Positions 1-64,000 of a stretch of 64,000 nt of DNA are shown piece after piece. This DNA comes from Nitrospira sp. KM1 (GTDB taxonomy: Bacteria > Nitrospirota > Nitrospiria > Nitrospirales > Nitrospiraceae), in contig NZ_AP022671.1 of NCBI RefSeq assembly GCF_011405515.1, positions 3,100,001-3,164,000 of the forward strand, read 5' to 3'. Numbering within the stretch: position 1 is the first letter of the stretch; every line of letters begins with the position of its first letter. The translations under genes were made by a program, and so were the position numbers. The notes below the pieces were generated by a model. That model did not search any database. It had not been told where the DNA came from and saw only the letters and a list, made by a program, of their open reading frames with translations.

Positions 1-495
1 GTGGATCTCATTCGTAAGGCCCTGGCGGCATTTACGGGAGTTGAACGCCGATTTCATCTCCGAGGCGAGACGAACGGAATTATGGTTGTGGATGATTACG
101 GCCATCATCCGACGGAGATCAGGGCGACGCTGGCTGCCGCGAAGCAAGGATGGGCTGAGCGACGGCTGATGGTCCTCTTTCAACCGCACCGCTATACGAG
201 AACCCGCGATCTCCTGGATGAATTTTCTCAAGCGTTCAGCGACGCCGACCATCTCTTTCTCACAGAAATCTATCCGGCGAGTGAGCAGCCGATTCCCGGC
301 GTCTCCGGATCCAAGCTCGCAGAAGCTATTCGATCCGTGGGACATCCGTCCGTGACCTTCGTCGAACGGAAAGACCAACTTGTCGATCAGGTTCTGCCTC
401 AGATTCGATCTGGAGATTTGGTGCTGACTTTGGGAGCAGGAGACATCTGGAAGTCGGGACCGGAACTCTTGGCAAGGTTGACGAACGGAACATGA
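1..495 (+). CDS. murC: UDP-N-acetylmuramate--L-alanine ligase, C-terminal part (cut by window start)
   Basis: This is the C-terminal third of the ligase that adds L-alanine to UDP-MurNAc in the cytoplasm. The motif DDYGHHPTE at residues 31-39 of the visible part is the Mur ligase C-terminal domain signature, and the protein ends in the usual 'LGAGDIWKSG' type segment. MurC is normally about 460 residues, so roughly 300 lie outside the window; the GTG at base 1 is simply the window edge, not a start. The stop at 493-495 lies just before murB, which begins 5 bases later, so the two are surely co-transcribed. The order murC-murB-ddl-ftsQ-ftsA-ftsZ is the classical division and cell wall cluster. 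Confidence 0.93.
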   Translation: MDLIRKALAAFTGVERRFHLRGETNGIMVVDDYGHHPTEIRATLAAAKQGWAERRLMVLFQPHRYTRTRDLLDEFSQAFSDADHLFLTEIYPASEQPIPGVSGSKLAEAIRSVGHPSVTFVERKDQLVDQVLPQIRSGDLVLTLGAGDIWKSGPELLARLTNGT

Positions 496-499
496 ACCG

Positions 500-1447
500 A
501 TGCACCGGAGAGTTCGCGGAGAGGATGCCAGCCGTGACAGGAACACATTTCGTAAACGGGATCTGGCCGCGGCAGTGGCTGGCATTAAGGGCGCCGTGTC
601 ATTCGATATTGGACTGGGACCGTATACGTCATTTCGCATCGGCGGCCCGGCTGATGTGCTGGTCGAACCGGCCGACATTGAAGACCTCGTCCAGCTTGTC
701 CGTCAAGCACGTCGTCAACGTGTTCCGATATTCGTGGTGGGCGGTACCAATTTGCTCATCCGAGACGGTGGCATTCGGGGAATCGTGGTGAACATGTCCG
801 CGCTGCGGTCCATCAAGGATGAGCCGGGTCAGGTGCTGTACGTCGAGGCAGGGGTCGGGATGCCGACGCTCATTAGTTATGCGATCCGCCGCTCTTTGGC
901 GGGTTTGGAGTGGGCGGCCGGGATTCCCGGTACGGTCGGTGGCTGCGTGGTGATGAACGCCGGAACGAGACTGGGAGAGATGAAACAGTCAGTGCAAGCC
1001 GTTCGCATGGTCTCGATGCGCGGGAAGGTCATCGACATTCCTTCCTCAGCTATTCCGTTCGAGTACCGTCGCGCTGACCTGCCCAAGGGGATCGTGGCAG
1101 GCGTCTGGCTCCAATTGCGGCAAGGAGTCAAGGCCGACATTCAACAAGTGGTCAAAGAGTACCTGCACTATCGACGCGAGACACAGCCGCTTGCCCAGCC
1201 GAGCGCAGGGTGTGTCTTCAAGAATCCACCCAAGGATTCGGCAGGGAGGTTGATCGAATCGGCCGGGCTGAAGGGCATGCGCGTGGGCGACGCCGAAGTG
1301 TCGACCAAACACGGAAACTTTATCGTGAATAGAGGTCAGGCTCGGGCGGCCGACGTTGTGGCGCTGATCGAAAAGGTTCGCCGAATAATTCGACGGCAGG
1401 CCGGGATCCGGCTTGATCTTGAACTCAAGATCGTGGGGCAGAGGTAA
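500..1447 (+). CDS. murB: UDP-N-acetylenolpyruvoylglucosamine reductase
   Basis: This FAD enzyme reduces UDP-GlcNAc-enolpyruvate to UDP-MurNAc with NADPH. The 315-residue protein shows the FAD-binding motif GGTNLL (residues 81-86), GIPGTVGG (141-148) and the active-site loop SAGCVFKNP beginning at S235. The position that protonates the enolpyruvyl intermediate is serine in the Escherichia coli enzyme (S229) but cysteine here (C238); Cys at this site is expected to be functional but is worth noting. The first 30 residues are not conserved, so a start slightly downstream is possible. The stop codon overlaps the ddl start (TAATG). Confidence 0.95.
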   Translation: MHRRVRGEDASRDRNTFRKRDLAAAVAGIKGAVSFDIGLGPYTSFRIGGPADVLVEPADIEDLVQLVRQARRQRVPIFVVGGTNLLIRDGGIRGIVVNMSALRSIKDEPGQVLYVEAGVGMPTLISYAIRRSLAGLEWAAGIPGTVGGCVVMNAGTRLGEMKQSVQAVRMVSMRGKVIDIPSSAIPFEYRRADLPKGIVAGVWLQLRQGVKADIQQVVKEYLHYRRETQPLAQPSAGCVFKNPPKDSAGRLIESAGLKGMRVGDAEVSTKHGNFIVNRGQARAADVVALIEKVRRIIRRQAGIRLDLELKIVGQR

Positions 1448-2430
1448 TGGCGAAGAAGCGTCGGTTACTGACCAGTTCCCGTGTTGGTGTGCTGATGGGA
1501 GGACAGTCATCTGAGCGGGAAGTGTCCCTGCGCACCGGCGCGGCGGTCCATCAAGCGCTTCTCCGACGAGGATATGACGCGGTGGCAATAGACGTCGGTC
1601 CGTCACTGAGTAAAGATCTTCAAGCACACAGTATCGCCATGGCATTTCTTGCGCTCCATGGACCTGGCGGCGAGGATGGCTCCATCCAGGGGTACTTAGA
1701 GACGTTGGGCATTCCCTACACGGGATCTGGCATCCATTCCAGTGCGGTAGGGATGCATAAAGAAACGACAAAGATTCTCTTGCGAGCGCAAGCCATACCG
1801 GTTCCGACGGGATTTGTCATTAGGCGCGGTGCATTGAGATCAAGTGGCCGGTCCTTGCGAAGTACCAAATTGCGCTTGCCGGTGGTCGTCAAGCCCGCTT
1901 CTGAAGGATCGACGATCGGAGTCACCATCGTGAAGAAGCCATCACAGTGGAACCCTGCCGTGGCCCTCGCGCATCAATACGACCGTGAGGCGGTCGTCGA
2001 GGCCTATGTTCCAGGGCATGAAGTGACGGTGTCGCTCCTTGGGAGACGAGACGGAGCGCCGTTGGTCTTGCCTGCCGTCGAAATCATGGCACCCGGAGGA
2101 TTCTACGACTACGCGGCAAAATACGAGAAAGGCAAGACTCGGTATGTCTGTCCGGCACCATTACCGGCCTCCATCACCACGCACATCCGCAAGCTGGCAT
2201 CGCAAACATACGAAGCATTGGGGTGTGCGGGCGCCGTACGTGTGGATTTTCGCATTACCCCGCGCGGACGCCCCTATGTGTTGGAGATCAATACGGTTCC
2301 CGGCATGACGGAGACCAGCCTGCTGCCGATGGCGGCCGCGCAGGCCGGCATCGGCTATGACGAACTCACCGAACGGATTTTGGAGTCTGCCATCGTGCGC
2401 AGGGAACAGATGACGCAAAGGAGCAAATAA
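1447..2430 (+). CDS. ddl: D-alanine--D-alanine ligase
   Basis: This ATP-grasp ligase makes the D-Ala-D-Ala dipeptide of peptidoglycan. It has 327 residues, within the family range. The N-terminal GGQSSEREVSL (18-28) carries the conserved Glu (E23) that binds the first D-Ala, and EINTVPGMT beginning at E280 holds the Mg-binding Asn (N282) and the substrate loop. The ATG overlaps the murB stop by one base, which suggests translational coupling. ftsQ starts 3 bases after its stop. Confidence 0.95.
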   Translation: MAKKRRLLTSSRVGVLMGGQSSEREVSLRTGAAVHQALLRRGYDAVAIDVGPSLSKDLQAHSIAMAFLALHGPGGEDGSIQGYLETLGIPYTGSGIHSSAVGMHKETTKILLRAQAIPVPTGFVIRRGALRSSGRSLRSTKLRLPVVVKPASEGSTIGVTIVKKPSQWNPAVALAHQYDREAVVEAYVPGHEVTVSLLGRRDGAPLVLPAVEIMAPGGFYDYAAKYEKGKTRYVCPAPLPASITTHIRKLASQTYEALGCAGAVRVDFRITPRGRPYVLEINTVPGMTETSLLPMAAAQAGIGYDELTERILESAIVRREQMTQRSK

Positions 2431-2432
2431 CC

Positions 2433-3302
2433 GTGTGGTCTCCATTTCGGAAACGGCGTCAAGCAAAGATCGAGGTCCGCACCAATCGATGGAAAGGGTC
2501 TCGGGCGGCCCAAGCTGCCGAAGAACATCAGCAGCTGAAACGATCGAAACGGTTGGCGACCTGCCGGCGCATGGCCCGCGGATTCGCGTGGGGAGCGGCA
2601 TCGGCGGGAATGATATGGATGGGAATTGTTGGCATTCGAGAAACAGGGCCGATGATTCAACGAGGTTTGGAGATCAGAGAATTTCATATAGAAGGCGTGC
2701 ACCATGTGACGGCCCAGGAAATTGTCGACCGATTGTCGCTGAAGAAGGGGATCGCGCTCCATCAAGTGAACCTCTCATATCTCGCCGAGCGGTTGCAGGC
2801 TCTGCCATGGATCAAAGAGGCGACGATTGAAAGGCGGCCGCTGCATGAATTGCGTATCAGCGTCGTGGAGCGCACTCCCGCCGCCATCATCAAAGTGGGC
2901 GTTGAGCATTTCCTGGTCGATCAAGAAGGTGTGATGTTGAACCGGCTGGGGGCTCACGACGAATTGGCACTGCCTCTCCTGACCGGCCGTGAGGCACGGT
3001 CTGCGCTGCGCGGCGATGTGCGAGCCAGGAGAACAGTAGAAGCCTCCGTTGAATTGGCCAAAGTCATGGCGAATACCGTGGATGGGCGAGTGGAAATTGA
3101 TCTCTCTGATCCGGCCGGGCCCGTTGTTTCCACCAAGGGTACGCGGTTCCAATTTGCAGCCCATGCTCTCGTTGACCAATGGAACAGATTTAAAACGGTG
3201 AAGTCCGTATCCAGGCTTGGAGCTTCGGATGGCAAACGGCATGAGGGCGGCGAAGTGGATTTGCGATACGACAATCGCGTCATCGTCCGGGAAAGGGGGT
3301 AG
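2433..3302 (+). CDS. ftsQ: Cell division protein FtsQ
   Basis: This is a bitopic inner-membrane protein of the divisome that links early and late division proteins. The 289-residue product has a basic cytoplasmic N-terminus, one hydrophobic segment at about residues 50-68, and then a POTRA-like domain (about 82-150, 'IREFHIEGVHHVTAQEIVDRL') and the FtsQ/DivIB beta domain. The GTG start lies 3 bases after ddl. Sequence conservation in this family is low, so the call rests on domain layout plus position between ddl and ftsA. Confidence 0.9.
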   Translation: MWSPFRKRRQAKIEVRTNRWKGSRAAQAAEEHQQLKRSKRLATCRRMARGFAWGAASAGMIWMGIVGIRETGPMIQRGLEIREFHIEGVHHVTAQEIVDRLSLKKGIALHQVNLSYLAERLQALPWIKEATIERRPLHELRISVVERTPAAIIKVGVEHFLVDQEGVMLNRLGAHDELALPLLTGREARSALRGDVRARRTVEASVELAKVMANTVDGRVEIDLSDPAGPVVSTKGTRFQFAAHALVDQWNRFKTVKSVSRLGASDGKRHEGGEVDLRYDNRVIVRERG

Positions 3303-3305
3303 GCA

Positions 3306-4541
3306 GTGGCAAAACGCGATCAAATTCTTGTGGGCTTGGACATTGGAACCACGAAGATCTGCGCCATTGTCTCCGAAGTCACTGATGACGGTGTGCTGAA
3401 CATCATCGGGGTGGGGTCGAGTCCGTCTCGCGGGCTGCGCAAGGGTGTCGTCGTGGACATCGAAAGCACCGTGGAATCGATTAAGAAAGCGGTGGAGGAA
3501 GCGGAACTCATGGCGGCGGTCCAGATCAATTCTGTCTATACCGGAATTGCCGGAAGCCACATCTCGGCGGAAAACTGCAAAGGCGTTGTCGCGCTCAAGA
3601 AATCAGAGGTGACTCGCGACGACGTGCAACGGGCTATCGAAAGCGCCAGAACCGTGGCAGTCATCCCGCACGAACGACGTATCCTGCATGTGCTGCCGAG
3701 GGAATTCATGGTCGATGGGCAGGAAGGCGTACGTGAACCGTTAGGACTGTCCGGCAATCGGTTGGAAGTCAACGTCCACGTCATCACCGGCGCTGTGACG
3801 TCCGCACAAAACATTATCAAAAGTGTGAATCGGGCCGGACTCGATGTGGTGGACATTATTCTGCAACCGCTGGCTTCCAGCGAAGCCGTATTGAGCCAGG
3901 AGGAACGTGATCTCGGCGTGGCGATGGTCGATCTCGGCGGCGGCACGACGGATCTGGCCATCTTCCTCGACGGAAGTATCAGACACTCCGCCGTCCTGCC
4001 CATCGGCGGTCAGAATCTCACGAAGGATTTGGCCATCGGCTTGCTGACATCGCAAACGGAAGCCGAGAGGATCAAAGTACAACATGGTCAGGCGAGAACG
4101 GAACTCGTGCTCGGGCACGAGCGGGTAGAAGTCCCCTCAGTCGGGGACCGTCCGGCGCGAACCTTTTCACGGCGTGACATTGCGGAGATTCTCGAACCGA
4201 GAGTCGATGAGATGTTCGAACTGGTCAGACGAGAGATCGTGCGTGCCGGGTACGAAGGAATGCTGGGAGCCGGCGTGGTCATCACGGGGGGGACGTCGCT
4301 GCTGGAAGGGATGCCGGATGCGGCTGAACATGCCTTGAATCTTCCTGCACGGAGGGGCGCACCTTCCGGAATCGGCGGGTTGCGGGACATCGTGAGCAAT
4401 CCCATGCATGCAACGGGCGTCGGCTTGCTTCTTCATGCACGTCGGCACACTGACGAGATGGCTGCGGCGGGGTTGCGAAGCGGTCGGTCGTTGGGAAGGG
4501 TATTCGATCGGATGAAATCGTGGATGTTCGAGTTCTTCTAA
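3306..4541 (+). CDS. ftsA: Cell division protein FtsA
   Basis: This actin-like ATPase tethers FtsZ to the membrane. The 411 residues start with the phosphate-1 motif '[14 protein letters not shown]' and include the SHS2 subdomain and the phosphate-2 motif [11 protein letters not shown] at about residues 209-221. The C-terminus '[17 protein letters not shown]' is an amphipathic membrane-targeting helix of the expected type. The start is GTG at 3306, 3 bases after ftsQ. Forty bases after its stop lies a GC-rich hairpin, then ftsZ. Confidence 0.96.
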
Positions 4542-4545
4542 CGCT

Positions 4546-4570
4546 CGCGCGGACACGCCACTGCCGCGCG
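4546..4570 (+). other. GC-rich inverted repeat between ftsA and ftsZ
   Basis: CGCGCGG (4546-4552) and CCGCGCG (4564-4570) are perfect complements around an 11-base loop. No T-run follows, so it is not a standard terminator. It may act as an mRNA processing or stability element that lets ftsZ be expressed at a different level from ftsA; this role is inference. Confidence 0.35.
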
Positions 4571-4593
4571 GCTTGCTCAAGGGAGGTGCCCCC

Positions 4594-5772
4594 ATGTTCT
4601 CATTTCAAGAAGATGTCGTCTCTCCGGTCCGGATCAAGGTCATCGGTGTCGGCGGCGCCGGATGTAATGCCGTCAATACCATGATTACCTCCGGGCTCGC
4701 TCGGGTTGATTTTATTGCGGCCAACACCGACCTCCAGGCCCTGGAGCGCTCGCGTGCCGGATACAAAGTTCAACTCGGCCCTGAACGGACAAGGGGGCTC
4801 GGCGCGGGGGCAAAACCGGAAATTGGAAAAGAATCGGCCTTGGAAAGCAAGGACCAGATCCGTGAGTGCCTTGAAAATTCCGATATGGTCTTCGTGACGG
4901 CTGGAATGGGCGGAGGAACTGGAACCGGAGCGGCTCCGATCGTGGCCAGCATTGCCAGGGAGTTGGGCATTCTGACCGTTGGCGTTGTAACCAAACCGTT
5001 TCAGTACGAGGGCCATCGCCGGATGTGCCATGCTGATGAAGGGATACGAGACCTGCGGCGACATGTCGATACCCTTTTGATCATTCCGAATCAGCGACTC
5101 TTGGGAATCGTCGACAAGACCACGCCGCTTCTGGAGGCGTTCAAAGTTGCGGATGATGTGTTGCGACAGGCGATCCAAGGCATTGCCGACGTGATCACGA
5201 CGACCGGCCATGTGAATGTGGACTTTGCCGACGTCCGCACGATCATGTCGCATACGGGGCGTGCCGTCATGGGCATGGGCGTATCCCGGGGTACGAACCG
5301 TGCCATCGAAGCGGCTCAAAAGGCCATTTCCAGTCCGCTCTTAGAGGAGGGGAGTGTGGAAGGCGCACGGGGCGTTCTGCTCAATATTACGGGTGGCCAA
5401 AACATGTCGCTTCATGAGATTGAAGAAGCTGCGTCGATCATCCAACAAACGGCAGATTCCGAGGCCAATATCATCGTCGGCCAAGTGATCAATCCGGACA
5501 TGGGTGATGACCTGGTAGTCACAGTGATCGCGACAGGGTTTGAGCGTGAGGAACAGCCGGCGGCGGCATCCATGGCAGCCTCCCGACCATCTCGAAATGC
5601 GCATCAGTCCATGAGTAGCGCAGCCGCAGTGGCCGACCGGCCACACAAAGATCTCGATCGGCCGACATTTCTTCGTCGGATGAGCGAATCCAACCATGCG
5701 ATGGACCGTGTGGCAGTGGTAGCGGACGACGAGTGGGATGTACCGACCTTTTTACGAAAGCAAGCTGACTAG
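4594..5772 (+). CDS. ftsZ: Cell division protein FtsZ
   Basis: This tubulin-like GTPase forms the cytokinetic ring. The start at 4594 is chosen because GGGAGGTG (4581-4588) sits just upstream; a longer TTG frame from 4573 would place that site inside the gene. The 392-residue protein has [11 protein letters not shown] (18-28), the tubulin signature [10 protein letters not shown] at about 105-116, and the T7 loop region '[11 protein letters not shown]'. Oddity: the C-terminal peptide that binds FtsA and other partners occurs twice, as DRPTFLRR (355-362) and [11 protein letters not shown] (382-392), separated by about 20 residues. Confidence 0.97.
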
Positions 5773-5793
5773 AACCGGACAATACACAATACG

Positions 5794-6528
5794 ATGCGCG
5801 CATCTGTGATCACGGTTCCAGCCTTCGCGTCGGCACGTGAAGGGGTCCGGCATTTTTTTGGCACGAAGGACGATGGCGGGTCACGTCCTCTGAGTGTGGG
5901 CATGCCGACGCGTACGGCCATGGGAAGGACCAAAAACTGGCTTCTGTCGGTCAGACAAGTACATGGAACGGATGTCTTGGTGGTGGATCATCCAATTGGC
6001 GAGTCGGACCGCTTTGAAGAGGGATGGGATGCGCTGATTACCAATCAGCCGGGACTCACTGTGGCGGTGAGAACGGCGGATTGTGTGCCGGTCTTGGTCT
6101 ATGATCGGAGGAAACGAGCCGTGGCCGCCATCCACGCAGGTTGGCGAGGAGCGGTTAGTGGAATACTTCCAAAGACGCTCGATCGATTGTCGAACCATTT
6201 TCAGATCGAACGCGGGGATCTTAGGGTAAGCATTGGACCGTCCGCCGGTCCATGCTGCTATGAAGTGGACGATGCGGTGTTGAACCCATTACGGAGCACA
6301 TTCTCAGGATGGGAGCAAGTGGTGCGCAACGATATGGGAAAGAAGACGCATTTCGATCTCAAAGCCTTCGTCAGGATGCAACTGTACCACTATGGCATCG
6401 AGCACCATCATGTAACGAGCGTCAACCTTTGTACGATTTGTCATGAGGAACTCTTCTACTCGTACCGAAGGGAAGGGCGCGTCAATGGAACGATGCTCAG
6501 TGGTATCAGCCTGATCGCGCAAGCATAG
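5794..6528 (+). CDS. pgeF: Peptidoglycan editing factor / polyphenol oxidase family protein
   Basis: This is a DUF152 (YfiH/PgeF) protein. Family members remove wrongly incorporated L-Ser from UDP-MurNAc peptides and also show laccase or purine-nucleoside activity in vitro. The 244 residues carry the metal-binding triad in QVHGTD (H57), ADCVP (C97) and IHAGWRG (H114). The gene follows ftsZ by 21 bases, a frequent position that fits a cell-wall quality-control role. Which of the reported activities applies here cannot be told from sequence. Confidence 0.88.
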   Translation: MRASVITVPAFASAREGVRHFFGTKDDGGSRPLSVGMPTRTAMGRTKNWLLSVRQVHGTDVLVVDHPIGESDRFEEGWDALITNQPGLTVAVRTADCVPVLVYDRRKRAVAAIHAGWRGAVSGILPKTLDRLSNHFQIERGDLRVSIGPSAGPCCYEVDDAVLNPLRSTFSGWEQVVRNDMGKKTHFDLKAFVRMQLYHYGIEHHHVTSVNLCTICHEELFYSYRREGRVNGTMLSGISLIAQA

Positions 6529-6574
6529 TCATCGCGCAAAGAGTTGAAGGCTGTAGCGAAATGTCCCTTCACCC

Positions 6575-7285
6575 ATGAGCCAATTGCCTGGATTCTCGAT
6601 CAGCGATCGGATCGGGATGGTGCGAGACAGAATTCAATCGGCCGCTTCACAATCGGGCCGGGATCCGCAGGCCGTCCGACTGGTTGCCGCCACGAAGGGT
6701 GTTTCGATCGAAAGGCTCAGGGAAGCCATCGGTGTCGGTTTGAACCTGGCCGGTGAAAATCGCCTTCAGGAAGCGCTTCCCAAAATCGAGGCCTTGCAGA
6801 ATACGCCGGTTCGTTGGCATTTTATCGGCCGATTACAACGCCGGAAGGTGCGGGCAGTTGTCGGGGTATTTGACGTGATCCACTCCGTAGACAGCCTTGA
6901 CCTCGCTCAAGAAATCGACAAACGTGCCGGGTTCGCTGGCATCCGGCAGGATATCTTGTTGGAGGTAAATCTCGGTGAGGAACCGTCCAAAGGCGGCTTC
7001 TATGCGGACCACCTCGAACGGGTGCTGCCGCAAATGGGGGGGCTGGCGCATGTGCGAGTGAAAGGGTTGATGATGATTCCGCCACTAGCTACTGTGCCGG
7101 GACACTCAAGGCCATATTTCCGTCGATTGCGCGAATTGGCACATAGCCTGTCCCGACAGTCGATCGGGGACGTCAGCATGGGCGAATTGTCAATGGGCAT
7201 GTCCGACGACTTTGTCGTCGCAATTGAAGAAGGAGCGACTCTGGTGCGGCTTGGCAGAGCGATTTTCGGAGAACGTGATGCCTGA
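6575..7285 (+). CDS. YggS family pyridoxal phosphate homeostasis protein
   Basis: This is a single-domain PLP-binding TIM-barrel protein of the PLPBP/YggS family, which buffers PLP and affects amino-acid pools but has no proven enzymatic reaction. The 236 residues include the PLP lysine in VAATKGVS (K41), and 'GLMMIPP' and 'LSMGMSDDFVVAIEEGATLVRLGRAIFG' near the C-terminus, which are the family's hallmark segments. The next gene, proC, overlaps its 3' end, a pairing common in bacteria. Confidence 0.92.
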   Translation: MSQLPGFSISDRIGMVRDRIQSAASQSGRDPQAVRLVAATKGVSIERLREAIGVGLNLAGENRLQEALPKIEALQNTPVRWHFIGRLQRRKVRAVVGVFDVIHSVDSLDLAQEIDKRAGFAGIRQDILLEVNLGEEPSKGGFYADHLERVLPQMGGLAHVRVKGLMMIPPLATVPGHSRPYFRRLRELAHSLSRQSIGDVSMGELSMGMSDDFVVAIEEGATLVRLGRAIFGERDA

Positions 7286-8090
7286 ACAGAGGTCCGATAC
7301 CGTAGCCTTCATGGGCGGTGGCCAGATGGCGGAGGCAATCATTGGCGGGTTGCTTGCGGGGGACGTACGGAGTGCCGAGGCCATTTGGGCGACAGATCCC
7401 GTGACGGCACGGCGAGATCGGCTGAAAAGTGAGTTCGGTATTCGCGTCGGTGCGGACAATCTCCCTGCTGTCCAGTGGGCGAGCATCGTTGTCTTGGCGG
7501 TGAAGCCTCAGCAGGTGGAACGGCTGCTCAAAGAGCTTGAAAGAGACTTATCGGGTCGAATAGTCGTGTCAATCGTGGCCGGGACATCCATTGCGAACAT
7601 CGCGGATCACTCTCCGGGAGCACGAATCATTAGGGCGATGCCCAACACTCCCGCGCTCGTACGAGAGGGTATGACGGCTCTGGCTTATGGTCCGAATGTG
7701 TCCTCCGATGACGTGGAACAGGTCAGAGCCATGTTTACGGCCGTCGGACGCGTCATTTCCGTCGAAGAGCATCTGATGGATGCGGTCACCGGACTCAGCG
7801 GAAGCGGCCCAGCCTATGTGTTCCAGGCGATCGAGGCATTGGCTGACGGAGGAGTGAAAGTGGGGCTCCCCCGTCAAACCGCGGAAATCCTGGCCGCCCA
7901 GACGGTGCTCGGCGCAGCACGGATGGTGCTCGAATCCGGTGAGCATCCCGCAAAGCTGAAGGATCGGGTCGCCTCGCCGGGAGGAACGACGATGGCGGGA
8001 CTCCATCAACTTGAACAGGGAAGGTTCCGTGCTACACTGATGGGTGCGGTTGAGGCCGCGACGAGGCGATCACGAGAACTGGGACGCTGA
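7278..8090 (+). CDS. proC: Pyrroline-5-carboxylate reductase
   Basis: This enzyme catalyses the last step of proline synthesis, the NAD(P)H-dependent reduction of pyrroline-5-carboxylate. The start at 7278 gives 270 residues, equal to the usual length, and has GGAG at 7268-7271; the open frame extends 22 codons further into the preceding gene. A Rossmann motif 'FMGGGQMAEAIIGGLL' lies at the N-terminus, and 'DAVTGLSGSGPAYVF' and 'KDRVASPGGTT' are the family signatures. The start overlaps the yggS-type gene by 8 bases. Confidence 0.95.
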   Translation: MPEQRSDTVAFMGGGQMAEAIIGGLLAGDVRSAEAIWATDPVTARRDRLKSEFGIRVGADNLPAVQWASIVVLAVKPQQVERLLKELERDLSGRIVVSIVAGTSIANIADHSPGARIIRAMPNTPALVREGMTALAYGPNVSSDDVEQVRAMFTAVGRVISVEEHLMDAVTGLSGSGPAYVFQAIEALADGGVKVGLPRQTAEILAAQTVLGAARMVLESGEHPAKLKDRVASPGGTTMAGLHQLEQGRFRATLMGAVEAATRRSRELGR

Positions 8091-8386
8091 TGTTCATAGG
8101 AGGAAATATCTTGCAGGGTTTTGCCACTGTTTTAGACACGGTCCTCTGGCTCTATATGTGGATCATCATTGCGCGTGCCTTGATATCGTGGGTGAATCCC
8201 GATCCATGGAACCCGATCGTGCAATTCCTTGAACGGGTTACCGAGCCGGTTCTCGCGCCGATCCGTCGATTTGTTGGGTGGCGCATCGGATTCGACATCT
8301 CGCCCATCGTGGCCATATTGGCGATCACGTTTTTGCAAGTCGCGGTAGTGCAAACCTTGCGCGACATCGCTGTCCGCATGAATTGA
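8090..8386 (+). CDS. YggT family membrane protein
   Basis: This is a small integral membrane protein (98 residues from ATG 8090) with two hydrophobic segments flanking the conserved 'ARALISWVNPDPWNPIVQFLERVTEP' type core (quoted in part). YggT proteins have been linked to osmotic tolerance and to division-site proteins in several phyla. A perfect AGGAGG (8098-8103) lies 7 bases before an in-frame TTG at 8111, so the true start may be 8111 (91 residues). It sits between proC and divIVA, an arrangement also known from Gram-positive and cyanobacterial division clusters. Confidence 0.85.
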   Translation: MFIGGNILQGFATVLDTVLWLYMWIIIARALISWVNPDPWNPIVQFLERVTEPVLAPIRRFVGWRIGFDISPIVAILAITFLQVAVVQTLRDIAVRMN

Positions 8387-8405
8387 TTCGTCCAAGGGGG
8401 ATGCC

Positions 8406-8918
8406 ATGAGAATTACACCGCTCGACATCCAGCAGATGGTCTTCAAGGCGAGCTTTCGCGGCTATGATAAGGAAGAGGTGAATCGGTTCCTCGAAGAGAT
8501 CGCGGAAACGGTTGAGATGTTGAACCGAGATAATGCCGTCCAGCGGGAGAAAATTTCCTTCCTTGAGCAGCAAGTGTCCGAACTCAAGCGAACCGAAGTC
8601 ACGTTGTCGAACACGCTTGTTTCGGCTCAGTCGCTCGCAGAGGATGTCAAGCGAAGTGCCCATCGTGAATCGGATCTGATACTGAAAGAGGCAGAGCTGA
8701 AAGCCGGTGAGATGATTCGCAAAGTCCGTATGGAGATGAACGATACTCAGAGGGATCTGGCGTCTCTCCAAAAGCAGCGGTTGCTGATGGTGGAGCGCCT
8801 GCGGGCGACTTTGCGAACGTTTGAACGCATGTTGGAAGTGGAAGAGCAGGAAGCGTTTTCCGACAATCCATCGACCGTTGAGGATAACCTCGAGGGAGAG
8901 TCGAGCGCCGCGCTCTAG
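8406..8918 (+). CDS. divIVA: DivIVA domain-containing protein
   Basis: This is a coiled-coil protein that typically binds curved membrane at poles or septa and recruits partners. The N-terminal lipid-binding domain is clear: 'ITPLDIQQMVFKASFRGYD' then 'KEEVNRFLEEIAE'. Most of residues 30-150 is heptad-rich coiled coil, ending in an acidic tail. The gene has GGGGG at 8396-8400 before the ATG. With 170 residues it is of usual length. Its place at the end of the fts-yggT run suggests a role in growth or division-site placement. Confidence 0.9.
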   Translation: MRITPLDIQQMVFKASFRGYDKEEVNRFLEEIAETVEMLNRDNAVQREKISFLEQQVSELKRTEVTLSNTLVSAQSLAEDVKRSAHRESDLILKEAELKAGEMIRKVRMEMNDTQRDLASLQKQRLLMVERLRATLRTFERMLEVEEQEAFSDNPSTVEDNLEGESSAAL

Positions 8919-8990
8919 GGGCGGCACAGTTCGGTACGTTTGGGCGTGATTCTGTCCCCAGTTGTTCTTGGGATTTTCCTCCAAAAGAAT

Positions 8991-10115
8991 ATGGTGTCAC
9001 CGCACATAATCCGGACGGCCTTGCAGGAGGCCGTTCATGACGGAGTATTCCCCGGCGCCGTGCTGGCTGTCCGTGCGGGCGGTCAGGAGCGATTCATCTT
9101 GCCTGTCGGTCGCTTGACCTGTGACCCTGAAAGTTCGCCAGTAACCGAGTCGACGATTTACGATCTCGCCTCGCTCACGAAGCCCCTGGCAACGGTTACA
9201 TCGTTGCTATTGCTCTTTCAGCAGGGGAGATGTTCGCTGGAAACATCGGTCGAGGAAGTACTTCAGTCGTTCCAAGGCAGCGCAATCGGGACCGCCACGG
9301 TAAGAGATCTTCTCACGCATAGTTCAGGCTTGCCGGGTTGGAGACCGATCTACGAGCGGCTAGCCCAGATGGGGCCGGGTGTCGCTCCCCTTCACTCGGA
9401 CATGTTGCGCAATTCCCTTGAGACAATCCTCCGGAATGAACCGCTAATTTATCCGAGAGGATCTAAAAGTCTGTACAGCGACCTAGGATTTATTCTCCTG
9501 GGATTGATGATCGAACACACGACTGGCTTGCCGCTCGACCGCTGGTTCGACGACGCAGTCGCGATGCCATTTGGAGCTCCTCTCCTGGGTTACCGTCCAA
9601 CCACGAAATTCTCTTCACAGCTTGGCGGTGGAGAGAAGACTGCCATGAGGATTGCGCCGACGGAATCAAATGCTTGGAGAGACGGAGTCACACGCCACGA
9701 AGTACACGATGAGAACGCGGCTGCGATGCGAGGAGTCGCTGGGCATGCGGGGCTTTTTGGAACTGCCGAGTCCGTGCTTGCGATTTCAGGTGCATGGCTG
9801 AAGGCTTACCATTCGACCGGATGCCGGCTTGAGCATTCACTCGTGAGGCAGTGGGTTGCTCATCAGAATATTTCGAATTCGAGCTGGGCGCTTGGATGGG
9901 ATACACCATCGAAGGATTCCTCATCCGGGCAGTATTTTTCCGAGCAATCATTCGGGCATTTGGGATATACGGGAACTTCGCTCTGGATTGACCCGGTGAA
10001 ACGTATCGAAGTGGTGCTCCTGTCCAATCGCGTGCATCTAGGTCATGACAACAATAAGATCCGGACGTTCCGACCTCGAATTCATGATCTCATTATGCAG
10101 GAATGTGCAACGTGA
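8991..10115 (+). CDS. Serine hydrolase, beta-lactamase (class C) / PBP-like family
   Basis: This is a member of the AmpC/DD-peptidase/esterase superfamily. From the ATG at 8991 it has 374 residues with the nucleophile motif S61-L-T-K64, Y162-S-D (the YxN equivalent) and a C-terminal 'HLGYTGTS' in the KTG position. Family members can be carboxypeptidases, esterases or lactonases, and the substrate is not predictable. The frame is open upstream to a TTG at 8940; the extra 17 residues are hydrophobic ('ILSPVVLGIFLQ') and could be part of an export signal, so the start is uncertain. Confidence 0.8.
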   Translation: MVSPHIIRTALQEAVHDGVFPGAVLAVRAGGQERFILPVGRLTCDPESSPVTESTIYDLASLTKPLATVTSLLLLFQQGRCSLETSVEEVLQSFQGSAIGTATVRDLLTHSSGLPGWRPIYERLAQMGPGVAPLHSDMLRNSLETILRNEPLIYPRGSKSLYSDLGFILLGLMIEHTTGLPLDRWFDDAVAMPFGAPLLGYRPTTKFSSQLGGGEKTAMRIAPTESNAWRDGVTRHEVHDENAAAMRGVAGHAGLFGTAESVLAISGAWLKAYHSTGCRLEHSLVRQWVAHQNISNSSWALGWDTPSKDSSSGQYFSEQSFGHLGYTGTSLWIDPVKRIEVVLLSNRVHLGHDNNKIRTFRPRIHDLIMQECAT

Positions 10116-10124
10116 ACGAGCGAT

Positions 10125-10442
10125 CTAGGCGGGGTCTTGGTAGTCGATCCACGTTTCTTTTTCGGCCAGATATTTCGTGCCTCGAAAATTCAGTCTCGTG
10201 CGCATCTTACTAAACCCCAACGGGTGGAGTTTAGCTACAAGCTCCCTCACGGCTGAAGCGACTGTGGGGTAAGACTGTCCTTCGACCGTCAATGCTTCAT
10301 ACATGACCTTTGCCGAATATCCAGACGGGGTTCGATTCACCAGTATGGCACGATTGAAGTAGCGGTCACTTGGATCGACTCCTTCGATCTGATGTTTTTC
10401 GACGAGGCCTTCCTTTTTAAACAGCGATGACAGAGAACTCAT
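10125..10442 (-). CDS. Conserved hypothetical protein, 105 residues
   Basis: I do not recognise a named family. The start is set at 10442 because GGAGGAG lies directly before it on the minus strand; the longer open frame to 10637 would run into the pgsA promoter region. The product begins MSSLSSLFKKEGLVEKH and appears to be a compact soluble protein with alternating beta-like and basic segments ('LGFSKMRTRLNFRGTKYLAEKETWIDY'). It has no signal peptide or transmembrane segment. It lies convergent with the serine hydrolase gene, 9 bases away. Confidence 0.7.
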   Translation of the reverse strand: MSSLSSLFKKEGLVEKHQIEGVDPSDRYFNRAILVNRTPSGYSAKVMYEALTVEGQSYPTVASAVRELVAKLHPLGFSKMRTRLNFRGTKYLAEKETWIDYQDPA

Positions 10443-10517
10443 GACTCCTCCGAATGACCGCGCCGATCCGATGCCGAGCCGCCAGTATAGGGGAGGTGTG
10501 ACGGTCTTCGCAAGACG

Positions 10518-10547
10518 TTGACAAGACTTCAAGCCCCCTCCTATCAT
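10518..10547 (+). promoter_or_regulatory. Candidate sigma-70 promoter for pgsA
   Basis: TTGACA (10518-10523) and TATCAT (10542-10547) are separated by 18 bases, placing transcription start about 40 bases before pgsA. The -35 box is perfect. Confidence 0.45.
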
Positions 10548-10593
10548 CACCGCTCCATTGCCCGGTAAGGATTCTCCTGATCTCCTGACTGGC

Positions 10594-11130
10594 ATGAATA
10601 TCCCGAACAGCCTAACGCTGCTCCGTATCCTCCTCATTCCTGTGTATATCGGATTGCTGGTCTACGGGCATTTCGATCAAGCGCTCATTGTCCTGCTCAT
10701 TGCCGGGATCACCGATGCATTGGACGGCACGATAGCGCGCGCGGCGAATCAAAAAACCCGGCTAGGAGCCTTTTTGGATCCCCTTGCAGATAAACTCCTT
10801 CTGACTTCCGGGTTTATCACACTTTCGATCATACATGTGATTCCCTCATGGGTGACGATCGTGGTGGTCAGTCGCGACGTCATGCTTCTTCTAGGAACGG
10901 CAGTCGCAGAGTTGAGTGAGTTCAAGATCGACATCACTCCGACCTTTTTGGGAAAGGGTACAACATTTCTTCAACTGTCGTATGTGATCTTGGTCATTTT
11001 TCTGAGTTCCCGAAATACGGATCTAACCATTCTGTATCCTCTCCTGTTTGGCATGGTCACGTTTACTCTTCTCTCGGGCTTTCATTATCTCTACAGAGGA
11101 TATCAACGCACTGGGACTGCAGTGCTGTAA
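10594..11130 (+). CDS. pgsA: CDP-diacylglycerol--glycerol-3-phosphate 3-phosphatidyltransferase
   Basis: This integral membrane enzyme makes phosphatidylglycerol phosphate. The CDP-alcohol phosphotransferase motif is complete: D41-x2-D44-G45-x2-A48-R49-x8-G58-x3-D62-x3-D66, surrounded by several hydrophobic helices. The start at ATG 10594 gives 178 residues and the typical N-terminus 'MNIPNSLTLLRILLIP'; a TTG at 10558 would add 12 unconserved residues. Substrate choice within the family (glycerol phosphate rather than inositol or serine) is inferred from the N-terminal motif and length. Confidence 0.9.
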   Translation: MNIPNSLTLLRILLIPVYIGLLVYGHFDQALIVLLIAGITDALDGTIARAANQKTRLGAFLDPLADKLLLTSGFITLSIIHVIPSWVTIVVVSRDVMLLLGTAVAELSEFKIDITPTFLGKGTTFLQLSYVILVIFLSSRNTDLTILYPLLFGMVTFTLLSGFHYLYRGYQRTGTAVL

Positions 11131-11170
11131 GTACGCTTCTGAATGGAAGTATTTCCTCCTCTTCTGCTCC

Positions 11171-11218
11171 GCACAGTTTGTGCATTTGTTTGACAGGTTT
11201 TGAGGTCGAACGTAGACT
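11171..11218 (+). promoter_or_regulatory. Candidate promoter with upstream palindrome for the pilC-pilSR genes
   Basis: TTGACA (11190-11195) and TAGACT (11213-11218) are spaced by 17 bases, a near-consensus sigma-70 promoter about 60 bases before pilC. A perfect inverted repeat GCACA-gtt-TGTGC (11171-11183) ends 6 bases before the -35 box, a position suited to an operator. The palindrome's function is inference. Confidence 0.5.
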
Positions 11219-11280
11219 CGCCAGGTAAGCATTGCACTCACCGGTCCGATACTCGGCATTTGTCTAGCGGAGTCTTGATT

Positions 11281-12495
11281 ATGGCGACATTTGCATACGT
11301 GGGCCGTTCCCGCTCTGGCGCCGTGAAGAAAGGGGAACTGACTGCCAAGACGAGAGACGAGGCAGTCGATCAGCTTCGAAAGCAGAGTATCGTCGTCACC
11401 AGCCTTGATGAAAAATCTGGAAAAAGTAAGTTGTCCCTGAGCCTTGGCTCGGGTTTGACGGACAAGGATCTTGTGGTTTTTACTCGCCAGTTTGGAACGA
11501 TGATCAATGCCGGCCTTCCGCTGGTCCAGTGTCTGGAGATTCTTTCCACCCAATCCGAGAATAAGACCCTTCGAGAATCCGTAGGCGAAGTCCGGACACA
11601 AGTCGAGGCTGGTTCGACATTCTCCGATGCTCTTCGCAGGCATCCGAAGGTATTTGACGATTTATATGTCAACATGGTGCACGCGGGGGAAGTCGGCGGC
11701 CTGCTGGATACCATCCTGACCCGATTGGCGAAGCACATCGAAAAAGCGATGAAGCTTAAGGGGCAGATCAAATCTGCCATGATTTATCCGGCTGCCATTC
11801 TCGGAGTCGCAGGAGTCGTGATCACTGTGCTGATGATTTGGGTCATCCCGATCTTTGCCAAAATGTTCGACGAGTTGTCATCTGGAAAGGTTGGGCTTCC
11901 GGGTCCTACACAGGTCGTCATTGATATCAGCAATGCGTTTCAATCGTTCTGGTACATCGGCGTCGGATGCATCTTCGGTGTTGTGTTTGCCGTCAAGAAA
12001 TATTACGCGACTCCAAAGGGAAGAATGGCTATCGACCGCTTACTGCTCAAGTTGCCTGTTGTGGGCGACTTGGTTCGCAAAGCATCGGTTGCGAAATTCA
12101 CCCGTACCCTCGGCACGCTCTTGTCGAGCGGGGTGCCCTTGCTCGATGGTCTATCCATCTGTGCAAAAACATCCGGCAACAAGGTCATTGAAGAAACGTT
12201 GCTGAATGCCCGAGTGAGCATCAGCGGAGGGAAAACGATTGCCGATCCTCTGGCGGCGAGTCAGGTATTCCCCAAAATGGTGACACACATGATTGCGGTG
12301 GGCGAGTCGACCGGCGCACTGGACGCCATGCTTGGAAAGATCGCTGACTTCTATGAGGATGAAGTCGATCAGGCCGTTGCGTCTCTCACGTCATTGCTTG
12401 AACCGATGATGATGGTCTTTCTCGGTGTCGTGATCGGCTTCATCGTGATCGCCATGTACCTGCCCATTTTCAAGATGGCTTCAGCGATTGGCTAA
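11281..12495 (+). CDS. pilC: Type IV pilus / type II secretion inner-membrane platform protein
   Basis: This polytopic membrane protein forms the platform on which the pilus assembly ATPase acts. The 404-residue protein has the two repeated GspF domains: 'FTRQFGTMINAGLPLVQCLEIL' near residue 70 and 'FTRTLGTLLSSGVPLLDGL' near 275, with hydrophobic segments at about 175-200, 222-240 and 375-398. The start at 11281 is preceded by a weak GGAG; the open frame extends 27 codons further without conservation. No pilin, PilB or PilT gene is visible in the window, but a pilSR-like pair follows. Confidence 0.9.
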   Translation: MATFAYVGRSRSGAVKKGELTAKTRDEAVDQLRKQSIVVTSLDEKSGKSKLSLSLGSGLTDKDLVVFTRQFGTMINAGLPLVQCLEILSTQSENKTLRESVGEVRTQVEAGSTFSDALRRHPKVFDDLYVNMVHAGEVGGLLDTILTRLAKHIEKAMKLKGQIKSAMIYPAAILGVAGVVITVLMIWVIPIFAKMFDELSSGKVGLPGPTQVVIDISNAFQSFWYIGVGCIFGVVFAVKKYYATPKGRMAIDRLLLKLPVVGDLVRKASVAKFTRTLGTLLSSGVPLLDGLSICAKTSGNKVIEETLLNARVSISGGKTIADPLAASQVFPKMVTHMIAVGESTGALDAMLGKIADFYEDEVDQAVASLTSLLEPMMMVFLGVVIGFIVIAMYLPIFKMASAIG

Positions 12496-12698
12496 CAGCC
12501 TCTTACACACAACGGCCCGGGACAAGGTGGTCGCCGTGTCTTGGGTCTTGCGGAGTGTTGAGTTCCCGCCTCATTGTCAATTCCTCTCATCCCGGGTTGC
12601 GGTCGCATGTCGCTGGTTGTTCGGATTGTTGTCCCCGTGCGGGTCGCGCTCATGCGAGGGCGCCTGCTCGTGGCGATGTGAAATGAATTCGGACCTGT

Positions 12699-14387
12699 AT
12701 GGATGAATTTCGTTCTCGGGTACGCTCTTTGATGGTCATTCGGGTCACGATTGTGACCCTCATGCTGGGACTCTCTCTGGTTTTTCAGGCGACGAGGGGC
12801 GAGCAAGAACAGACCTTCTATGTGCTGATTATCAGTACCTACGCGCTGACCATTCCCTCCGCGCTTCTGCTCCCTCGTTTACAATCTGGTCCTGCACTCA
12901 CAACGTTCTTCTGGATGCAAGTCGGCATAGATTGTTTGCTCGAGACCATCTTGGTGGCCCGCACGGGCGGGGTCGAAAGTCCGTTCGCAGTTCTCTACAT
13001 CGTCACGGTAACCGCGGCAAGTCTTGTCCCTCGGCGACGCACGGGACTGCTGGCGGCCTGCGGATGCATTATTCTCTTTGGCACGGTCACCAACCTGCAA
13101 TTGTATGGGTTGGTAGAGAGATTCGGATGGTTGCCTCAAAGCCATCTGACGTTTCCCGAGACGTTTCAATCTTTCGGAGCCTATACCCTTGCGCTGTTGG
13201 TCGTGGGTCTCCTCGGTGAAACATTAGCGGATCAATTGCAGGAGACAGGCAGATCCTTACGCGAGAAGGAGATGGGCTTAACCATCCTGCAGGCGTTTCA
13301 CGAAAACATCGTCCGTAGCATCAGCAGCGGAGTCTTTACCGCGGATGCACAGGGAGCCATTACGTCATTCAATCCCGCTGCTCAAGAAGCCACGGGTCAC
13401 GACCTCGCCAAGGTGATCGGGCGTCCGTGGCGCGAAGTCTTCAATTGGCACCCCAACAACTCAGCTGACGACGTGACCTCGCAACCAGGCATGATCCGTT
13501 TCGAGGTCGAGTGTAAACGGGCGGATGGCGATCGACTTGTCTTGGGCATGACGCTGTCGCCACTTCACCAACAGGATAATGAAGATGGCCTTGTCGGAGT
13601 GTTCAAGGATTTGACAGAAATGAGAGATCTCGAAGAAGAAATGCGCAGAAAGGAGTGGCTCGCGAATCTCGGAGAAATGTCCGCCGGAATGGCCCATGAG
13701 ATCCGTAATCCGCTGGGCGCGTTGGCGGGAGCGATGCAAATGTTGAGAAAGAGCGGGGTGGATGAAACGGACCGCCGACTTATGGACATTGCCATTCGAG
13801 AAGCGACACGGCTCGACACGATCATCACGGAGTTCTTGCAGTATGCACGTCCTCCGGCCCTCAACCTCGCCGAGCACGATATTAACAAAGTGCTTGCCGA
13901 GACTCTTGATCTGGTACAGCATGAGGCTCGAGCCCGGCCGAAGCTGACCATCGCGACCGCACTGGCAACCGAACCGCTTCCGGTCCAGGTAGATCAAGAT
14001 CAAATCCGGCAAGTGTTCTGGAATCTCGCGACGAACGCCTTTGAAGCCATGCCGAACGGGGGGCAATTGGCGATTGGGACGGGACGTCGACACATCGATG
14101 TGAACGGCCGCAAAGGCGACGTCATCGAAATCAGTTTCCACGATCAGGGGGAAGGGATTGCGATACAGAATCTCGACAAGATCTTTCTCCCGTTCTTCAC
14201 CACGAAGAAGTATGGATCGGGACTTGGACTAGCCGCCGTGCATCGGATTGTGGATCTCCATGATGGATGGATTAAAGTGGAGAGTGATCAGCAACAGGGA
14301 ACTCAGTTTGTGGTGTGCCTGCCGCGCTCCGGTCACGGCGGCGTACGGCTGTGGCACGAAGGACGGACGCCGTGGAAAAGATCTTAG
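12699..14387 (+). CDS. Two-component sensor histidine kinase, PilS-like
   Basis: This is a membrane sensor of 562 residues. The N-terminal ~190 residues contain about six hydrophobic segments, as in PilS; a PAS domain follows (about 205-320, 'VFTADAQGAITSFNPAAQEATG'), then HisKA with the phospho-acceptor H333 in 'GMAHEIRNPLG', and a HATPase domain with 'NLATNAFEAMPNGG' and 'GSGLGLAAVHRIV'. It is followed by an NtrC-type regulator that overlaps its 3' end. Position after pilC and the membrane topology favour control of pilus genes through sigma-54. Confidence 0.88.
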   Translation: MDEFRSRVRSLMVIRVTIVTLMLGLSLVFQATRGEQEQTFYVLIISTYALTIPSALLLPRLQSGPALTTFFWMQVGIDCLLETILVARTGGVESPFAVLYIVTVTAASLVPRRRTGLLAACGCIILFGTVTNLQLYGLVERFGWLPQSHLTFPETFQSFGAYTLALLVVGLLGETLADQLQETGRSLREKEMGLTILQAFHENIVRSISSGVFTADAQGAITSFNPAAQEATGHDLAKVIGRPWREVFNWHPNNSADDVTSQPGMIRFEVECKRADGDRLVLGMTLSPLHQQDNEDGLVGVFKDLTEMRDLEEEMRRKEWLANLGEMSAGMAHEIRNPLGALAGAMQMLRKSGVDETDRRLMDIAIREATRLDTIITEFLQYARPPALNLAEHDINKVLAETLDLVQHEARARPKLTIATALATEPLPVQVDQDQIRQVFWNLATNAFEAMPNGGQLAIGTGRRHIDVNGRKGDVIEISFHDQGEGIAIQNLDKIFLPFFTTKKYGSGLGLAAVHRIVDLHDGWIKVESDQQQGTQFVVCLPRSGHGGVRLWHEGRTPWKRS

Positions 14388-15757
14388 TCGTTGACGATGA
14401 GCAAAGCCTTCGCGAGGTCATGAGCATCATGCTTAAGCGTGCGGGATATGCCGTAACGGAAGCTTCCGACGGAGAAGAAGCCATTGGACAGATCAATAAG
14501 GACATCTTCGATCTCGTGATTACCGACCTTCGAATGCCAAGGGCGGACGGCATGGACGTCCTCAAAGCAGTCAAGTCGAACTCTCCAGAAACCGTAGTGC
14601 TGGTGGTCACCGCGTTTGCCACGGCCGACTCTGCCGTCGAGGCCATGAAGCAGGGAGCCTATGACTATCTGACTAAGCCGTTCCAAGTCGATGAAGTGCA
14701 GCTCATCGTTCGGAATGCGCTCGAAAAACGACGCCTGACGACCGAGAACATTCTCCTCAAACGCGAGATCGCCAGTCAGTCATCGTTCGCGCAGATCGTG
14801 GGTCAGAGCGATGCCATGAAGAAAGTCTTCGACGTGGTCAGAAAAGTCGCGGACGCGAAAAGCAACGTGTTGATCTGCGGCGAAAGCGGAACGGGAAAAG
14901 AATTGATCGCCCGTGCCATCCACTACAACAGCGCGCGAAGCCCGATGCCATTCGTGGCTGTGAATTGCAGTGCGGTTCCCGAGACGCTCCTCGAGAGCGA
15001 ACTCTTCGGCCACGTAAAAGGGTCATTTACCGGCGCTGTGGCCAATAAGGCCGGTCTGTTCGAGGTTGCGAACGGAGGCACAATTTTCCTCGATGAAATC
15101 GGCGATACGACACCGACCATTCAGGTAAAGCTCCTGCGAGTGATCCAAGAGCGGGAGTTCCGCCGTGTGGGCGGCAATCAGGATATGAAGGTCGATGTCC
15201 GCGTGATCGCCGCCACGAATCGGGAATTGGAGAAGGCTGTGGCGGATGGATCGTTTCGTGAGGATCTGTATTATCGTCTCGATGTCATTCCCATCCGGCT
15301 TCCACCGTTGCGACTCCGAACGGGAGATATTCCGCTCCTGGCCAAACATTTCCTGGAGAAGTTCGCGAAGGAGGGCGGAAGGTCGGCTCCATCATTGACG
15401 CAAGACGCCGTGCAAGTCCTCCTCGGTCATGAATGGCGTGGAAATGTACGTGAATTGGAGAACCTGATCGAGCGCGTAGTGGCATTCTGTTCGGGAAAGG
15501 ACGTTTCCGGAGCTGATATTCAAAGCTGGTTGCATCATGCCGTCGCCCCTCCGTCGCCTCAAGGGACACCAACCGATCTCCCCGAAGACGGGTTGGATCT
15601 CGAGGTATTGATCAACGGTATTGAAAAGGATCTGCTTCTAAAGGCCCTTGAACGCACCAAGTGGGTCAAGAAGAAAGCCGCGCGGCTATTGCGGCTCAAT
15701 ACACGCTCGTTTCGATACCGGCTGGAGAAGTATGCTATAAAAGGAGGCCGTGACTAA
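14372..15757 (+). CDS. Sigma-54-dependent response regulator, PilR/NtrC family
   Basis: This DNA-binding activator has a receiver domain with phospho-acceptor D52 ('[12 protein letters not shown]'), an AAA+ domain with Walker A GESGTGKE at about 170 and the sigma-54 contact loop as GSFTGA (about 217-222; GAFTGA is more usual), and a C-terminal Fis-type helix-turn-helix ('[19 protein letters not shown]'). The start is GTG 14372, overlapping the kinase gene by 16 bases. The product has 461 residues. With the kinase it forms a pair that most resembles PilS-PilR. Confidence 0.9.
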
Positions 15758-16673
15758 AAGTTTTCCAGCCTCGGATCCCACGCCACAGGATATTGTCACA
15801 GTCGCCGCTCCCGCCAAAATCAATCCGATACTGCGCATTCTGGACCGCCGTCCAGACGGTTACCATAATCTCTGGTCCGTCATGCAGACGGTGGGGCTCG
15901 AAGATGAGGTCCAGATGCGTCTCCTGCCGGGACGACACGACATTCGTCTCCACTGTGATACGGAACAGCTGGCTTCGGATCATACGAATCTCGTGTATCG
16001 GGCTGCTTCCGCAGCGATAGGCCGGTCTCGACGATCGACTGGTCTGGAGATTAAACTTTCAAAACGTATTCCAATGGGTGCGGGTCTCGGCGGTGGTAGC
16101 AGTGATGCTGCAGCCACCCTAATTGGACTCAACCGGCTGTTGAACATGCACTGGTCACGCGAGGAAATGGCGGCAATGGGCGAGCCTCTCGGTAGCGACG
16201 TGCCGTTTTTCCTCTTTGGCCCGTCAGCCGTCGTGTCCGGACGAGGAGAGAAGGTTCGACCAGTCAATATTGAAGGACCAAGGTGGGTGGTGCTAGTGAA
16301 TCCAGGGTTTGGAATTGAGACCAGATGGGCCTACGCACAATTGGCGGCATCAAGATCTTCTGTGAATCCTGCATCGTGGCATCCTCCGCGCCCCTACGAT
16401 GCTGAACATGTGACATGGGATCAACTGGCTCAAGACAGTGAAAATGATTTCGAAGGCCCTGTATATGCCAAGCATGGAATTTTAAAAGAGCTCACTCAAG
16501 CATTGAGAGATCAGGGAGCGGAAATGGCGCTGTTATCCGGAAGCGGGGCAACCGTTTTTGGGATATTTCGCCATGAAGTTGCGGCAAAATTGGCCCGTAA
16601 GCACTTCGATGGTCTTAAGAAGATACAAACATTTGTCGTGCAGACCTGTTCCGGGCCGCGTATCGTTCCCTAA
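15750..16673 (+). CDS. ispE: 4-diphosphocytidyl-2-C-methyl-D-erythritol kinase
   Basis: This GHMP kinase catalyses the fourth step of the non-mevalonate isoprenoid pathway. The 307-residue protein begins 'VTVAAPAKINPILRIL' after a short leader and contains the phosphate-binding loop 'PMGAGLGGGSSDAAA' near residue 112 and the C-terminal 'LLSGSGATVFGIF'. The GTG start overlaps the regulator gene by 8 bases; AGGAGG at 15742-15747 is only 2 bases from it, unusually close, and no better in-frame start is seen. Confidence 0.93.
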   Translation: MTKSFPASDPTPQDIVTVAAPAKINPILRILDRRPDGYHNLWSVMQTVGLEDEVQMRLLPGRHDIRLHCDTEQLASDHTNLVYRAASAAIGRSRRSTGLEIKLSKRIPMGAGLGGGSSDAAATLIGLNRLLNMHWSREEMAAMGEPLGSDVPFFLFGPSAVVSGRGEKVRPVNIEGPRWVVLVNPGFGIETRWAYAQLAASRSSVNPASWHPPRPYDAEHVTWDQLAQDSENDFEGPVYAKHGILKELTQALRDQGAEMALLSGSGATVFGIFRHEVAAKLARKHFDGLKKIQTFVVQTCSGPRIVP

Positions 16674-16699
16674 AGCTGCAGAGTCTTCGTGTCTCTCGG

Positions 16700-16729
16700 T
16701 TGACAAGGCCTCAGCATTTCCGCTACATT
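16700..16729 (+). promoter_or_regulatory. Candidate sigma-70 promoter for prs
   Basis: TTGACA (16700-16705) and TACATT (16724-16729) are spaced by 18 bases, giving a leader of roughly 140 bases before prs. The leader holds no recognisable riboswitch or tRNA. Confidence 0.45.
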
Positions 16730-16876
16730 TCAATCCCTCAGTTGGCTTCCTCAACAGCGCGCAGCGAATAGAGGTAGGCGGGTTCGAGAGTACGCCCACC
16801 GACGCCCGCCGTCGAGACGAACCACGTACGAAATTTGGACCGTTCCGGGCCGCCCGGATGTCCGTTTGAGGGATCG

Positions 16877-17818
16877 ATGAGCAGAGAATTGATGATTTTC
16901 TCTGGCAACGCGAATCCGGCCCTCGCTCATGAGATTTGCGCCTATCTCGGCGTCAAACTTGGTGAGGCGACCGTGTCGTCATTCAGCGACGGCGAAATTC
17001 GGATCAAGATCGAAGAAAATGTGCGTGGGGCCGACGTTTTCGTTGTTCAATCGTCCTGTGAGCCGGTCAATGATTCGCTCATGGAATTATTGATCATGAT
17101 CGATGCACTTAAGCGCTCATCGGCCAACCGCATCACGGCGGTCATTCCTTACTTCGGTTACGCCAGACAGGACCGTAAAGACCAGCCTCGAGTACCGATT
17201 TCGGCCAAGCTGGTGGCCGATCTGATCAGTACCGCCGGTACGGATCGTGTGCTGACGATGGATTTGCACGCAGGACAGATTCAGGGGTTTTTCAATGTTC
17301 CCGTGGACCATCTTTACGCCTTGCCTGTGCTACTGGATTACATCACAAAACAGAAATTGGCCGACCTGGTCGTCGTGTCGCCGGATGCAGGAGGCGTGGA
17401 GCGTGCCAGGGCATTTGCGAAACGCTTACAGGCGAATTTAGCCATCATCGACAAGCGGCGTGAGGGGCCGAATCAGACGCAGATCATGAATATCATCGGT
17501 GATGTCGAAGGGAAAAGCGCCCTCTTGTTAGACGACATGATCGATACAGCGGGTACGATCGTGCAAGGCGCTCGGGCCTGTGCTGACAAAGGCGCTCGTG
17601 AAGTCTGGACAGCCTGTACGCATGCGGTCCTTTCGGGACCTGCGCTCGAACGTCTCCAAAACTCCTGTCTCCGACAGGTCGTCATCACCAATACAATTCC
17701 AATGCGTGGGAAAGAGCAAGTCTGTCCTAAGTTGCATCAACTGTCAGTTGCCCCGCTCTTGGGCGAAGCGATCCGGCGCATTCATGAAGACGAGTCGGTC
17801 AGTTCCTTGTTTGCATAG
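16877..17818 (+). CDS. prs: Ribose-phosphate pyrophosphokinase
   Basis: This enzyme makes PRPP from ribose 5-phosphate and ATP for nucleotide, His and Trp synthesis. From ATG 16877 (GAGGGA at 16868-16873) it has 313 residues, the standard length. Recognisable segments are '[18 protein letters not shown]' at the start, the ATP loop '[11 protein letters not shown]', and the PRPP loop '[12 protein letters not shown]'. It heads a run prs-rplY-pth-ychF with short gaps, a gene order found in many bacteria. Confidence 0.96.
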
Positions 17819-17862
17819 CGCCGGCTGAATATTACGAGTTCTAACGTGGACGGAGGCGTGTC

Positions 17863-18654
17863 ATGAAATTCGATTTGGCGGTCACGGTCAGAGAAAAAAC
17901 GGGGAAAGGAGCCGCCAGGCAACTACGCCGCGACGGAAAAGTCCCGGGTGTGTTGTACGGGCAGGGAGAATGTCTGCTGCTGACGATAGAGCCGGATGCT
18001 TTGGTGAAGATACTCAAAACGCAGGCCGGCAGCACAGCATTGATCTCTTTGACTATCAATGGGGCCAAGTCGAAGCCGAAACGGACGGCGCTATTGAGGG
18101 ATTTTCAGGTCGATCCCGTCGAAGGGCATGTCCTTCATGCCGACCTGTTCGAAATTTCAATGGAGAAGGCTATCCGGGTCAAGGTTCCCGTGCACGTCAC
18201 GGGTGGCGTTCCGGTCGGCGTCAAGGAGGGTGGCATCCTTCATTTTAATATGCGCGAGCTGCATGTCGAATGTCTGCCTGGTGCACTGCCCGACTATATT
18301 GAAGTCGACGCGTCCCCGCTTGCGATCGGACAGGGGATTCACCTCAAAGAGATTGCAAAGCGCGATGGTGTTCGGTACCTCGATGATCCCGAGCAGATGG
18401 TCGTCAGTGTGGCAGTGCCCATGTCGGATGCCAAACTCGAAGCGCTTCTGACCAGCCAAGCTGCAGGGGCTGAGGGAGCCAAAGAACCGGAGGTTGCCAT
18501 CAAAGGCAAGGTCGCGACCGAAGCGACTGAAGGAGGCGAGGCGGCGAAGGCGGGAGCGCCGGCTGCTGGGGCCGACGCAAAGGCCGCAGAAAAGAAAGAA
18601 GGAGCTGCGGCCGCTCCGAAGGCTGAGAAGAAAGAAGCCGAGAAGAAGAAGTAA
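17863..18654 (+). CDS. rplY: 50S ribosomal protein L25 (general stress protein Ctc type)
   Basis: This is the 5S rRNA-binding protein of the large subunit in its long, two-domain TL5/Ctc form. Residues 1-95 form the L25 domain ('KTGKGAARQLRRDGKVPGVLYG') and about 100-190 the beta domain. From about 200 to 263 the sequence is a low-complexity Ala/Glu/Lys tail ending in KKEAEKKK, probably disordered and RNA-contacting. GGAGG lies 7 bases before the ATG. The L25-Pth pairing is widely conserved. Confidence 0.94.
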   Translation: MKFDLAVTVREKTGKGAARQLRRDGKVPGVLYGQGECLLLTIEPDALVKILKTQAGSTALISLTINGAKSKPKRTALLRDFQVDPVEGHVLHADLFEISMEKAIRVKVPVHVTGGVPVGVKEGGILHFNMRELHVECLPGALPDYIEVDASPLAIGQGIHLKEIAKRDGVRYLDDPEQMVVSVAVPMSDAKLEALLTSQAAGAEGAKEPEVAIKGKVATEATEGGEAAKAGAPAAGADAKAAEKKEGAAAAPKAEKKEAEKKK

Positions 18655-18657
18655 CCG

Positions 18658-19245
18658 TTGCGGCTGCTCGTTGGACTGGGTAATCCCGGGACTTCATACG
18701 CCCGGACCCGCCACAATGCCGGAATGTGGGTCCTTGAGCGGGCGGCTGCCCGATGGTCGGTACGTCTCTTCAGGCGGGGAGTGGCCTGCCGGGGAGCTGG
18801 GCGTATTGGCTCCGAAGCGCTTGAACTCGCCGGCACGCTTGACTATATGAACGTGACCGGCCCGCCGGTCAAAGGACTGCTCCGAGATCTCTCGCTCACT
18901 CCCGAAAGTCTTATCCTCATCCACGACGATCTTGATCTTGAACCCGGGCGACTCCGTATCAAACAAAACGGCGGTCACGGTGGACATAACGGAATCAAAT
19001 CGATCGTCCAGGCTATCGGGACCTCACAGTTCGTACGGGTCAAAATCGGGATTGGACGTCCGATTCCGAGTGTCGACTCTGCGGACTACGTATTGGCGCC
19101 GGTGACGGCAGATGACATGGCCGTCATCGATCCTGTGCTGGAGCGGGCCGTCGACGCGCTGGAATGTCTAATCTCCCGCGGCGTCGATGTCGCGATGAAT
19201 CAATTCAACATCAGGGATAATTCAGGCGACGAACAGGAAGGATAA
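18658..19245 (+). CDS. pth: Peptidyl-tRNA hydrolase
   Basis: This enzyme frees tRNA from prematurely released peptidyl-tRNA. The 195-residue protein has the signature GLGNPGTSYARTRHNAG (6-22) with the catalytic His (H19) and the second signature 'HDDLDLEPGRLRIKQNGGHGGHNG' (in part), containing the Asp that activates it. Translation must start at TTG 18658, 3 bases after rplY, because the signature begins at once. Confidence 0.95.
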   Translation: MRLLVGLGNPGTSYARTRHNAGMWVLERAAARWSVRLFRRGVACRGAGRIGSEALELAGTLDYMNVTGPPVKGLLRDLSLTPESLILIHDDLDLEPGRLRIKQNGGHGGHNGIKSIVQAIGTSQFVRVKIGIGRPIPSVDSADYVLAPVTADDMAVIDPVLERAVDALECLISRGVDVAMNQFNIRDNSGDEQEG

Positions 19246-19248
19246 GGT

Positions 19249-20340
19249 ATGGGGCTCTGTTGCGGCATGATCGGGCTGCCGAACGTTGGAAAAACCACAG
19301 TCTTCAATGCATTGACCGGTGGGGGTGCACTGGCAGCCAACTATCCGTTTGCGACTGTCGATCCAAATACGGGCATTGCGCTGGTTCCCGATCCTCGGCT
19401 TCAAAGACTCACAAGCATTTTTGCGTCGAAGAAGACGACGTACAGCACGCTTGAGGTCCGTGACATCGCCGGGTTGGTGGAAGGGGCCAGTAAGGGAGAA
19501 GGTCTTGGCAACCAGTTTCTGGGGCACATCCGTGAAGTGGACGCCCTGCTCCATGTAGTTCGATGTTTCCAGGGAACGGACGTCGTACATGTCAGCGGCA
19601 GCGTCGATCCGATCCGCGACATCGGAGTCATCGAAACAGAGTTGATGCTGGCCGATCTCGACTCTCTGGAACGCCGCAGACAGAAAACCGAAAAGAAAGT
19701 GCGGGCTGGCGACAAGAAAGCCGCATTTGAAATCGAATTCCTTTCTCGTATGATCGGCAGATTGGACAAAGGTGAATGGCTGGGCAATCTGACCTACACC
19801 TCTGAAGAGCGCACGCTCTTGGATGAATGCCAGCTATTGTCCGCCAAACCGGTTCTATTCGTCGCGAACGTTTCGGAAAGCGGGGACACAGATGACGCTC
19901 TGGTCAAGACGGTGCGCACCTTTGCTGAGAAGCGCGGCGCGCGTGTCGTGACGATTTGTGGTCAGTTGGAAGCAGAATTGTCAACGCTGCCTGAGACCGA
20001 ACGATCGGATTTCCTGGCAGGGATGGGGTTGACGGAATCAGGACTGGTCCGTCTCACGCGGGAAGCCTATGCCTTATTGAACCTCATCACGTTTTTCACA
20101 GCGGGAGAAATCGAGTCGCGTGCCTGGCCCATTGTGAAACAGACGAAGGCACCGCAGGCGGCAGGGAAGATCCACTCCGATATGGAACGGGGATTCATTC
20201 GTGCCGAGGTCTACACGTATGACGATCTCCTCGCGCATGGATCTGAAGCCAAAGTAAAGGAAAAAGGGTTGTTTCGTCTGGAAGGCAAAGAATATGTCAT
20301 TCAAGAAGCGGATATCGTCTATTTTCGATTTAACGTATGA
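19249..20340 (+). CDS. ychF: Redox-regulated ATPase YchF (Obg-like)
   Basis: This is a P-loop protein of the Obg family that prefers ATP, associated with ribosomes and stress response. The 363-residue protein has G1 GLPNVGKTT (8-16), 'DIAGLVEGASKGEGLGNQFL' for G3, and the altered G4 motif 'VANVSE' typical of YchF, with a C-terminal TGS domain ('YTYDDLLAHGSEAKVKEKG'). The ATG follows pth by 3 bases. Confidence 0.96.
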   Translation: MGLCCGMIGLPNVGKTTVFNALTGGGALAANYPFATVDPNTGIALVPDPRLQRLTSIFASKKTTYSTLEVRDIAGLVEGASKGEGLGNQFLGHIREVDALLHVVRCFQGTDVVHVSGSVDPIRDIGVIETELMLADLDSLERRRQKTEKKVRAGDKKAAFEIEFLSRMIGRLDKGEWLGNLTYTSEERTLLDECQLLSAKPVLFVANVSESGDTDDALVKTVRTFAEKRGARVVTICGQLEAELSTLPETERSDFLAGMGLTESGLVRLTREAYALLNLITFFTAGEIESRAWPIVKQTKAPQAAGKIHSDMERGFIRAEVYTYDDLLAHGSEAKVKEKGLFRLEGKEYVIQEADIVYFRFNV

Positions 20341-20373
20341 TCAAACTGCTCTTATGCCTCCCATGACAATCAA

Positions 20374-21006
20374 TTGATCCCTCTCTTCCACGGCTCGGCA
20401 TTAGCGGACAATCGATACCCTCGTAAGATTTGGATCCCCTGGGGTCTGTGCCCTCTCATTATGGCGATGTTGGGGATGTTGGCGCCGCCGTCATTCACAG
20501 AGGCGGCAGAGATGAGGCTTGAATCTTTGCTCTTGAGGGGAGGCGTCAGCGGCAGTTCGGTGATTGGGGAAGAGCAACAGACGGATTTTGGTCAGATCGA
20601 CCTTGCGCTCACCGCGAAGCTTCCGTGGCAATGGGAGGTCGGATCTGACTGGATTCTGGGAACTCGTCTCCTGACCTCTGCCGGGGCTCTCCGAGGAGCA
20701 CATGAAACCAATGGAATATTCACGCTGATGCCGTTTGATGTCAGCTTCGGTCGAAAAGATCAACGCGTATCCATTGATATCGGCGTCGGCGGGGCCCTAC
20801 TCACCGACTACAGATTTGGCAAGCAAAATTTCGGTGGACCGTTCCAATTTGTCTGGACATTCGGAGTGCGCAGCCGAATAGCCGGTCCCATCGGACTCGG
20901 CTATCATTTCCAACATTATTCCGATGCCGCGATGTACGGAAGTGATAGCCGCGGCGTTGATCTGCATCTCCTAGAACTCATCTACTGGTTCGAGCCCTAT
21001 TGGTGA
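20374..21006 (+). CDS. Acyloxyacyl hydrolase (PagL-like lipid A 3-O-deacylase)
   Basis: This is a predicted outer-membrane beta-barrel. The N-terminus has a basic stretch (RYPRK) then a hydrophobic segment and a probable signal cleavage near 'FTEAAE' (about residue 45), which supports the upstream TTG start over the ATG at 20461. The rest alternates like an eight-strand barrel. The C-terminal motif 'YHFQHYSDAAM' (H181, S183) matches the catalytic His-Ser of PagL, with Asp in place of the common Asn, and it ends in aromatic residues. The likely role is trimming of the lipid A 3-O-acyl chain. Confidence 0.78.
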   Translation: MIPLFHGSALADNRYPRKIWIPWGLCPLIMAMLGMLAPPSFTEAAEMRLESLLLRGGVSGSSVIGEEQQTDFGQIDLALTAKLPWQWEVGSDWILGTRLLTSAGALRGAHETNGIFTLMPFDVSFGRKDQRVSIDIGVGGALLTDYRFGKQNFGGPFQFVWTFGVRSRIAGPIGLGYHFQHYSDAAMYGSDSRGVDLHLLELIYWFEPYW

Positions 21007-21208
21007 AGCGGAGACCAAACGTTCGTCATCCACTCGCTTTTGGGCGCTCATTCCTGCATGAAAGCCACGATCGTTCTGCACTACATAGCCTTGGTTGTCG
21101 GTTCATCAGCAAGCGCCTATCTCTCTTCACCGCGCATAGGCCGAAGTTGTCTTTCCCAGGAAACCGCGCTATCGTTGCTAACACATCAATCTGATTTTTT
21201 GCGCGCAT

Positions 21209-21868
21209 CTAGTAGCGGACCCTGCTTCTAGGGATTTGTTGAACTGACCGTGCGATGCGTCTCAGTTCGCCGACAAAGCGTTTGTATTCCTCGCTGCGTC
21301 GGGCTGCGTCGGGCTGATGAAGGATCGCCGACGGATGGACTGTCACGAACACATTCGGACTCATGGACGTCTTCCATCGCCGATTTCTCATTTCATGCAA
21401 GCGGATAGCTTTGCCAAAGATAGCTTGTGCGGCCGTCGTCCCAAGACATACGATCGCGCGTGGCTTGATAGTCTGTACTTCAGCTTCCAGCCAAGGCCGG
21501 CAGGCGGCCAGCTCCTTGGCAGAAGGTTTCTTGTGCTTTCGGCGCTTGCTGAGGGGCTCCCACTTGAAGTGTTTGACCGCATTCGTCACATAGGTTTGTG
21601 TCCGGGCAATGCCGGCGTCTGCCAGCGCACGATCGAGAACCCTTCCTGCCGGTCCAATAAAGGGGCGGCCTGTCCGGTCTTCCTGGTCGCCCGGTTGTTC
21701 TCCCACGAAGAGTAACTCGGCGCGCGGCGGCCCATCCCCAAACACCGTTTGAGTAGCTTGCCGATAGAGATCGCATCCGGTACAGACTGCGGCGGCTCGT
21801 TTCAGTGCCGGCAGGGCCAGTCTGACGGGGATGAACGGAGCGGCGGATCGGTCATCACGGCGTTGCAT
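21209..21868 (-). CDS. Uracil-DNA glycosylase, UdgX-like (family 4 type, 4Fe-4S)
   Basis: The 219-residue protein has the UDG motif A as GEQPGDQED (56-64), the form typical of UdgX, motif B region HPSAI (178-182), four candidate cluster cysteines (C29, C32, C123, C141) and a basic insert KRRKH (108-112). In mycobacterial UdgX the insert is KRRIH and its histidine becomes covalently linked to the uracil-excised site. Here the histidine (H112) is kept but Ile is Lys. The start at 21868 overlaps the dnaE2 3' end by 67 bases, so it is translated from the same mRNA. Covalent chemistry is inferred, not shown. Confidence 0.88.
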   Translation of the reverse strand: MQRRDDRSAAPFIPVRLALPALKRAAAVCTGCDLYRQATQTVFGDGPPRAELLFVGEQPGDQEDRTGRPFIGPAGRVLDRALADAGIARTQTYVTNAVKHFKWEPLSKRRKHKKPSAKELAACRPWLEAEVQTIKPRAIVCLGTTAAQAIFGKAIRLHEMRNRRWKTSMSPNVFVTVHPSAILHQPDAARRSEEYKRFVGELRRIARSVQQIPRSRVRY

Positions 21869-24800
21869 GCATTCTCATACCACGGCTCTGGGGGTATGCG
21901 CGCCTCTGATTCTTGTTCCTTGCCTTCGAGCAATTGAAGATCATGAACCGTCAGGGTGACGGCGCCGAGCATTTCCTCGACAAGCCCGCGCACGATATAC
22001 GGCCGGTCGGGTGCCAGGAGATGATGGCAGCGCCGATACACGTTCGGAAAGAGAGTCCCGTCATACAGGGCGGTGGTATCTTCAAGCGTGATAAATTCCA
22101 TGGGCAGATCGCTTTTCGTGGTCACGGATTTTTCCGTGATCAACCAGCCGACCATTGTGATACGATGTCCGACAAAACGACCCATCCGGGAGGCCGGGAC
22201 CGGTCGCAGTCGCTCGATTTGCCGCCGATAGAGGGTCAACGGATGGCGGCTTATCAAAAAACCAAACGATTCTCTTTCATGGAGCTGCTTCTGCAAAGCC
22301 GAGTAATCCTCAGGAACCGGCAACGGTCCAGAGGATAGGCAGGCCTCCGCATACAGCCGCCACAACAACGCCGGTCGCGTAAGCTCTCCGGCAATCGCAT
22401 CACAGCAGCCGGCGCGAATCAATGCGCGTGCCTGACTTGGTTTCAAGTTGACGCGCTTCAAAAAATCTGAGAACGAACGAAAAGGACCGCCCTCCGTCCG
22501 TTTCTTGATGATCTGCTCACCAAGATCCTTGGAGATCGTCTTGACCTGCATCAAGCCCATGCGGATCCGATCCCCCTCACCGCGATACGCCCAGTCGCTG
22601 GCGTTAATATCCGGAGGGAGTATGGCGAGTCCCATCCGCCGTGCCTCGGAAAGATAGGCAAAGGTCGAATAGAACCCACCCTGGTTGCTGATGACCGCGG
22701 CCATAAACTCGGCCGGATGGTGCGCCCTAAGGTACGCAGCCTTGAACGATACCTGCGCATAGCTGGCTGAATGAGGCTTGCAAAAGCTATAGCCGGCGAA
22801 GCTCATGATCATCCGCCAAATCTGCTCGATCACGAGTGGCGAGGCACCGTTTCTGGCTGCTCCTTGGCAAAACTGTCTATAGTAATCACCCAACTGCCGC
22901 TCTTTATGCTTTTTGCTGATAATCTTGCGTAGTTGATCCGCGTCTTCCACGGAAAAATCCGCCAGGGCCATGGCGACTTTGGTGACATCTTCCTGATACA
23001 CCATGATGCCGAACGTCTCGGCCAGAATAGGCTTCAGCTTCTCGTGCAATGGCTTGAATTGTTCGCCATGTGCCCGCCGTACAAAGTCATGGACGAAAGT
23101 GATGGCGGCAGGCCGGACAAGTGAGGAGACAACAACGAGATACTCGAAGACATCCGCAGTCGCCCGGCACGCGGCGGGCATGCCGCTCCACAGTTTTTTC
23201 AGCAACAACCTCGTGGCCGGTGATTCGACATAGAAGCAGCCGATAGTATCTCCGCGCTGGATTAGTTCTTTAGTGGCCTCGTCCTGCAATGGATCCCAGT
23301 ACGCATAGTCGAGCAATCGTCCGGTATGGCTGGCGATCGCGGCCAGTGCATCGCGAATGACGGCCAGCGAGCGGTTTCCGAGTAGGTCGATCTTGACGAG
23401 TCCCGCCTCTTCTGCCTGGTCTTTTTCCCATTGAATGACGGGCCGCTGAGTCGTCGTCGATTCGATGGGCACGTACCGCCGGATGTCATCCGGCACGATT
23501 ACGACTCCTCCGCAATGCTGGGAGAGATGTCGGAAATGATTCCGTGCTCCAAGAGCCTGATAGAGAATGTCGGGCCAGGGGGCATGTAATCGAAGGGATC
23601 CGGAAAGTTCATGCACCCATTGTTCGCGCGTCTGGGCTTTCAGAAACCCCTGCTGGCGCATGATGCGAGAGGAGATCGCCGTGATCTCTTGTGCCGGCAT
23701 GCCATGGACTTTTGCGGTTTCGCGGATGGCTGCACGCAAGCCAAGGCTATTCTGGTTTGCCACCATGGCGATACGACCGGCGTATTGTTTGAATACATCG
23801 TTGATAATCTTGTCGCGCTCGTCCCACGGAAAGTCGATATCGATGTCGGGAGGATCCTTACGCCCGGAATTCAAAAACCGTTCAAAGAACAGCTTATGCG
23901 TGAGGGGGTCTACGTGGGTAATGCCCAGACAATAGGAGACAATCGAGGCGGCGACCGAACCTCGGCCGCACGTTAGGCGTGACCAGACAATGTCCTGGAC
24001 GATCAGAAAGTAATGCGCAAACCGGTTGTCTCTGATGACTGCGAGTTCCTTTTCAATCCGTTCACGGATTTCATGGGAAACGACGCCGTAGCGGGCCGCG
24101 GCGCCTTCATACGTCTGTTTGCGCAGCTTGACGCACGCTGCTTCATCCGACAGTCCTTGAAAAGCGTGAACGACCAACTTACCGAACGTCCAATCGCTGT
24201 GACAGGCGCCGGCGATCCGCACCGTGTTCTCCAGCGCTTCCGGTACGTGAGGGAATTGCGACGTCATATGTTCGGGTGATGCCAGCCATTGAGTCGGTGA
24301 GCAGCAGGCTTCAGGCGGGAGACGAGACAGGGTGGTATTCAGATCAATGGCCCGCAAGAGACGATGGGTTTCGATGTCCGATGGGTTTGCAAAATACACT
24401 CGATTGGAGGCGACGGGAGGCACTCCGGTACGTCGGCTCCATTGGACGGCCCGATGCATGGCCGGGCCCGGTGTCAACTCGACATACAGGTCTTGGCGGG
24501 CATCATGCCCCCAGGCCGTGAGCGCCTCTTCGTCATCGGTGATGAGAATCAGTCCGCTGCGATGACGGGCAACCGCAGTGACAAAATCAAAGGAGGAACC
24601 GGAGTGCCGTTCGGACAAGAGGCGGCATAAGTTAGAATAACCCTCCAGAGTTTTGATCAGTAATACGGTGCGATGTTCGCCCGCCGTCAATTCGGCGCCG
24701 AGAATAGGCCGTATCCCGTAGTGACGCGCTTCCTCGATGAATCTGATGGCGCCATACAGTCCGTTGGTATCCGTGACGGCGAGGGAGGTCATGCCGTATC

Positions 24801-24897
24801 TTTTCGCCGACTCGCAAAGCACGGCGAGTGGTGACACCCCGCGCATCGGAGAATAATCCGAATGCACGTGAAGATGAATGAACTTGGAAGGCGTCAT
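21802..24897 (-). CDS. dnaE2: Error-prone DNA polymerase III alpha subunit DnaE2 (ImuC)
   Basis: This C-family polymerase works in damage-induced translesion synthesis with ImuB. It has 1031 residues from ATG 24897, which overlaps the imuB stop (ATGA). The N-terminal PHP domain begins 'KFIHLHVHSDYSPMRG'; the catalytic Asp pair is in 'DPPDIDIDFPWDERD' near residue 350; the helix-hairpin-helix and the C-terminal OB domain ('GHRITMVGWLITEKSVTTK') follow. The order imuB-dnaE2 is that of known mutasome operons, but no imuA or lexA homologue is adjacent. Confidence 0.95.
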   Translation of the reverse strand: MTPSKFIHLHVHSDYSPMRGVSPLAVLCESAKRYGMTSLAVTDTNGLYGAIRFIEEARHYGIRPILGAELTAGEHRTVLLIKTLEGYSNLCRLLSERHSGSSFDFVTAVARHRSGLILITDDEEALTAWGHDARQDLYVELTPGPAMHRAVQWSRRTGVPPVASNRVYFANPSDIETHRLLRAIDLNTTLSRLPPEACCSPTQWLASPEHMTSQFPHVPEALENTVRIAGACHSDWTFGKLVVHAFQGLSDEAACVKLRKQTYEGAAARYGVVSHEIRERIEKELAVIRDNRFAHYFLIVQDIVWSRLTCGRGSVAASIVSYCLGITHVDPLTHKLFFERFLNSGRKDPPDIDIDFPWDERDKIINDVFKQYAGRIAMVANQNSLGLRAAIRETAKVHGMPAQEITAISSRIMRQQGFLKAQTREQWVHELSGSLRLHAPWPDILYQALGARNHFRHLSQHCGGVVIVPDDIRRYVPIESTTTQRPVIQWEKDQAEEAGLVKIDLLGNRSLAVIRDALAAIASHTGRLLDYAYWDPLQDEATKELIQRGDTIGCFYVESPATRLLLKKLWSGMPAACRATADVFEYLVVVSSLVRPAAITFVHDFVRRAHGEQFKPLHEKLKPILAETFGIMVYQEDVTKVAMALADFSVEDADQLRKIISKKHKERQLGDYYRQFCQGAARNGASPLVIEQIWRMIMSFAGYSFCKPHSASYAQVSFKAAYLRAHHPAEFMAAVISNQGGFYSTFAYLSEARRMGLAILPPDINASDWAYRGEGDRIRMGLMQVKTISKDLGEQIIKKRTEGGPFRSFSDFLKRVNLKPSQARALIRAGCCDAIAGELTRPALLWRLYAEACLSSGPLPVPEDYSALQKQLHERESFGFLISRHPLTLYRRQIERLRPVPASRMGRFVGHRITMVGWLITEKSVTTKSDLPMEFITLEDTTALYDGTLFPNVYRRCHHLLAPDRPYIVRGLVEEMLGAVTLTVHDLQLLEGKEQESEARIPPEPWYENACNAVMTDPPLRSSPSDWPCRH

Positions 24898-26078
24898 CGT
24901 GAGGTTCGCCCACGGGAGATGGCTCCTGTTCCCCATTTTTCCCGGATTTGATCCAATGCGAGGGAGAGCCGATGATGCGCCGTCGGCTCAGTGCCGGCCG
25001 TCGACACAAACAGGGATAATTGCTCATGCGGGAATTCCAGGCGATCAGCGCAAAGTACCATTCGTCTGAGCCGGACACGGCGACGGAAGCCGCGTATCAG
25101 CAAGTGTGTCAGCACCGGCTGAAGATCGGCCTCCCAGCAGGTGGCGCATGGAAGGAATTGGCGTACGATCCGTTCGTTCCCATCGCTGTGACGGATGGTC
25201 AAGCACAGCCGCCGGCAGGTTCGTCGTTGTTGCCGAAGTGCCATGCAGAGTTGTTCCGATAGCTCGTAGAGCCGCCCTAAAAGATAGTGATAATCCACTT
25301 CACCAGGCGTCAGATCGACCGAACGTTCGATGGAGGGTTGTGCGATCGGCGGTCGCACAGGAGAGGAGTCGATCCCAAGCGCCCAGTTACGAAGGGACTC
25401 GGCCGCTGAGCCAAATGCCGATTTCAGATGGTCTGGTGACACGTCGGCAATGGATCCGAACGTCCGGAGGTTTAAATCGTCCAGACGACGTTTGATGTGA
25501 GACGCCTGCACATGGTGGAGTCCTGGGAGCAACATGGTTGGTAACGGTGCAAGGAACGACCGTTCCGAGCCGGCATGAACAGAGAGTATTCGTGTCGGGC
25601 GGTCGAGAGACGTGGCGGCAAGTTGAGCGACCAACTTACTGCCGCCCAGTCCAATGACGCTGTCCAATCCCTGCATGTGCATAATCTCCCGTCCGATACG
25701 TGTCGCGGTATCCATGGGAGCGCCAAAGAGGCGGGTGGTGCCGGTCAGATCAAGAAACAATGAGCCTGGGCGGATCGATTCCCATACCGGTGCAAAATAG
25801 GCGATACGAGATTGTAATTCTCGATGCGCGGCTTCGAGCCGCCAAAGGTCAGAAAGGACAATGCGCAGGGCAGGGCATAACCGGCCGGCCACGTCAACCG
25901 ACATGCCAGGCATCACTCCTTCGTCGAACGCTTCTTGAGAAGTTTCTCGAATCAATGCTCGGGATACCCGAGACGAGACGGCAGCCACAGGCCGATGTCG
26001 CAATGAAGGTTCATGCTTCCTGGCAAGTGCGATTGCGAATGATGGAATTTGAAAACAGACGATAGAACGGTCGACCAT
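24894..26078 (-). CDS. imuB: ImuB-like Y-family DNA polymerase homologue
   Basis: The 394-residue protein has the Y-family fold ('LFLDLTGTTRLFG', 'VIGLGGSKLVAQLAATS', little-finger region from about 245). The catalytic acidic residues of DinB-type enzymes are missing: the N-terminal strand reads VCFQIPSFAIAL instead of one with the metal-binding Asp, and the SIDE motif reads PGSL. This is the ImuB pattern, an inactive scaffold. Near the C-terminus QLSLF (353-357) fits the beta-clamp-binding pentapeptide, so it can bring DnaE2 to the clamp. It is the first gene of the minus-strand cassette. Confidence 0.88.
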   Translation of the reverse strand: MVDRSIVCFQIPSFAIALARKHEPSLRHRPVAAVSSRVSRALIRETSQEAFDEGVMPGMSVDVAGRLCPALRIVLSDLWRLEAAHRELQSRIAYFAPVWESIRPGSLFLDLTGTTRLFGAPMDTATRIGREIMHMQGLDSVIGLGGSKLVAQLAATSLDRPTRILSVHAGSERSFLAPLPTMLLPGLHHVQASHIKRRLDDLNLRTFGSIADVSPDHLKSAFGSAAESLRNWALGIDSSPVRPPIAQPSIERSVDLTPGEVDYHYLLGRLYELSEQLCMALRQQRRTCRRLCLTIRHSDGNERIVRQFLPCATCWEADLQPVLTHLLIRGFRRRVRLRRMVLCADRLEFPHEQLSLFVSTAGTEPTAHHRLSLALDQIREKWGTGAISRGRTSR

Positions 26079-26138
26079 GTAGCCAATGGTTACAAATAAT
26101 ATCGTGCAGAGTCAATCCCTCAAACCGATATAAAAAAT

Positions 26139-26152
26139 TACAGGCAGCTGTA
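26139..26152 (-). promoter_or_regulatory. Candidate operator upstream of imuB
   Basis: TACAG-gcag-CTGTA is a perfect inverted repeat with 5-base arms, centred about 67 bases before the imuB start codon. Mutasome operons are usually under SOS control, so a LexA-type site is possible, but the sequence is not the Escherichia coli or Bacillus box. Confidence 0.35.
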
Positions 26153-26202
26153 GGGAGAGACCGTTCTATTCCATGGTCAAGGTTTTTAGCGGGAAGTTTT
26201 AG

Positions 26203-26325
26203 CAGGATGTTGAAAAAGTCCTCTTGCCTGAAGACCTTTTTGAACATCCTGTGAGTTCTTCCGACCCGATCAGTGATCATACGGCTCTGTGTTTTCCGGG
26301 TCCAAAACAATTTTTCAACAGCCTG
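26203..26325. repeat. Dispersed-type inverted repeat with a partial second copy
   Basis: CAGGATGTTGAAAAAGTC (26203-26220) and GACCTTTTTGAACATCCTG (26233-26251) form a long imperfect stem around a 12-base loop. A third, diverged arm TTTTTCAACAGCCTG lies at 26311-26325. The arm sequence resembles short repeats I associate with Nitrospira genomes. It is either a miniature mobile element remnant or a REP-like repeat; being palindromic, it could also end transcription from either side. Confidence 0.6.
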
Positions 26326-26407
26326 TTAGGGCTCCTTAACAGAGGAGCGTGTGCTAACGATGCACACTGAAAGAAACGAAGAGACACTAAATTGAACGAG
26401 CAAGTAA

Positions 26408-26437
26408 TTGACAGATATTTTATTGCTATGTTACGTT
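26408..26437 (+). promoter_or_regulatory. Candidate promoter for rpsF
   Basis: A perfect -35 TTGACA (26408-26413) is followed after 18 bases by a weak -10 TACGTT (26432-26437). The resulting leader would be about 75 bases. Confidence 0.35.
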
Positions 26438-26476
26438 TCCCATTTCGCACGATTCATTAGCGCGCGCTTACACCTC

Positions 26477-26497
26477 GCTCCCGACTGGTTCGGGGGC
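26477..26497 (+). promoter_or_regulatory. Hairpin in the rpsF leader
   Basis: GCTCCCGA (26477-26484) pairs with TCGGGGGC (26490-26497), one G-T pair, around loop CTGGT, 9 bases before the Shine-Dalgarno AGGAGG. rpsF leaders of many bacteria carry an S6:S18-binding RNA, so this may be an autoregulatory element; identity with that motif is not established. Confidence 0.3.
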
Positions 26498-26519
26498 CTT
26501 TGTCCAGGAGGATCTCCGC

Positions 26520-26867
26520 ATGGAACTCTACGAGTCTCTCTTTATCATTCGTCCGTCCATTACAGACGAAGAAACGAATGCCCTCATTGAAAAGATGAAA
26601 GCGGTGGCCGAAAAGACCGGCGCTCAATTCATCAAATCGGAAAATTGGGGACGTAAGAAGCTCGCATACGAAGTCCGGCGTGAACGCAAGGGCACGTATG
26701 TCTATTTTTATTTCAAGGGGCCGAATAATACCGTCGGCGAATTGGAACGGGCGTATCGTCTGGAAGACAATATCATCAAGTTTCTGACCGTCCACCTTGA
26801 AAAGGAACTGGTACCGCGGCGCGCTCCTGAGGCGCCCTCAGAGGAGTTTGCCGGTGGCCGGATTTAA
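26520..26867 (+). CDS. rpsF: 30S ribosomal protein S6
   Basis: This is a small-subunit protein that pairs with S18 on the central domain of 16S rRNA. The 115-residue sequence has the S6 signature 'YESLFIIRPSITDEE' and 'ENWGRKKLAYEVRRERKGTYV'. AGGAGG (26506-26511) lies 8 bases before the ATG. The next gene, ssb, starts inside its 3' end, giving the usual rpsF-ssb-rpsR order. Confidence 0.97.
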   Translation: MELYESLFIIRPSITDEETNALIEKMKAVAEKTGAQFIKSENWGRKKLAYEVRRERKGTYVYFYFKGPNNTVGELERAYRLEDNIIKFLTVHLEKELVPRRAPEAPSEEFAGGRI

Positions 26868-27252
26868 CAAAGTCGTCCTTCTCGGAAATCTGACGCGCAA
26901 TCCTGAATTGCGGTACACACCGAACGGAACTCCCGTGGCGACTTTGGGCCTGGCGGTCAGCCGGCGATACCGACAGGGCGAGGAATTGAAAGAAGAAGTA
27001 TGTTTTGTGGATGTGGTCGTATTCGGGAAGCAGGCGGAGCATTGTGGGCAATATTTGAGCAAAGGCAATGGAGTTATCGTCGATGGGCGGTTGCAGCAGC
27101 GGCGTTGGGAAACGGATGACGGTCAGAAGCGCAGCAAACATGAAGTGGTTGCACAGACCGTGACGTTCATGCCGAAGCGTACTGACAGCGGCTCGAGTCA
27201 AGAGGCTCCGGCGCACGACGAACCGCACTACGATTACGAAGAGCAGCAGTAA
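26854..27252 (+). CDS. ssb: Single-stranded DNA-binding protein
   Basis: This is an OB-fold protein that coats ssDNA. The start is GTG 26854, with GAGGAG 7 bases upstream; the product '[21 protein letters not shown]' has 132 residues and overlaps rpsF by 14 bases. The C-terminus is acidic ([15 protein letters not shown]) but lacks the canonical DDDIPF-type tip that recruits partners in many bacteria, an unusual point for a main SSB. Confidence 0.93.
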
Positions 27253-27272
27253 CTATTTCGAAGGAGCAACGC

Positions 27273-27545
27273 ATGGAACGCGAACGTGCTGGCGGTGGTG
27301 GGCGGGGTGATGGAGGTGGAGGAGGCGGACGGTTTTTTCAGCGCCGCAGACCCTGCCGGTTTTGCATTGAAAAAGGTTCGATTGATTTTAAAGATGTGGG
27401 GCTGTTGCGTAATTTTTTGACGGAACGCGGCCGCATCGTGCCTCGGCGCATCTCCGGCAACTGCTTGGGGCATCAACGCGAATTGACCACGGCGGTCAAA
27501 CGAGCCCGTCACATCGCACTCATCAGTTTCGCCGAAGAACGGTAA
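27273..27545 (+). CDS. rpsR: 30S ribosomal protein S18
   Basis: This is the partner of S6 in the 30S platform. The 90 residues start with a glycine/arginine-rich leader (about residues 1-20) before '[20 protein letters not shown]', the conserved S18 core with a CxxC pair. In many genomes rplI follows; here it is replaced by a yceD-type gene. Confidence 0.95.
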
Positions 27546-27558
27546 GGACCGAGCCGGG

Positions 27559-28176
27559 ATGTCGCTGCACACGGATGTTACGATGAATATTCTCACTCCG
27601 CTGGTTGCGGACATTACAGCCGAAGGACGTTCTTTTGTGGGCGATGTATCGGCTGAGGAGTTGGAATTGTCTGATGCCGACACGGTGCTCCGGGGTCCGT
27701 TGTCCGTCAGCTTGGATCTGCTCAAAGCGGACGAGATCATTGCCGTGACGGGAGTGATCGAAGGCACAGCGATCCGGCAATGCGTGCGGTGTTTGAAAGA
27801 GTATGACGAGGCCCTGGTGTTTTCAGTACGCGCCGCGTATTCCCGCGAGGGGAAAGAAGCGAAAAAGGAACCCAAGCCGCTCGGGGGACATCAAAAACCA
27901 GGGAGCTCGGACTCAAAACATTCTGGCTTCAGCAAACGCGAGACGGGCTCGGACGAGGATGTGGACGATGACGGCTATTTGTATCAAGGCGATCATCTGG
28001 AATTAGGACCGATGCTGCGTGAGCATGTGATCTTGGCCGCACCGATGCAACCATTGTGTCGAAGCGAATGTGCAGGCTTATGTGCCCGTTGCGGAAAAGA
28101 CCTCAATGCAGGACCCTGTCAGTGTCCGGCAGAGCCACAGTCCGGTTCTATTCGAATCATTCGAAGTACAAAGTAG
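27559..28176 (+). CDS. DUF177 (YceD-like) protein
   Basis: This is a member of the family linked with rpmF and 23S rRNA accumulation in plants and bacteria. Of 205 residues, the family core is present ('GTAIRQCVRCLKEYDEAL' and the C-terminal 'CAGLCARCGKDLNAG'), with cysteine pairs likely to bind zinc. A charged, low-complexity insert of about 50 residues separates the two halves (about 95-145, KKEPKPLGG... to ...SDEDVDDDG). The start could also be the second Met at 27583. It lies directly before rpmF. Confidence 0.85.
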   Translation: MSLHTDVTMNILTPLVADITAEGRSFVGDVSAEELELSDADTVLRGPLSVSLDLLKADEIIAVTGVIEGTAIRQCVRCLKEYDEALVFSVRAAYSREGKEAKKEPKPLGGHQKPGSSDSKHSGFSKRETGSDEDVDDDGYLYQGDHLELGPMLREHVILAAPMQPLCRSECAGLCARCGKDLNAGPCQCPAEPQSGSIRIIRSTK

Positions 28177-28238
28177 AGTCTTCATTCATATGCATGGAAC
28201 TTGATTCGGCTGTTGCCGAGTGGTTGGAGGAACGCGCG

Positions 28239-28424
28239 ATGCCAAATCCGAAACATAAACATTCCAGGGCCAGAAGAGACAAGCGGCGCACCCAGAAGCT
28301 GCGCATCACTCCGCCAGGGATGGCTGTGTGTCCGCAATGTCATGAATTGAAGCTTCCCCACTATACCTGTCTGAATTGCGGCACCTACAAAGGCAAGGCG
28401 GTCATCCAAGTCGAAGAAGTTTAG
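28239..28424 (+). CDS. rpmF: 50S ribosomal protein L32
   Basis: This is a 61-residue zinc-ribbon ribosomal protein: 'MPNPKHKHSRARRDKRR' at the N-terminus and the Cys pairs CPQC and CLNC. The start at 28239 follows GGAGG (28226-28230) by 8 bases; the longer frame upstream overlaps the DUF177 gene and is not conserved. The yceD-rpmF-plsX-fab order is classical. Confidence 0.96.
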   Translation: MPNPKHKHSRARRDKRRTQKLRITPPGMAVCPQCHELKLPHYTCLNCGTYKGKAVIQVEEV

Positions 28425-28583
28425 CGACTAGCCCCACCAGGTCCGTCCCCATGGGGTGGGCCGTAGTCCGTTGTGGAAATTGATTTACTGCGCTAAGCTC
28501 TCGCCGCAACGACAGAATTGCCAAGAAGGCGTTCGTCCATCTGAATCTCCGATCGCACATTGCCTGTGACAACACCTGTCAGG

Positions 28584-29609
28584 ATGAAAATTGCGCTTGA
28601 TGCGATGGGTGGTGACCATGGGCCGGCCCCGTGCATCGAGGGTGCGCTCCAAGCCGCCCAAGAGATGAATATTGATGTCATTCTGGTCGGCGACGAGAAA
28701 ATTCTTGCCGATGAATGCCACCGCCTCGGATGTACAGACGGACGGCTCACCATCAAGCATGCACCCCAAGTCGTGGAGATGCATGAATCTCCGGCTGCCG
28801 TGGCCCGAAAAAAGCGAAATTCGTCCATCTGGATTGCGACGGAACTGGTGAAAAGTGGCGATGCCGGCGCGGTCGTGAGTCCGGGCAATACCGGAGCCAG
28901 TATGGTCTCATCGTTTTTTGTGCTGGGCCTGAGCAAGGGTGTGGAGCGACCCGCCATTGCGACGAGCCTTCCCACCCTGACCGGCGAAGCCATCATGCTG
29001 GATGTCGGAGCCAATGTGGATTGTACGGCTCAGCACCTGACCCAGTTCGCTATCATGGGAAACGAATACGGCAAGCACCTGTTTCGGAAACCGAATCCGC
29101 GCGTGGGTTTATTGAGCATCGGCGAGGAGGACAGCAAGGGCAATGAGGTGACGAAGGAAGCGTTTAAATTATTGAAAAACAGCGCGTTGAACTTCGTCGG
29201 CAATGTCGAGGGCCGTGATGTGTACAGCGGCAACGCAGACGTGGTCGTCTGTGACGGATTCATCGGCAATGTCGCGCTCAAAATTTCTGAAGGCGTCGCC
29301 GATACGATCAAGAAGCTGCTGTTTAAGGAGATTTCTGCCTCTTTTCTGGGAAGGCTTGCCTATCCGCTCATCGCCGGGCCGCTTCTCAAACTCAAACGAA
29401 GGATCGACTACGCCGAATTCGGCGGTGCGCCGCTGCTCGGCGTCAACGGGATCACCATGATCTGTCACGGCCGCTCCTCCGCCAAGGCGATCAAGAACGC
29501 CATCCGGCGGGCCAAGGGATTGGCCGAACGGCGCGTCCATGAACTGATCCAACGAGATATCGACGAAGGTCTTGAGCAGCAAGAACCGCCGGCGGACCCG
29601 GCATCATGA
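28584..29609 (+). CDS. plsX: Phosphate acyltransferase
   Basis: This enzyme converts acyl-ACP to acyl-phosphate for phospholipid synthesis. The 341-residue protein begins 'MKIALDAMGGDHGP', the family signature, and includes 'VDCTAQHLTQFAIMG' and 'GFIGNVALKISEG'. A TTG 8 codons earlier is possible but the ATG fits the conserved N-terminus. The stop overlaps the fabH start (ATGA). Confidence 0.95.
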   Translation: MKIALDAMGGDHGPAPCIEGALQAAQEMNIDVILVGDEKILADECHRLGCTDGRLTIKHAPQVVEMHESPAAVARKKRNSSIWIATELVKSGDAGAVVSPGNTGASMVSSFFVLGLSKGVERPAIATSLPTLTGEAIMLDVGANVDCTAQHLTQFAIMGNEYGKHLFRKPNPRVGLLSIGEEDSKGNEVTKEAFKLLKNSALNFVGNVEGRDVYSGNADVVVCDGFIGNVALKISEGVADTIKKLLFKEISASFLGRLAYPLIAGPLLKLKRRIDYAEFGGAPLLGVNGITMICHGRSSAKAIKNAIRRAKGLAERRVHELIQRDIDEGLEQQEPPADPAS

Positions 29610-30580
29610 AGGCCAGGATCAGCGGCACCGGCTCATACGTTCCCCCAAAGGTACTGACCAATACCGATTTGGAGAGTATGGTCGCGACGTCGGACCAATG
29701 GATCACGGAGCGGACAGGGATTCGAGAGCGCCGTCTGGCGGGAGTCGGGGAGGCCTGTTCGGACCTTGGAGTCAAGGCCTCGCTGCAGGCATTGCGGAAC
29801 GCCAATGTTCGCCCGATAGACCTGGATCTCATCCTCCTTGCCACCTGCACGGGAGATTACCCACTCCCCGCGACCGCCTGTCTCATTCAACATCGATTGG
29901 GTGCGACACGTGCCGCGGCCTGCGATCTGTCCGCCGCCTGCTGCGGATTTGTATATGCCCTGTCTGTCGCGGATGCCTATGTCAAAACGGGTATGCGCCA
30001 CGTATTGGTGATCGGAGCCGAAGTAATGTCTTCGATCATGGATTGGACCGATCGAAATACATGCATCTTATTCGGCGACGGAGCGGGTGCGGCAGTCGTC
30101 AGTGCAAGTGAGGGGGACCGGGGCATCCTTTCCACGCACCTTCGCTCCGACGGGGCGCTGCATGATCTTATTGCCGTTCCGGGAGGCGGCTCTCGCCAGC
30201 CATTGTCGGACAAGGTCATTGCGGAGAAGATGCACTGTATCAAGATGAAAGGGAACGAAACCTTTAAAGTGGCAGTGAGGATGTTGGAAGAGATTGCCCG
30301 TGAAACGTTGGCCGCCAACAACTACGGCGTGGAGGATCTCGACCTCTATGTGCCGCATCAAGCGAATATGCGCATTCTCAAAGCGGTGGCCGACCGGCTC
30401 GGACTTCCGTCAGAAAAGGTCATGCTCAACCTCGATCGCTATGGAAATACTTCAGCGGCATCAGTCCCGATCGCCCTCGATGAGGCCGTCCAACAGGGCA
30501 GGATCAAGCCCGGATCACTCGTCATGCTCGGCGCGTTTGGTGCGGGACTCACATGGGCTTCGGCCTTGCTTCGATGGTAA
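29606..30580 (+). CDS. fabH: 3-oxoacyl-ACP synthase III
   Basis: This enzyme condenses acetyl-CoA with malonyl-ACP to start fatty acid chains. The 324-residue protein has the catalytic Cys C112 in LSAACCGF, the His in 'VPHQANMRI' and the Asn in 'NLDRYGNTSAASVPIAL'. It overlaps plsX by 4 bases. Confidence 0.96.
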   Translation: MKARISGTGSYVPPKVLTNTDLESMVATSDQWITERTGIRERRLAGVGEACSDLGVKASLQALRNANVRPIDLDLILLATCTGDYPLPATACLIQHRLGATRAAACDLSAACCGFVYALSVADAYVKTGMRHVLVIGAEVMSSIMDWTDRNTCILFGDGAGAAVVSASEGDRGILSTHLRSDGALHDLIAVPGGGSRQPLSDKVIAEKMHCIKMKGNETFKVAVRMLEEIARETLAANNYGVEDLDLYVPHQANMRILKAVADRLGLPSEKVMLNLDRYGNTSAASVPIALDEAVQQGRIKPGSLVMLGAFGAGLTWASALLRW

Positions 30581-30660
30581 GAAAAGCCGTCTCTCCGCAA
30601 TGAGTTCAGTCAACTTTTCCCGTTGACTTTCAACAGTATTTCGAAGATATCTACCAGCTT

Positions 30661-31605
30661 ATGACTTCAGCAATCGGGTTGGTCTTTCCGGGACAAGGGT
30701 CGCAATCTGTCGGCATGGGAAAGACTCTCGTGGACACCCACCCTTCGCTTCAAGCCGTGTATAACGAAGCGTCTTCCGTTCTCGGGTACGATGTTGCAGC
30801 CCTCTGTTTCGAAGGACCAGCGGAACGGCTGAATTTGACGGAATTTACTCAGCCGGCGTTGCTCGTGAGCAGCGTGGCAGCCTTGCGGGCGCTGGACCTG
30901 AGAAAGGCCAAACCAATAGCGGTGGCCGGCCACAGTCTGGGAGAGTATTCTGCCCTCGTGGCAGCCGGTGGACTTGCCTACCGTGATGCCGTCAGCATTG
31001 TTCAGAAACGTGGCAGGTATATGTCCGAAGCCGTGGCTCCGGGCACCGGACTCGTCGCTGCGCTCTTGGGGCTTTCAGCCGACATGGTCAGGGACGTGTG
31101 TCGTGAGGCGTCCCCGGTTGGAGTGGTCCAGGCGGCGAACTTCAACTCGCCTGGGCAAATCGTAATCGCAGGTGAGAAGCCGGCGGTGGAGCGGGCCATC
31201 GTACTGGCCAAGGAAAAAGGATGCAAAAAGGCCATTCCCCTTCCCGTGAGTGTGCCGGTACATACGCCGCTGATGCAGACGGCCGCCGACCGACTGGCGC
31301 AAGACCTCGCCGCGATCCGTTGGTCTGATCTCAGCAGTCCCTTGATCAACAATGCCGAAGCCAAACGGATTGAGAAGGCGGGAGAAATTCAACCGTCCCT
31401 CGTCCGGCAGCTTCCATCATCGGTTTTATGGGAGGATTCGATCAAGGCCATGGCGTCGATGGGTGTCAAACACTTCATCGAGGTGGGACCTGGTACAGTA
31501 TTGGCTGGGTTGATCAAGCGAATCGTACCTGAGGCAGTCACACTCAACGTATATGATCCAAAGTCGCTGGACGCGACGCAGACCGCTTTGGAAGCAGCAA
31601 CGTAA
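30661..31605 (+). CDS. fabD: Malonyl CoA-ACP transacylase
   Basis: This enzyme transfers malonyl groups from CoA to ACP. The 314-residue protein has 'FPGQGSQSVGMG' near the N-terminus, the nucleophile S92 in GHSLGEYSALV, and the catalytic His in 'SVPVHTPLM' near 200. It is 80 bases after fabH. Confidence 0.96.
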   Translation: MTSAIGLVFPGQGSQSVGMGKTLVDTHPSLQAVYNEASSVLGYDVAALCFEGPAERLNLTEFTQPALLVSSVAALRALDLRKAKPIAVAGHSLGEYSALVAAGGLAYRDAVSIVQKRGRYMSEAVAPGTGLVAALLGLSADMVRDVCREASPVGVVQAANFNSPGQIVIAGEKPAVERAIVLAKEKGCKKAIPLPVSVPVHTPLMQTAADRLAQDLAAIRWSDLSSPLINNAEAKRIEKAGEIQPSLVRQLPSSVLWEDSIKAMASMGVKHFIEVGPGTVLAGLIKRIVPEAVTLNVYDPKSLDATQTALEAAT

Positions 31606-31615
31606 GGAGCTACGG

Positions 31616-32359
31616 ATGTCATTACAGGGCCGTGTCGCAATCGTCACCGGTGCGGCGCAGGGAATTGGTCGCGCCATCGCAGAAACGCTGGCCAAGGCCG
31701 GCGCGGACATTGTGGTGGCCGATCTTGATCCAGCGCGATCGCAGGAAACGGTGACAGCAGTGGAACAGGCGGGGCGGAAGGCGCTCAATATCAAAGTCAA
31801 CGTGGCGAATGCCGGGGATGCCAAGGCCATGGCCGAACAGGTTGTCACTGCCTGGGGGAAGATCGATATTCTCGTAAACAATGCGGGTATTACTCGCGAC
31901 GGCCTGCTGCTCCGGATGAAAGAAGAGGACTGGAATCTTGTCCTACAGGTCAATTTGAACGGGACCTTCAATTGCACGAAGGCCGTCTTGCAGCCGATGA
32001 CCAAACAGCGTTATGGTCGCATCGTCAATATCGCGTCGATTGTGGGAGCAATGGGCAATGTGGGGCAGGCGAATTACGCCGCCTCGAAGGCCGCTGTGAT
32101 CGGCTTTAGTAAAACCGTCGCACGCGAATATGCCAGCCGAAATGTGACCGTGAACGCCGTGGCGCCTGGTTTTATCGATACGGCGATGACCCAAGGATTG
32201 ACAGCCGAGGTCAAGGAGATGTTGCAGAAGCAGATTCCTCTGGGGCGACTAGGGACTCCTGCTGATATTGCCGCGGCGGTCAGATTTCTGGTATCCGAGG
32301 AGGCGGCGTATGTGACCGGGCATGTCCTGCACGTGAATGGAGGCATGTTGATGTCCTGA
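31616..32359 (+). CDS. fabG: 3-oxoacyl-ACP reductase
   Basis: This NADPH-dependent SDR enzyme reduces beta-ketoacyl-ACP. The start at 31616 has AAGGAG (31603-31608) and gives 247 residues: TGAAQGIGRAIA (Rossmann), NNAG, catalytic Ser and the YxxxK in 'NYAASKAAVIG', and the C-terminal 'VTGHVLHVNGGMLMS'. Confidence 0.95.
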   Translation: MSLQGRVAIVTGAAQGIGRAIAETLAKAGADIVVADLDPARSQETVTAVEQAGRKALNIKVNVANAGDAKAMAEQVVTAWGKIDILVNNAGITRDGLLLRMKEEDWNLVLQVNLNGTFNCTKAVLQPMTKQRYGRIVNIASIVGAMGNVGQANYAASKAAVIGFSKTVAREYASRNVTVNAVAPGFIDTAMTQGLTAEVKEMLQKQIPLGRLGTPADIAAAVRFLVSEEAAYVTGHVLHVNGGMLMS

Positions 32360-32441
32360 GCACGCATGGATGATTTGCGGGCATGAATGAACAGCAGGTT
32401 GCGAATGATATGAACGGCGAGGGAAGGAGGGTGGGACTGTT

Positions 32442-32675
32442 ATGGCGACGGTAGATGAACGGGTGAAGAAGATCATTGCAGAACAACTCGGCGTCGAAGA
32501 GGACGAAGTGACCAGCGAGGCCAGTTTTGTGGAGGATCTGGGTGCCGATTCCCTCGACACGGTCGAGTTGGTGATGGCGTTGGAGGAAGAATTCGGGATC
32601 GAAATCCCGGACGAGGATGCCGAAAAAATTCTTACGGTCGGCAAAGCACTCGATTACATCAAAGAAAAGGCATAA
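32442..32675 (+). CDS. acpP: Acyl carrier protein
   Basis: This is a 77-residue acidic four-helix carrier with the phosphopantetheine serine S37 in [15 protein letters not shown]. It sits between fabG and fabF as usual. GGAAGGAGGG lies upstream at about 32420-32430. Confidence 0.97.
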
Positions 32676-32687
32676 CGCGGTTCTTGT

Positions 32688-33935
32688 ATGGCGGACCGGC
32701 CTTCTAGACGTATCGTTGTGACTGGAGTAGGACTTGTCACTCCGCTCGGCACTGGTGTGGAGAAAACGTGGAAGGCGATCTGTGCCGGGGAATCCGGAAT
32801 CGGCCGCATCACGAAGTTCGACCCGACCACATACGATGCGCAGATCGCCGGGGAAGTGAAGGATTTCGATCCGGCGCAGTTCATTGAGAAAAAAGAAATC
32901 AAGAAAATGGACACCTTCATCCATTACGCCGTAGGCGCTGCGCAACTGGCGGTGGATGATGCCGGTCTGAAAGTGCTTCCCGAGGAGGCCACGAAGGTTG
33001 GGGTGTATATCGGATCCGGAATCGGTGGTCTCGGGTCTATCGAGCATTATCATACTGTCCTGAAAGAAAAGGGGCCGGGGCGTGTCTCCCCGTTTTTCAT
33101 TCCGATGACCATCATCAACCTGGCATCGGGTCAAGTGGCGATCAGGTTGGGAGCGAAAGGTCCGAATTCGTGCGCCGTCACCGCATGCGCGACCGGCAAC
33201 CACTGCATCGGAGATGCCTATCGATTGATTCAGAGGGGCGATGCCGACGTGATGATCGCCGGAGGAACCGAAGCAGCCATTACGACGCTCGGTGTAGCCG
33301 GCTTTGCGGCGTCAAAAGCGCTGTCGTTCAGGAACCACGAACCGACGAAAGCGAGCCGGCCGTTCGACAAGGACCGCGATGGATTTGTCCTCGGAGAGGG
33401 CGCGGGAGTAGTCGTCTTAGAAGAATTGGAACACGCCCGCCAGCGAGGTGCCCGGGTCTATGCTGAATTGATCGGCTACGGCATGAACAGCGACGCGTAT
33501 CATATCACGGCACCGTCCGAAGAAGGGGAGGGGGCGGTTCGCTGCATGGAATTAGCCATCAAGGATGCCGGTATCGGAAAAGACGAGGTCGGCTATATTA
33601 ACGCCCATGGCACCTCGACAATGGCTGATGCGATCGAGACTCGCGCGATCAAACAGGTGTTTGGAGAGAGAGCGCCGCGCATTCCTGTCAGTTCGACCAA
33701 GTCCATGACCGGGCACCTTCTTGGCGCAGCCGGCGGCATCGAAGCGGTCTTTAGCGTATTGGCCTTGCACCATGGCATCCTCCCTCCAACCATCAACCTC
33801 GACCACCCCGACCCCGAATGCGATCTGGATTATATTCCACACCAGGCAAGACAGGTCGCCATTCGCATCGCATTGTCAAATTCCTTCGGGTTCGGAGGAG
33901 TCAACGCGTGCCTCCTCTTCAGGCGGGCACCCTGA
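32688..33935 (+). CDS. fabF: 3-oxoacyl-ACP synthase II
   Basis: This elongating condensing enzyme has 415 residues with the active-site Cys C167 in 'VTACATGNHCIG' and the two His in 'NAHGTSTMADAIET' and 'KSMTGHLLGAAGG'. It starts 12 bases after acpP. Confidence 0.97.
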   Translation: MADRPSRRIVVTGVGLVTPLGTGVEKTWKAICAGESGIGRITKFDPTTYDAQIAGEVKDFDPAQFIEKKEIKKMDTFIHYAVGAAQLAVDDAGLKVLPEEATKVGVYIGSGIGGLGSIEHYHTVLKEKGPGRVSPFFIPMTIINLASGQVAIRLGAKGPNSCAVTACATGNHCIGDAYRLIQRGDADVMIAGGTEAAITTLGVAGFAASKALSFRNHEPTKASRPFDKDRDGFVLGEGAGVVVLEELEHARQRGARVYAELIGYGMNSDAYHITAPSEEGEGAVRCMELAIKDAGIGKDEVGYINAHGTSTMADAIETRAIKQVFGERAPRIPVSSTKSMTGHLLGAAGGIEAVFSVLALHHGILPPTINLDHPDPECDLDYIPHQARQVAIRIALSNSFGFGGVNACLLFRRAP

Positions 33936-33953
33936 CATCTCAGTGCCGGATTC

Positions 33954-34679
33954 GTGCGCTTCATGACGTCTCGCCTACCGATTGAATCGCTCCAATCGTC
34001 GCTGACGTATTGCTTTGTCAACGTGGGTCTGCTGGAGGAAGCTCTGACGCACACGTCATACGTCAATGAGGTCAAGAAGAGTGAATCATCGCACAATGAG
34101 CGCCTTGAATTTCTCGGTGACGCGGTTCTCTCTCTCGTCATAAGCGAATACCTCGCTGTTCGACTGCCGCACTGTTCGGAAGGGATGCTGTCCAAATTCA
34201 AAGCCAGGCTCGTCAGCGAATCGTCACTGGCGCACGCTGCGCGGCGCCTGAATCTCGGCGCCTATCTCAAGCTGGGAAAAGGCGAGGACCGCTCGAACGG
34301 ACGCGAAAAGGATTCGCTGTTGGCGGACGCCCTCGAAGCAGTCCTCGCCGCGGCGCATCTGGACGGTGGGTTCCAGGCCGGCCGTATGGTTACCTTGCGA
34401 GTATTTGCGGACCAGCTTCATTCGATCACCGATCAGAACGCCGGACAGCCCGGGGCGGACGATTCGAAAACGCGGCTTCAGGAGTGGTGTCAAAAGCGGC
34501 TTGATGTCCTCCCGGTCTATGCCCTGATTCGGGAAACGGGACCGGACCATAGCAAATGGTTCGAAGTTACGGTTTCTGTGAACGGCGAGATCATCGGTGC
34601 AGGAGCTGGGCGAAGCAAGAAAGAGGCTGAGCAGGCGGCTGCCAGAGAAGGGTTGCAGCGGACTTCCGACTTGGCCTGA
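33954..34679 (+). CDS. rnc: Ribonuclease III
   Basis: This dsRNA endonuclease processes rRNA and mRNA. The 241-residue protein has the signature 'HNERLEFLGDAVLSLVIS' with the metal-binding acidic residues, a second catalytic region 'LLADALEAVLAA', and a C-terminal dsRNA-binding domain ('GAGAGRSKKEAEQAAAREGL'). The start is GTG 33954 or ATG 33963. The fabF-rnc link is common. Confidence 0.95.
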   Translation: MRFMTSRLPIESLQSSLTYCFVNVGLLEEALTHTSYVNEVKKSESSHNERLEFLGDAVLSLVISEYLAVRLPHCSEGMLSKFKARLVSESSLAHAARRLNLGAYLKLGKGEDRSNGREKDSLLADALEAVLAAAHLDGGFQAGRMVTLRVFADQLHSITDQNAGQPGADDSKTRLQEWCQKRLDVLPVYALIRETGPDHSKWFEVTVSVNGEIIGAGAGRSKKEAEQAAAREGLQRTSDLA

Positions 34680-34734
34680 CGGATCTGGTAAGATGTGACG
34701 GTCAAAATTTTATCATTCCTGAAGGAGGGCAACA

Positions 34735-35337
34735 ATGCGGAGGCTGACGATGGCCGTGTTGGTCGCGGCGTGGTTCTGTGCGGGGGCAAGCATGCTCATG
34801 ATGGCGGGAACAGCCGTTGCCGCTGAACAAACCCCGAAAAAGGGCGAAGTAGCAAAGAGTCCGAAAGCGGTCATCAAAACCAAGTACGGTGAGATGGAAA
34901 TCGTCTTTTTCCCAGACAAGGCGCCCAAGCACGTGGAGAATTTCGTCAAGCTCGCGAGATCGGGATTTTATAACGGCACGATCTTCCACCGCGTCATTCC
35001 GGGGTTTATGATCCAGGGCGGAGACCCCAATACCAAAGACTCGAGCAAACCCGAAAGTTACGGGATGGGAGGTCCGAACGAACGGTTGAAAGCGGAGTTC
35101 AATGACACGCCTCATCGACGCGGGATCGTTTCAATGGCAAGGACGAATGACCCCAACAGCGCAGGCTCTCAATTTTTCATCGTGGTGAAGGATTCGAACT
35201 TTCTTGACGGGCAATACACCGTCTTCGGCGAAGTGGTCAAGGGCATGGAGGTCGCTGATAAGATCGTCAACCTTCCCAAGAATGCCCGTGACCTGCCCAC
35301 TGAGCGGGCGGAAATGACCATTACGATCGTCGAGTAA
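34735..35337 (+). CDS. Peptidyl-prolyl cis-trans isomerase, cyclophilin type, exported
   Basis: This is a periplasmic cyclophilin of 200 residues. A signal peptide is clear (MRRLTMAVLVAAWFCAG..., cleavage near 'AVAAEQ'). The core has 'FHRVIPGFMIQGGDPN', 'GIVSMAR' and 'SQFFIV', with the catalytic Arg in FHRV. AAGGAGGG lies upstream. It is the first of two tandem cyclophilin genes that share most of their core sequence. Confidence 0.93.
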   Translation: MRRLTMAVLVAAWFCAGASMLMMAGTAVAAEQTPKKGEVAKSPKAVIKTKYGEMEIVFFPDKAPKHVENFVKLARSGFYNGTIFHRVIPGFMIQGGDPNTKDSSKPESYGMGGPNERLKAEFNDTPHRRGIVSMARTNDPNSAGSQFFIVVKDSNFLDGQYTVFGEVVKGMEVADKIVNLPKNARDLPTERAEMTITIVE

Positions 35338-35340
35338 TTG

Positions 35341-35961
35341 ATGCTCATCCAATCATCCCGTCTCGCTGCCACAAGGTTGTTGTGCTGCCTAGCGGGTCTC
35401 CTCTTTCTTACAGCCTGCGGGGGAAAGCCCGCGGTGAAACCTGCGGTTCCTCCACCTGACCCGGGTCCCAAAGCGATCATCAAGACCAAGTTCGGAGATA
35501 TGTACATGAAGTTTTATCCGGACTTGGCCCCGAAACACGTCGAGAACTTTATTAAACTCGCGAAGTCCGGATTCTATAATGGAACCATCTTCCATCGAGT
35601 CATCCCCGGTTTCATGATCCAAGGGGGTGACCCAAATACGAAGAATTCGCTCAAGAAGGAGTCATACGGTCAAGGAGGACCAAAGGACGAGAAGGGAGAG
35701 CCCATTCTGCTGAGGGCGGAATTTTCCGACACGCCACACAAACGCGGAATCGTCTCGATGGCGCGGGCCAATGAGCCCGATACAGCCGGGTCCCAGTTTT
35801 TTATTGTTGTGGAAGCATCACCATTCCTTGATCGCAAATACACCGTATTCGGTGAAGTCATCAAGGGACTTGGCGTGGCAGACAAAATAGTTGCGCTGCC
35901 GAGAAACGAACGTGATTTGCCAAATGAGCGGGTCGAGATGACTGTGACGATCGTGGAGTGA
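35341..35961 (+). CDS. Peptidyl-prolyl cis-trans isomerase, cyclophilin type, lipoprotein
   Basis: This is the second cyclophilin of the pair, 206 residues from ATG 35341 (a TTG is directly before it). It has a lipoprotein signal ending in the lipobox LTAC with the acylated Cys followed by GG, a proline-rich linker, then the same core ('FHRVIPGFMIQGGDPN', 'SQFFIVV'). It has an insert 'QGGPKDEKGEPILLR' relative to its neighbour. It starts 3 bases after the first copy's stop; the pair arose by duplication with different targeting. Confidence 0.92.
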   Translation: MLIQSSRLAATRLLCCLAGLLFLTACGGKPAVKPAVPPPDPGPKAIIKTKFGDMYMKFYPDLAPKHVENFIKLAKSGFYNGTIFHRVIPGFMIQGGDPNTKNSLKKESYGQGGPKDEKGEPILLRAEFSDTPHKRGIVSMARANEPDTAGSQFFIVVEASPFLDRKYTVFGEVIKGLGVADKIVALPRNERDLPNERVEMTVTIVE

Positions 35962-36050
35962 GATCTTCGTGCCCGACCGGATGCTCTGCGAGCATCGTGC
36001 CGTCCACCGCAACACTTCATTTGTCTACAGATGTTGGTCGAGAACCACGC

Positions 36051-36752
36051 TCAGTGGTGGTGATGCTCGCAGCCCGGTCCGTGGGTATGAGGCTCCTGGA
36101 CAGACGGTGGCATGAACGATTGGCCTGGGAGCACGATGTGACCGGCAGACTGCTGCTTCGTGAGATGCGCGGCAATTTCGGGATGGTACGCGCGAACGTA
36201 TCCGATGAGGCCCGCAAGAAACCGCTGCGACTGGAATCCGGTTCCTGAAAATTCCGACACGAATGCGATGGCCCGATCGAGTACGTCCGGTGCGGTGTTC
36301 GTGTCGGCAATCTGTTGGGGGTTCTGCTTCTTAAAGGTGTCATATTCCTTTCTCAAATGCTCCGCGAAGACAGGCATCGGCGCAGCAGGAACATGCAACG
36401 GGCTGAGAGTGCGGCGGAGGGCTTGAATGGCGGCGATGATTTCAGCATCCTGTCCATCGCGTCTCCCTTGGAAATACGTGAAGATCACCACTTCGATCAG
36501 GTTGTAGAGTGCGACAGATTGCTGCCCCCCCACATCAGCGAGTTGGCGGTAAAAATCCCGTCGGACCGGCATGAACTGTTCTCCGAGCCGCTTTTGTTGA
36601 TAGTCACTCCCGGTTTCAAGGTAGATACAGTCGATCGGGCAGGACACGCGGACGATCCGGTGCTCCCCGCAACAGACGGGGCAGATGGATCCGCCGAGCG
36701 CCGGACAGGAACGTTTGCCCTTTCGCTGATGACAATAGACGCACTGGCTCAT
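36051..36752 (-). CDS. Zinc-ribbon protein with His-rich C-terminus, function unknown
   Basis: The 233-residue soluble protein is not one I recognise. Its N-terminal 45 residues carry seven cysteines in the order CxxC, C, CxxCC, C, C (CVYCHQRKGKRSC, CPVCCGEHR, CPIDC), a likely zinc-binding module. The middle is helical, and the end is HTHGPGCEHHHH, a metal-binding tail. It overlaps the upstream beta-propeller gene by 4 bases (ATGA), so the two are co-expressed. Confidence 0.8.
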   Translation of the reverse strand: MSQCVYCHQRKGKRSCPALGGSICPVCCGEHRIVRVSCPIDCIYLETGSDYQQKRLGEQFMPVRRDFYRQLADVGGQQSVALYNLIEVVIFTYFQGRRDGQDAEIIAAIQALRRTLSPLHVPAAPMPVFAEHLRKEYDTFKKQNPQQIADTNTAPDVLDRAIAFVSEFSGTGFQSQRFLAGLIGYVRAYHPEIAAHLTKQQSAGHIVLPGQSFMPPSVQEPHTHGPGCEHHHH

Positions 36753-37750
36753 TTCTGTATGTTCCCTTCAGGGGCGGGTTTTGGTGGGGGAGGGATGAAG
36801 CCATAGTCCGCCAGGGTCCGTTTCTCTTTATTCGACCGTTCGCTCACCGGGGCTTCCAGCCCGTTCATCTCCGCCGCATGTGCCAGCTCATACGGAACGA
36901 GGATGAGATTGTTGTTGCGGTCGATCCCCAAATCTCCGGGAGACGGCAAGTACTCTGCAATCACCTGGAAACGTTTGTCGCGGGTCATCCGCCAGACCTT
37001 CCCCGTCGTGAAGTCCGAGACGTACATATTGCCCCAGCGGTCGAAATCAACACCGCGCAAGTTGGAAAAACGTCCGGAAAAAAATCCGTTCGAAAACAGT
37101 TCCGTGACGGTTCCTTCCTGCGAAATCTCAGAAATCTTGCCTTTGTCCCAACTCACCGCGATGATATGGCCCGACTTGGGATGTATGGCCAGTCCCGTAG
37201 GCCCGGCCAGTGCCGCATCAGCGGCCAGGACTGTCACGTGTCCTGCCGCGGGGTCAATACGATAAATGGTGTTGGCCTTCTGATCGGAACAGTACAAAAA
37301 TCTGTGCCCGTCATAGGCGACATCGGTCAACGACACCCCGTGTCCAGTTCCGGGCGCGACTGCGAGAGTAAAAATCGATTCCCCCGTTTTCGTGTTGAAT
37401 CCTCTCAGCGTATCCAGGTCCGCGACATATAGCACATCACTGGCAAGCGCCATCCCTTTTGGCGCATGAAGCGTGACGCGATCTCTTCCTCCTTGAATGA
37501 ACTTGAGCTTGACCACCTTGCCCGTCGCATCCAGCTTGGTAATAAATCCATTGTTGTCGGCAGCTTCAGGTTCGCCGTTTACGCTGGAGATAAAATAGTC
37601 TGTGCCCGACTCAGTCGCCACAAAACTGTATGGTGACTGTAGGTCGGTGACCGTAACCTGGGCCTCAGCTTCTCGCATGGGTGTGAAACACAGGACAACG
37701 CCAAGGCAAAGCCAGTGAAAGGGAAGGTAAGATGTTATGGGTAGGAGCAC
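36749..37750 (-). CDS. Exported beta-propeller (NHL/SMP-30-like) protein
   Basis: The 333-residue protein starts at GTG 37750 with a hydrophobic signal segment and probable cleavage near 'MREAEAQV'. The remainder consists of repeated units such as 'PTGLAIHPKSGHIIAVSWD', 'GVDFDRWGNMYVSDF' and 'DLGIDRNNNLILVPYE', typical of six-bladed NHL or SMP-30 propellers. It ends in a proline-rich tail. The ligand or enzymatic role is unknown; periplasmic location is inferred. Confidence 0.82.
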   Translation of the reverse strand: MLLPITSYLPFHWLCLGVVLCFTPMREAEAQVTVTDLQSPYSFVATESGTDYFISSVNGEPEAADNNGFITKLDATGKVVKLKFIQGGRDRVTLHAPKGMALASDVLYVADLDTLRGFNTKTGESIFTLAVAPGTGHGVSLTDVAYDGHRFLYCSDQKANTIYRIDPAAGHVTVLAADAALAGPTGLAIHPKSGHIIAVSWDKGKISEISQEGTVTELFSNGFFSGRFSNLRGVDFDRWGNMYVSDFTTGKVWRMTRDKRFQVIAEYLPSPGDLGIDRNNNLILVPYELAHAAEMNGLEAPVSERSNKEKRTLADYGFIPPPPKPAPEGNIQK

Positions 37751-38050
37751 GGGTGAAGCTCAGATTTTGGTGAATGAAGGTACAGTTGCAGTGTCGTGCG
37801 AGCATCGTATCTTCCGATCTACGGACTGTCAAGGAACGGCGGCTGCCAGATGCACACTCATGTTCTGGAGGACGGCGTCGCATGTGGATTCAACAGCTGG
37901 GCGGCAAGCCGGCTCTCTCCGTGCAGGCGTTGACTTGCACAAAAATGCCCTGGTATCGTGCGCTGCCTCCCGAATTTCATAAGACCGGGCAGGTCCGCTG
38001 TTCGTTCAGCAGATCACACTGAGTCAACGCACTCAAGCACGGAGGGACAT
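37751..38050. other. Intergenic region, nothing recognised
   Basis: This 300-base divergent region lies between the propeller gene and folD. Short open frames on the plus strand (for example from 37737 and 37774) show no family features and no clear ribosome binding site. It must contain the promoters for both flanking transcripts but none stands out. Confidence 0.5.
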
Positions 38051-38908
38051 GTGGCGGCACGAATCATCGACGGGAAAGCCCTAGCACAGCAAGTAAGAGA
38101 TCGTTTGGCGGTGGAATCAGCCGCCCTATTGGCCAAAACAGGAATCAAACCGGGATTGGCGACCATTCTCGTAGGAGACGATCCCGCTTCGCACGTCTAT
38201 GTGCGCAACAAACAGAAAGCTTGCGAACAGGCTGGAATTTACGTTGACGATCACAAGTTATCCGCTTCGACAGCTCAGTCGGAGTTGCTGGCTCTCATCG
38301 AAAAGAAGAATGCTGATCCGAAGATTCATGGGATCCTCGTCCAACTCCCTTTACCGAAGCATATAGACAGTAAGGTCATCCTTGAAGCTGTTTCTCCGCA
38401 CAAGGATGCGGACGGGTTTCATCCATATAATTTTGGACGGTTAGTCGAAGGCCATCCTGTTTTCGAGGCCTGCACGCCCAAAGGGGTCATCAAGATGATC
38501 GAGTCAGCCGGAGTGTCCATCGAAGGGAAGCGTGCCGTGGTGCTGGGCAGAAGCAATATCGTGGGAAAACCGCTGGCGCTTATGCTGTTGCAACGCCATG
38601 CGACCGTGACGATTTGTCATTCCAAGACCAAGGATCTTCCCGCTGTGTGCCGGGAAGCGGACCTCCTTCTGGTTGCGATTGGGAAGGCAAAATTCGTCAC
38701 CGCCGACATGGTGCGCGAAGGTGCAGTGGTCATCGATGTGGGTACGAATAAAACTCCCGAAGGAAAGCTGTGCGGTGATGTGGATTACGAGCCGGTCAGC
38801 CAAAAGGCGGGCTGGATCAGCCCCGTTCCCGGCGGGGTCGGTCCCATGACGATAGCGATGTTGCTGGACAACACGGTCGAGTCTGCGAAGAGAATGGCCG
38901 GAATGTAA
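38051..38908 (+). CDS. folD: Bifunctional methylene-THF dehydrogenase / methenyl-THF cyclohydrolase
   Basis: This enzyme interconverts methylene-, methenyl- and formyl-tetrahydrofolate. The start is GTG 38051 after GGAGGG (38041-38046), giving 285 residues. Signatures are 'VRNKQKACEQAGI' with the catalytic Lys, 'GILVQLPLPKHID' and 'VLGRSNIVGKPLALMLL', plus 'PVPGGVGPMTIAMLL' at the end. It forms a folD-metF-panB run of one-carbon genes. Confidence 0.96.
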   Translation: MAARIIDGKALAQQVRDRLAVESAALLAKTGIKPGLATILVGDDPASHVYVRNKQKACEQAGIYVDDHKLSASTAQSELLALIEKKNADPKIHGILVQLPLPKHIDSKVILEAVSPHKDADGFHPYNFGRLVEGHPVFEACTPKGVIKMIESAGVSIEGKRAVVLGRSNIVGKPLALMLLQRHATVTICHSKTKDLPAVCREADLLLVAIGKAKFVTADMVREGAVVIDVGTNKTPEGKLCGDVDYEPVSQKAGWISPVPGGVGPMTIAMLLDNTVESAKRMAGM

Positions 38909-38943
38909 CGGGCGGCGACAGCCGCCGCAAGGGTCTGGTTGAT

Positions 38944-39831
38944 ATGGAGCAGGAGCCGAAACGTCTACTCGAAGTGCTCGATCGCGGGCAGTTTGCCGTC
39001 ACGATCGAATACAACCCTCCCAAAGGAACGAATCTCACAGCAGTACTCGACAATGCCAAGACCATGGTCGGGCGTGTACATGGGGTCAATGTCACCGATA
39101 ACACGGCCGCAGTGGTCCGCGCTGGCTCTCTCCCCGTGTGTCGCCTGCTCTATGAGTTGGGGCATGATCCGGTCATGCAGATGACCTGTCGGGACCGGAA
39201 TCGCATCGCGATGCAGTCGGACTTGATGGGCGCGCATATGCTTGGGATTCGGAACATTCTCTGTCTCACAGGTGATTATCCGACGGTCGGAGATCATAAA
39301 GACGCGAAACCCGTCTACGACTTGGATTCCGTTCAGGTCATGCAGCTCGTGCAGGGGCTCAATCATGGGCGGGATATGGCCGGACATGCCCTCGACGGCG
39401 CCACCGCTTTCCATATCGGGGCTGCCGTAACTCCGGAGGCAGATCCGGTCGGCCCGATGCTGGCGAAGTTTGAAGTGAAGGTCAAAGCCGGCGCAAGATT
39501 CTTCCAAACGCAGGCAATTTACAATCCGGACCAGTTTGCGGAGTTTATGAAGGCGGTTCGACCGTTCAAAGTCAAGGTGCTGGCCGGCATCCTCGTCATG
39601 CGCAACGCCAAGATGGCAGAGTTCATGAATGCGAATATTCCAGGGGTATCGGTTCCGCAGGCGATGATCGATGAGCTGCGGGCGGCAGGCGCCCGGTCCG
39701 AGGACGCGGGAGTTGAAATCGCGGTCCGCACGATCAAGGCCGTGCAACCGCACTGCGATGGTGTCCACATCATGGCGATCAAGGCAACTCATCGTTTGGG
39801 GGAGATTCTGACAAAGGCTCAACTTGGTTGA
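38944..39831 (+). CDS. metF: Methylenetetrahydrofolate reductase family protein
   Basis: This is a flavin TIM-barrel enzyme of 295 residues that reduces methylene-THF to methyl-THF. 'VTIEYNPPKG' at the N-terminus matches the catalytic-Glu strand of MetF, and 'GIRNILCLTGDYPTVGDH' and 'GAAVTPEADP' are family segments. It resembles the short MetF of acetogens and rTCA bacteria. A separate gene at 42842 encodes the MTHFR C-terminal domain. The stop overlaps panB. Confidence 0.88.
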   Translation: MEQEPKRLLEVLDRGQFAVTIEYNPPKGTNLTAVLDNAKTMVGRVHGVNVTDNTAAVVRAGSLPVCRLLYELGHDPVMQMTCRDRNRIAMQSDLMGAHMLGIRNILCLTGDYPTVGDHKDAKPVYDLDSVQVMQLVQGLNHGRDMAGHALDGATAFHIGAAVTPEADPVGPMLAKFEVKVKAGARFFQTQAIYNPDQFAEFMKAVRPFKVKVLAGILVMRNAKMAEFMNANIPGVSVPQAMIDELRAAGARSEDAGVEIAVRTIKAVQPHCDGVHIMAIKATHRLGEILTKAQLG

Positions 39832-40616
39832 TGACCATCCCTGAACTCCGACAATACAAGGGAGGGAAAAAACTCGTCGTGGTGACGGCGTATGACGCCC
39901 TCTTCGCCCGTATTATCGAGCAGGCGGGAATCGATGTACTCCTGGTCGGTGATTCACTTGGAGTGGTGGTGCAAGGACAAGCGAATACTCTTGGCGTTTC
40001 GATGGACGAGATGTTCTACCACACCAGACTGGTTGCAGAGGCGGCTCAACGCGCTCTCGTTATCGGCGACATGCCGTTTATGTCGTACCAGGCGAGCCGA
40101 GAAGATGCGATTCGCAATGCAGGTCGATTGGTGCAGGCAGGGGCTCATGCCGTGAAACTCGAAGGCGGCTCCACGATCATTGATCAGGTCGACGCCATTA
40201 CGCAGATTGGGATCCCCGTGGTGGGACATCTCGGCATGACGCCGCAATCGGTCCACCGGTACGGCGGTTATAGAGTTCAGGGAAAAGCTGAAGAAGACGC
40301 CGAGGTCTTGGTCAACGACGCCAAGGTGCTGGAGGCTGCAGGGGCAGTAGCGGTCGTGCTGGAAGCGATTCCCGCCATGCTCGCGAAGCGTATTACCGAA
40401 CAAGTGTCCATGCCCACGATCGGTATCGGTGCAGGTCCTCATTGCGACGGCCAAGTGCTGGTATTGTACGACCTTCTTGGTTTGTTCGACGAATTCGTTC
40501 CGAAGTTTGTGAAGCCCTATGCTCACCTCAAGGCTGACGCTCTTCAGGCGCTCAGGCGGTATAAAGAGGAAGTCGAACAGAGCAAATTCCCGTCGGATTC
40601 GGAGAGCTACCATTAA
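39831..40616 (+). CDS. panB: 3-methyl-2-oxobutanoate hydroxymethyltransferase
   Basis: This enzyme uses methylene-THF to make ketopantoate, the first step of pantothenate and CoA synthesis. The 261-residue protein has 'VTAYDALFARIIEQAGID', 'VGDSLG', 'GDMPFMSYQ' and 'AVKLEGG', with the catalytic Glu in 'VLEAIP'. It starts at ATG 39831, sharing one base with the metF stop. Its link to metF reflects the shared folate substrate. Confidence 0.95.
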   Translation: MTIPELRQYKGGKKLVVVTAYDALFARIIEQAGIDVLLVGDSLGVVVQGQANTLGVSMDEMFYHTRLVAEAAQRALVIGDMPFMSYQASREDAIRNAGRLVQAGAHAVKLEGGSTIIDQVDAITQIGIPVVGHLGMTPQSVHRYGGYRVQGKAEEDAEVLVNDAKVLEAAGAVAVVLEAIPAMLAKRITEQVSMPTIGIGAGPHCDGQVLVLYDLLGLFDEFVPKFVKPYAHLKADALQALRRYKEEVEQSKFPSDSESYH

Positions 40617-41011
40617 CTGTCGCGCGGCAACGTGCGATTCCCCGCCAGTCATCTCATTAGAATTGCCTTGAGGTTCCCTTTGATCCGTATATTCTTGATA
40701 CGGAATGCCCGTGCCGCCCACTGGTGGGTGACAAGCTTCTCAAAATAATTCGTAACGAAATCTCCGAATCTGCAAGGTGGAATCGAGCATGGAGTGGATC
40801 GAGGACTGCGAAATGCGCGGTTCGAGCGTACAGTCTATTCGTCCCGTGTCTCTTCCTGATAAGAATCATCCTCTTTACCACCGTAGAGAGACTGTTTCCG
40901 GCGCGGAAGACTCCATCCGTAGCATCTTCTTCAATGATCTCTTGGGCTGTACGCTAGTGGGGCTCGTCCTCATTCCAGCAGCTGAGTCAGTCAGTAGCCT
41001 GCCGGCTATTC
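40617..41011. other. Region without an intact gene after panB
   Basis: It contains an inverted repeat TCCGTAT/ATACGGA (40684-40704, loop of 7) without a T-run. Downstream are short frames whose translated pieces ('FLIRIILFTTVERLFP') look like the start of the decayed membrane enzyme described next. No intact coding region is seen. Confidence 0.5.
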
Positions 41012-41377
41012 GTGTGGATCTTCGCCTACCCATTCTTCGGATTAACGCCCTGGGTGGACCTCCTTTGCCGGATTGTCGTCCCACATGCTGTTCAACGACC
41101 GGATGCACATGAATATCACCTGGCAATCCAATTGGCTCAAGTGGGTTCTCGTGACACCCAGGCATCATCATGCGAACATAGTCGAAACTCCGCCCATGCC
41201 AATGTCAATTTCGGCGTGACGTTCATCGTGTGGGATCGAATATTCGGAACATATGTTCATCTAGAAACGGTCACTGAACCCATCTCATTCGAAATCAACG
41301 AGAGGGTCCCTCTTCCCCGTTTGTTGCAGGAGTTTGATCAAGAATACAGGACTTACCTGGCAAGTCCTGGAACTTGA
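41012..41377 (+). pseudogene. Remnant of a sterol desaturase / fatty acid hydroxylase family gene
   Basis: Two reading frames together spell the C-terminus of this di-iron membrane enzyme. In frame from 41085, 'WLKWVLVTPRHHH' matches the pre-motif and the first His cluster; about 41165 the homology moves to the frame of 41012-41377, with 'HSRNSAHANVNFGVTFIVWDRIFGTYV', part of the family's HHS...NFG...WDRLFGT segment. A single-base loss between the His codons explains the switch. Upstream membrane segments lie in a third frame. The gene is dead and its end overlaps apaH (convergent). Confidence 0.7.
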
Positions 41378-42156
41378 AACACCGCCCGGTCACTCACGCG
41401 TAGCGCGGTCAATTCTCGTCCCCATACACAGCCGCTGTCGATCATCAGTAAATTGGTCTCTACGTGGAGTCCGAGCGCAGCCCAGTGCCCTGCGATAATC
41501 GTTACGTCGGCACTCTGCCTATCGGGGAAACTAAACCATGGCCGATATCCTTGAGGGGCTTCGTCAGGTCTCCCCGAAAAATTCGACAGATCGCCCGAGA
41601 CGGTACAGGTCCTTATTTTTGTGAAGATACGAGTGATCGCAGCCAAGCGCTTGAGGCCTCGGAGGGACGCATGCCATCTGACCGTCGGCTCATGAAAGAG
41701 TTCCCGCAGCAAGGTTCGGTAATCAGGGCCAGCCAAGAAATGTTCCACTTCTCCGGCCAAGCGGAAGGCTTCATCGGCTGTCCACGTTGGCAGCAGGCCG
41801 GCATGGACCATGAGGTAGGCGTCATCTCGAAACACTAGCGGTAGATGACGAAGCCAAGCGGTGAGCTCGCTGCGGTCACGGGCTGCGAGCACGTCATGGA
41901 TGGTGTCTTTGGGGCGAAGCGATACCAGTTCTTCGGCAGCAGCCAAGAGAAACAGGTCGTGATTCCCAAGCACCACGGAGGCTGTTCCTCCAAGACTCTT
42001 GATAAACCGCAGTACCCCCACCGAATCCGGTCCTCGGTTGACCAGGTCTCCCACGAACCAGAGCCGGTCAGTCTGTGCATTGAAGCCAATTTGACGGACC
42101 AATTGATCGAGTTGCGATGCGCACCCCTGAACGTCTCCAATTGCATAAGTGGCCAT
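41353..42156 (-). CDS. apaH: Symmetrical bis(5'-nucleosyl)-tetraphosphatase
   Basis: This metallophosphatase splits Ap4A to two ADP and can decap NpnN-RNA. The 267-residue protein has GDVQGC (7-12), 'FVGDLVNRGPDS', 'VLGNHD' and 'MVHAGLLP', the full phosphoesterase set, plus 'IIAGHWAALG'. The 3' end overlaps the sterol desaturase remnant. Confidence 0.95.
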   Translation of the reverse strand: MATYAIGDVQGCASQLDQLVRQIGFNAQTDRLWFVGDLVNRGPDSVGVLRFIKSLGGTASVVLGNHDLFLLAAAEELVSLRPKDTIHDVLAARDRSELTAWLRHLPLVFRDDAYLMVHAGLLPTWTADEAFRLAGEVEHFLAGPDYRTLLRELFHEPTVRWHASLRGLKRLAAITRIFTKIRTCTVSGDLSNFSGRPDEAPQGYRPWFSFPDRQSADVTIIAGHWAALGLHVETNLLMIDSGCVWGRELTALRVSDRAVFQVPGLAR

Positions 42157-42414
42157 CGGAGAACACTATCCTGATGCTTGAAAATGTTCAACAAATCTCG
42201 GGATGAACAGGCTGCTCAAGGAACGGTACAACTCCTCATACGATGAGCTTGGAAATAAATCATGCCATGCGCCTTAACCGGGTAGCGCCGATCTCTCTAC
42301 CCATATTCATGAGGAGCTTCTTGGTTGAGCTGAATCAACGTGGCGGGGTGACAGAGGGGAACAAGCGCTCTAGAGGTGGTATTCTGGTTGATGACGGAAC
42401 CCACTCGAGGCCAG

Positions 42415-42828
42415 CTAGGGATATTTTGCCTCAATGACGCTACGGAGGCCGCCTCGTGCGGCGAAGGTTCCTGTAACTTTCACCCATACCGGTTTGCAGG
42501 CCGCTGCGACATCTTGCAGGATGCGGTTGACGGAATTCTCGTAGAAAATTCCGACATTACGGTAGGCATGGATATACATCTTCAGAGACTTGAGTTCGAC
42601 GCAAGCCTTGTCGGGCATGTAGTGAACGGTAATCGTTCCGAAGTCTGGAAGGCCGGTCTTGGGACATATGGCTGTGTACTCGGGGATCTCTACGGTAATT
42701 TCATATCGCTTGTATTGATTGGGGAAGGTTTCTATCGCTGGAAGGGGAACGGAGATGCCGCTTCTGGCATGACGTTCGTTATACCCATAGGTCGGACGCT
42801 GCCTGCGACTCATCTTTCGGTTGCTCAC
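42415..42828 (-). CDS. queF: NADPH-dependent 7-cyano-7-deazaguanine reductase
   Basis: This enzyme reduces preQ0 to preQ1 for queuosine in tRNA. The 137-residue unimodular protein has C55 and D62 in 'YTAICPKTGLPDFGTI', the same numbering as the Bacillus enzyme, and the QueF motif 'ELKSLKMYIHAYRN'. It follows the MTHFR C-terminal gene by 13 bases on the minus strand. Confidence 0.95.
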   Translation of the reverse strand: MSNRKMSRRQRPTYGYNERHARSGISVPLPAIETFPNQYKRYEITVEIPEYTAICPKTGLPDFGTITVHYMPDKACVELKSLKMYIHAYRNVGIFYENSVNRILQDVAAACKPVWVKVTGTFAARGGLRSVIEAKYP

Positions 42829-42841
42829 GAGGCTGTTCGGT

Positions 42842-43090
42842 TCATAATTGTTTCATCCATTCCGTTTGGCCAATCTGTTCCAAAGCAATAAACATCGATA
42901 CCCACGGACACTTCATGTCCGGGTATACTTCGCAAAATCCACCTTTCCGCACGCCTCCGCAGGGACCGTGACTCATGAACTTTGGACACTCGGCCTTGAT
43001 TGAATTATCAGGGATTGGAGGACGCTTGTGGACGCCGCCGACATGCTCGGCCCCCTCGTCTTCCCCCGGAACAAGTACGCGTATCGCCAT
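42842..43090 (-). CDS. Stand-alone methylenetetrahydrofolate reductase C-terminal domain protein
   Basis: From ATG 43090 this is an 82-residue protein; a frame open to 43150 adds 20 unconserved residues. The core 'CPKFMSHGPCGGVRKGG' then 'FCEVYPDMKCPWV' matches the Cys-rich domain (MTHFR_C) found in MetV of acetogens and fused to some MetF enzymes, where it binds zinc or an iron-sulfur cluster. metF itself lies 3 kb away. It may be an accessory subunit that lets MetF accept electrons from a non-NADH donor; this is inference. Confidence 0.8.
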   Translation of the reverse strand: MAIRVLVPGEDEGAEHVGGVHKRPPIPDNSIKAECPKFMSHGPCGGVRKGGFCEVYPDMKCPWVSMFIALEQIGQTEWMKQL

Positions 43091-43497
43091 GATTGAACCA
43101 GTGTAGACAGAATCCTGCGAATGGGCAATGTGCATCTGCAATTTGTGCACGCGTCATTCCTATCGTGGGACGCTCTGAAAAGCAATGCAAGTTAGGGCGA
43201 ATGGCCTATCGCTGAGGTGAGGGCTAGGCCTTCTTTCGATCGCTGTGGGCCTTCTGAGAAGTTGCTTTGATTATCAGGACGTTATAGACTTTTACCAGTT
43301 CGTTGCGCCATGCCTCCGAAGCAACATTCTGATTGACAGTGTTTTTTCGGCTTTGCTACGATGAATTTAATTTTGACAGCCAGTACATGCGTTAGATTTG
43401 TTCTTCCATCCTCGATTTCCTACGGGCTTGCTGCGCACAATTGTATCTGTCTTAAAGGCAACGTATTGTCGTTGTCACCAGAGAGGGAGGTATCCCA
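43091..43497. other. Intergenic region before the oxidoreductase operon
   Basis: About 400 bases without a supported gene. It contains the candidate promoter at 43333-43362 and, further down, another TTGACA (43373-43378) without a good -10 box. AT-rich stretches lie from 43255 to 43400. Confidence 0.5.
43333..43362 (+). promoter_or_regulatory. Candidate promoter for the 2-oxoacid:ferredoxin oxidoreductase operon
   Basis: TTGACA (43333-43338) and TACGAT (43357-43362), spacing 18, about 130 bases before the first gene. The leader ends with GAGAGGGAGG (about 43482-43491). Confidence 0.4.
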
Positions 43498-44400
43498 ATG
43501 AGTCTCGACTATGTGAAGTTCTCCAATGGTTTTGAAAAGTTCATGCCGAAGGAATATCGGGACATGGTAGAGCATGGCCCTTTCGGAAAGAAGATTTCCG
43601 TTTCTCAGATGGGTAGCTTCAAGGAAGTGCTTGAGGAACATCCGATGTGTGCAGGCTGTGCCATGACACTATTCATTCGGTTGGCCATGATCGCGTTTCC
43701 GAACCCTGAAGACACCATCACGGTTGGCACGGCAGGCTGTGGTCGTTTGGCGATCTCTCAAGCTGCCATTCCATTCGTATATGGAAATTACGGTGACCAG
43801 AACGGTGTGGCCAGCGGGTTGTCCCGCGGTCTTCGCCTTCGGTTCGGCGACAAGCCGAAGGACGTGGTGGTGATGGCTGGTGACGGTGGAACGGCCGATA
43901 TCGGATTCCAGCAGGTCCTCCACTCCTGGTTCAGGAAAGAGCGCTTTACGACGATCATGCTGGACAACGAAGTGTATGGCAACACCGGCGGGCAAGAGAG
44001 CGGTATGACGAACCGCGGGGCGGTGTTGAAGATGGCCCCCCTCGGCAAGAAATTCGAAAAAATGGACATGGTGCAAATGGCGAAGGTTGCCGGTTGTGCG
44101 TACGTGGCCACAGTCGTTCCTAACAATCCTCGCCGGGTCGAGAGCGTCATTAAGAAAGCCGTCTTGATTGCCCGTGAAGTCGGAGCGACCTATATTCAGG
44201 CCTATACCTCCTGCAACATCGAATACGCGATTCCCACTGATAAAGTCATGGAAGACGCAAAGACGGTTGAGAATGACCGGTATGCGTTTTCCGAATACAT
44301 CAGTGACGAAGCCAAACAGTACTTGACCGAGCGGTACGGCTATAAAGAATTCCTTCCGAAGCCAGCTGCTCCAGCCGCCGCGATTCCCGGCAAAGCGTAG
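43498..44400 (+). CDS. forB: 2-oxoacid:ferredoxin oxidoreductase, beta (TPP-binding) subunit
   Basis: This subunit binds thiamine diphosphate in a five-subunit enzyme of the type known from Hydrogenobacter, which carboxylates acetyl-CoA or succinyl-CoA with reduced ferredoxin. The 300-residue protein has cysteines at C51, C54 and C81 for the proximal 4Fe-4S cluster and the TPP motif 'GDGGTADIGFQQVL' through 'DNEVYGNTGGQ'. The sequence does not tell whether pyruvate or 2-oxoglutarate is the product, so a por/oor name is equally possible. It is first of the order B-G-D-E-A. Confidence 0.88.
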   Translation: MSLDYVKFSNGFEKFMPKEYRDMVEHGPFGKKISVSQMGSFKEVLEEHPMCAGCAMTLFIRLAMIAFPNPEDTITVGTAGCGRLAISQAAIPFVYGNYGDQNGVASGLSRGLRLRFGDKPKDVVVMAGDGGTADIGFQQVLHSWFRKERFTTIMLDNEVYGNTGGQESGMTNRGAVLKMAPLGKKFEKMDMVQMAKVAGCAYVATVVPNNPRRVESVIKKAVLIAREVGATYIQAYTSCNIEYAIPTDKVMEDAKTVENDRYAFSEYISDEAKQYLTERYGYKEFLPKPAAPAAAIPGKA

Positions 44401-44422
44401 TTGACAACAGGGAGGCTGAATC

Positions 44423-45139
44423 ATGGCAAAACGGTTCAACATTCGGATGGCGGGTGTCGGTGGTCAGGGTGTCGTCACGGGCTCGCATATTTTGAGCACG
44501 GCCGTCATCAACGCCGGCGGTGAAAGCACAATCGTGCCGTTCTACGGATCAGAAAAGCGGATGGCCCCCGTTGAAAGTTACGTTCGTGTATCGGACGAAG
44601 CCATCTATGAAATTGGCGAGATCACGTTCCCGCACATCATCATTATCTTCCATCCTCAGGTCATCACACACGGCAAGTCCTATACGATGCCGTTCTATTT
44701 TGGATTGAAGGAAGATGGGGTGGCGCTCATCAATAATGACGGTCCGATGAAGCTGCACAAGGATCAAGCACGTGAATTGGAAGAACGACGGGCCAAGCTG
44801 TATTACTTCCCCGCGACTAAAATTTCCTTGGAAGTTGCAGGGATGGATCTTGCCACCAATATGGCGCTCATGGGGTGTATCGGTGCCATTACAGGTTTAA
44901 CCAACATGAACGGATTGGAGCAGGCCGTAAAAGACCGATTCTTGGGCAAAGGATTTGTGGTATCCGGAGGCACGGCGGCATTGGATAGCGTCGTCGAGCG
45001 GAAATTCAAGAAGAAACAGGAATTGATTGAAAAAAATGTCGCGGTCATGCGGGCCGGATGGAACTATGCCGTCGATCATGGTTGGGCGGCAGCCGACGTG
45101 AAACGCGCGGAAGAGCCGGTCGCTGCAGCCAGCGCATAA
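44423..45139 (+). CDS. forG: 2-oxoacid:ferredoxin oxidoreductase, gamma subunit
   Basis: The 238-residue protein has 'RMAGVGGQGVVTGSHILSTA', the gamma-domain signature that contacts CoA, and 'GSEKRMAPVESYVRVSD'. GGGAGG lies before the ATG. It starts 22 bases after the beta gene. Confidence 0.87.
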   Translation: MAKRFNIRMAGVGGQGVVTGSHILSTAVINAGGESTIVPFYGSEKRMAPVESYVRVSDEAIYEIGEITFPHIIIIFHPQVITHGKSYTMPFYFGLKEDGVALINNDGPMKLHKDQARELEERRAKLYYFPATKISLEVAGMDLATNMALMGCIGAITGLTNMNGLEQAVKDRFLGKGFVVSGGTAALDSVVERKFKKKQELIEKNVAVMRAGWNYAVDHGWAAADVKRAEEPVAAASA

Positions 45140-45148
45140 AGGAGCACT

Positions 45149-45472
45149 ATGTATCTCGTAGCCGATATCAGCGTCGAAATCTGTGCCGCGAAAAGCTGTA
45201 AGCTCTGTACCCAGTATTGTCCGGAAGCCAATACCATCCTCTACAGCGACGAGATGGGAAAGGACAAGGGATTCAAGTACGGGTCGGCCTATGTCGCGGT
45301 GGATCGGTGTAAAGGCTGCGCACAATGCGTGTGGGTCTGTGACAACATGGCTAAGAACAATGCAATCAAGATGATCATGATCGATCAACTGCCGAAGGCC
45401 GCGTTGACCGACAATGTGACATACGGTGAAAAAAGTACGACTGCAGTCCTGGCAAGCCCAGTCGTCGGGTAG
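45149..45472 (+). CDS. forD: 2-oxoacid:ferredoxin oxidoreductase, delta (2x 4Fe-4S) subunit
   Basis: This is a 107-residue ferredoxin-like subunit. The clusters are bound by C12-x4-C17-x2-C20-x3-C24 and C54-x2-C57-x2-C60-x3-C64. The first motif has a spacer of four instead of two after the first Cys, as in other delta subunits of this enzyme type. It passes electrons between the TPP site and external ferredoxin. Confidence 0.87.
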   Translation: MYLVADISVEICAAKSCKLCTQYCPEANTILYSDEMGKDKGFKYGSAYVAVDRCKGCAQCVWVCDNMAKNNAIKMIMIDQLPKAALTDNVTYGEKSTTAVLASPVVG

Positions 45473-45507
45473 CCTACGAGCGTTAGGCGTTAGAAAGGGG
45501 AACGGGC

Positions 45508-46272
45508 GTGGCAACAACGCAAGATACGAGAGAAAAAATCATCGTTCCTGGCCCGGCGGGTTTTCATCCGCCTTCAGCGGCGCAACTCGGTGTCGCACTC
45601 CCCGATCCCGGGCAGGGCCTGTATTATGGATTGCTCGAGCCGAACGAGGAGAAGGTCATTGAAGAGATGGCTCGGAAGATGCTGACCAGCCCCAATGCCA
45701 CCATTTTTCCTGGACCCCTTCTGCTCTGGGCCTGGAATGATCATGCGGTCGAAAAGGCAAAAGCCACGTTGGAAATTGCCGCGCAGATCCCCGAGGTCAT
45801 GATCATCCCCATGCCGGATTACCGGCCGAAATATCCAAAGATCGATCCTGAAGAAGTCATCAACCCCAACCATCCGAACTTGACGATCTGGGGCAATAAG
45901 ATCGAGGCGTGTATTTTTATCGGCGTGCATTGTCACTACGCAAATCTCACATTGAAGATGATTCGTGCGGGAACCAATTGTTGTACGATGGCGATCTGTG
46001 CCGAGCAGGGTCATGAAGATGCGATGCTGACGATCCGGGACTCGGATACTTTGAAAATCAAACGGGTCGCGCAGATCTTCAAAAAAGTTCGTGAAGAAAT
46101 GGGTATTCAGTTGCCCAGCAGCGGTGAGAATGTCCGTTTCACGGGCACTCAGTCCAAAGTGCATGGCGGGAAATCTCATACCAATCCGATGACGTTTGCG
46201 CCATCGCCCGGTGGGGCTGGCAGCGCGGCGATGTTCGGTCATTCTCCGGAACAGATGAAGCGAGAAGGGTAG
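45508..46272 (+). CDS. forE: 2-oxoacid:ferredoxin oxidoreductase, epsilon subunit
   Basis: This 254-residue subunit is specific to the five-subunit enzymes; its role is not well defined. Notable segments are 'EACIFIGVHCHYANLTLKMI' and 'GTNCCTMAICAEQGHEDA', with several cysteines and histidines. Assignment rests on position within the operon and on my recollection of the Hydrogenobacter epsilon subunits. Confidence 0.75.
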   Translation: MATTQDTREKIIVPGPAGFHPPSAAQLGVALPDPGQGLYYGLLEPNEEKVIEEMARKMLTSPNATIFPGPLLLWAWNDHAVEKAKATLEIAAQIPEVMIIPMPDYRPKYPKIDPEEVINPNHPNLTIWGNKIEACIFIGVHCHYANLTLKMIRAGTNCCTMAICAEQGHEDAMLTIRDSDTLKIKRVAQIFKKVREEMGIQLPSSGENVRFTGTQSKVHGGKSHTNPMTFAPSPGGAGSAAMFGHSPEQMKREG

Positions 46273-46313
46273 CCCGAAAAGTCGGCTCACCACTTTTTTA
46301 AAGAGGTGCGATT

Positions 46314-47657
46314 ATGAGCGAAGCGTTAGAGACCCAGCAAAAGACAAATCCACAGGGTGATCCAATCACCAGCGTGGCGGCTCCGAAATCCGACGGGAAA
46401 AAGGATCCGCATGCCGAGGCAAAACGGCAGAAAGTCGTGACGCCGGAATATCTGTTTCACGAGGCTCCCAGGACGAAGGAATTTATTACGGGCAGCGAAG
46501 CCGCCAAGGAAGCGATTCGGCGCTCTAACGTCGATCTGGCTATTGCCTATCCGATTACCCCCCAGAGCGAAACGATGCAGCTCGTCGGCGTGCTCTATGG
46601 GGAAGGATATGTGAAGGAATATTATCGCGGCGAAGAAGAAGTCGGCGTCATGGCGGCGATTGCGGGAGGTTCTCGTGCGGGTGTCCGCTGCTATACGGCG
46701 ACCGCTGGCCCTGGCACCTTGCGCGGTCTCGAAGGCATCGCCTCCTGGCCTGGCCACCGGCTTCCCGTCGTGGCCATGTTTACCTGTCGCGTCGTCAACG
46801 CTCCGCTGGCGATTCAGCCCGACAATATTGAAGTCTCGTATCTCTTGAACTGCGGCATGATCGTTTTCCACGCTGAAAATCAGCAGGACATGTTTGATTT
46901 CACCATGGCCGGATTCACCATCAGTGAAAAAAATGATGTGACCTTGCCGGTCGGCGTGTGCTGTGACGGCTTCTTTGTCACGCATGCCCGCGGGTACGTA
47001 CGCATGCAGGACAGAAGCATGAAACTTCCGCCACGCGAAGCCTGGCGTGGTGCGGTTCCCGTGTTGGATGCGGAGAACCCTCCTGCGCGGCTGTCGCGTG
47101 ACGCTCCGGTACAAAAGTCCAATTTCATGGCCTACAACATCCACGCCGTGTGGCAGCAGGAAGTCTGGGCCGCAGTGGAACGTTCCCGTAAGTACATCAA
47201 TCAATATCTCGGCGGACTGCTGACAGCCGAAAATATTGACGGGGCGGACGCCATCATCATTGCTTCCGGTAGCGCCGCAGCACAATCACGCGAAGCGGTC
47301 CGGATTTGCAAAGAAAAGGGCTTAAACGTCGGGATCATCAAGATTCGTTCGCTTCGGCCATTCCCCACGAAAGAGCTTCGACAGCTCTGCGGGAACGTTA
47401 AGCTGATCGTTATCCCTGAATTCAATTACGTCGGATGGCTGGCGAAAGAGGTTGCGACGGCAATCTACGGTTTTTCCAAAGCCAAGATCATCGGTGGTCC
47501 GCGCGTCTATGGCGGTCAGTCGATGCCAGTGGAGTTGATCGTAGACGAAGTTGAATCTGGCCTGACGGGCAAGAAATCCACCAATGTGGCGATGTCACAG
47601 ATCATGGGCGGTGCCGTCAATCCTGATGAAGTCGCTCACTTCATGCGCAGTATCTGA
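46314..47657 (+). CDS. forA: 2-oxoacid:ferredoxin oxidoreductase, alpha subunit
   Basis: The 447-residue protein contains 'LAIAYPITPQSETMQLVG' (the alpha-subunit signature), 'EEEVGVMAAIAGGSRAGVRCYTATAG' in part, and a C-terminal domain II ('LNVGIIKIRSLRPFPTKEL'). An ~60-residue charged leader precedes the core. It ends the operon, and a strong terminator follows at once. Confidence 0.88.
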   Translation: MSEALETQQKTNPQGDPITSVAAPKSDGKKDPHAEAKRQKVVTPEYLFHEAPRTKEFITGSEAAKEAIRRSNVDLAIAYPITPQSETMQLVGVLYGEGYVKEYYRGEEEVGVMAAIAGGSRAGVRCYTATAGPGTLRGLEGIASWPGHRLPVVAMFTCRVVNAPLAIQPDNIEVSYLLNCGMIVFHAENQQDMFDFTMAGFTISEKNDVTLPVGVCCDGFFVTHARGYVRMQDRSMKLPPREAWRGAVPVLDAENPPARLSRDAPVQKSNFMAYNIHAVWQQEVWAAVERSRKYINQYLGGLLTAENIDGADAIIIASGSAAAQSREAVRICKEKGLNVGIIKIRSLRPFPTKELRQLCGNVKLIVIPEFNYVGWLAKEVATAIYGFSKAKIIGGPRVYGGQSMPVELIVDEVESGLTGKKSTNVAMSQIMGGAVNPDEVAHFMRSI

Positions 47658-47680
47658 TCGACGCAACATTCGGAAAAAGA

Positions 47681-47712
47681 AGAGCCCGATTCCCAAGAGG
47701 GAATCGGGCTCT
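47681..47712. terminator. Rho-independent terminator after the oxidoreductase operon
   Basis: AGAGCCCGATTCCC (47681-47694) and GGGAATCGGGCTCT (47699-47712) form a perfect 14-base stem with loop AAGA. It is flanked by an A-rich run on the left and TTCATTATT on the right, so it can act in both directions; the convergent gene at 47747-47995 ends on its other side. Confidence 0.92.
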
Positions 47713-47746
47713 TTCATTATTGGCATAAGAGCGGGCTGGATCTCTT

Positions 47747-47995
47747 CTATCCTTGAATCTCGTCCTCCACCATTTCCTCGCTGGACGGCATGCCGTACGC
47801 GACATATTTGGCATAGGACAGGTAGATCATGGCGCTGTCGCGCATAGCTTTTGATCCTTGCATCATACGCACCAGTTTGTCTGATCCTGGGGCCTCTGTG
47901 GCTTGGAGAGTCACCACATGATCCTGAAGGAGTTTTGTATAGCGTTCCACGGATAGTTCAACGTCTTTATAGGCTTGTAAAATGGCGTCTGTCAT
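47747..47995 (-). CDS. Hypothetical protein, 82 residues
   Basis: The start is set at 47995, with AGGAGGACAAC directly before it. The product MTDAILQAYKDVELSVERY is predicted to be all-helical and acidic at its C-terminus (EEMVEDEIQ). I recognise no family. It is divergent from the Rsm22-like gene, whose ATG lies 36 bases away. Confidence 0.72.
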   Translation of the reverse strand: MTDAILQAYKDVELSVERYTKLLQDHVVTLQATEAPGSDKLVRMMQGSKAMRDSAMIYLSYAKYVAYGMPSSEEMVEDEIQG

Positions 47996-48031
47996 GTTGT
48001 CCTCCTTCGCTCGGTCAGCATACACTAGGGC

Positions 48032-49264
48032 ATGCCTCCCTTCAACGTCAGCCAACGTGCGGGCATATCACCGGTTGTTCTGAAAGTTCTTGAGCAGATC
48101 GCAGGCAGCGTATCACGGACTACTCTGGGTCATACAGCAGCAGGGGTGAAGCATCTCTCAAGATTGTTTACCAAAGACAGGCAGAGTCTTCTCAAGAATT
48201 ACCTCGATGATCCCGCCAGAGCCTCCGCTTATCTGAAGTATTTCTTTCCCATCAACCTGTCGAAGATCCAGCTTCTCCTGGACGAATTGCCGGCGGACAC
48301 GTTCACATCCGATCGTTCGGAGGGATTGTCCGTCCTCGATGTAGGGTCGGGGCCTGGCACAGCAGCCATCGCAGTGCTTGATTGGCTGGTGCAGAATTAC
48401 CCAGAGCGAACGAACGGACTTTCTGTCGTTGCAGTGGATTCATCGTCAGGCGCATTGATCCAATCACGCCGGATTTTGGAGGGATATTGTCGGGAAGCAG
48501 GACTGGAAGGAGTGAGGTTCACGGATCATCGGGACGATGTGGAGCAGAGCATGAGACATGTTTCCGGGAGCGCTCTTGAACAACACGGCCCCTACGATCT
48601 CGTGATCCTGGCCAATTGTCTTAATGAGTTGGGAACCGGGTTGCCCGATCCGACTACCATACAAACTACCATAGTGGCAAACGCACTGGCGCTCATGAAA
48701 CCACACGGCACCGTCATGATCGTCGAGCCGGCTTTGAAGACGACGTCGAGAGCCCTCCATCGGGTACGCGATCGCTTATTAGATGAAAGACATTGTACCG
48801 TGTATAGTCCCTGCCTGCATGAAGGCCATTGCCCTGCATTGGTCCATCCCGACGACTGGTGCCACGAAGAGCGTCGCTGGGAGGCTCCGGCAGCGATTCA
48901 ATGGATTGACCGGGGCGTTGGGTTCATCAAGGACGCACTGAAGTTTTCCTATCTACTGCTCCGCACAGACGGACGGACGATCGTGAAACGTAGTCCAGAT
49001 GTGTTCAGAATCGTCAGTGAAATGCGAAAGATGAAGGGGGACACGAGGGCCTGGCTTTGCAACGAACTCGGGCGCATCGAACTGGGTCGCCTGGATCGGA
49101 TGAGATCCGAGAGTAATGCGACGTGGGATGAATGTGAACGGGGCACGATTGCTGAGATCAAAGGCGCGCATCGCAAGGGCGGATCCAAGCTCGAAAGAAT
49201 TCCTGCCGAAGGGACCGTCGCGATTGTCAGACGAACGGACTCGCCAATCAATCGAACGTCGTGA
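48032..49264 (+). CDS. Rsm22-like small-subunit rRNA methyltransferase family protein
   Basis: This is a class I SAM-dependent methyltransferase of 410 residues. Motif I is 'SVLDVGSGPGTAAIAVL' (about 107-123) and a later 'YDLVILANCLNELG' resembles motif IV. The Cys-rich segment 'VYSPCLHEGHCPALVHPDDWC' carries the cysteines seen in Rsm22/METTL17 proteins, which bind an iron-sulfur cluster or zinc and act in mitochondrial or bacterial small-subunit assembly. The exact substrate is unknown. Confidence 0.8.
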   Translation: MPPFNVSQRAGISPVVLKVLEQIAGSVSRTTLGHTAAGVKHLSRLFTKDRQSLLKNYLDDPARASAYLKYFFPINLSKIQLLLDELPADTFTSDRSEGLSVLDVGSGPGTAAIAVLDWLVQNYPERTNGLSVVAVDSSSGALIQSRRILEGYCREAGLEGVRFTDHRDDVEQSMRHVSGSALEQHGPYDLVILANCLNELGTGLPDPTTIQTTIVANALALMKPHGTVMIVEPALKTTSRALHRVRDRLLDERHCTVYSPCLHEGHCPALVHPDDWCHEERRWEAPAAIQWIDRGVGFIKDALKFSYLLLRTDGRTIVKRSPDVFRIVSEMRKMKGDTRAWLCNELGRIELGRLDRMRSESNATWDECERGTIAEIKGAHRKGGSKLERIPAEGTVAIVRRTDSPINRTS

Positions 49265-49345
49265 GTGCGTCACTCTCACGAAGTGACTGCAACAGAACTT
49301 CCTGGACTGCCCGGGCAGTTCCGTGATGCCGGTGTGATATGAAAA

Positions 49346-49516
49346 ATGCGGTCCGTTGGCAGCGCTCTCCATCGCTTGTTCATCGTGGGAAGGGGAGTGG
49401 GCATTGAAGAATGTAAAGATTATCTGGGCTTCGACCTAGGCGAGGAAGACGGATGCCGACCACTGGATCTTAGCGCGGAGGATGCGAGGATGTGCAAATA
49501 CGGGGCGGAGATTTGA
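49346..49516 (+). CDS. Possible small protein, 56 residues
   Basis: This open frame has coding-like composition: an acidic C-terminal part 'GIEECKDYLGFDLGEEDG' followed by 'CRPLDLSAEDARMCKYGAEI' with three cysteines. The start could be ATG 49346, or GTG at 49385 or 49397 after a purine-rich stretch. No family is recognised. It lies in an otherwise empty gap between convergent genes. Confidence 0.35.
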   Translation: MRSVGSALHRLFIVGRGVGIEECKDYLGFDLGEEDGCRPLDLSAEDARMCKYGAEI

Positions 49517-49544
49517 CCCTAAAGAATAGGAAACGAATAAGGTC

Positions 49545-49727
49545 CTAATCTGCTTCCGGCTCGGAACTGCCGTGCTGGTGCGACACTTTATCCTCTTCGA
49601 ACAACTCTTCCATTTCTTCGGCAATCATGTCGCGATCATTCGGAACGGATATCAGTGGAATCTCCTTGCGGGCTGTTGCTTGTTTCTCGGCTTCAGGCGG
49701 TTCCGGCTGTTTGGGCTGGTCGCTCAT
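49545..49727 (-). CDS. Small acidic hypothetical protein, 60 residues
   Basis: The product MSDQPKQPEPPEAEKQATAR... is hydrophilic and Pro/Glu-rich, ending in 'EEMEELFEEDKVSHQHG' and probably disordered in large part. ATG 49727 is preceded on the minus strand by TATACT (49734-49739) only 6 bases away, so the start codon may be the first transcribed triplet. A GTG at 49742 would lie inside that -10 box. Confidence 0.6.
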   Translation of the reverse strand: MSDQPKQPEPPEAEKQATARKEIPLISVPNDRDMIAEEMEELFEEDKVSHQHGSSEPEAD

Positions 49728-49765
49728 GGCTGAAGTATACACTACTTTAGGAAACGGAATGGGGG

Positions 49766-50131
49766 TTATTCAAAGGCTTCCAAGGACGACGGTTCAGGGA
49801 ACGTTCTCTTGCAATTTCCGCAGGTCACAAAATAGATGGCCTCGCGGACGGACATCGTCGCACGAAAATCCAAGCTGACCCCCCGATGGTTGCATGCCGT
49901 GCAGGAAATGTCCTTCAGCCGATACGGCACGTCTGGCTGGGTGCGGAGATAAAACTCCATGTCGGTATAGATGGGAAAACTATAAAAGCATTTCTTGCAG
50001 ATGCCACGCCATTCGCCATCCGTTTGCATGAATCGTTGATCGACCCCAAAGCTGGACCCTTTGCAGACCGCGCACTGAACGGTTGCCAATCTGGATTCGA
50101 CTTCCTGTACGGACGGACGAGACATGGACAT
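49766..50131 (-). CDS. Double zinc-ribbon hypothetical protein
   Basis: The 121-residue protein has four CxxC pairs (CAVC, CKKC, CTAC, CGNC), enough for two zinc sites. The pattern suggests a nucleic-acid or protein-binding zinc ribbon of unknown role. GGGGG lies just before the ATG on the minus strand. Confidence 0.75.
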   Translation of the reverse strand: MSMSRPSVQEVESRLATVQCAVCKGSSFGVDQRFMQTDGEWRGICKKCFYSFPIYTDMEFYLRTQPDVPYRLKDISCTACNHRGVSLDFRATMSVREAIYFVTCGNCKRTFPEPSSLEAFE

Positions 50132-50147
50132 CTTTCCCCCTCAGCGC

Positions 50148-50177
50148 AGTATAAGCGTTGCCTCTGCTTGTCCGCAA
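50148..50177 (-). promoter_or_regulatory. Candidate promoter for the zinc-ribbon gene
   Basis: Reading the minus strand: TTGCGG (50177-50172) and TATACT (50153-50148), spacing 18, about 17 bases before the ATG at 50131. Confidence 0.4.
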
Positions 50178-50192
50178 CGCAGGAGGTCCCTA

Positions 50193-50220
50193 TTGAACTC
50201 CGAACAGACGCGCGTATACT
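50193..50220 (+). promoter_or_regulatory. Candidate promoter for the dual-specificity phosphatase gene
   Basis: TTGAAC (50193-50198) and TATACT (50215-50220), spacing 16. The -10 box ends 8 bases before ATG 50229, so transcription would start at or next to the start codon (leaderless mRNA). Confidence 0.5.
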
Positions 50221-50228
50221 GAGCATCC

Positions 50229-50657
50229 ATGCATGCGATTACTGAACGGTTATGGGTCGGCAATGTGTACGAGGCCGAGCGGCCGCCGGCAAAAGTGGCC
50301 GCCCTGCTCTTCGTTGCGGAGGAATTTTCAGCGGACCCTCCGTCCGGGTTGGCCTATCAATATATCCCTTTCAAGGAATATGGGCCTCCAGATGTGTCGT
50401 TGCTCGATCGTGCCGTGACATGGCTCGAACAGCAAAGTGCTGACAATGTCGTGATGGTCTGTTGTCGAGCGGGAATGGGCAGATCCGTATCCGTGGTGAT
50501 GGCCTATTTGTGCTGCACGGAACGTCTGACCTATGATGACGTGCTACAACTGGCCATCAGCCGTCGGCCCGGAGCGCTTCCGCTTCCCGACCTCCGATCT
50601 GCGATCGAGAAAGTTCAAACCATCCGGCAGACCCGTATGCGCACTGTGTTGCCGTGA
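50229..50657 (+). CDS. Dual-specificity protein phosphatase family protein
   Basis: The 142-residue cysteine phosphatase has the signature C-RAGMG-R-S (CX5RS) in 'VMVCCRAGMGRSVSVVMAYL' and an upstream 'FKEYGPPD' segment carrying the general-acid Asp region. Substrate unknown; such small DSPs act on phosphoproteins or on small phosphorylated molecules. No Shine-Dalgarno is seen, which fits the leaderless promoter. Confidence 0.82.
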   Translation: MHAITERLWVGNVYEAERPPAKVAALLFVAEEFSADPPSGLAYQYIPFKEYGPPDVSLLDRAVTWLEQQSADNVVMVCCRAGMGRSVSVVMAYLCCTERLTYDDVLQLAISRRPGALPLPDLRSAIEKVQTIRQTRMRTVLP

Positions 50658-50716
50658 TGGAAACGTCACCTGTTCATCATTCCCATGTTACTTTCTTACC
50701 GGGAGGCTAGTACGTC

Positions 50717-51598
50717 ATGCCTGAATTGCCGGAGGCAGAGATTGTCGCCCGACAAATCCGGAACCGTCTGGTAGGTGCGGTGCTGACTGATGCATGGATT
50801 GGACGGGAGGATATCGTCCGCGAAGGACTTCCCCTCCTGTCCTGGTTCCAAGGCGCGTCGCTGCGCACCGTCGACCGCTATGGGAAAAGCGTCGCCATGG
50901 GGTTTCATAAGGAGGGCACGGTTCGCTTTATTGTCGCAGAGCTTGGAATGACCGGTCTCCTGCTTTTCCGTTCAGCCCAGGCACGCCATCCGCAGCACGT
51001 GCATGTGCGGGTATCTTTCATCGGAGGAGATGAGCCGGAGTTGTGTTATTGGAACCCGCGACGATTCGGCCGGATCTCGTTGTTCGATAGAGCAGGGCTC
51101 AATCGATACATTGCCCGTCGGTTTGGTCTGGACCCCCTGTCCGCCAGCAGGGAAGATTTTCTCGGTATTGTCAGGCAGCGCAGAGGTCGACTGAAGGCGC
51201 TCCTCATGCACCAGCAATCCGTTGCAGGGATTGGGAATATCTATGCCAACGAGATCCTATTTCGAGCGGGTCTTCATCCAGATGTCCGAGCCTCTCGTCT
51301 TTCGATGCACACGGTCGAGCATCTCTATGACCTGACCCAAGCGGTGCTTCAAGATGCCATCAGGTGCGGCGGCTCCAGCGTCCGAGACTTTTTTGCTCCG
51401 GACGGGACGGAAGGACAATATAAACAACGGCATCTCGTGTATGGGAAAGAGGGGCTTTCCTGTCCAAACAAATGTGGAGGAACAATTCGTCGCCTGCATG
51501 GAGAGCGCAGCTCCTTTATTTGTCCTTCGTGCCAGACAAAACGCCTAAGAAATCGTTCAGCAGCCCGGATCGAAAAGACAATTCCACAATTCCTTTAG
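50717..51598 (+). CDS. mutM: Formamidopyrimidine-DNA glycosylase
   Basis: This base-excision enzyme removes 8-oxoguanine and FapyG. The 293-residue protein has the N-terminal catalytic PELPE (P2, E3), K57 for the phosphate contact, the H2TH helix 'LMHQQSVAGIGNIYANEILF', and the C-terminal zinc finger (CPNKC ... CPSC). GGGAGG lies upstream. Confidence 0.93.
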   Translation: MPELPEAEIVARQIRNRLVGAVLTDAWIGREDIVREGLPLLSWFQGASLRTVDRYGKSVAMGFHKEGTVRFIVAELGMTGLLLFRSAQARHPQHVHVRVSFIGGDEPELCYWNPRRFGRISLFDRAGLNRYIARRFGLDPLSASREDFLGIVRQRRGRLKALLMHQQSVAGIGNIYANEILFRAGLHPDVRASRLSMHTVEHLYDLTQAVLQDAIRCGGSSVRDFFAPDGTEGQYKQRHLVYGKEGLSCPNKCGGTIRRLHGERSSFICPSCQTKRLRNRSAARIEKTIPQFL

Positions 51599-51631
51599 AA
51601 AACGGTATTTTGCGATCGATATCTTCCTCCC

Positions 51632-51652
51632 AGGCCGCAGGATAGGCCTTTT
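51632..51652 (+). terminator. Weak candidate terminator after mutM
   Basis: AGGCC (51632-51636) and GGCCT (51645-51649) form a 5-base stem running into TTTT. The stem is short, so termination would be weak. Confidence 0.25.
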
Positions 51653-51681
51653 GATCTCCATGCTTTAGTACCTCTGGTGTA

Positions 51682-51710
51682 TTGAGTCATCCCCGCTATT
51701 TCGTTACAAT
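51682..51710 (+). promoter_or_regulatory. Candidate promoter for the aclBA operon
   Basis: TTGAGT (51682-51687) and TACAAT (51705-51710) with the ideal 17-base spacing, about 43 bases before aclB. Confidence 0.55.
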
Positions 51711-51759
51711 CCGGCTCCCCTATCGCCCGTATCATTACCGGTTTGAGAGGAGATCCGTC

Positions 51760-52959
51760 ATGGCCAAAGTGCTGGAAGGTCCCGGCATGGGACTGATGAA
51801 GAAGTGGGGAATTGCCGTTCCAAACTATGTCGTCGTCACGTCCGCCGATGAACTCGCCAAACTCGGGCAAGCCAATGATTGGATGAAACAGACAAAACTG
51901 GTGGCCAAGGCGCACGAAGCCTTGGGGTCCAGATTCAAGCTCGGGCTGGTCAAAGTCGGACTCGACCTCAACGGTGCGGTTGCGGCGGCCAAGGAAATGA
52001 TCGGCCGTCATGTGGGAAGCATCACGGTCTCGCAAGTCATTGTGTCGGAAATGATTCCTCACAAGGAAGAATATTACTGCGCCGTCAAGTCCACCCGTGA
52101 GGGCAGCGAGGTCCTGGTGGCCAATTGCGGTGGAATCGAAGTGGAATCGAACTGGGAACGGGTCAAACGGCTGACTCTTGACGTGGGACAGTCGCCAACC
52201 GCTGACTCTTTGGAAAAGCTGGCCAAAGATGCCGGGTTTACCGGTCCGCTCGCGAAAAAAATGGCCGATTTTGCCGGCAAGATGTTTACCTGCTTCGACA
52301 GCGAAGATGCCCAGTACCTGGAAGTCAATCCCGTCGTCACCCGCGAGAGCGATGGAGAACTGGTGGCGCTTGATGCCGTGACGCTGCTCGATGGGGATGC
52401 CAAGTTCCGTCATCCGGATTGGAATTTCCAATTTGCGGCGGAGTTCGGCCGCGCCTACTCCAGGGAAGAAATGGAAGTCATGGCGGTCGACAGCAAGATC
52501 AAGGGATCGGTCAAGTTTATCGAGATCCCCGGTGGGGACACGGCGATGCTTCCGGCGGGAGGTGGGGCCAGTGTGTACTACTCGGACGCAGTGGTTGCAC
52601 GCGGCGGAAAGCTTGCCAACTACGCCGAGTACTCTGGCGATCCTCCGGATTGGGCCGTTGAAGTGCTGACTGACAAGGTCTGTTCGTTGCCCGGCATTAA
52701 GAACATCATTGTCGGGGGAGCCATCGCCAACTTTACCGACGTCAAGAAAACCTTCGGCGGCATCATTAACGGATTTCGCAAGGCAAAGTCCGAAGGCAAG
52801 CTCAAGAACGTCAAGATCTGGGTGCGCCGCGGCGGCCCGCGCGAAAAAGAAGGTCTCGATGCCATGCGCGCGCTGAAAGACGAGGGTTTTGACATTCATG
52901 TCTACGATCGCAATACACCGCTGACCGACATCGTCGATAAGGCGCTCCAAACGAAATAA
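51760..52959 (+). CDS. aclB: ATP-citrate lyase, small (ATP-grasp) subunit
   Basis: With AclA it splits citrate to acetyl-CoA and oxaloacetate, the key step of the reductive TCA cycle. The start at 51760 has AGAGGAGA at 51746-51753 and gives 399 residues, the family length. It is homologous to SucC: ATP-grasp N-terminus ('MAKVLEGPGMGLMKKWGI'), 'YLEVNPVVT' as the Mg site, and a C-terminal CoA-ligase-like domain with 'GGAIANFTDVKKTFGGII'. aclA follows after 45 bases. Confidence 0.93.
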   Translation: MAKVLEGPGMGLMKKWGIAVPNYVVVTSADELAKLGQANDWMKQTKLVAKAHEALGSRFKLGLVKVGLDLNGAVAAAKEMIGRHVGSITVSQVIVSEMIPHKEEYYCAVKSTREGSEVLVANCGGIEVESNWERVKRLTLDVGQSPTADSLEKLAKDAGFTGPLAKKMADFAGKMFTCFDSEDAQYLEVNPVVTRESDGELVALDAVTLLDGDAKFRHPDWNFQFAAEFGRAYSREEMEVMAVDSKIKGSVKFIEIPGGDTAMLPAGGGASVYYSDAVVARGGKLANYAEYSGDPPDWAVEVLTDKVCSLPGIKNIIVGGAIANFTDVKKTFGGIINGFRKAKSEGKLKNVKIWVRRGGPREKEGLDAMRALKDEGFDIHVYDRNTPLTDIVDKALQTK

Positions 52960-53004
52960 CCTGCCATAGAACCAATGATCCGAGCGATGTAAGGGGAGAT
53001 CCCG

Positions 53005-54825
53005 ATGAGTATCCTGGCGAACAAAGACACCCGCGTAGTAATTCAAGGCGGTCAGGCCGGAGTCAACGCCGCCCGCCGCATGGCCGAGTTCAGTTACCTC
53101 ATTAAGCGACCGCTGAATGTCGAAGCGTTTGTCTATCCGCCGGACGCAGGCAAAACGAATGAGATTCCTTATGGAAGCGGATTGCTCGCCATTCCCGTCT
53201 ACAAGTCCATTGCCGAAGCCACGAAGCATCACCCCGCCATCAATACGAGCCTCGTCTACATCGGAGCTGATCGGGCCATGAAGGGCGGTCTGGAGGCCTT
53301 GGACGATTCGCATATCAAGGTCGTTTCGATGATCACGGAGGGTGTGCCGGAGAAGGACGCGAAACTGCTGGGAACCCACGCTCGCAAGCTCGGTAAAGTC
53401 TTCAATGGGCCATCCTCTATCGGGATCATTTCGGCCGGGGCGTGTCGTCTCGGCGTCATCGGTGGGGCATTCGACAACCTCGTTCTCTCCAAGCTCTATC
53501 GGGAAGGATCGTTCGGGGTCATTACGAAATCGGGAGGGTTGTCCAACGAAATCATCTGGATCTGCTCCCAGTTCGCCGACGGAATCACGACCGCGATCGG
53601 TATTGGCGGCGATGCGTATCCTGGCACGGACTACGTCAGTTACCTTGAGATGTTCGAGAATGATCCGCAGACAAAGGCCGTGATCATTGTAGGAGAGATG
53701 GGCGGGGATCTCGAAGAGCGTGCGGCCGAGTGGTATGGAGCGAGGAAGCGCAGGATCAAGCTGATCGGTGTCGTGTCTGGATTCTGTCAGGAGAGCTTGC
53801 CGAAAGGCATGAAGTTCGGACATGCCGGCGCGAAAGAGGGCATGAAGGGCGAAGGGTCGGCGAGATCGAAGTCCGATGCGCTCAAGAAAGCGGGAGCCAT
53901 CGTGCCGGCCACATTTGGGGCGCTCGGTCCTGCCATCAAGGAAACGTATCAGGACCTGCTGAAATCCGGTCAGGTCAAAGAGCCGGTGGAGCCCGCTGTA
54001 TTGCCGAAGCTGCCCAAGTCGATCGAAGAGGCCATGAAAGCGGATGAAGTCATGGTCGCTCCGCTGATCCGTACGACGATCAGCGACGATCGTGGGGACG
54101 AGCCTTGCTATGACGGGTATCCTGCCTCCGAACTCATCAACAAAGGCTATGAAATCCCACACGTCATCGGTCTGCTCTGGGATAAACGGCTGATCTCCAA
54201 GCAGGAAGCAGAGATCATCAAGCGAATTATGATGCTCTCGGCCGACCATGGTCCATGTGTCAGCGGCGCGTATGCGACGATTCTGGCGGCTTGCGCGGGT
54301 ATTGGCCTGTCGCAAGCGGTCGCAGCCGGTCTCATCATGATCGGACCGCGGTTCGGCGGCGCCGTGACGGATGCCGGACGCTATTTCAAGTACGCCGTCG
54401 ACCAAAAGATGACCGTCGATGAATTCCTGGCCCATATGAAAAAGCATGTTGGGCCGGTTCCGGGGATCGGTCACCGTGTGAAGAGCCTCCGTAATCCCGA
54501 TAAGCGGGTCAAGGAATTGGTCGGATACGTAAAGAGTTTGAATATCAAGACGCCTTGTCTCGACTTCGCGCTGGAGGTTGAGAAAGTGACCGCGGTCAAA
54601 AAGGATAACTTGATTTTGAATGTCGACGGTACGATGGCGGCCGTCCTGGTCGATATCGGCTTTCCGGTCGACAGCTTGAACGGGTTTTTCATTCTGTCAC
54701 GCACGATTGGACTGATCGGTCATTGGGTCGATCAAAAGCGGCAGGATAGCCGTTTGATCAGATTGTTTGACTATCTGGTGAACTACGCGGCCCCCAAGAG
54801 ACGTGAAGTTCCGCCTTTGAAATAG
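53005..54825 (+). CDS. aclA: ATP-citrate lyase, large subunit (CoA-binding and citrate synthase domains)
   Basis: The 606-residue protein has a SucD-like N-terminal half with the phospho-His H273 in KFGHAGA, and from about 370 a citrate synthase-like domain ('PHVIGLLWDKRLISKQEAEI', 'GPGIGHRVKSLRNPDKR'-type segment with the catalytic His). It is the two-subunit form found in Chlorobi, Aquificae relatives and Nitrospira, as opposed to the fused animal enzyme. Confidence 0.95.
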   Translation: MSILANKDTRVVIQGGQAGVNAARRMAEFSYLIKRPLNVEAFVYPPDAGKTNEIPYGSGLLAIPVYKSIAEATKHHPAINTSLVYIGADRAMKGGLEALDDSHIKVVSMITEGVPEKDAKLLGTHARKLGKVFNGPSSIGIISAGACRLGVIGGAFDNLVLSKLYREGSFGVITKSGGLSNEIIWICSQFADGITTAIGIGGDAYPGTDYVSYLEMFENDPQTKAVIIVGEMGGDLEERAAEWYGARKRRIKLIGVVSGFCQESLPKGMKFGHAGAKEGMKGEGSARSKSDALKKAGAIVPATFGALGPAIKETYQDLLKSGQVKEPVEPAVLPKLPKSIEEAMKADEVMVAPLIRTTISDDRGDEPCYDGYPASELINKGYEIPHVIGLLWDKRLISKQEAEIIKRIMMLSADHGPCVSGAYATILAACAGIGLSQAVAAGLIMIGPRFGGAVTDAGRYFKYAVDQKMTVDEFLAHMKKHVGPVPGIGHRVKSLRNPDKRVKELVGYVKSLNIKTPCLDFALEVEKVTAVKKDNLILNVDGTMAAVLVDIGFPVDSLNGFFILSRTIGLIGHWVDQKRQDSRLIRLFDYLVNYAAPKRREVPPLK

Positions 54826-55026
54826 CGCATGCCGTGCCGAGGAGGTAGGACTGCGGAAGGCCGGCCGCTACGTGACGGCTTCATTCGTTCGTCGAGAGCA
54901 GTTGCGGGACGCGTCCTTGCTGAAATAGCATAACCGGAAGGGACTATCCGGCCGGTGTCGGAGCCGGATGAGATGCCCGGCGGCGCGTCCGACGATCAAT
55001 GCTTACATAGAAGATGGAGAACAGTT

Positions 55027-59530
<4,504 letters not shown>

Positions 59531-59544
59531 GCTAGCGCGATGAA

Positions 59545-59576
59545 CGGCAAGGCGAGATGTCTGTCTCGCCTTGCCG
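59545..59576 (+). terminator. Terminator-like hairpin after icd
   Basis: CGGCAAGGCGAGA (59545-59557) pairs perfectly with TCTCGCCTTGCCG (59564-59576), loop TGTCTG, followed by ATTTGCCCATTT. The T-run is poor, so read-through into the next gene is likely. Its presence argues against a start at 59557 for that gene. Confidence 0.7.
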
Positions 59577-59595
59577 ATTTGCCCATTTGAGGGAT

Positions 59596-60306
59596 ATGGC
59601 TCAAGAAAACGCGAATGTGATCGACCAACCCGAAGTGCTCACACCTCGGATGGTAACGATCGAAATTTCCGGTAAGACGTACGAGGTGCCAGAGGGCATC
59701 ACCGTCATCAAGGCGTTGTGGTATACGGGACAGGAAGTCGTCAGGGGCGCGGGCTGTCTCGGCGGGTTTTGCGGCGCGTGCGCGACATACTACCGCACCA
59801 AGGACGATCCAAAGGTGAAGACGTGTCTAGCCTGCCAGACGGCGGTCCAGGACGGTATGTCCTTTACGATGATGCCGCCGTTTCCAGCGCGCAAGGCCAC
59901 GTACGACATTCAGAAACTGCAGGATCCCAAGCAGGATCTGTTCAATCTATATCCGGAAGCGCCGCTGTGCCGGAATTGCAACGCCTGTACGGAAGCCTGT
60001 CCGCAAAAGATCGATGTTCGAGAAGGCGTGTGGAAAGCCGTGTTCGGAGATTTTAAAGGCGTGTCCGAGATGTTCATGGATTGTGTCATGTGCGGAATGT
60101 GCACCCCCGTGTGTATTGCGGATATCGCCCCAAACCTTGTGGCCCTCTATGTCAGTCGCGCTCAAGGCGCCCACTTTACGGAGAAACCAAAGGGGCTGGA
60201 GACACGAATCCATGAGATTGAGAACGGACGTTTCAATGAAGAGTGGAACCACATTCTGAAGATGAACGAGAAGGAGTTGGTCGATCACTGTGCGACGGTA
60301 AAATGA
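59596..60306 (+). CDS. Fumarate reductase/succinate dehydrogenase-like iron-sulfur protein
   Basis: The 236-residue protein starts at ATG 59596, past the icd hairpin. It has an N-terminal 2Fe-2S domain (C54, C59, C62, C77) and two four-cysteine motifs, C125-x2-C128-x2-C131-x3-C135 and C163-x2-C166-x2-C169-x3-C173. Both motifs are ferredoxin-like, so two 4Fe-4S clusters are more likely than the 4Fe-4S plus 3Fe-4S of classical FrdB/SdhB. Its partner is the flavoprotein 100 bases on. The role is inferred to be fumarate reduction in the rTCA cycle. Confidence 0.82.
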   Translation: MAQENANVIDQPEVLTPRMVTIEISGKTYEVPEGITVIKALWYTGQEVVRGAGCLGGFCGACATYYRTKDDPKVKTCLACQTAVQDGMSFTMMPPFPARKATYDIQKLQDPKQDLFNLYPEAPLCRNCNACTEACPQKIDVREGVWKAVFGDFKGVSEMFMDCVMCGMCTPVCIADIAPNLVALYVSRAQGAHFTEKPKGLETRIHEIENGRFNEEWNHILKMNEKELVDHCATVK

Positions 60307-60406
60307 GGGGCTGGCATTGCGTGCATTCAAGCCGAAGTGCGCAGCGCTTGGCCAGGATCCGGCCATATCCTGAGATGCACCTCCTCTCCCGCACATCCTA
60401 ATCATC

Positions 60407-61990
60407 ATGGATATTCACGCACTGCAACAGATTGTTCACAAGACCAGAGATGCCAGGCGTAAACAGACCCTTCCCAAGTTCTCTCCTGCCGATCGTGACC
60501 AGCTGATCAAGAAATATCATCCGGATTCACGCGAAAGCGCCTACCGACCCATTCGCTTCGGACCCAATGCCGGTGAGAAGACGGTCGTCGAACTCGCGAC
60601 GCTTCTCGAAGGCGACAGCCTCATCGGAGAAGACGTCGATCTGACGCCCCACTATACAACCGACGTGCTTGTCATAGGGGGAGGTGGGGCCGGTTGTGCC
60701 GCCGCGTTGCATGCTCATGGCGCCGGGGCCAAAGTGATTCTCGCCACGAAGCTGCGGTTGGGTGATTCCAATAGCGTGATGGCGCAGGGTGGTATGCAGA
60801 TCTCGGTGGCCCCAGAGGACTCACCGGTCACGCATTTTCTCGATACCCTCAAGGGCGGCCACATGAAGAACGACCATCAGCTGCTCAAGGTCATGGTGGA
60901 AGAAGGCCCCGCTATTGCCAAGTGGTTGATCGGGCTGGGGGTGCTCTTCGACCGGCAGGCGGACGGAAACCTTCATGTCAAGAAGGGGGGCGGGAGCTCA
61001 AAGCCCCGGTTGTTGACCTGCTCCGACTATACCGGCCTCGAGATTATGCGTGTGCTGAAAGATGAGGTCATCAATCAAAAAATTCAATTGCTGGAGTTCT
61101 GTGCCGCCGTCGAACTGTTAAGCGATGAGGGCGGCAAGTGCTCCGGCGCCATTTTCAAAGATTTGGATAATCACCGGTATGTTGTGGTGGCCGCCAAGAC
61201 GGTCATTCTGGCCACCGGAGGCATTGGCCGGCTCCACATTCAAGGATTTCCCACCAGCAATCACTATGGGGCGACAGGAGACGGGCTCTGTCTTTCCTAT
61301 CGAATGGGAGCGGCATTGGCTCACGTCGACACCTTCCAATACCATCCCTCCGGGGCCGTCTATCCAGAGCAGTTGATCGGAGCATTGGTCACAGAGGGAA
61401 TCCGGTCCGAAGGCGGACATCTCGTGAATGCCAAGGGTGAACGGTTTGTGAATGAGCTGGATACGCGGGATGTGGTCTCGTCATCGATCATCCGCGAGTG
61501 TGAGGAGGGCCGAGGGATCCGTACGATGTCCGGTCGCGTGGGTGTGTGGCTCGATACACCATTGCTCGATGCGGAACACGGGCCGGGTACGGTAGAGAAA
61601 CATTTCCCGGCCATGATGTTGCAGTTTGAACGGTTCGGTATCGACATCAGCAAGGACCCTGTGCTGATTTATCCGACCCTGCACTATCAAAACGGAGGGG
61701 TCAAGATCGACACGAATTCGGAGACCAACGTCGGCAATTTATTTGTAGCGGGAGAAGCGTCCGGCGGGTTGCATGGACGCAACCGACTGATGGGGAATTC
61801 GCTTCTCGATCTGATGGTGTTTGGCAAGCGTTCCGGCTTGATCGCGGCGTCGCGAGCCGCATCGATGCCACAGGGTCGATTGACGGTAAAACACCTGGAG
61901 CGGTTCCGCGCAAATGCGAAAAAACACGGCAGCCTGAGCGGTGTCATCTCCCCGATGATCTTGCCGGCCTATACGAGGAAAGCCGGATAG
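60407..61990 (+). CDS. Fumarate reductase/succinate dehydrogenase-like flavoprotein
   Basis: The 527-residue FAD protein has an unusual ~80-residue N-terminal extension before the dinucleotide motif GGGGAG (91-96). The active-site segments 'FQYHPSG', 'TEGIRSEGG' and 'HGRNRLMGNSLLDLMVFG' match FrdA/SdhA. The His that covalently binds FAD in FrdA/SdhA is Asn here (N122 in DSNSVMAQGG), so FAD should be non-covalent. The usual C-terminal helical domain is largely absent. No membrane-anchor gene is nearby, so the pair is probably soluble. Confidence 0.85.
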   Translation: MDIHALQQIVHKTRDARRKQTLPKFSPADRDQLIKKYHPDSRESAYRPIRFGPNAGEKTVVELATLLEGDSLIGEDVDLTPHYTTDVLVIGGGGAGCAAALHAHGAGAKVILATKLRLGDSNSVMAQGGMQISVAPEDSPVTHFLDTLKGGHMKNDHQLLKVMVEEGPAIAKWLIGLGVLFDRQADGNLHVKKGGGSSKPRLLTCSDYTGLEIMRVLKDEVINQKIQLLEFCAAVELLSDEGGKCSGAIFKDLDNHRYVVVAAKTVILATGGIGRLHIQGFPTSNHYGATGDGLCLSYRMGAALAHVDTFQYHPSGAVYPEQLIGALVTEGIRSEGGHLVNAKGERFVNELDTRDVVSSSIIRECEEGRGIRTMSGRVGVWLDTPLLDAEHGPGTVEKHFPAMMLQFERFGIDISKDPVLIYPTLHYQNGGVKIDTNSETNVGNLFVAGEASGGLHGRNRLMGNSLLDLMVFGKRSGLIAASRAASMPQGRLTVKHLERFRANAKKHGSLSGVISPMILPAYTRKAG

Positions 61991-62086
61991 GAACACACGG
62001 CCGAGTGCATGGGCAGGGAAGCATTGAATCGGCTCGGAACAGCCGTGACCGGCCCCGCGAAGCGAAGGAAGTGGAGAAGGAGCGTT

Positions 62087-63265
62087 ATGAACGTTCATGA
62101 ATTTCAGGCGAAGGCATTGTTCGCTCAATTCGGTGTGCCGGTGCCGCGTGGAAGAGAGATTACAAATCCAGAGACTGCCACGGCCTGGGCGAATGAGCTC
62201 AATACTCCCGTGTTCGTCGTCAAAGCGCAGATCCATGCAGGCGGGCGAGGCAAGGCCGGAGGAGTCAAGATCACCAAGGACAAGACGGCAGTGGCGGGTC
62301 TGGCCAAGGAACTCATCGGAAAAACCCTGGTAACGCACCAGACAGGCCCTAAAGGACGCAAAGTTCACCGTCTCTTGATGGAAGAGGGAGCGAATATCGC
62401 CAAGGAACTCTATCTTTCGATTCTCGTGGACCGCGATACGGGGTGCCCCACCTTTATCGCGAGCACGGAAGGTGGAATGGAAATCGAAGAAGTCGCAGAA
62501 AAGTCCCCTGAAAAGATCATCAAGGAAGCCATCGATCCGTCTGTCGGTTTTCAAGGACACAATGGCCGCAATGTGGCGTTTGCCTTGGGGCTCCAGCAGA
62601 TTGAGCCCGCAGTCATCAACCCATTCGTGCAGCTGCTTGGGAACCTCTATCGTCTGTTCATGGAAAAGAACGCGGCGCTCGTTGAAATCAATCCGCTGAT
62701 CATCACGAAGGAGAAAACGCTTGTCGCCCTCGACGGCAAGGTTTCCTTTGACGATAACGGCCTCTTCAAGCATGAGGACGTCCAGAAAATGCGGGACTTG
62801 AACGAAGAAGAGCCGCTGGAGATTGAAGCGACAGCGAACAACCTGAATTACGTAAAACTGGACGGCAATATCGGCTGCATGGTGAATGGGGCCGGGCTGG
62901 CGATGGCCACCATGGATGTCATCAAGCTCGCCGGCAGCGAACCGGCAAATTTTCTGGATGTGGGTGGCGGTGCGACGAAGGAGACGGTCGCGGCCGGATT
63001 TCGCATTCTCCTCAAGGATCCCAACGTCAAGGGCATCTTCATCAATATTTTCGGAGGGATCGTCCGCTGTGAGCGCATTGCCCATGGCGTCATCGAAGCG
63101 GCCAAGGAAGTCAAAATCTCCGTCCCGTTGGTCGTCCGTTTGCAGGGGACCAATGCAGAAGAAGGACGCAACCTCCTGGCGGAATCAGGCCTCAAATTGG
63201 AGGTCGCCAACGATTTGTGGGAAGCGGCGCAGAAAATCGTGAAGCTGACCGGAAAGGCGGCGTAA
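62087..63265 (+). CDS. sucC: Succinyl-CoA synthetase, beta subunit
   Basis: This ATP-grasp subunit makes succinyl-CoA from succinate. The start at 62087 (AAGGAG at 62077-62082) gives 392 residues beginning 'MNVHEFQAKALFAQFGVPVP', the canonical N-terminus; 'KAQIHAGGRGKAGGVK' and 'ALVEINPLI' follow. A longer frame to 62009 is unconserved. sucD follows after one inserted gene. Confidence 0.96.
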   Translation: MNVHEFQAKALFAQFGVPVPRGREITNPETATAWANELNTPVFVVKAQIHAGGRGKAGGVKITKDKTAVAGLAKELIGKTLVTHQTGPKGRKVHRLLMEEGANIAKELYLSILVDRDTGCPTFIASTEGGMEIEEVAEKSPEKIIKEAIDPSVGFQGHNGRNVAFALGLQQIEPAVINPFVQLLGNLYRLFMEKNAALVEINPLIITKEKTLVALDGKVSFDDNGLFKHEDVQKMRDLNEEEPLEIEATANNLNYVKLDGNIGCMVNGAGLAMATMDVIKLAGSEPANFLDVGGGATKETVAAGFRILLKDPNVKGIFINIFGGIVRCERIAHGVIEAAKEVKISVPLVVRLQGTNAEEGRNLLAESGLKLEVANDLWEAAQKIVKLTGKAA

Positions 63266-63272
63266 GACCACC

Positions 63273-63866
63273 ATGCCATGGAGAATGTTTGTGATCGGGG
63301 TCGTCCTCATGACCGTATCCGGTTGCATCATGGTTCGGGATGGGCAGGTGAAACCGCCGGCTCAGTGGCCCCCTCAAGTCACTCAACAAGCTAAGAAATC
63401 CATTTCGCTCCTTGTGTTCCAAGCCGGCCAGACCGCTCCCCCCGGCCAGGCCGTGAATCCCGAAAATGCCGAGAACGCCCGAAACTTGGCGGTAAAAGCC
63501 TACACGGAATCCGGCCTGTTTTCATCGGTCACGGCCGGGGGCCAGCCGGCTGATATTCAAGCCGACATCACGATCGGCGAACGAGGCAGCGAAGGCGTGT
63601 CGTGGTCGGGAGCGCTTTCGGCGTTGACCTTCACCATGATTCCTGGATACGTGTCTCAGGACGTCGTATCGACCACGACCTTCAAGGATTCTCAGCAGCG
63701 GATATTTGGAATGGTCGAAAAACGGGAAGTGTTGGGATTTTGGATTCAGTTTTTTCTCCTGTTTGGGATGCCGTTCGTCGATGGTCCGGCTTCGATCATC
63801 AACGAGACGGAATATGACATGCATCGCGCCACCATTGAGGAAGCACGCGGCAAAGGCTGGTTTTAG
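63273..63866 (+). CDS. Putative lipoprotein between sucC and sucD
   Basis: The 197-residue protein has a short lipoprotein signal ending in the lipobox VSGC (acylated Cys at about 18). The mature part contains 'ADIQADITIGERGSEG' and a hydrophobic stretch 'LGFWIQFFLLFGMPF' near 160 that could be a membrane segment. I do not recognise the family. It starts 8 bases after sucC and ends 28 bases before sucD, splitting a normally adjacent pair. Confidence 0.75.
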   Translation: MPWRMFVIGVVLMTVSGCIMVRDGQVKPPAQWPPQVTQQAKKSISLLVFQAGQTAPPGQAVNPENAENARNLAVKAYTESGLFSSVTAGGQPADIQADITIGERGSEGVSWSGALSALTFTMIPGYVSQDVVSTTTFKDSQQRIFGMVEKREVLGFWIQFFLLFGMPFVDGPASIINETEYDMHRATIEEARGKGWF

Positions 63867-63894
63867 CGGTCGTCGTCGTTGAAGAGGAATAGCT

Positions 63895-64000
63895 ATGTCC
63901 ATATTGGTCAATAAGAATACACGGGTGGTGGTCCAGGGCATCACGGGCAAAGAAGGGTCCTTTCATGCCACACAATGTAAAGCCTATGGTACCAAGGTCG
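63895..64000 (+). CDS. sucD: Succinyl-CoA synthetase, alpha subunit, N-terminal part (cut by window end)
   Basis: Only the first 35 codons are visible: '[20 protein letters not shown]' and on, with the CoA-binding Rossmann motif. GAAGAGGA lies upstream. It closely parallels the AclA N-terminus, as expected from common ancestry. About 255 residues lie beyond the window. Confidence 0.93.

Follow-up and report, generated by a model that had tools for sequence, protein, structure and literature searches.

Introduction to the locus

The locus described here raises the question of why a gene for a UdgX-like uracil-DNA glycosylase is placed directly behind genes for an inactive Y-family polymerase and a DnaE paralogue. 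It is located in a 64,000-nt stretch of the Nitrospira sp. KM1 genome (the window; NZ_AP022671.1, positions 3,100,001 to 3,164,000). A preliminary description had proposed that uracil capture is coupled to error-prone synthesis in this unit, in one damage-response module. No earlier description of a linkage between UdgX and a DnaE2 mutasome was found in the literature surveyed.

Gene organization of the operon

The imuB-like gene (24894..26078, minus strand; 394 aa, PF00817/PF11799), the dnaE2-like gene (21802..24897, minus strand) and udgX (21209..21868, minus strand; 219 aa) are arranged in tandem, with overlaps of 4 and 67 nt as initially reported. The longest reading frame of dnaE2 begins at 24936, and the family-compatible start is the ATG at 24897, which results in a 4-nt ATGA overlap with imuB. 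For udgX, the ATG at 21868 is the sole possible ATG/GTG/TTG start, and the 67-nt overlap with dnaE2 follows from it. The same junction in relatives consists of a 49-nt overlap in six loci, a 4-nt overlap in one and a 6-nt gap in another; adjacency or overlap is thus maintained although the proteins are only ~65% identical. Together with the single conserved operator at the front, the overlapping genes support the view that imuB-dnaE2-udgX is probably one transcription unit, as had been suggested.

Gene families elsewhere in the genome were checked via targeted searches. The absence of imuA was borne out, since no imuA is found within the operon and the search with the ImuA model returned nothing over the cut-off in the genome, where the top match, at 49 bits (cut-off 150), was to RecA itself. 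The accompanying idea that udgX occupies the third place in the stead of imuA was rejected, because udgX is appended 3' of dnaE2 and, in other genomes, also adjoins cassettes that do contain imuA (L035, L044, L057 and L201). Three further loci (L206, L209 and L212) have weak "ImuA" matches near udgX, which proved to be RecA.

Identification of UdgX

The window protein is a true UdgX, in line with the first assignment. It matches TIGR03914 with 262 bits (cut-off 189.95) and M. smegmatis UdgX with a phmmer E-value of 1.5e-51 in a PDB sequence comparison. Motif A is GEQPG (residues 56-60), and the R-loop reads KRRKH (K-R-R-x-H), in which H112 corresponds in the alignments to the nucleophilic histidine H109 of MsmUdgX. 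Motif B is HPSAILH, compared with the family pattern HPS(S/A)(L/V)(L/V)R; the position of R184, a residue that aids DNA binding in MsmUdgX, is His in the window protein and Arg in nearly all relatives. The structure model has a pLDDT of 89, and in a fold search the top 30 PDB matches of this predicted structure were all UdgX (TM 0.80-0.85). Pfam returned UDG superfamily matches only and no SRAP domain. A family-4 UDG or a chance match misread as UdgX is ruled out by the cut-off, the residues and the fold. The genome encodes three further UDG-superfamily genes. The covalent chemistry of UdgX and a proposed protection of AP sites have been described in PMC10359453, where its physiological role is called largely unknown.

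The inactive Y-family protein and the DnaE paralogue

In the imuB-like protein, the catalytic D/D/E residues of active Y-family homologues are replaced by Q/G/S, and it is, judging from this alignment, an inactive Y-family polymerase protein. It carries a clamp-like motif (QLSLF) and a RecA-NT-like motif, identified by comparison with the genome's own RecA; only 1 of 3000 shuffles scored as high. The protein stops directly after the RecA-NT motif, nothing in it corresponds to the C-terminal part of the L035 ImuB, and no ImuB-C domain was found.

The dnaE2-like gene encodes a DnaE paralogue that apparently lacks the C-terminal part of DnaE1, its alignment to the genome's DnaE1 ending short of the DnaE1 C-terminus. 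TIGR00594 was matched over its cut-off (610 bits), and both PRK05672, the error-prone DnaE model (577 bits, cut-off 939), and PRK05673 (669 bits, cut-off 1002) were matched below theirs. Canonical DnaE2 partners of udgX in L035, L096, L201, L225 and L323 score 1096-1471 with PRK05672. In the tree, it falls in a separate clade with 100% support, although long branches make its position beside DnaE1 unsafe. Because the ImuB-C domain is missing and the DnaE scores below the error-prone cut-off, the pair is classified by these sequence features as the ImuA-less kind and not as canonical ImuB-DnaE2.

A shared operator and a LexA-like repressor

Directly 5' of the imuB ATG, a 15-bp palindromic operator, GTAACCATTGGCTAC, is located at 26079..26093 (minus strand; consensus GTARCCAWTGGYTAC). 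All 25 clade-A imuB loci carry it at -15 to -35, matching 14-15 of 15 positions. Across the 4.5-Mb genome, only two perfect copies occur, one at imuB and the other immediately preceding the gene of an orphan LexA-like S24 repressor; the same pairing of sites, at the repressor gene and at imuB, is present in three other genomes (G171, G326 and G315). The orphan repressor, encoded at G000:159075-159620, scores 131 bits with TIGR00498 (lexA; cut-off 110.95), contains HTH and Peptidase_S24 domains, and retains the cleavage-site AG and the Ser/Lys pair. An operator common to imuB and to the gene of a LexA-like, putatively self-cleaving repressor is an SOS/LexA-type trait, and it supports the damage-response module put forward in the preliminary description. 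Just 5' of the operator, a promoter-like TTGAGG-16-TATTAT (26096..26123, minus strand) was picked up with 9/12 by a consensus scan that finds about as many such sites in shuffles; general promoter and terminator scans likewise gave no clear excess over shuffles.

In two actinobacteria (L355 and L359), a perfect SOS box (TCGAAC-N4-GTTCGA) lies between divergent udgX and dnaE2 genes. On these operator patterns, UdgX very probably shares a damage-induced regulon with the polymerase. A regulon with two targets, the repressor and the mutasome operon, would amount to a mutasome with a private LexA-like switch.

Distribution of the UdgX-DnaE2 linkage

A survey of gene neighbourhoods revealed that the arrangement is not confined to a single genome. 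The imuB-dnaE2-udgX order was identified in nine Nitrospiraceae loci, and UdgX adjoining a dnaE2/imuB cassette was found independently in four other phyla (Acidobacteriota, Verrucomicrobiota, Actinomycetota and Pseudomonadota), as well as in a second Nitrospirota lineage, with differing gene orders. For L323, L225 and L096, co-transcription of udgX is absent or merely possible. Random genome draws contained 6-7 UdgX-dnaE2 linkages where 0.72 would be expected by chance (P 1e-4 to 1e-5); for immediate neighbours, the count was five and the expectation 0.076 (P 2e-8). These counts do not include L367, whose partial DnaE lies 5 kb from udgX, or L228, since its own genome is the centre of a draw. 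The plasmid-borne UdgX of Candidatus Manganitrophus (CP114559) was discarded as a linked case, having no annotated imu genes within 9 kb on either side.

About 90% of stand-alone UdgX genes in the random draws are distant from dnaE2, and the majority of Nitrospiraceae imuB-dnaE2 loci have no udgX; hence neither gene needs the other. The Nitrospira udgX-linked cases form a single clade, most simply explained by one gain and repeated losses. At least three label changes are forced on the UdgX tree, from which three loci without the R-loop histidine (L218-L220) were left out.

Possible roles of UdgX in the mutasome

UdgX and a mutagenic polymerase in one regulated unit, with the linkage recurring in five phyla, tie UdgX to damage-induced synthesis, and the linked loci offer concrete places for testing its role. 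Our preferred reading, to which we give about an even chance, is that UdgX is induced by damage together with an ImuA-less DnaE mutasome, works as its partner and caps uracil-derived AP sites during gap filling. A LexA-like S24 repressor dedicated to this system, whose gene lies elsewhere in the genome, would bind the 15-bp palindrome at its own and the imuB promoters, and DNA damage, through the RecA filament, would lead to repressor self-cleavage and to joint production of the Y-family protein, the DnaE paralogue and UdgX. The Y-family protein may bind RecA through its RecA-NT motif and the clamp through QLSLF, delivering DnaE to gaps, while UdgX would remove uracil from deaminated cytosines in exposed single strands. 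Its R-loop histidine would then attach covalently to the abasic sugar and, while gap filling or recombination is under way, the cap might keep the strand from being cleaved at that site. For this shielding step, we extrapolate from chemistry measured in another species; that uracil capture and error-prone synthesis are coupled is likewise something we infer.

Alternatively, UdgX could chiefly clear uracil from DnaE2 synthesis (dUMP misincorporation or deaminated bases within the copied patch) and limit the mutation load, the covalent complex being a slow turnover step and no shield. PMC8565304 proposes that SOS-regulated UDG systems handle products of induced error-prone polymerases, and the UdgX linkage covers several DnaE groups and thus tracks error-prone synthesis in general. 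Against this, UdgX shows no turnover on uracil-DNA (PMC10359453) and the three other UDG-superfamily genes are there for ordinary removal, and we consider this role unlikely.

The adduct could also act as a brake that stops translesion copying of abasic or uracil sites and diverts them to RecA-dependent recombination; udgX would then be the antimutator safety valve of an operon that otherwise promotes mutation. PMC9436759 reports that HMCES inhibits mutagenic translesion synthesis, RecA-dependent resolution of UdgX complexes has been proposed (PMC10359453), and the RecA-NT motif of the Y-family protein would fit such a route. However, udgX has often been lost from the operon, a sign that cells may tolerate the mutasome in its absence. 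We regard this explanation as quite improbable. Least probable, with only a slim chance, is a passive neighbour that inserted by chance behind dnaE2 in a Nitrospira ancestor and was then carried along, the other cases being coincidental: the single Nitrospira clade, the losses in many relatives and the mostly unlinked UdgX genes elsewhere would agree with it, but recurrence in five phyla with varied geometry and forced label changes, the excess of immediate neighbours, the SOS boxes common to both genes in L355 and L359, and the adjacency retained at such low protein identity argue against it.

Beyond this locus, UdgX could regularly accompany DnaE2-type mutasomes throughout the bacteria as an optional accessory, converting uracil in exposed single strands to protein-capped abasic sites as a programmed part of gap filling after damage. 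We offer this generalization tentatively and regard it as somewhat unlikely; if true, it would answer the long-standing question of what UdgX does in the cell, and the task of SRAP/HMCES would have been solved a second time by an unrelated protein.

Comparison with known systems

Compared with M. smegmatis UdgX, the window protein shares the family (TIGR03914), the GEQPG motif, the R-loop histidine and the fold, whereas its gene belongs to a mutasome operon, His stands at the R184 position and KRRKH replaces KRRIH. In the ImuA-ImuB-DnaE2 cassette of M. tuberculosis and P. aeruginosa, a damage-controlled unit likewise encodes a catalytically dead Y-family protein and, behind it, a non-replicative DnaE; the locus described here differs in lacking ImuA, both within the operon and in the genome, in lacking an ImuB-C domain and in having a DnaE below the error-prone cut-off, with udgX added. 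The ImuA-less iPolY-DnaE2-RecA variants (PMC6511836; for DnaE2B/DnaE2X, PMC12926913) have the same inactive PolY with a RecA-NT motif adjoining DnaE2 and no ImuA, the DnaE of this locus being a candidate for the DnaE2B/DnaE2X groups. To these, the locus adds udgX as a third gene and a regulator encoded in trans, with a two-target regulon.

The operon of radical SAM TIGR03916 and DUF4130-UdgX (COG4277-COG1573), reported in SOS regulons (PMC8565304), shares the UdgX domain but has different partners; within the same family, it was found in G112 and G115, away from imuB-dnaE2. SRAP proteins (YedK/HMCES) are encoded beside imu operons (PMC3765255), and both classes covalently cap abasic sites and are encoded with error-prone polymerase genes. 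The fold and chemistry of UdgX are unrelated to those of SRAP; UdgX creates the abasic site from uracil and then captures it. The likeness would lie in the way of working only. This comparison suggests that covalent abasic-site capping may have been recruited to mutasome operons twice, once as UdgX and once as SRAP.

The operon and its UdgX

Three genes were assigned on the minus strand of the window from Pfam and NCBIfam matches: imuB (26078-24894; Y-family IMS domains), dnaE2 (from an ATG at 24897, a start consistent with the family, to 21802; DNA polymerase III alpha homologue) and udgX (21868-21209, with 21868 as the sole possible start; UDG superfamily/UdgX). The names imuB and dnaE2 serve as convenience labels. 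The first junction is an ATGA overlap of 4 nt, while dnaE2 and udgX overlap by 67 nt, and these ORF coordinates bear out the layout given in the preliminary description. Its "UdgX-like" gene can be called UdgX: the product scores 262 bits against TIGR03914 (cut-off 189.95), matches M. smegmatis UdgX (E=1.5e-51), and in alignments has GEQPG as motif A together with the histidine of the R-loop. The 30 best fold matches of its predicted structure (pLDDT 89) are all solved UdgX structures. Convergent with udgX lies a PagL-like lipid A 3-O-deacylase gene (20374-21006), and proteins resembling this deacylase are encoded downstream of udgX in genomes G149 and G316.

Distribution and linkage of udgX

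UdgX scored above the cut-off in only 9 of 295 Nitrospirota genomes. Nitrospiraceae loci, collected by ImuB family search with fetched neighbourhoods, included nine with imuB-dnaE2-udgX (the window, L036, L037, L038, L040, L128, L129, L134 and L135) and many relatives with imuB-dnaE2 without udgX. The nine operon proteins and a detached copy (locus L039) form a single clade on the UdgX tree (97*). The presence of udgX is patchy on the ImuB and DnaE tree (six changes), and the dnaE2 end of locus L132 retains a fragment matching UdgX residues 1-41. The simplest reading is a single gain in the Nitrospiraceae operon, followed by repeated losses. In a different Nitrospirota family, genome G183 has udgX followed by lexA-imuA-imuB-dnaE2.

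The detached udgX (genome G199) contains an internal stop and lies amid transposase genes; the imuB-dnaE2 locus of that genome (L131) has no udgX. In L038 (genome G169, 5663-9165), dnaE2 is split over several frames, with imuB and udgX still open. Two relatives of the window genome, G115 and G112, carry an operon of radical SAM TIGR03916 and a DUF4130-UdgX fusion (L041, 7657-10310, and L042, 14561-17219, respectively). A UdgX-like ORF, absent from the gene table, stands at the start of the Candidatus Manganitrophus plasmid record CP114559.1 (positions 2-595), with no imu genes annotated near it.

Other phyla were sampled by a named genome scan and random draws (Acidobacteriota, Verrucomicrobiota, Pseudomonadota, Actinomycetota), with neighbourhoods fetched. 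Here udgX is divergent from imuA of a dnaE2/imuB cassette (L044, L057, L201), in tandem as lexA ... imuB-dnaE2-udgX (L096, L225), convergent with dnaE2 (L323) or near a cassette (L122, L366, L349). At L355 and L359 it is divergent from dnaE2 and adjoins a Y-family gene with an intact catalytic motif; between udgX and dnaE2 lies a perfect TCGAAC-N4-GTTCGA box, the established actinobacterial SOS box. The linkage, found in nine Nitrospiraceae loci and in other phyla, is thus not confined to one genome. The random draws contained 85 stand-alone UdgX loci. Six to seven of these were linked where chance would give 0.72 (P 1e-4 to 1e-5), and five were immediate neighbours where chance would give 0.076 (P 2e-8); both expectations assume two cassettes per 4.5-Mb genome. 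The linked label requires 11 changes on the UdgX tree, and well-supported branches make at least three of them unavoidable. On the DnaE tree the partners of UdgX occupy three separate clades, and therefore the association is not tied to a single mutasome type. The majority of UdgX genes either have no link to dnaE2/imuB or are associated with the radical SAM-DUF4130 system.

In an Acidobacteriota clade, udgX adjoins recA in tandem at about 150 nt (L212) or lies within about 4 kb of it (L206, L209), possibly another SOS link of UdgX.

Operator and LexA-like repressor

The 15-bp palindrome GTARCCAWTGGYTAC occurs 15-35 nt upstream of imuB in 25/25 imuB loci of clade A. Perfect copies number exactly two in the 4.5-Mb KM1 genome: one is at imuB, the other immediately upstream of an orphan repressor gene (G000:159075-159620). 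Its 181-aa product has an HTH domain and Peptidase_S24, scores as lexA (131 bits, cut-off 110.95), and has both AG at the cleavage site and the pair of Ser and Lys residues. Fifteen other Nitrospira genomes have zero to three exact copies each; in G171, G326 and G315 these lie at imuB and upstream of the orthologous repressor (65-79% identical). Genomes G147 and G264 have an additional site upstream of a 121-130-aa ORF (L241, 1508-1900, and L248, 1143-1508), possibly a third member of the regulon; the ORF at L248 gave no Pfam match. G202 has one more exact site, without an assigned target. The second KM1 locus (L123, G000:C1:1023000-1028800, at 1.02 Mb), S24 repressor-imuB-dnaE2-DUF72 without udgX, has a repressor with another palindrome, GTGACATTATGTCAC. 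Since imuB and the orphan repressor share an operator that differs from the one at this second locus, the window operon is, on sequence grounds, under a LexA-like switch of its own. This switch would respond to damage, as the S24 domain of its repressor suggests.

In the window, the operator abuts the imuB start codon (26078-26093) without space for a ribosome-binding site, and the transcript may be nearly leaderless; in relatives, imuB starts some 6-20 nt further from the operator.

Putative role of UdgX beside the mutasome

That UdgX and the mutasome are regulated together is, as a prediction from gene order and operators, well supported; what UdgX does there we infer. UdgX, which has been assayed on ssDNA, binds uracil sites covalently; a protective role at abasic sites has been proposed for it, with the complexes resolved through RecA or by proteolysis (PMC10359453). 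Cross-linking to abasic sites is also a property of SRAP proteins (PMC9436759), and these occur in the same operon class (PMC3765255). Because of this covalent capture and proposed protection, and of the cross-linkers in the same operon class, we favour a role in which UdgX would shield deaminated sites within gaps while DnaE-dependent filling proceeds. Sanitation by UdgX ranks below shielding, as does a UdgX acting as a brake on translesion synthesis. That udgX is a passive neighbour is likewise less favoured than shielding.

Earlier work already places a UDG-COG4277 operon in SOS regulons (PMC8565304). Within the literature searched, no paper naming both UdgX and dnaE2 was found, and the word "glycosylase" is absent from a survey of DnaE2 association modules (PMC12926913).

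Comparison with known mutasomes

Compared with active homologues, the window Y-family protein has Q, G and S in place of the catalytic D, D and E. It contains QLSLF and stops right behind its last motif, LSLALDQIREKWGTGAISR, which matches the N-terminus of KM1's own RecA, LDLALSQIEKQYGKGAIMK (a score at least as high in 1/3000 shuffles). The window DnaE lies below both the error-prone (577 vs 939) and the replicative (669 vs 1002) cut-offs, falls short of the C-terminus of KM1 DnaE1, and belongs to a separate Nitrospiraceae clade on the DnaE tree. The absence of imuA described earlier extends to the whole KM1 genome, where no ImuA was found. The pair thus differs from canonical ImuA-ImuB-DnaE2 in having no ImuA, no ImuB-C domain of the kind seen in typical ImuB, and a DnaE under the error-prone cut-off; it fits better with the ImuA-less iPolY-DnaE2-RecA variants, built on an inactive Y-family protein (PMC6511836, PMC12926913).
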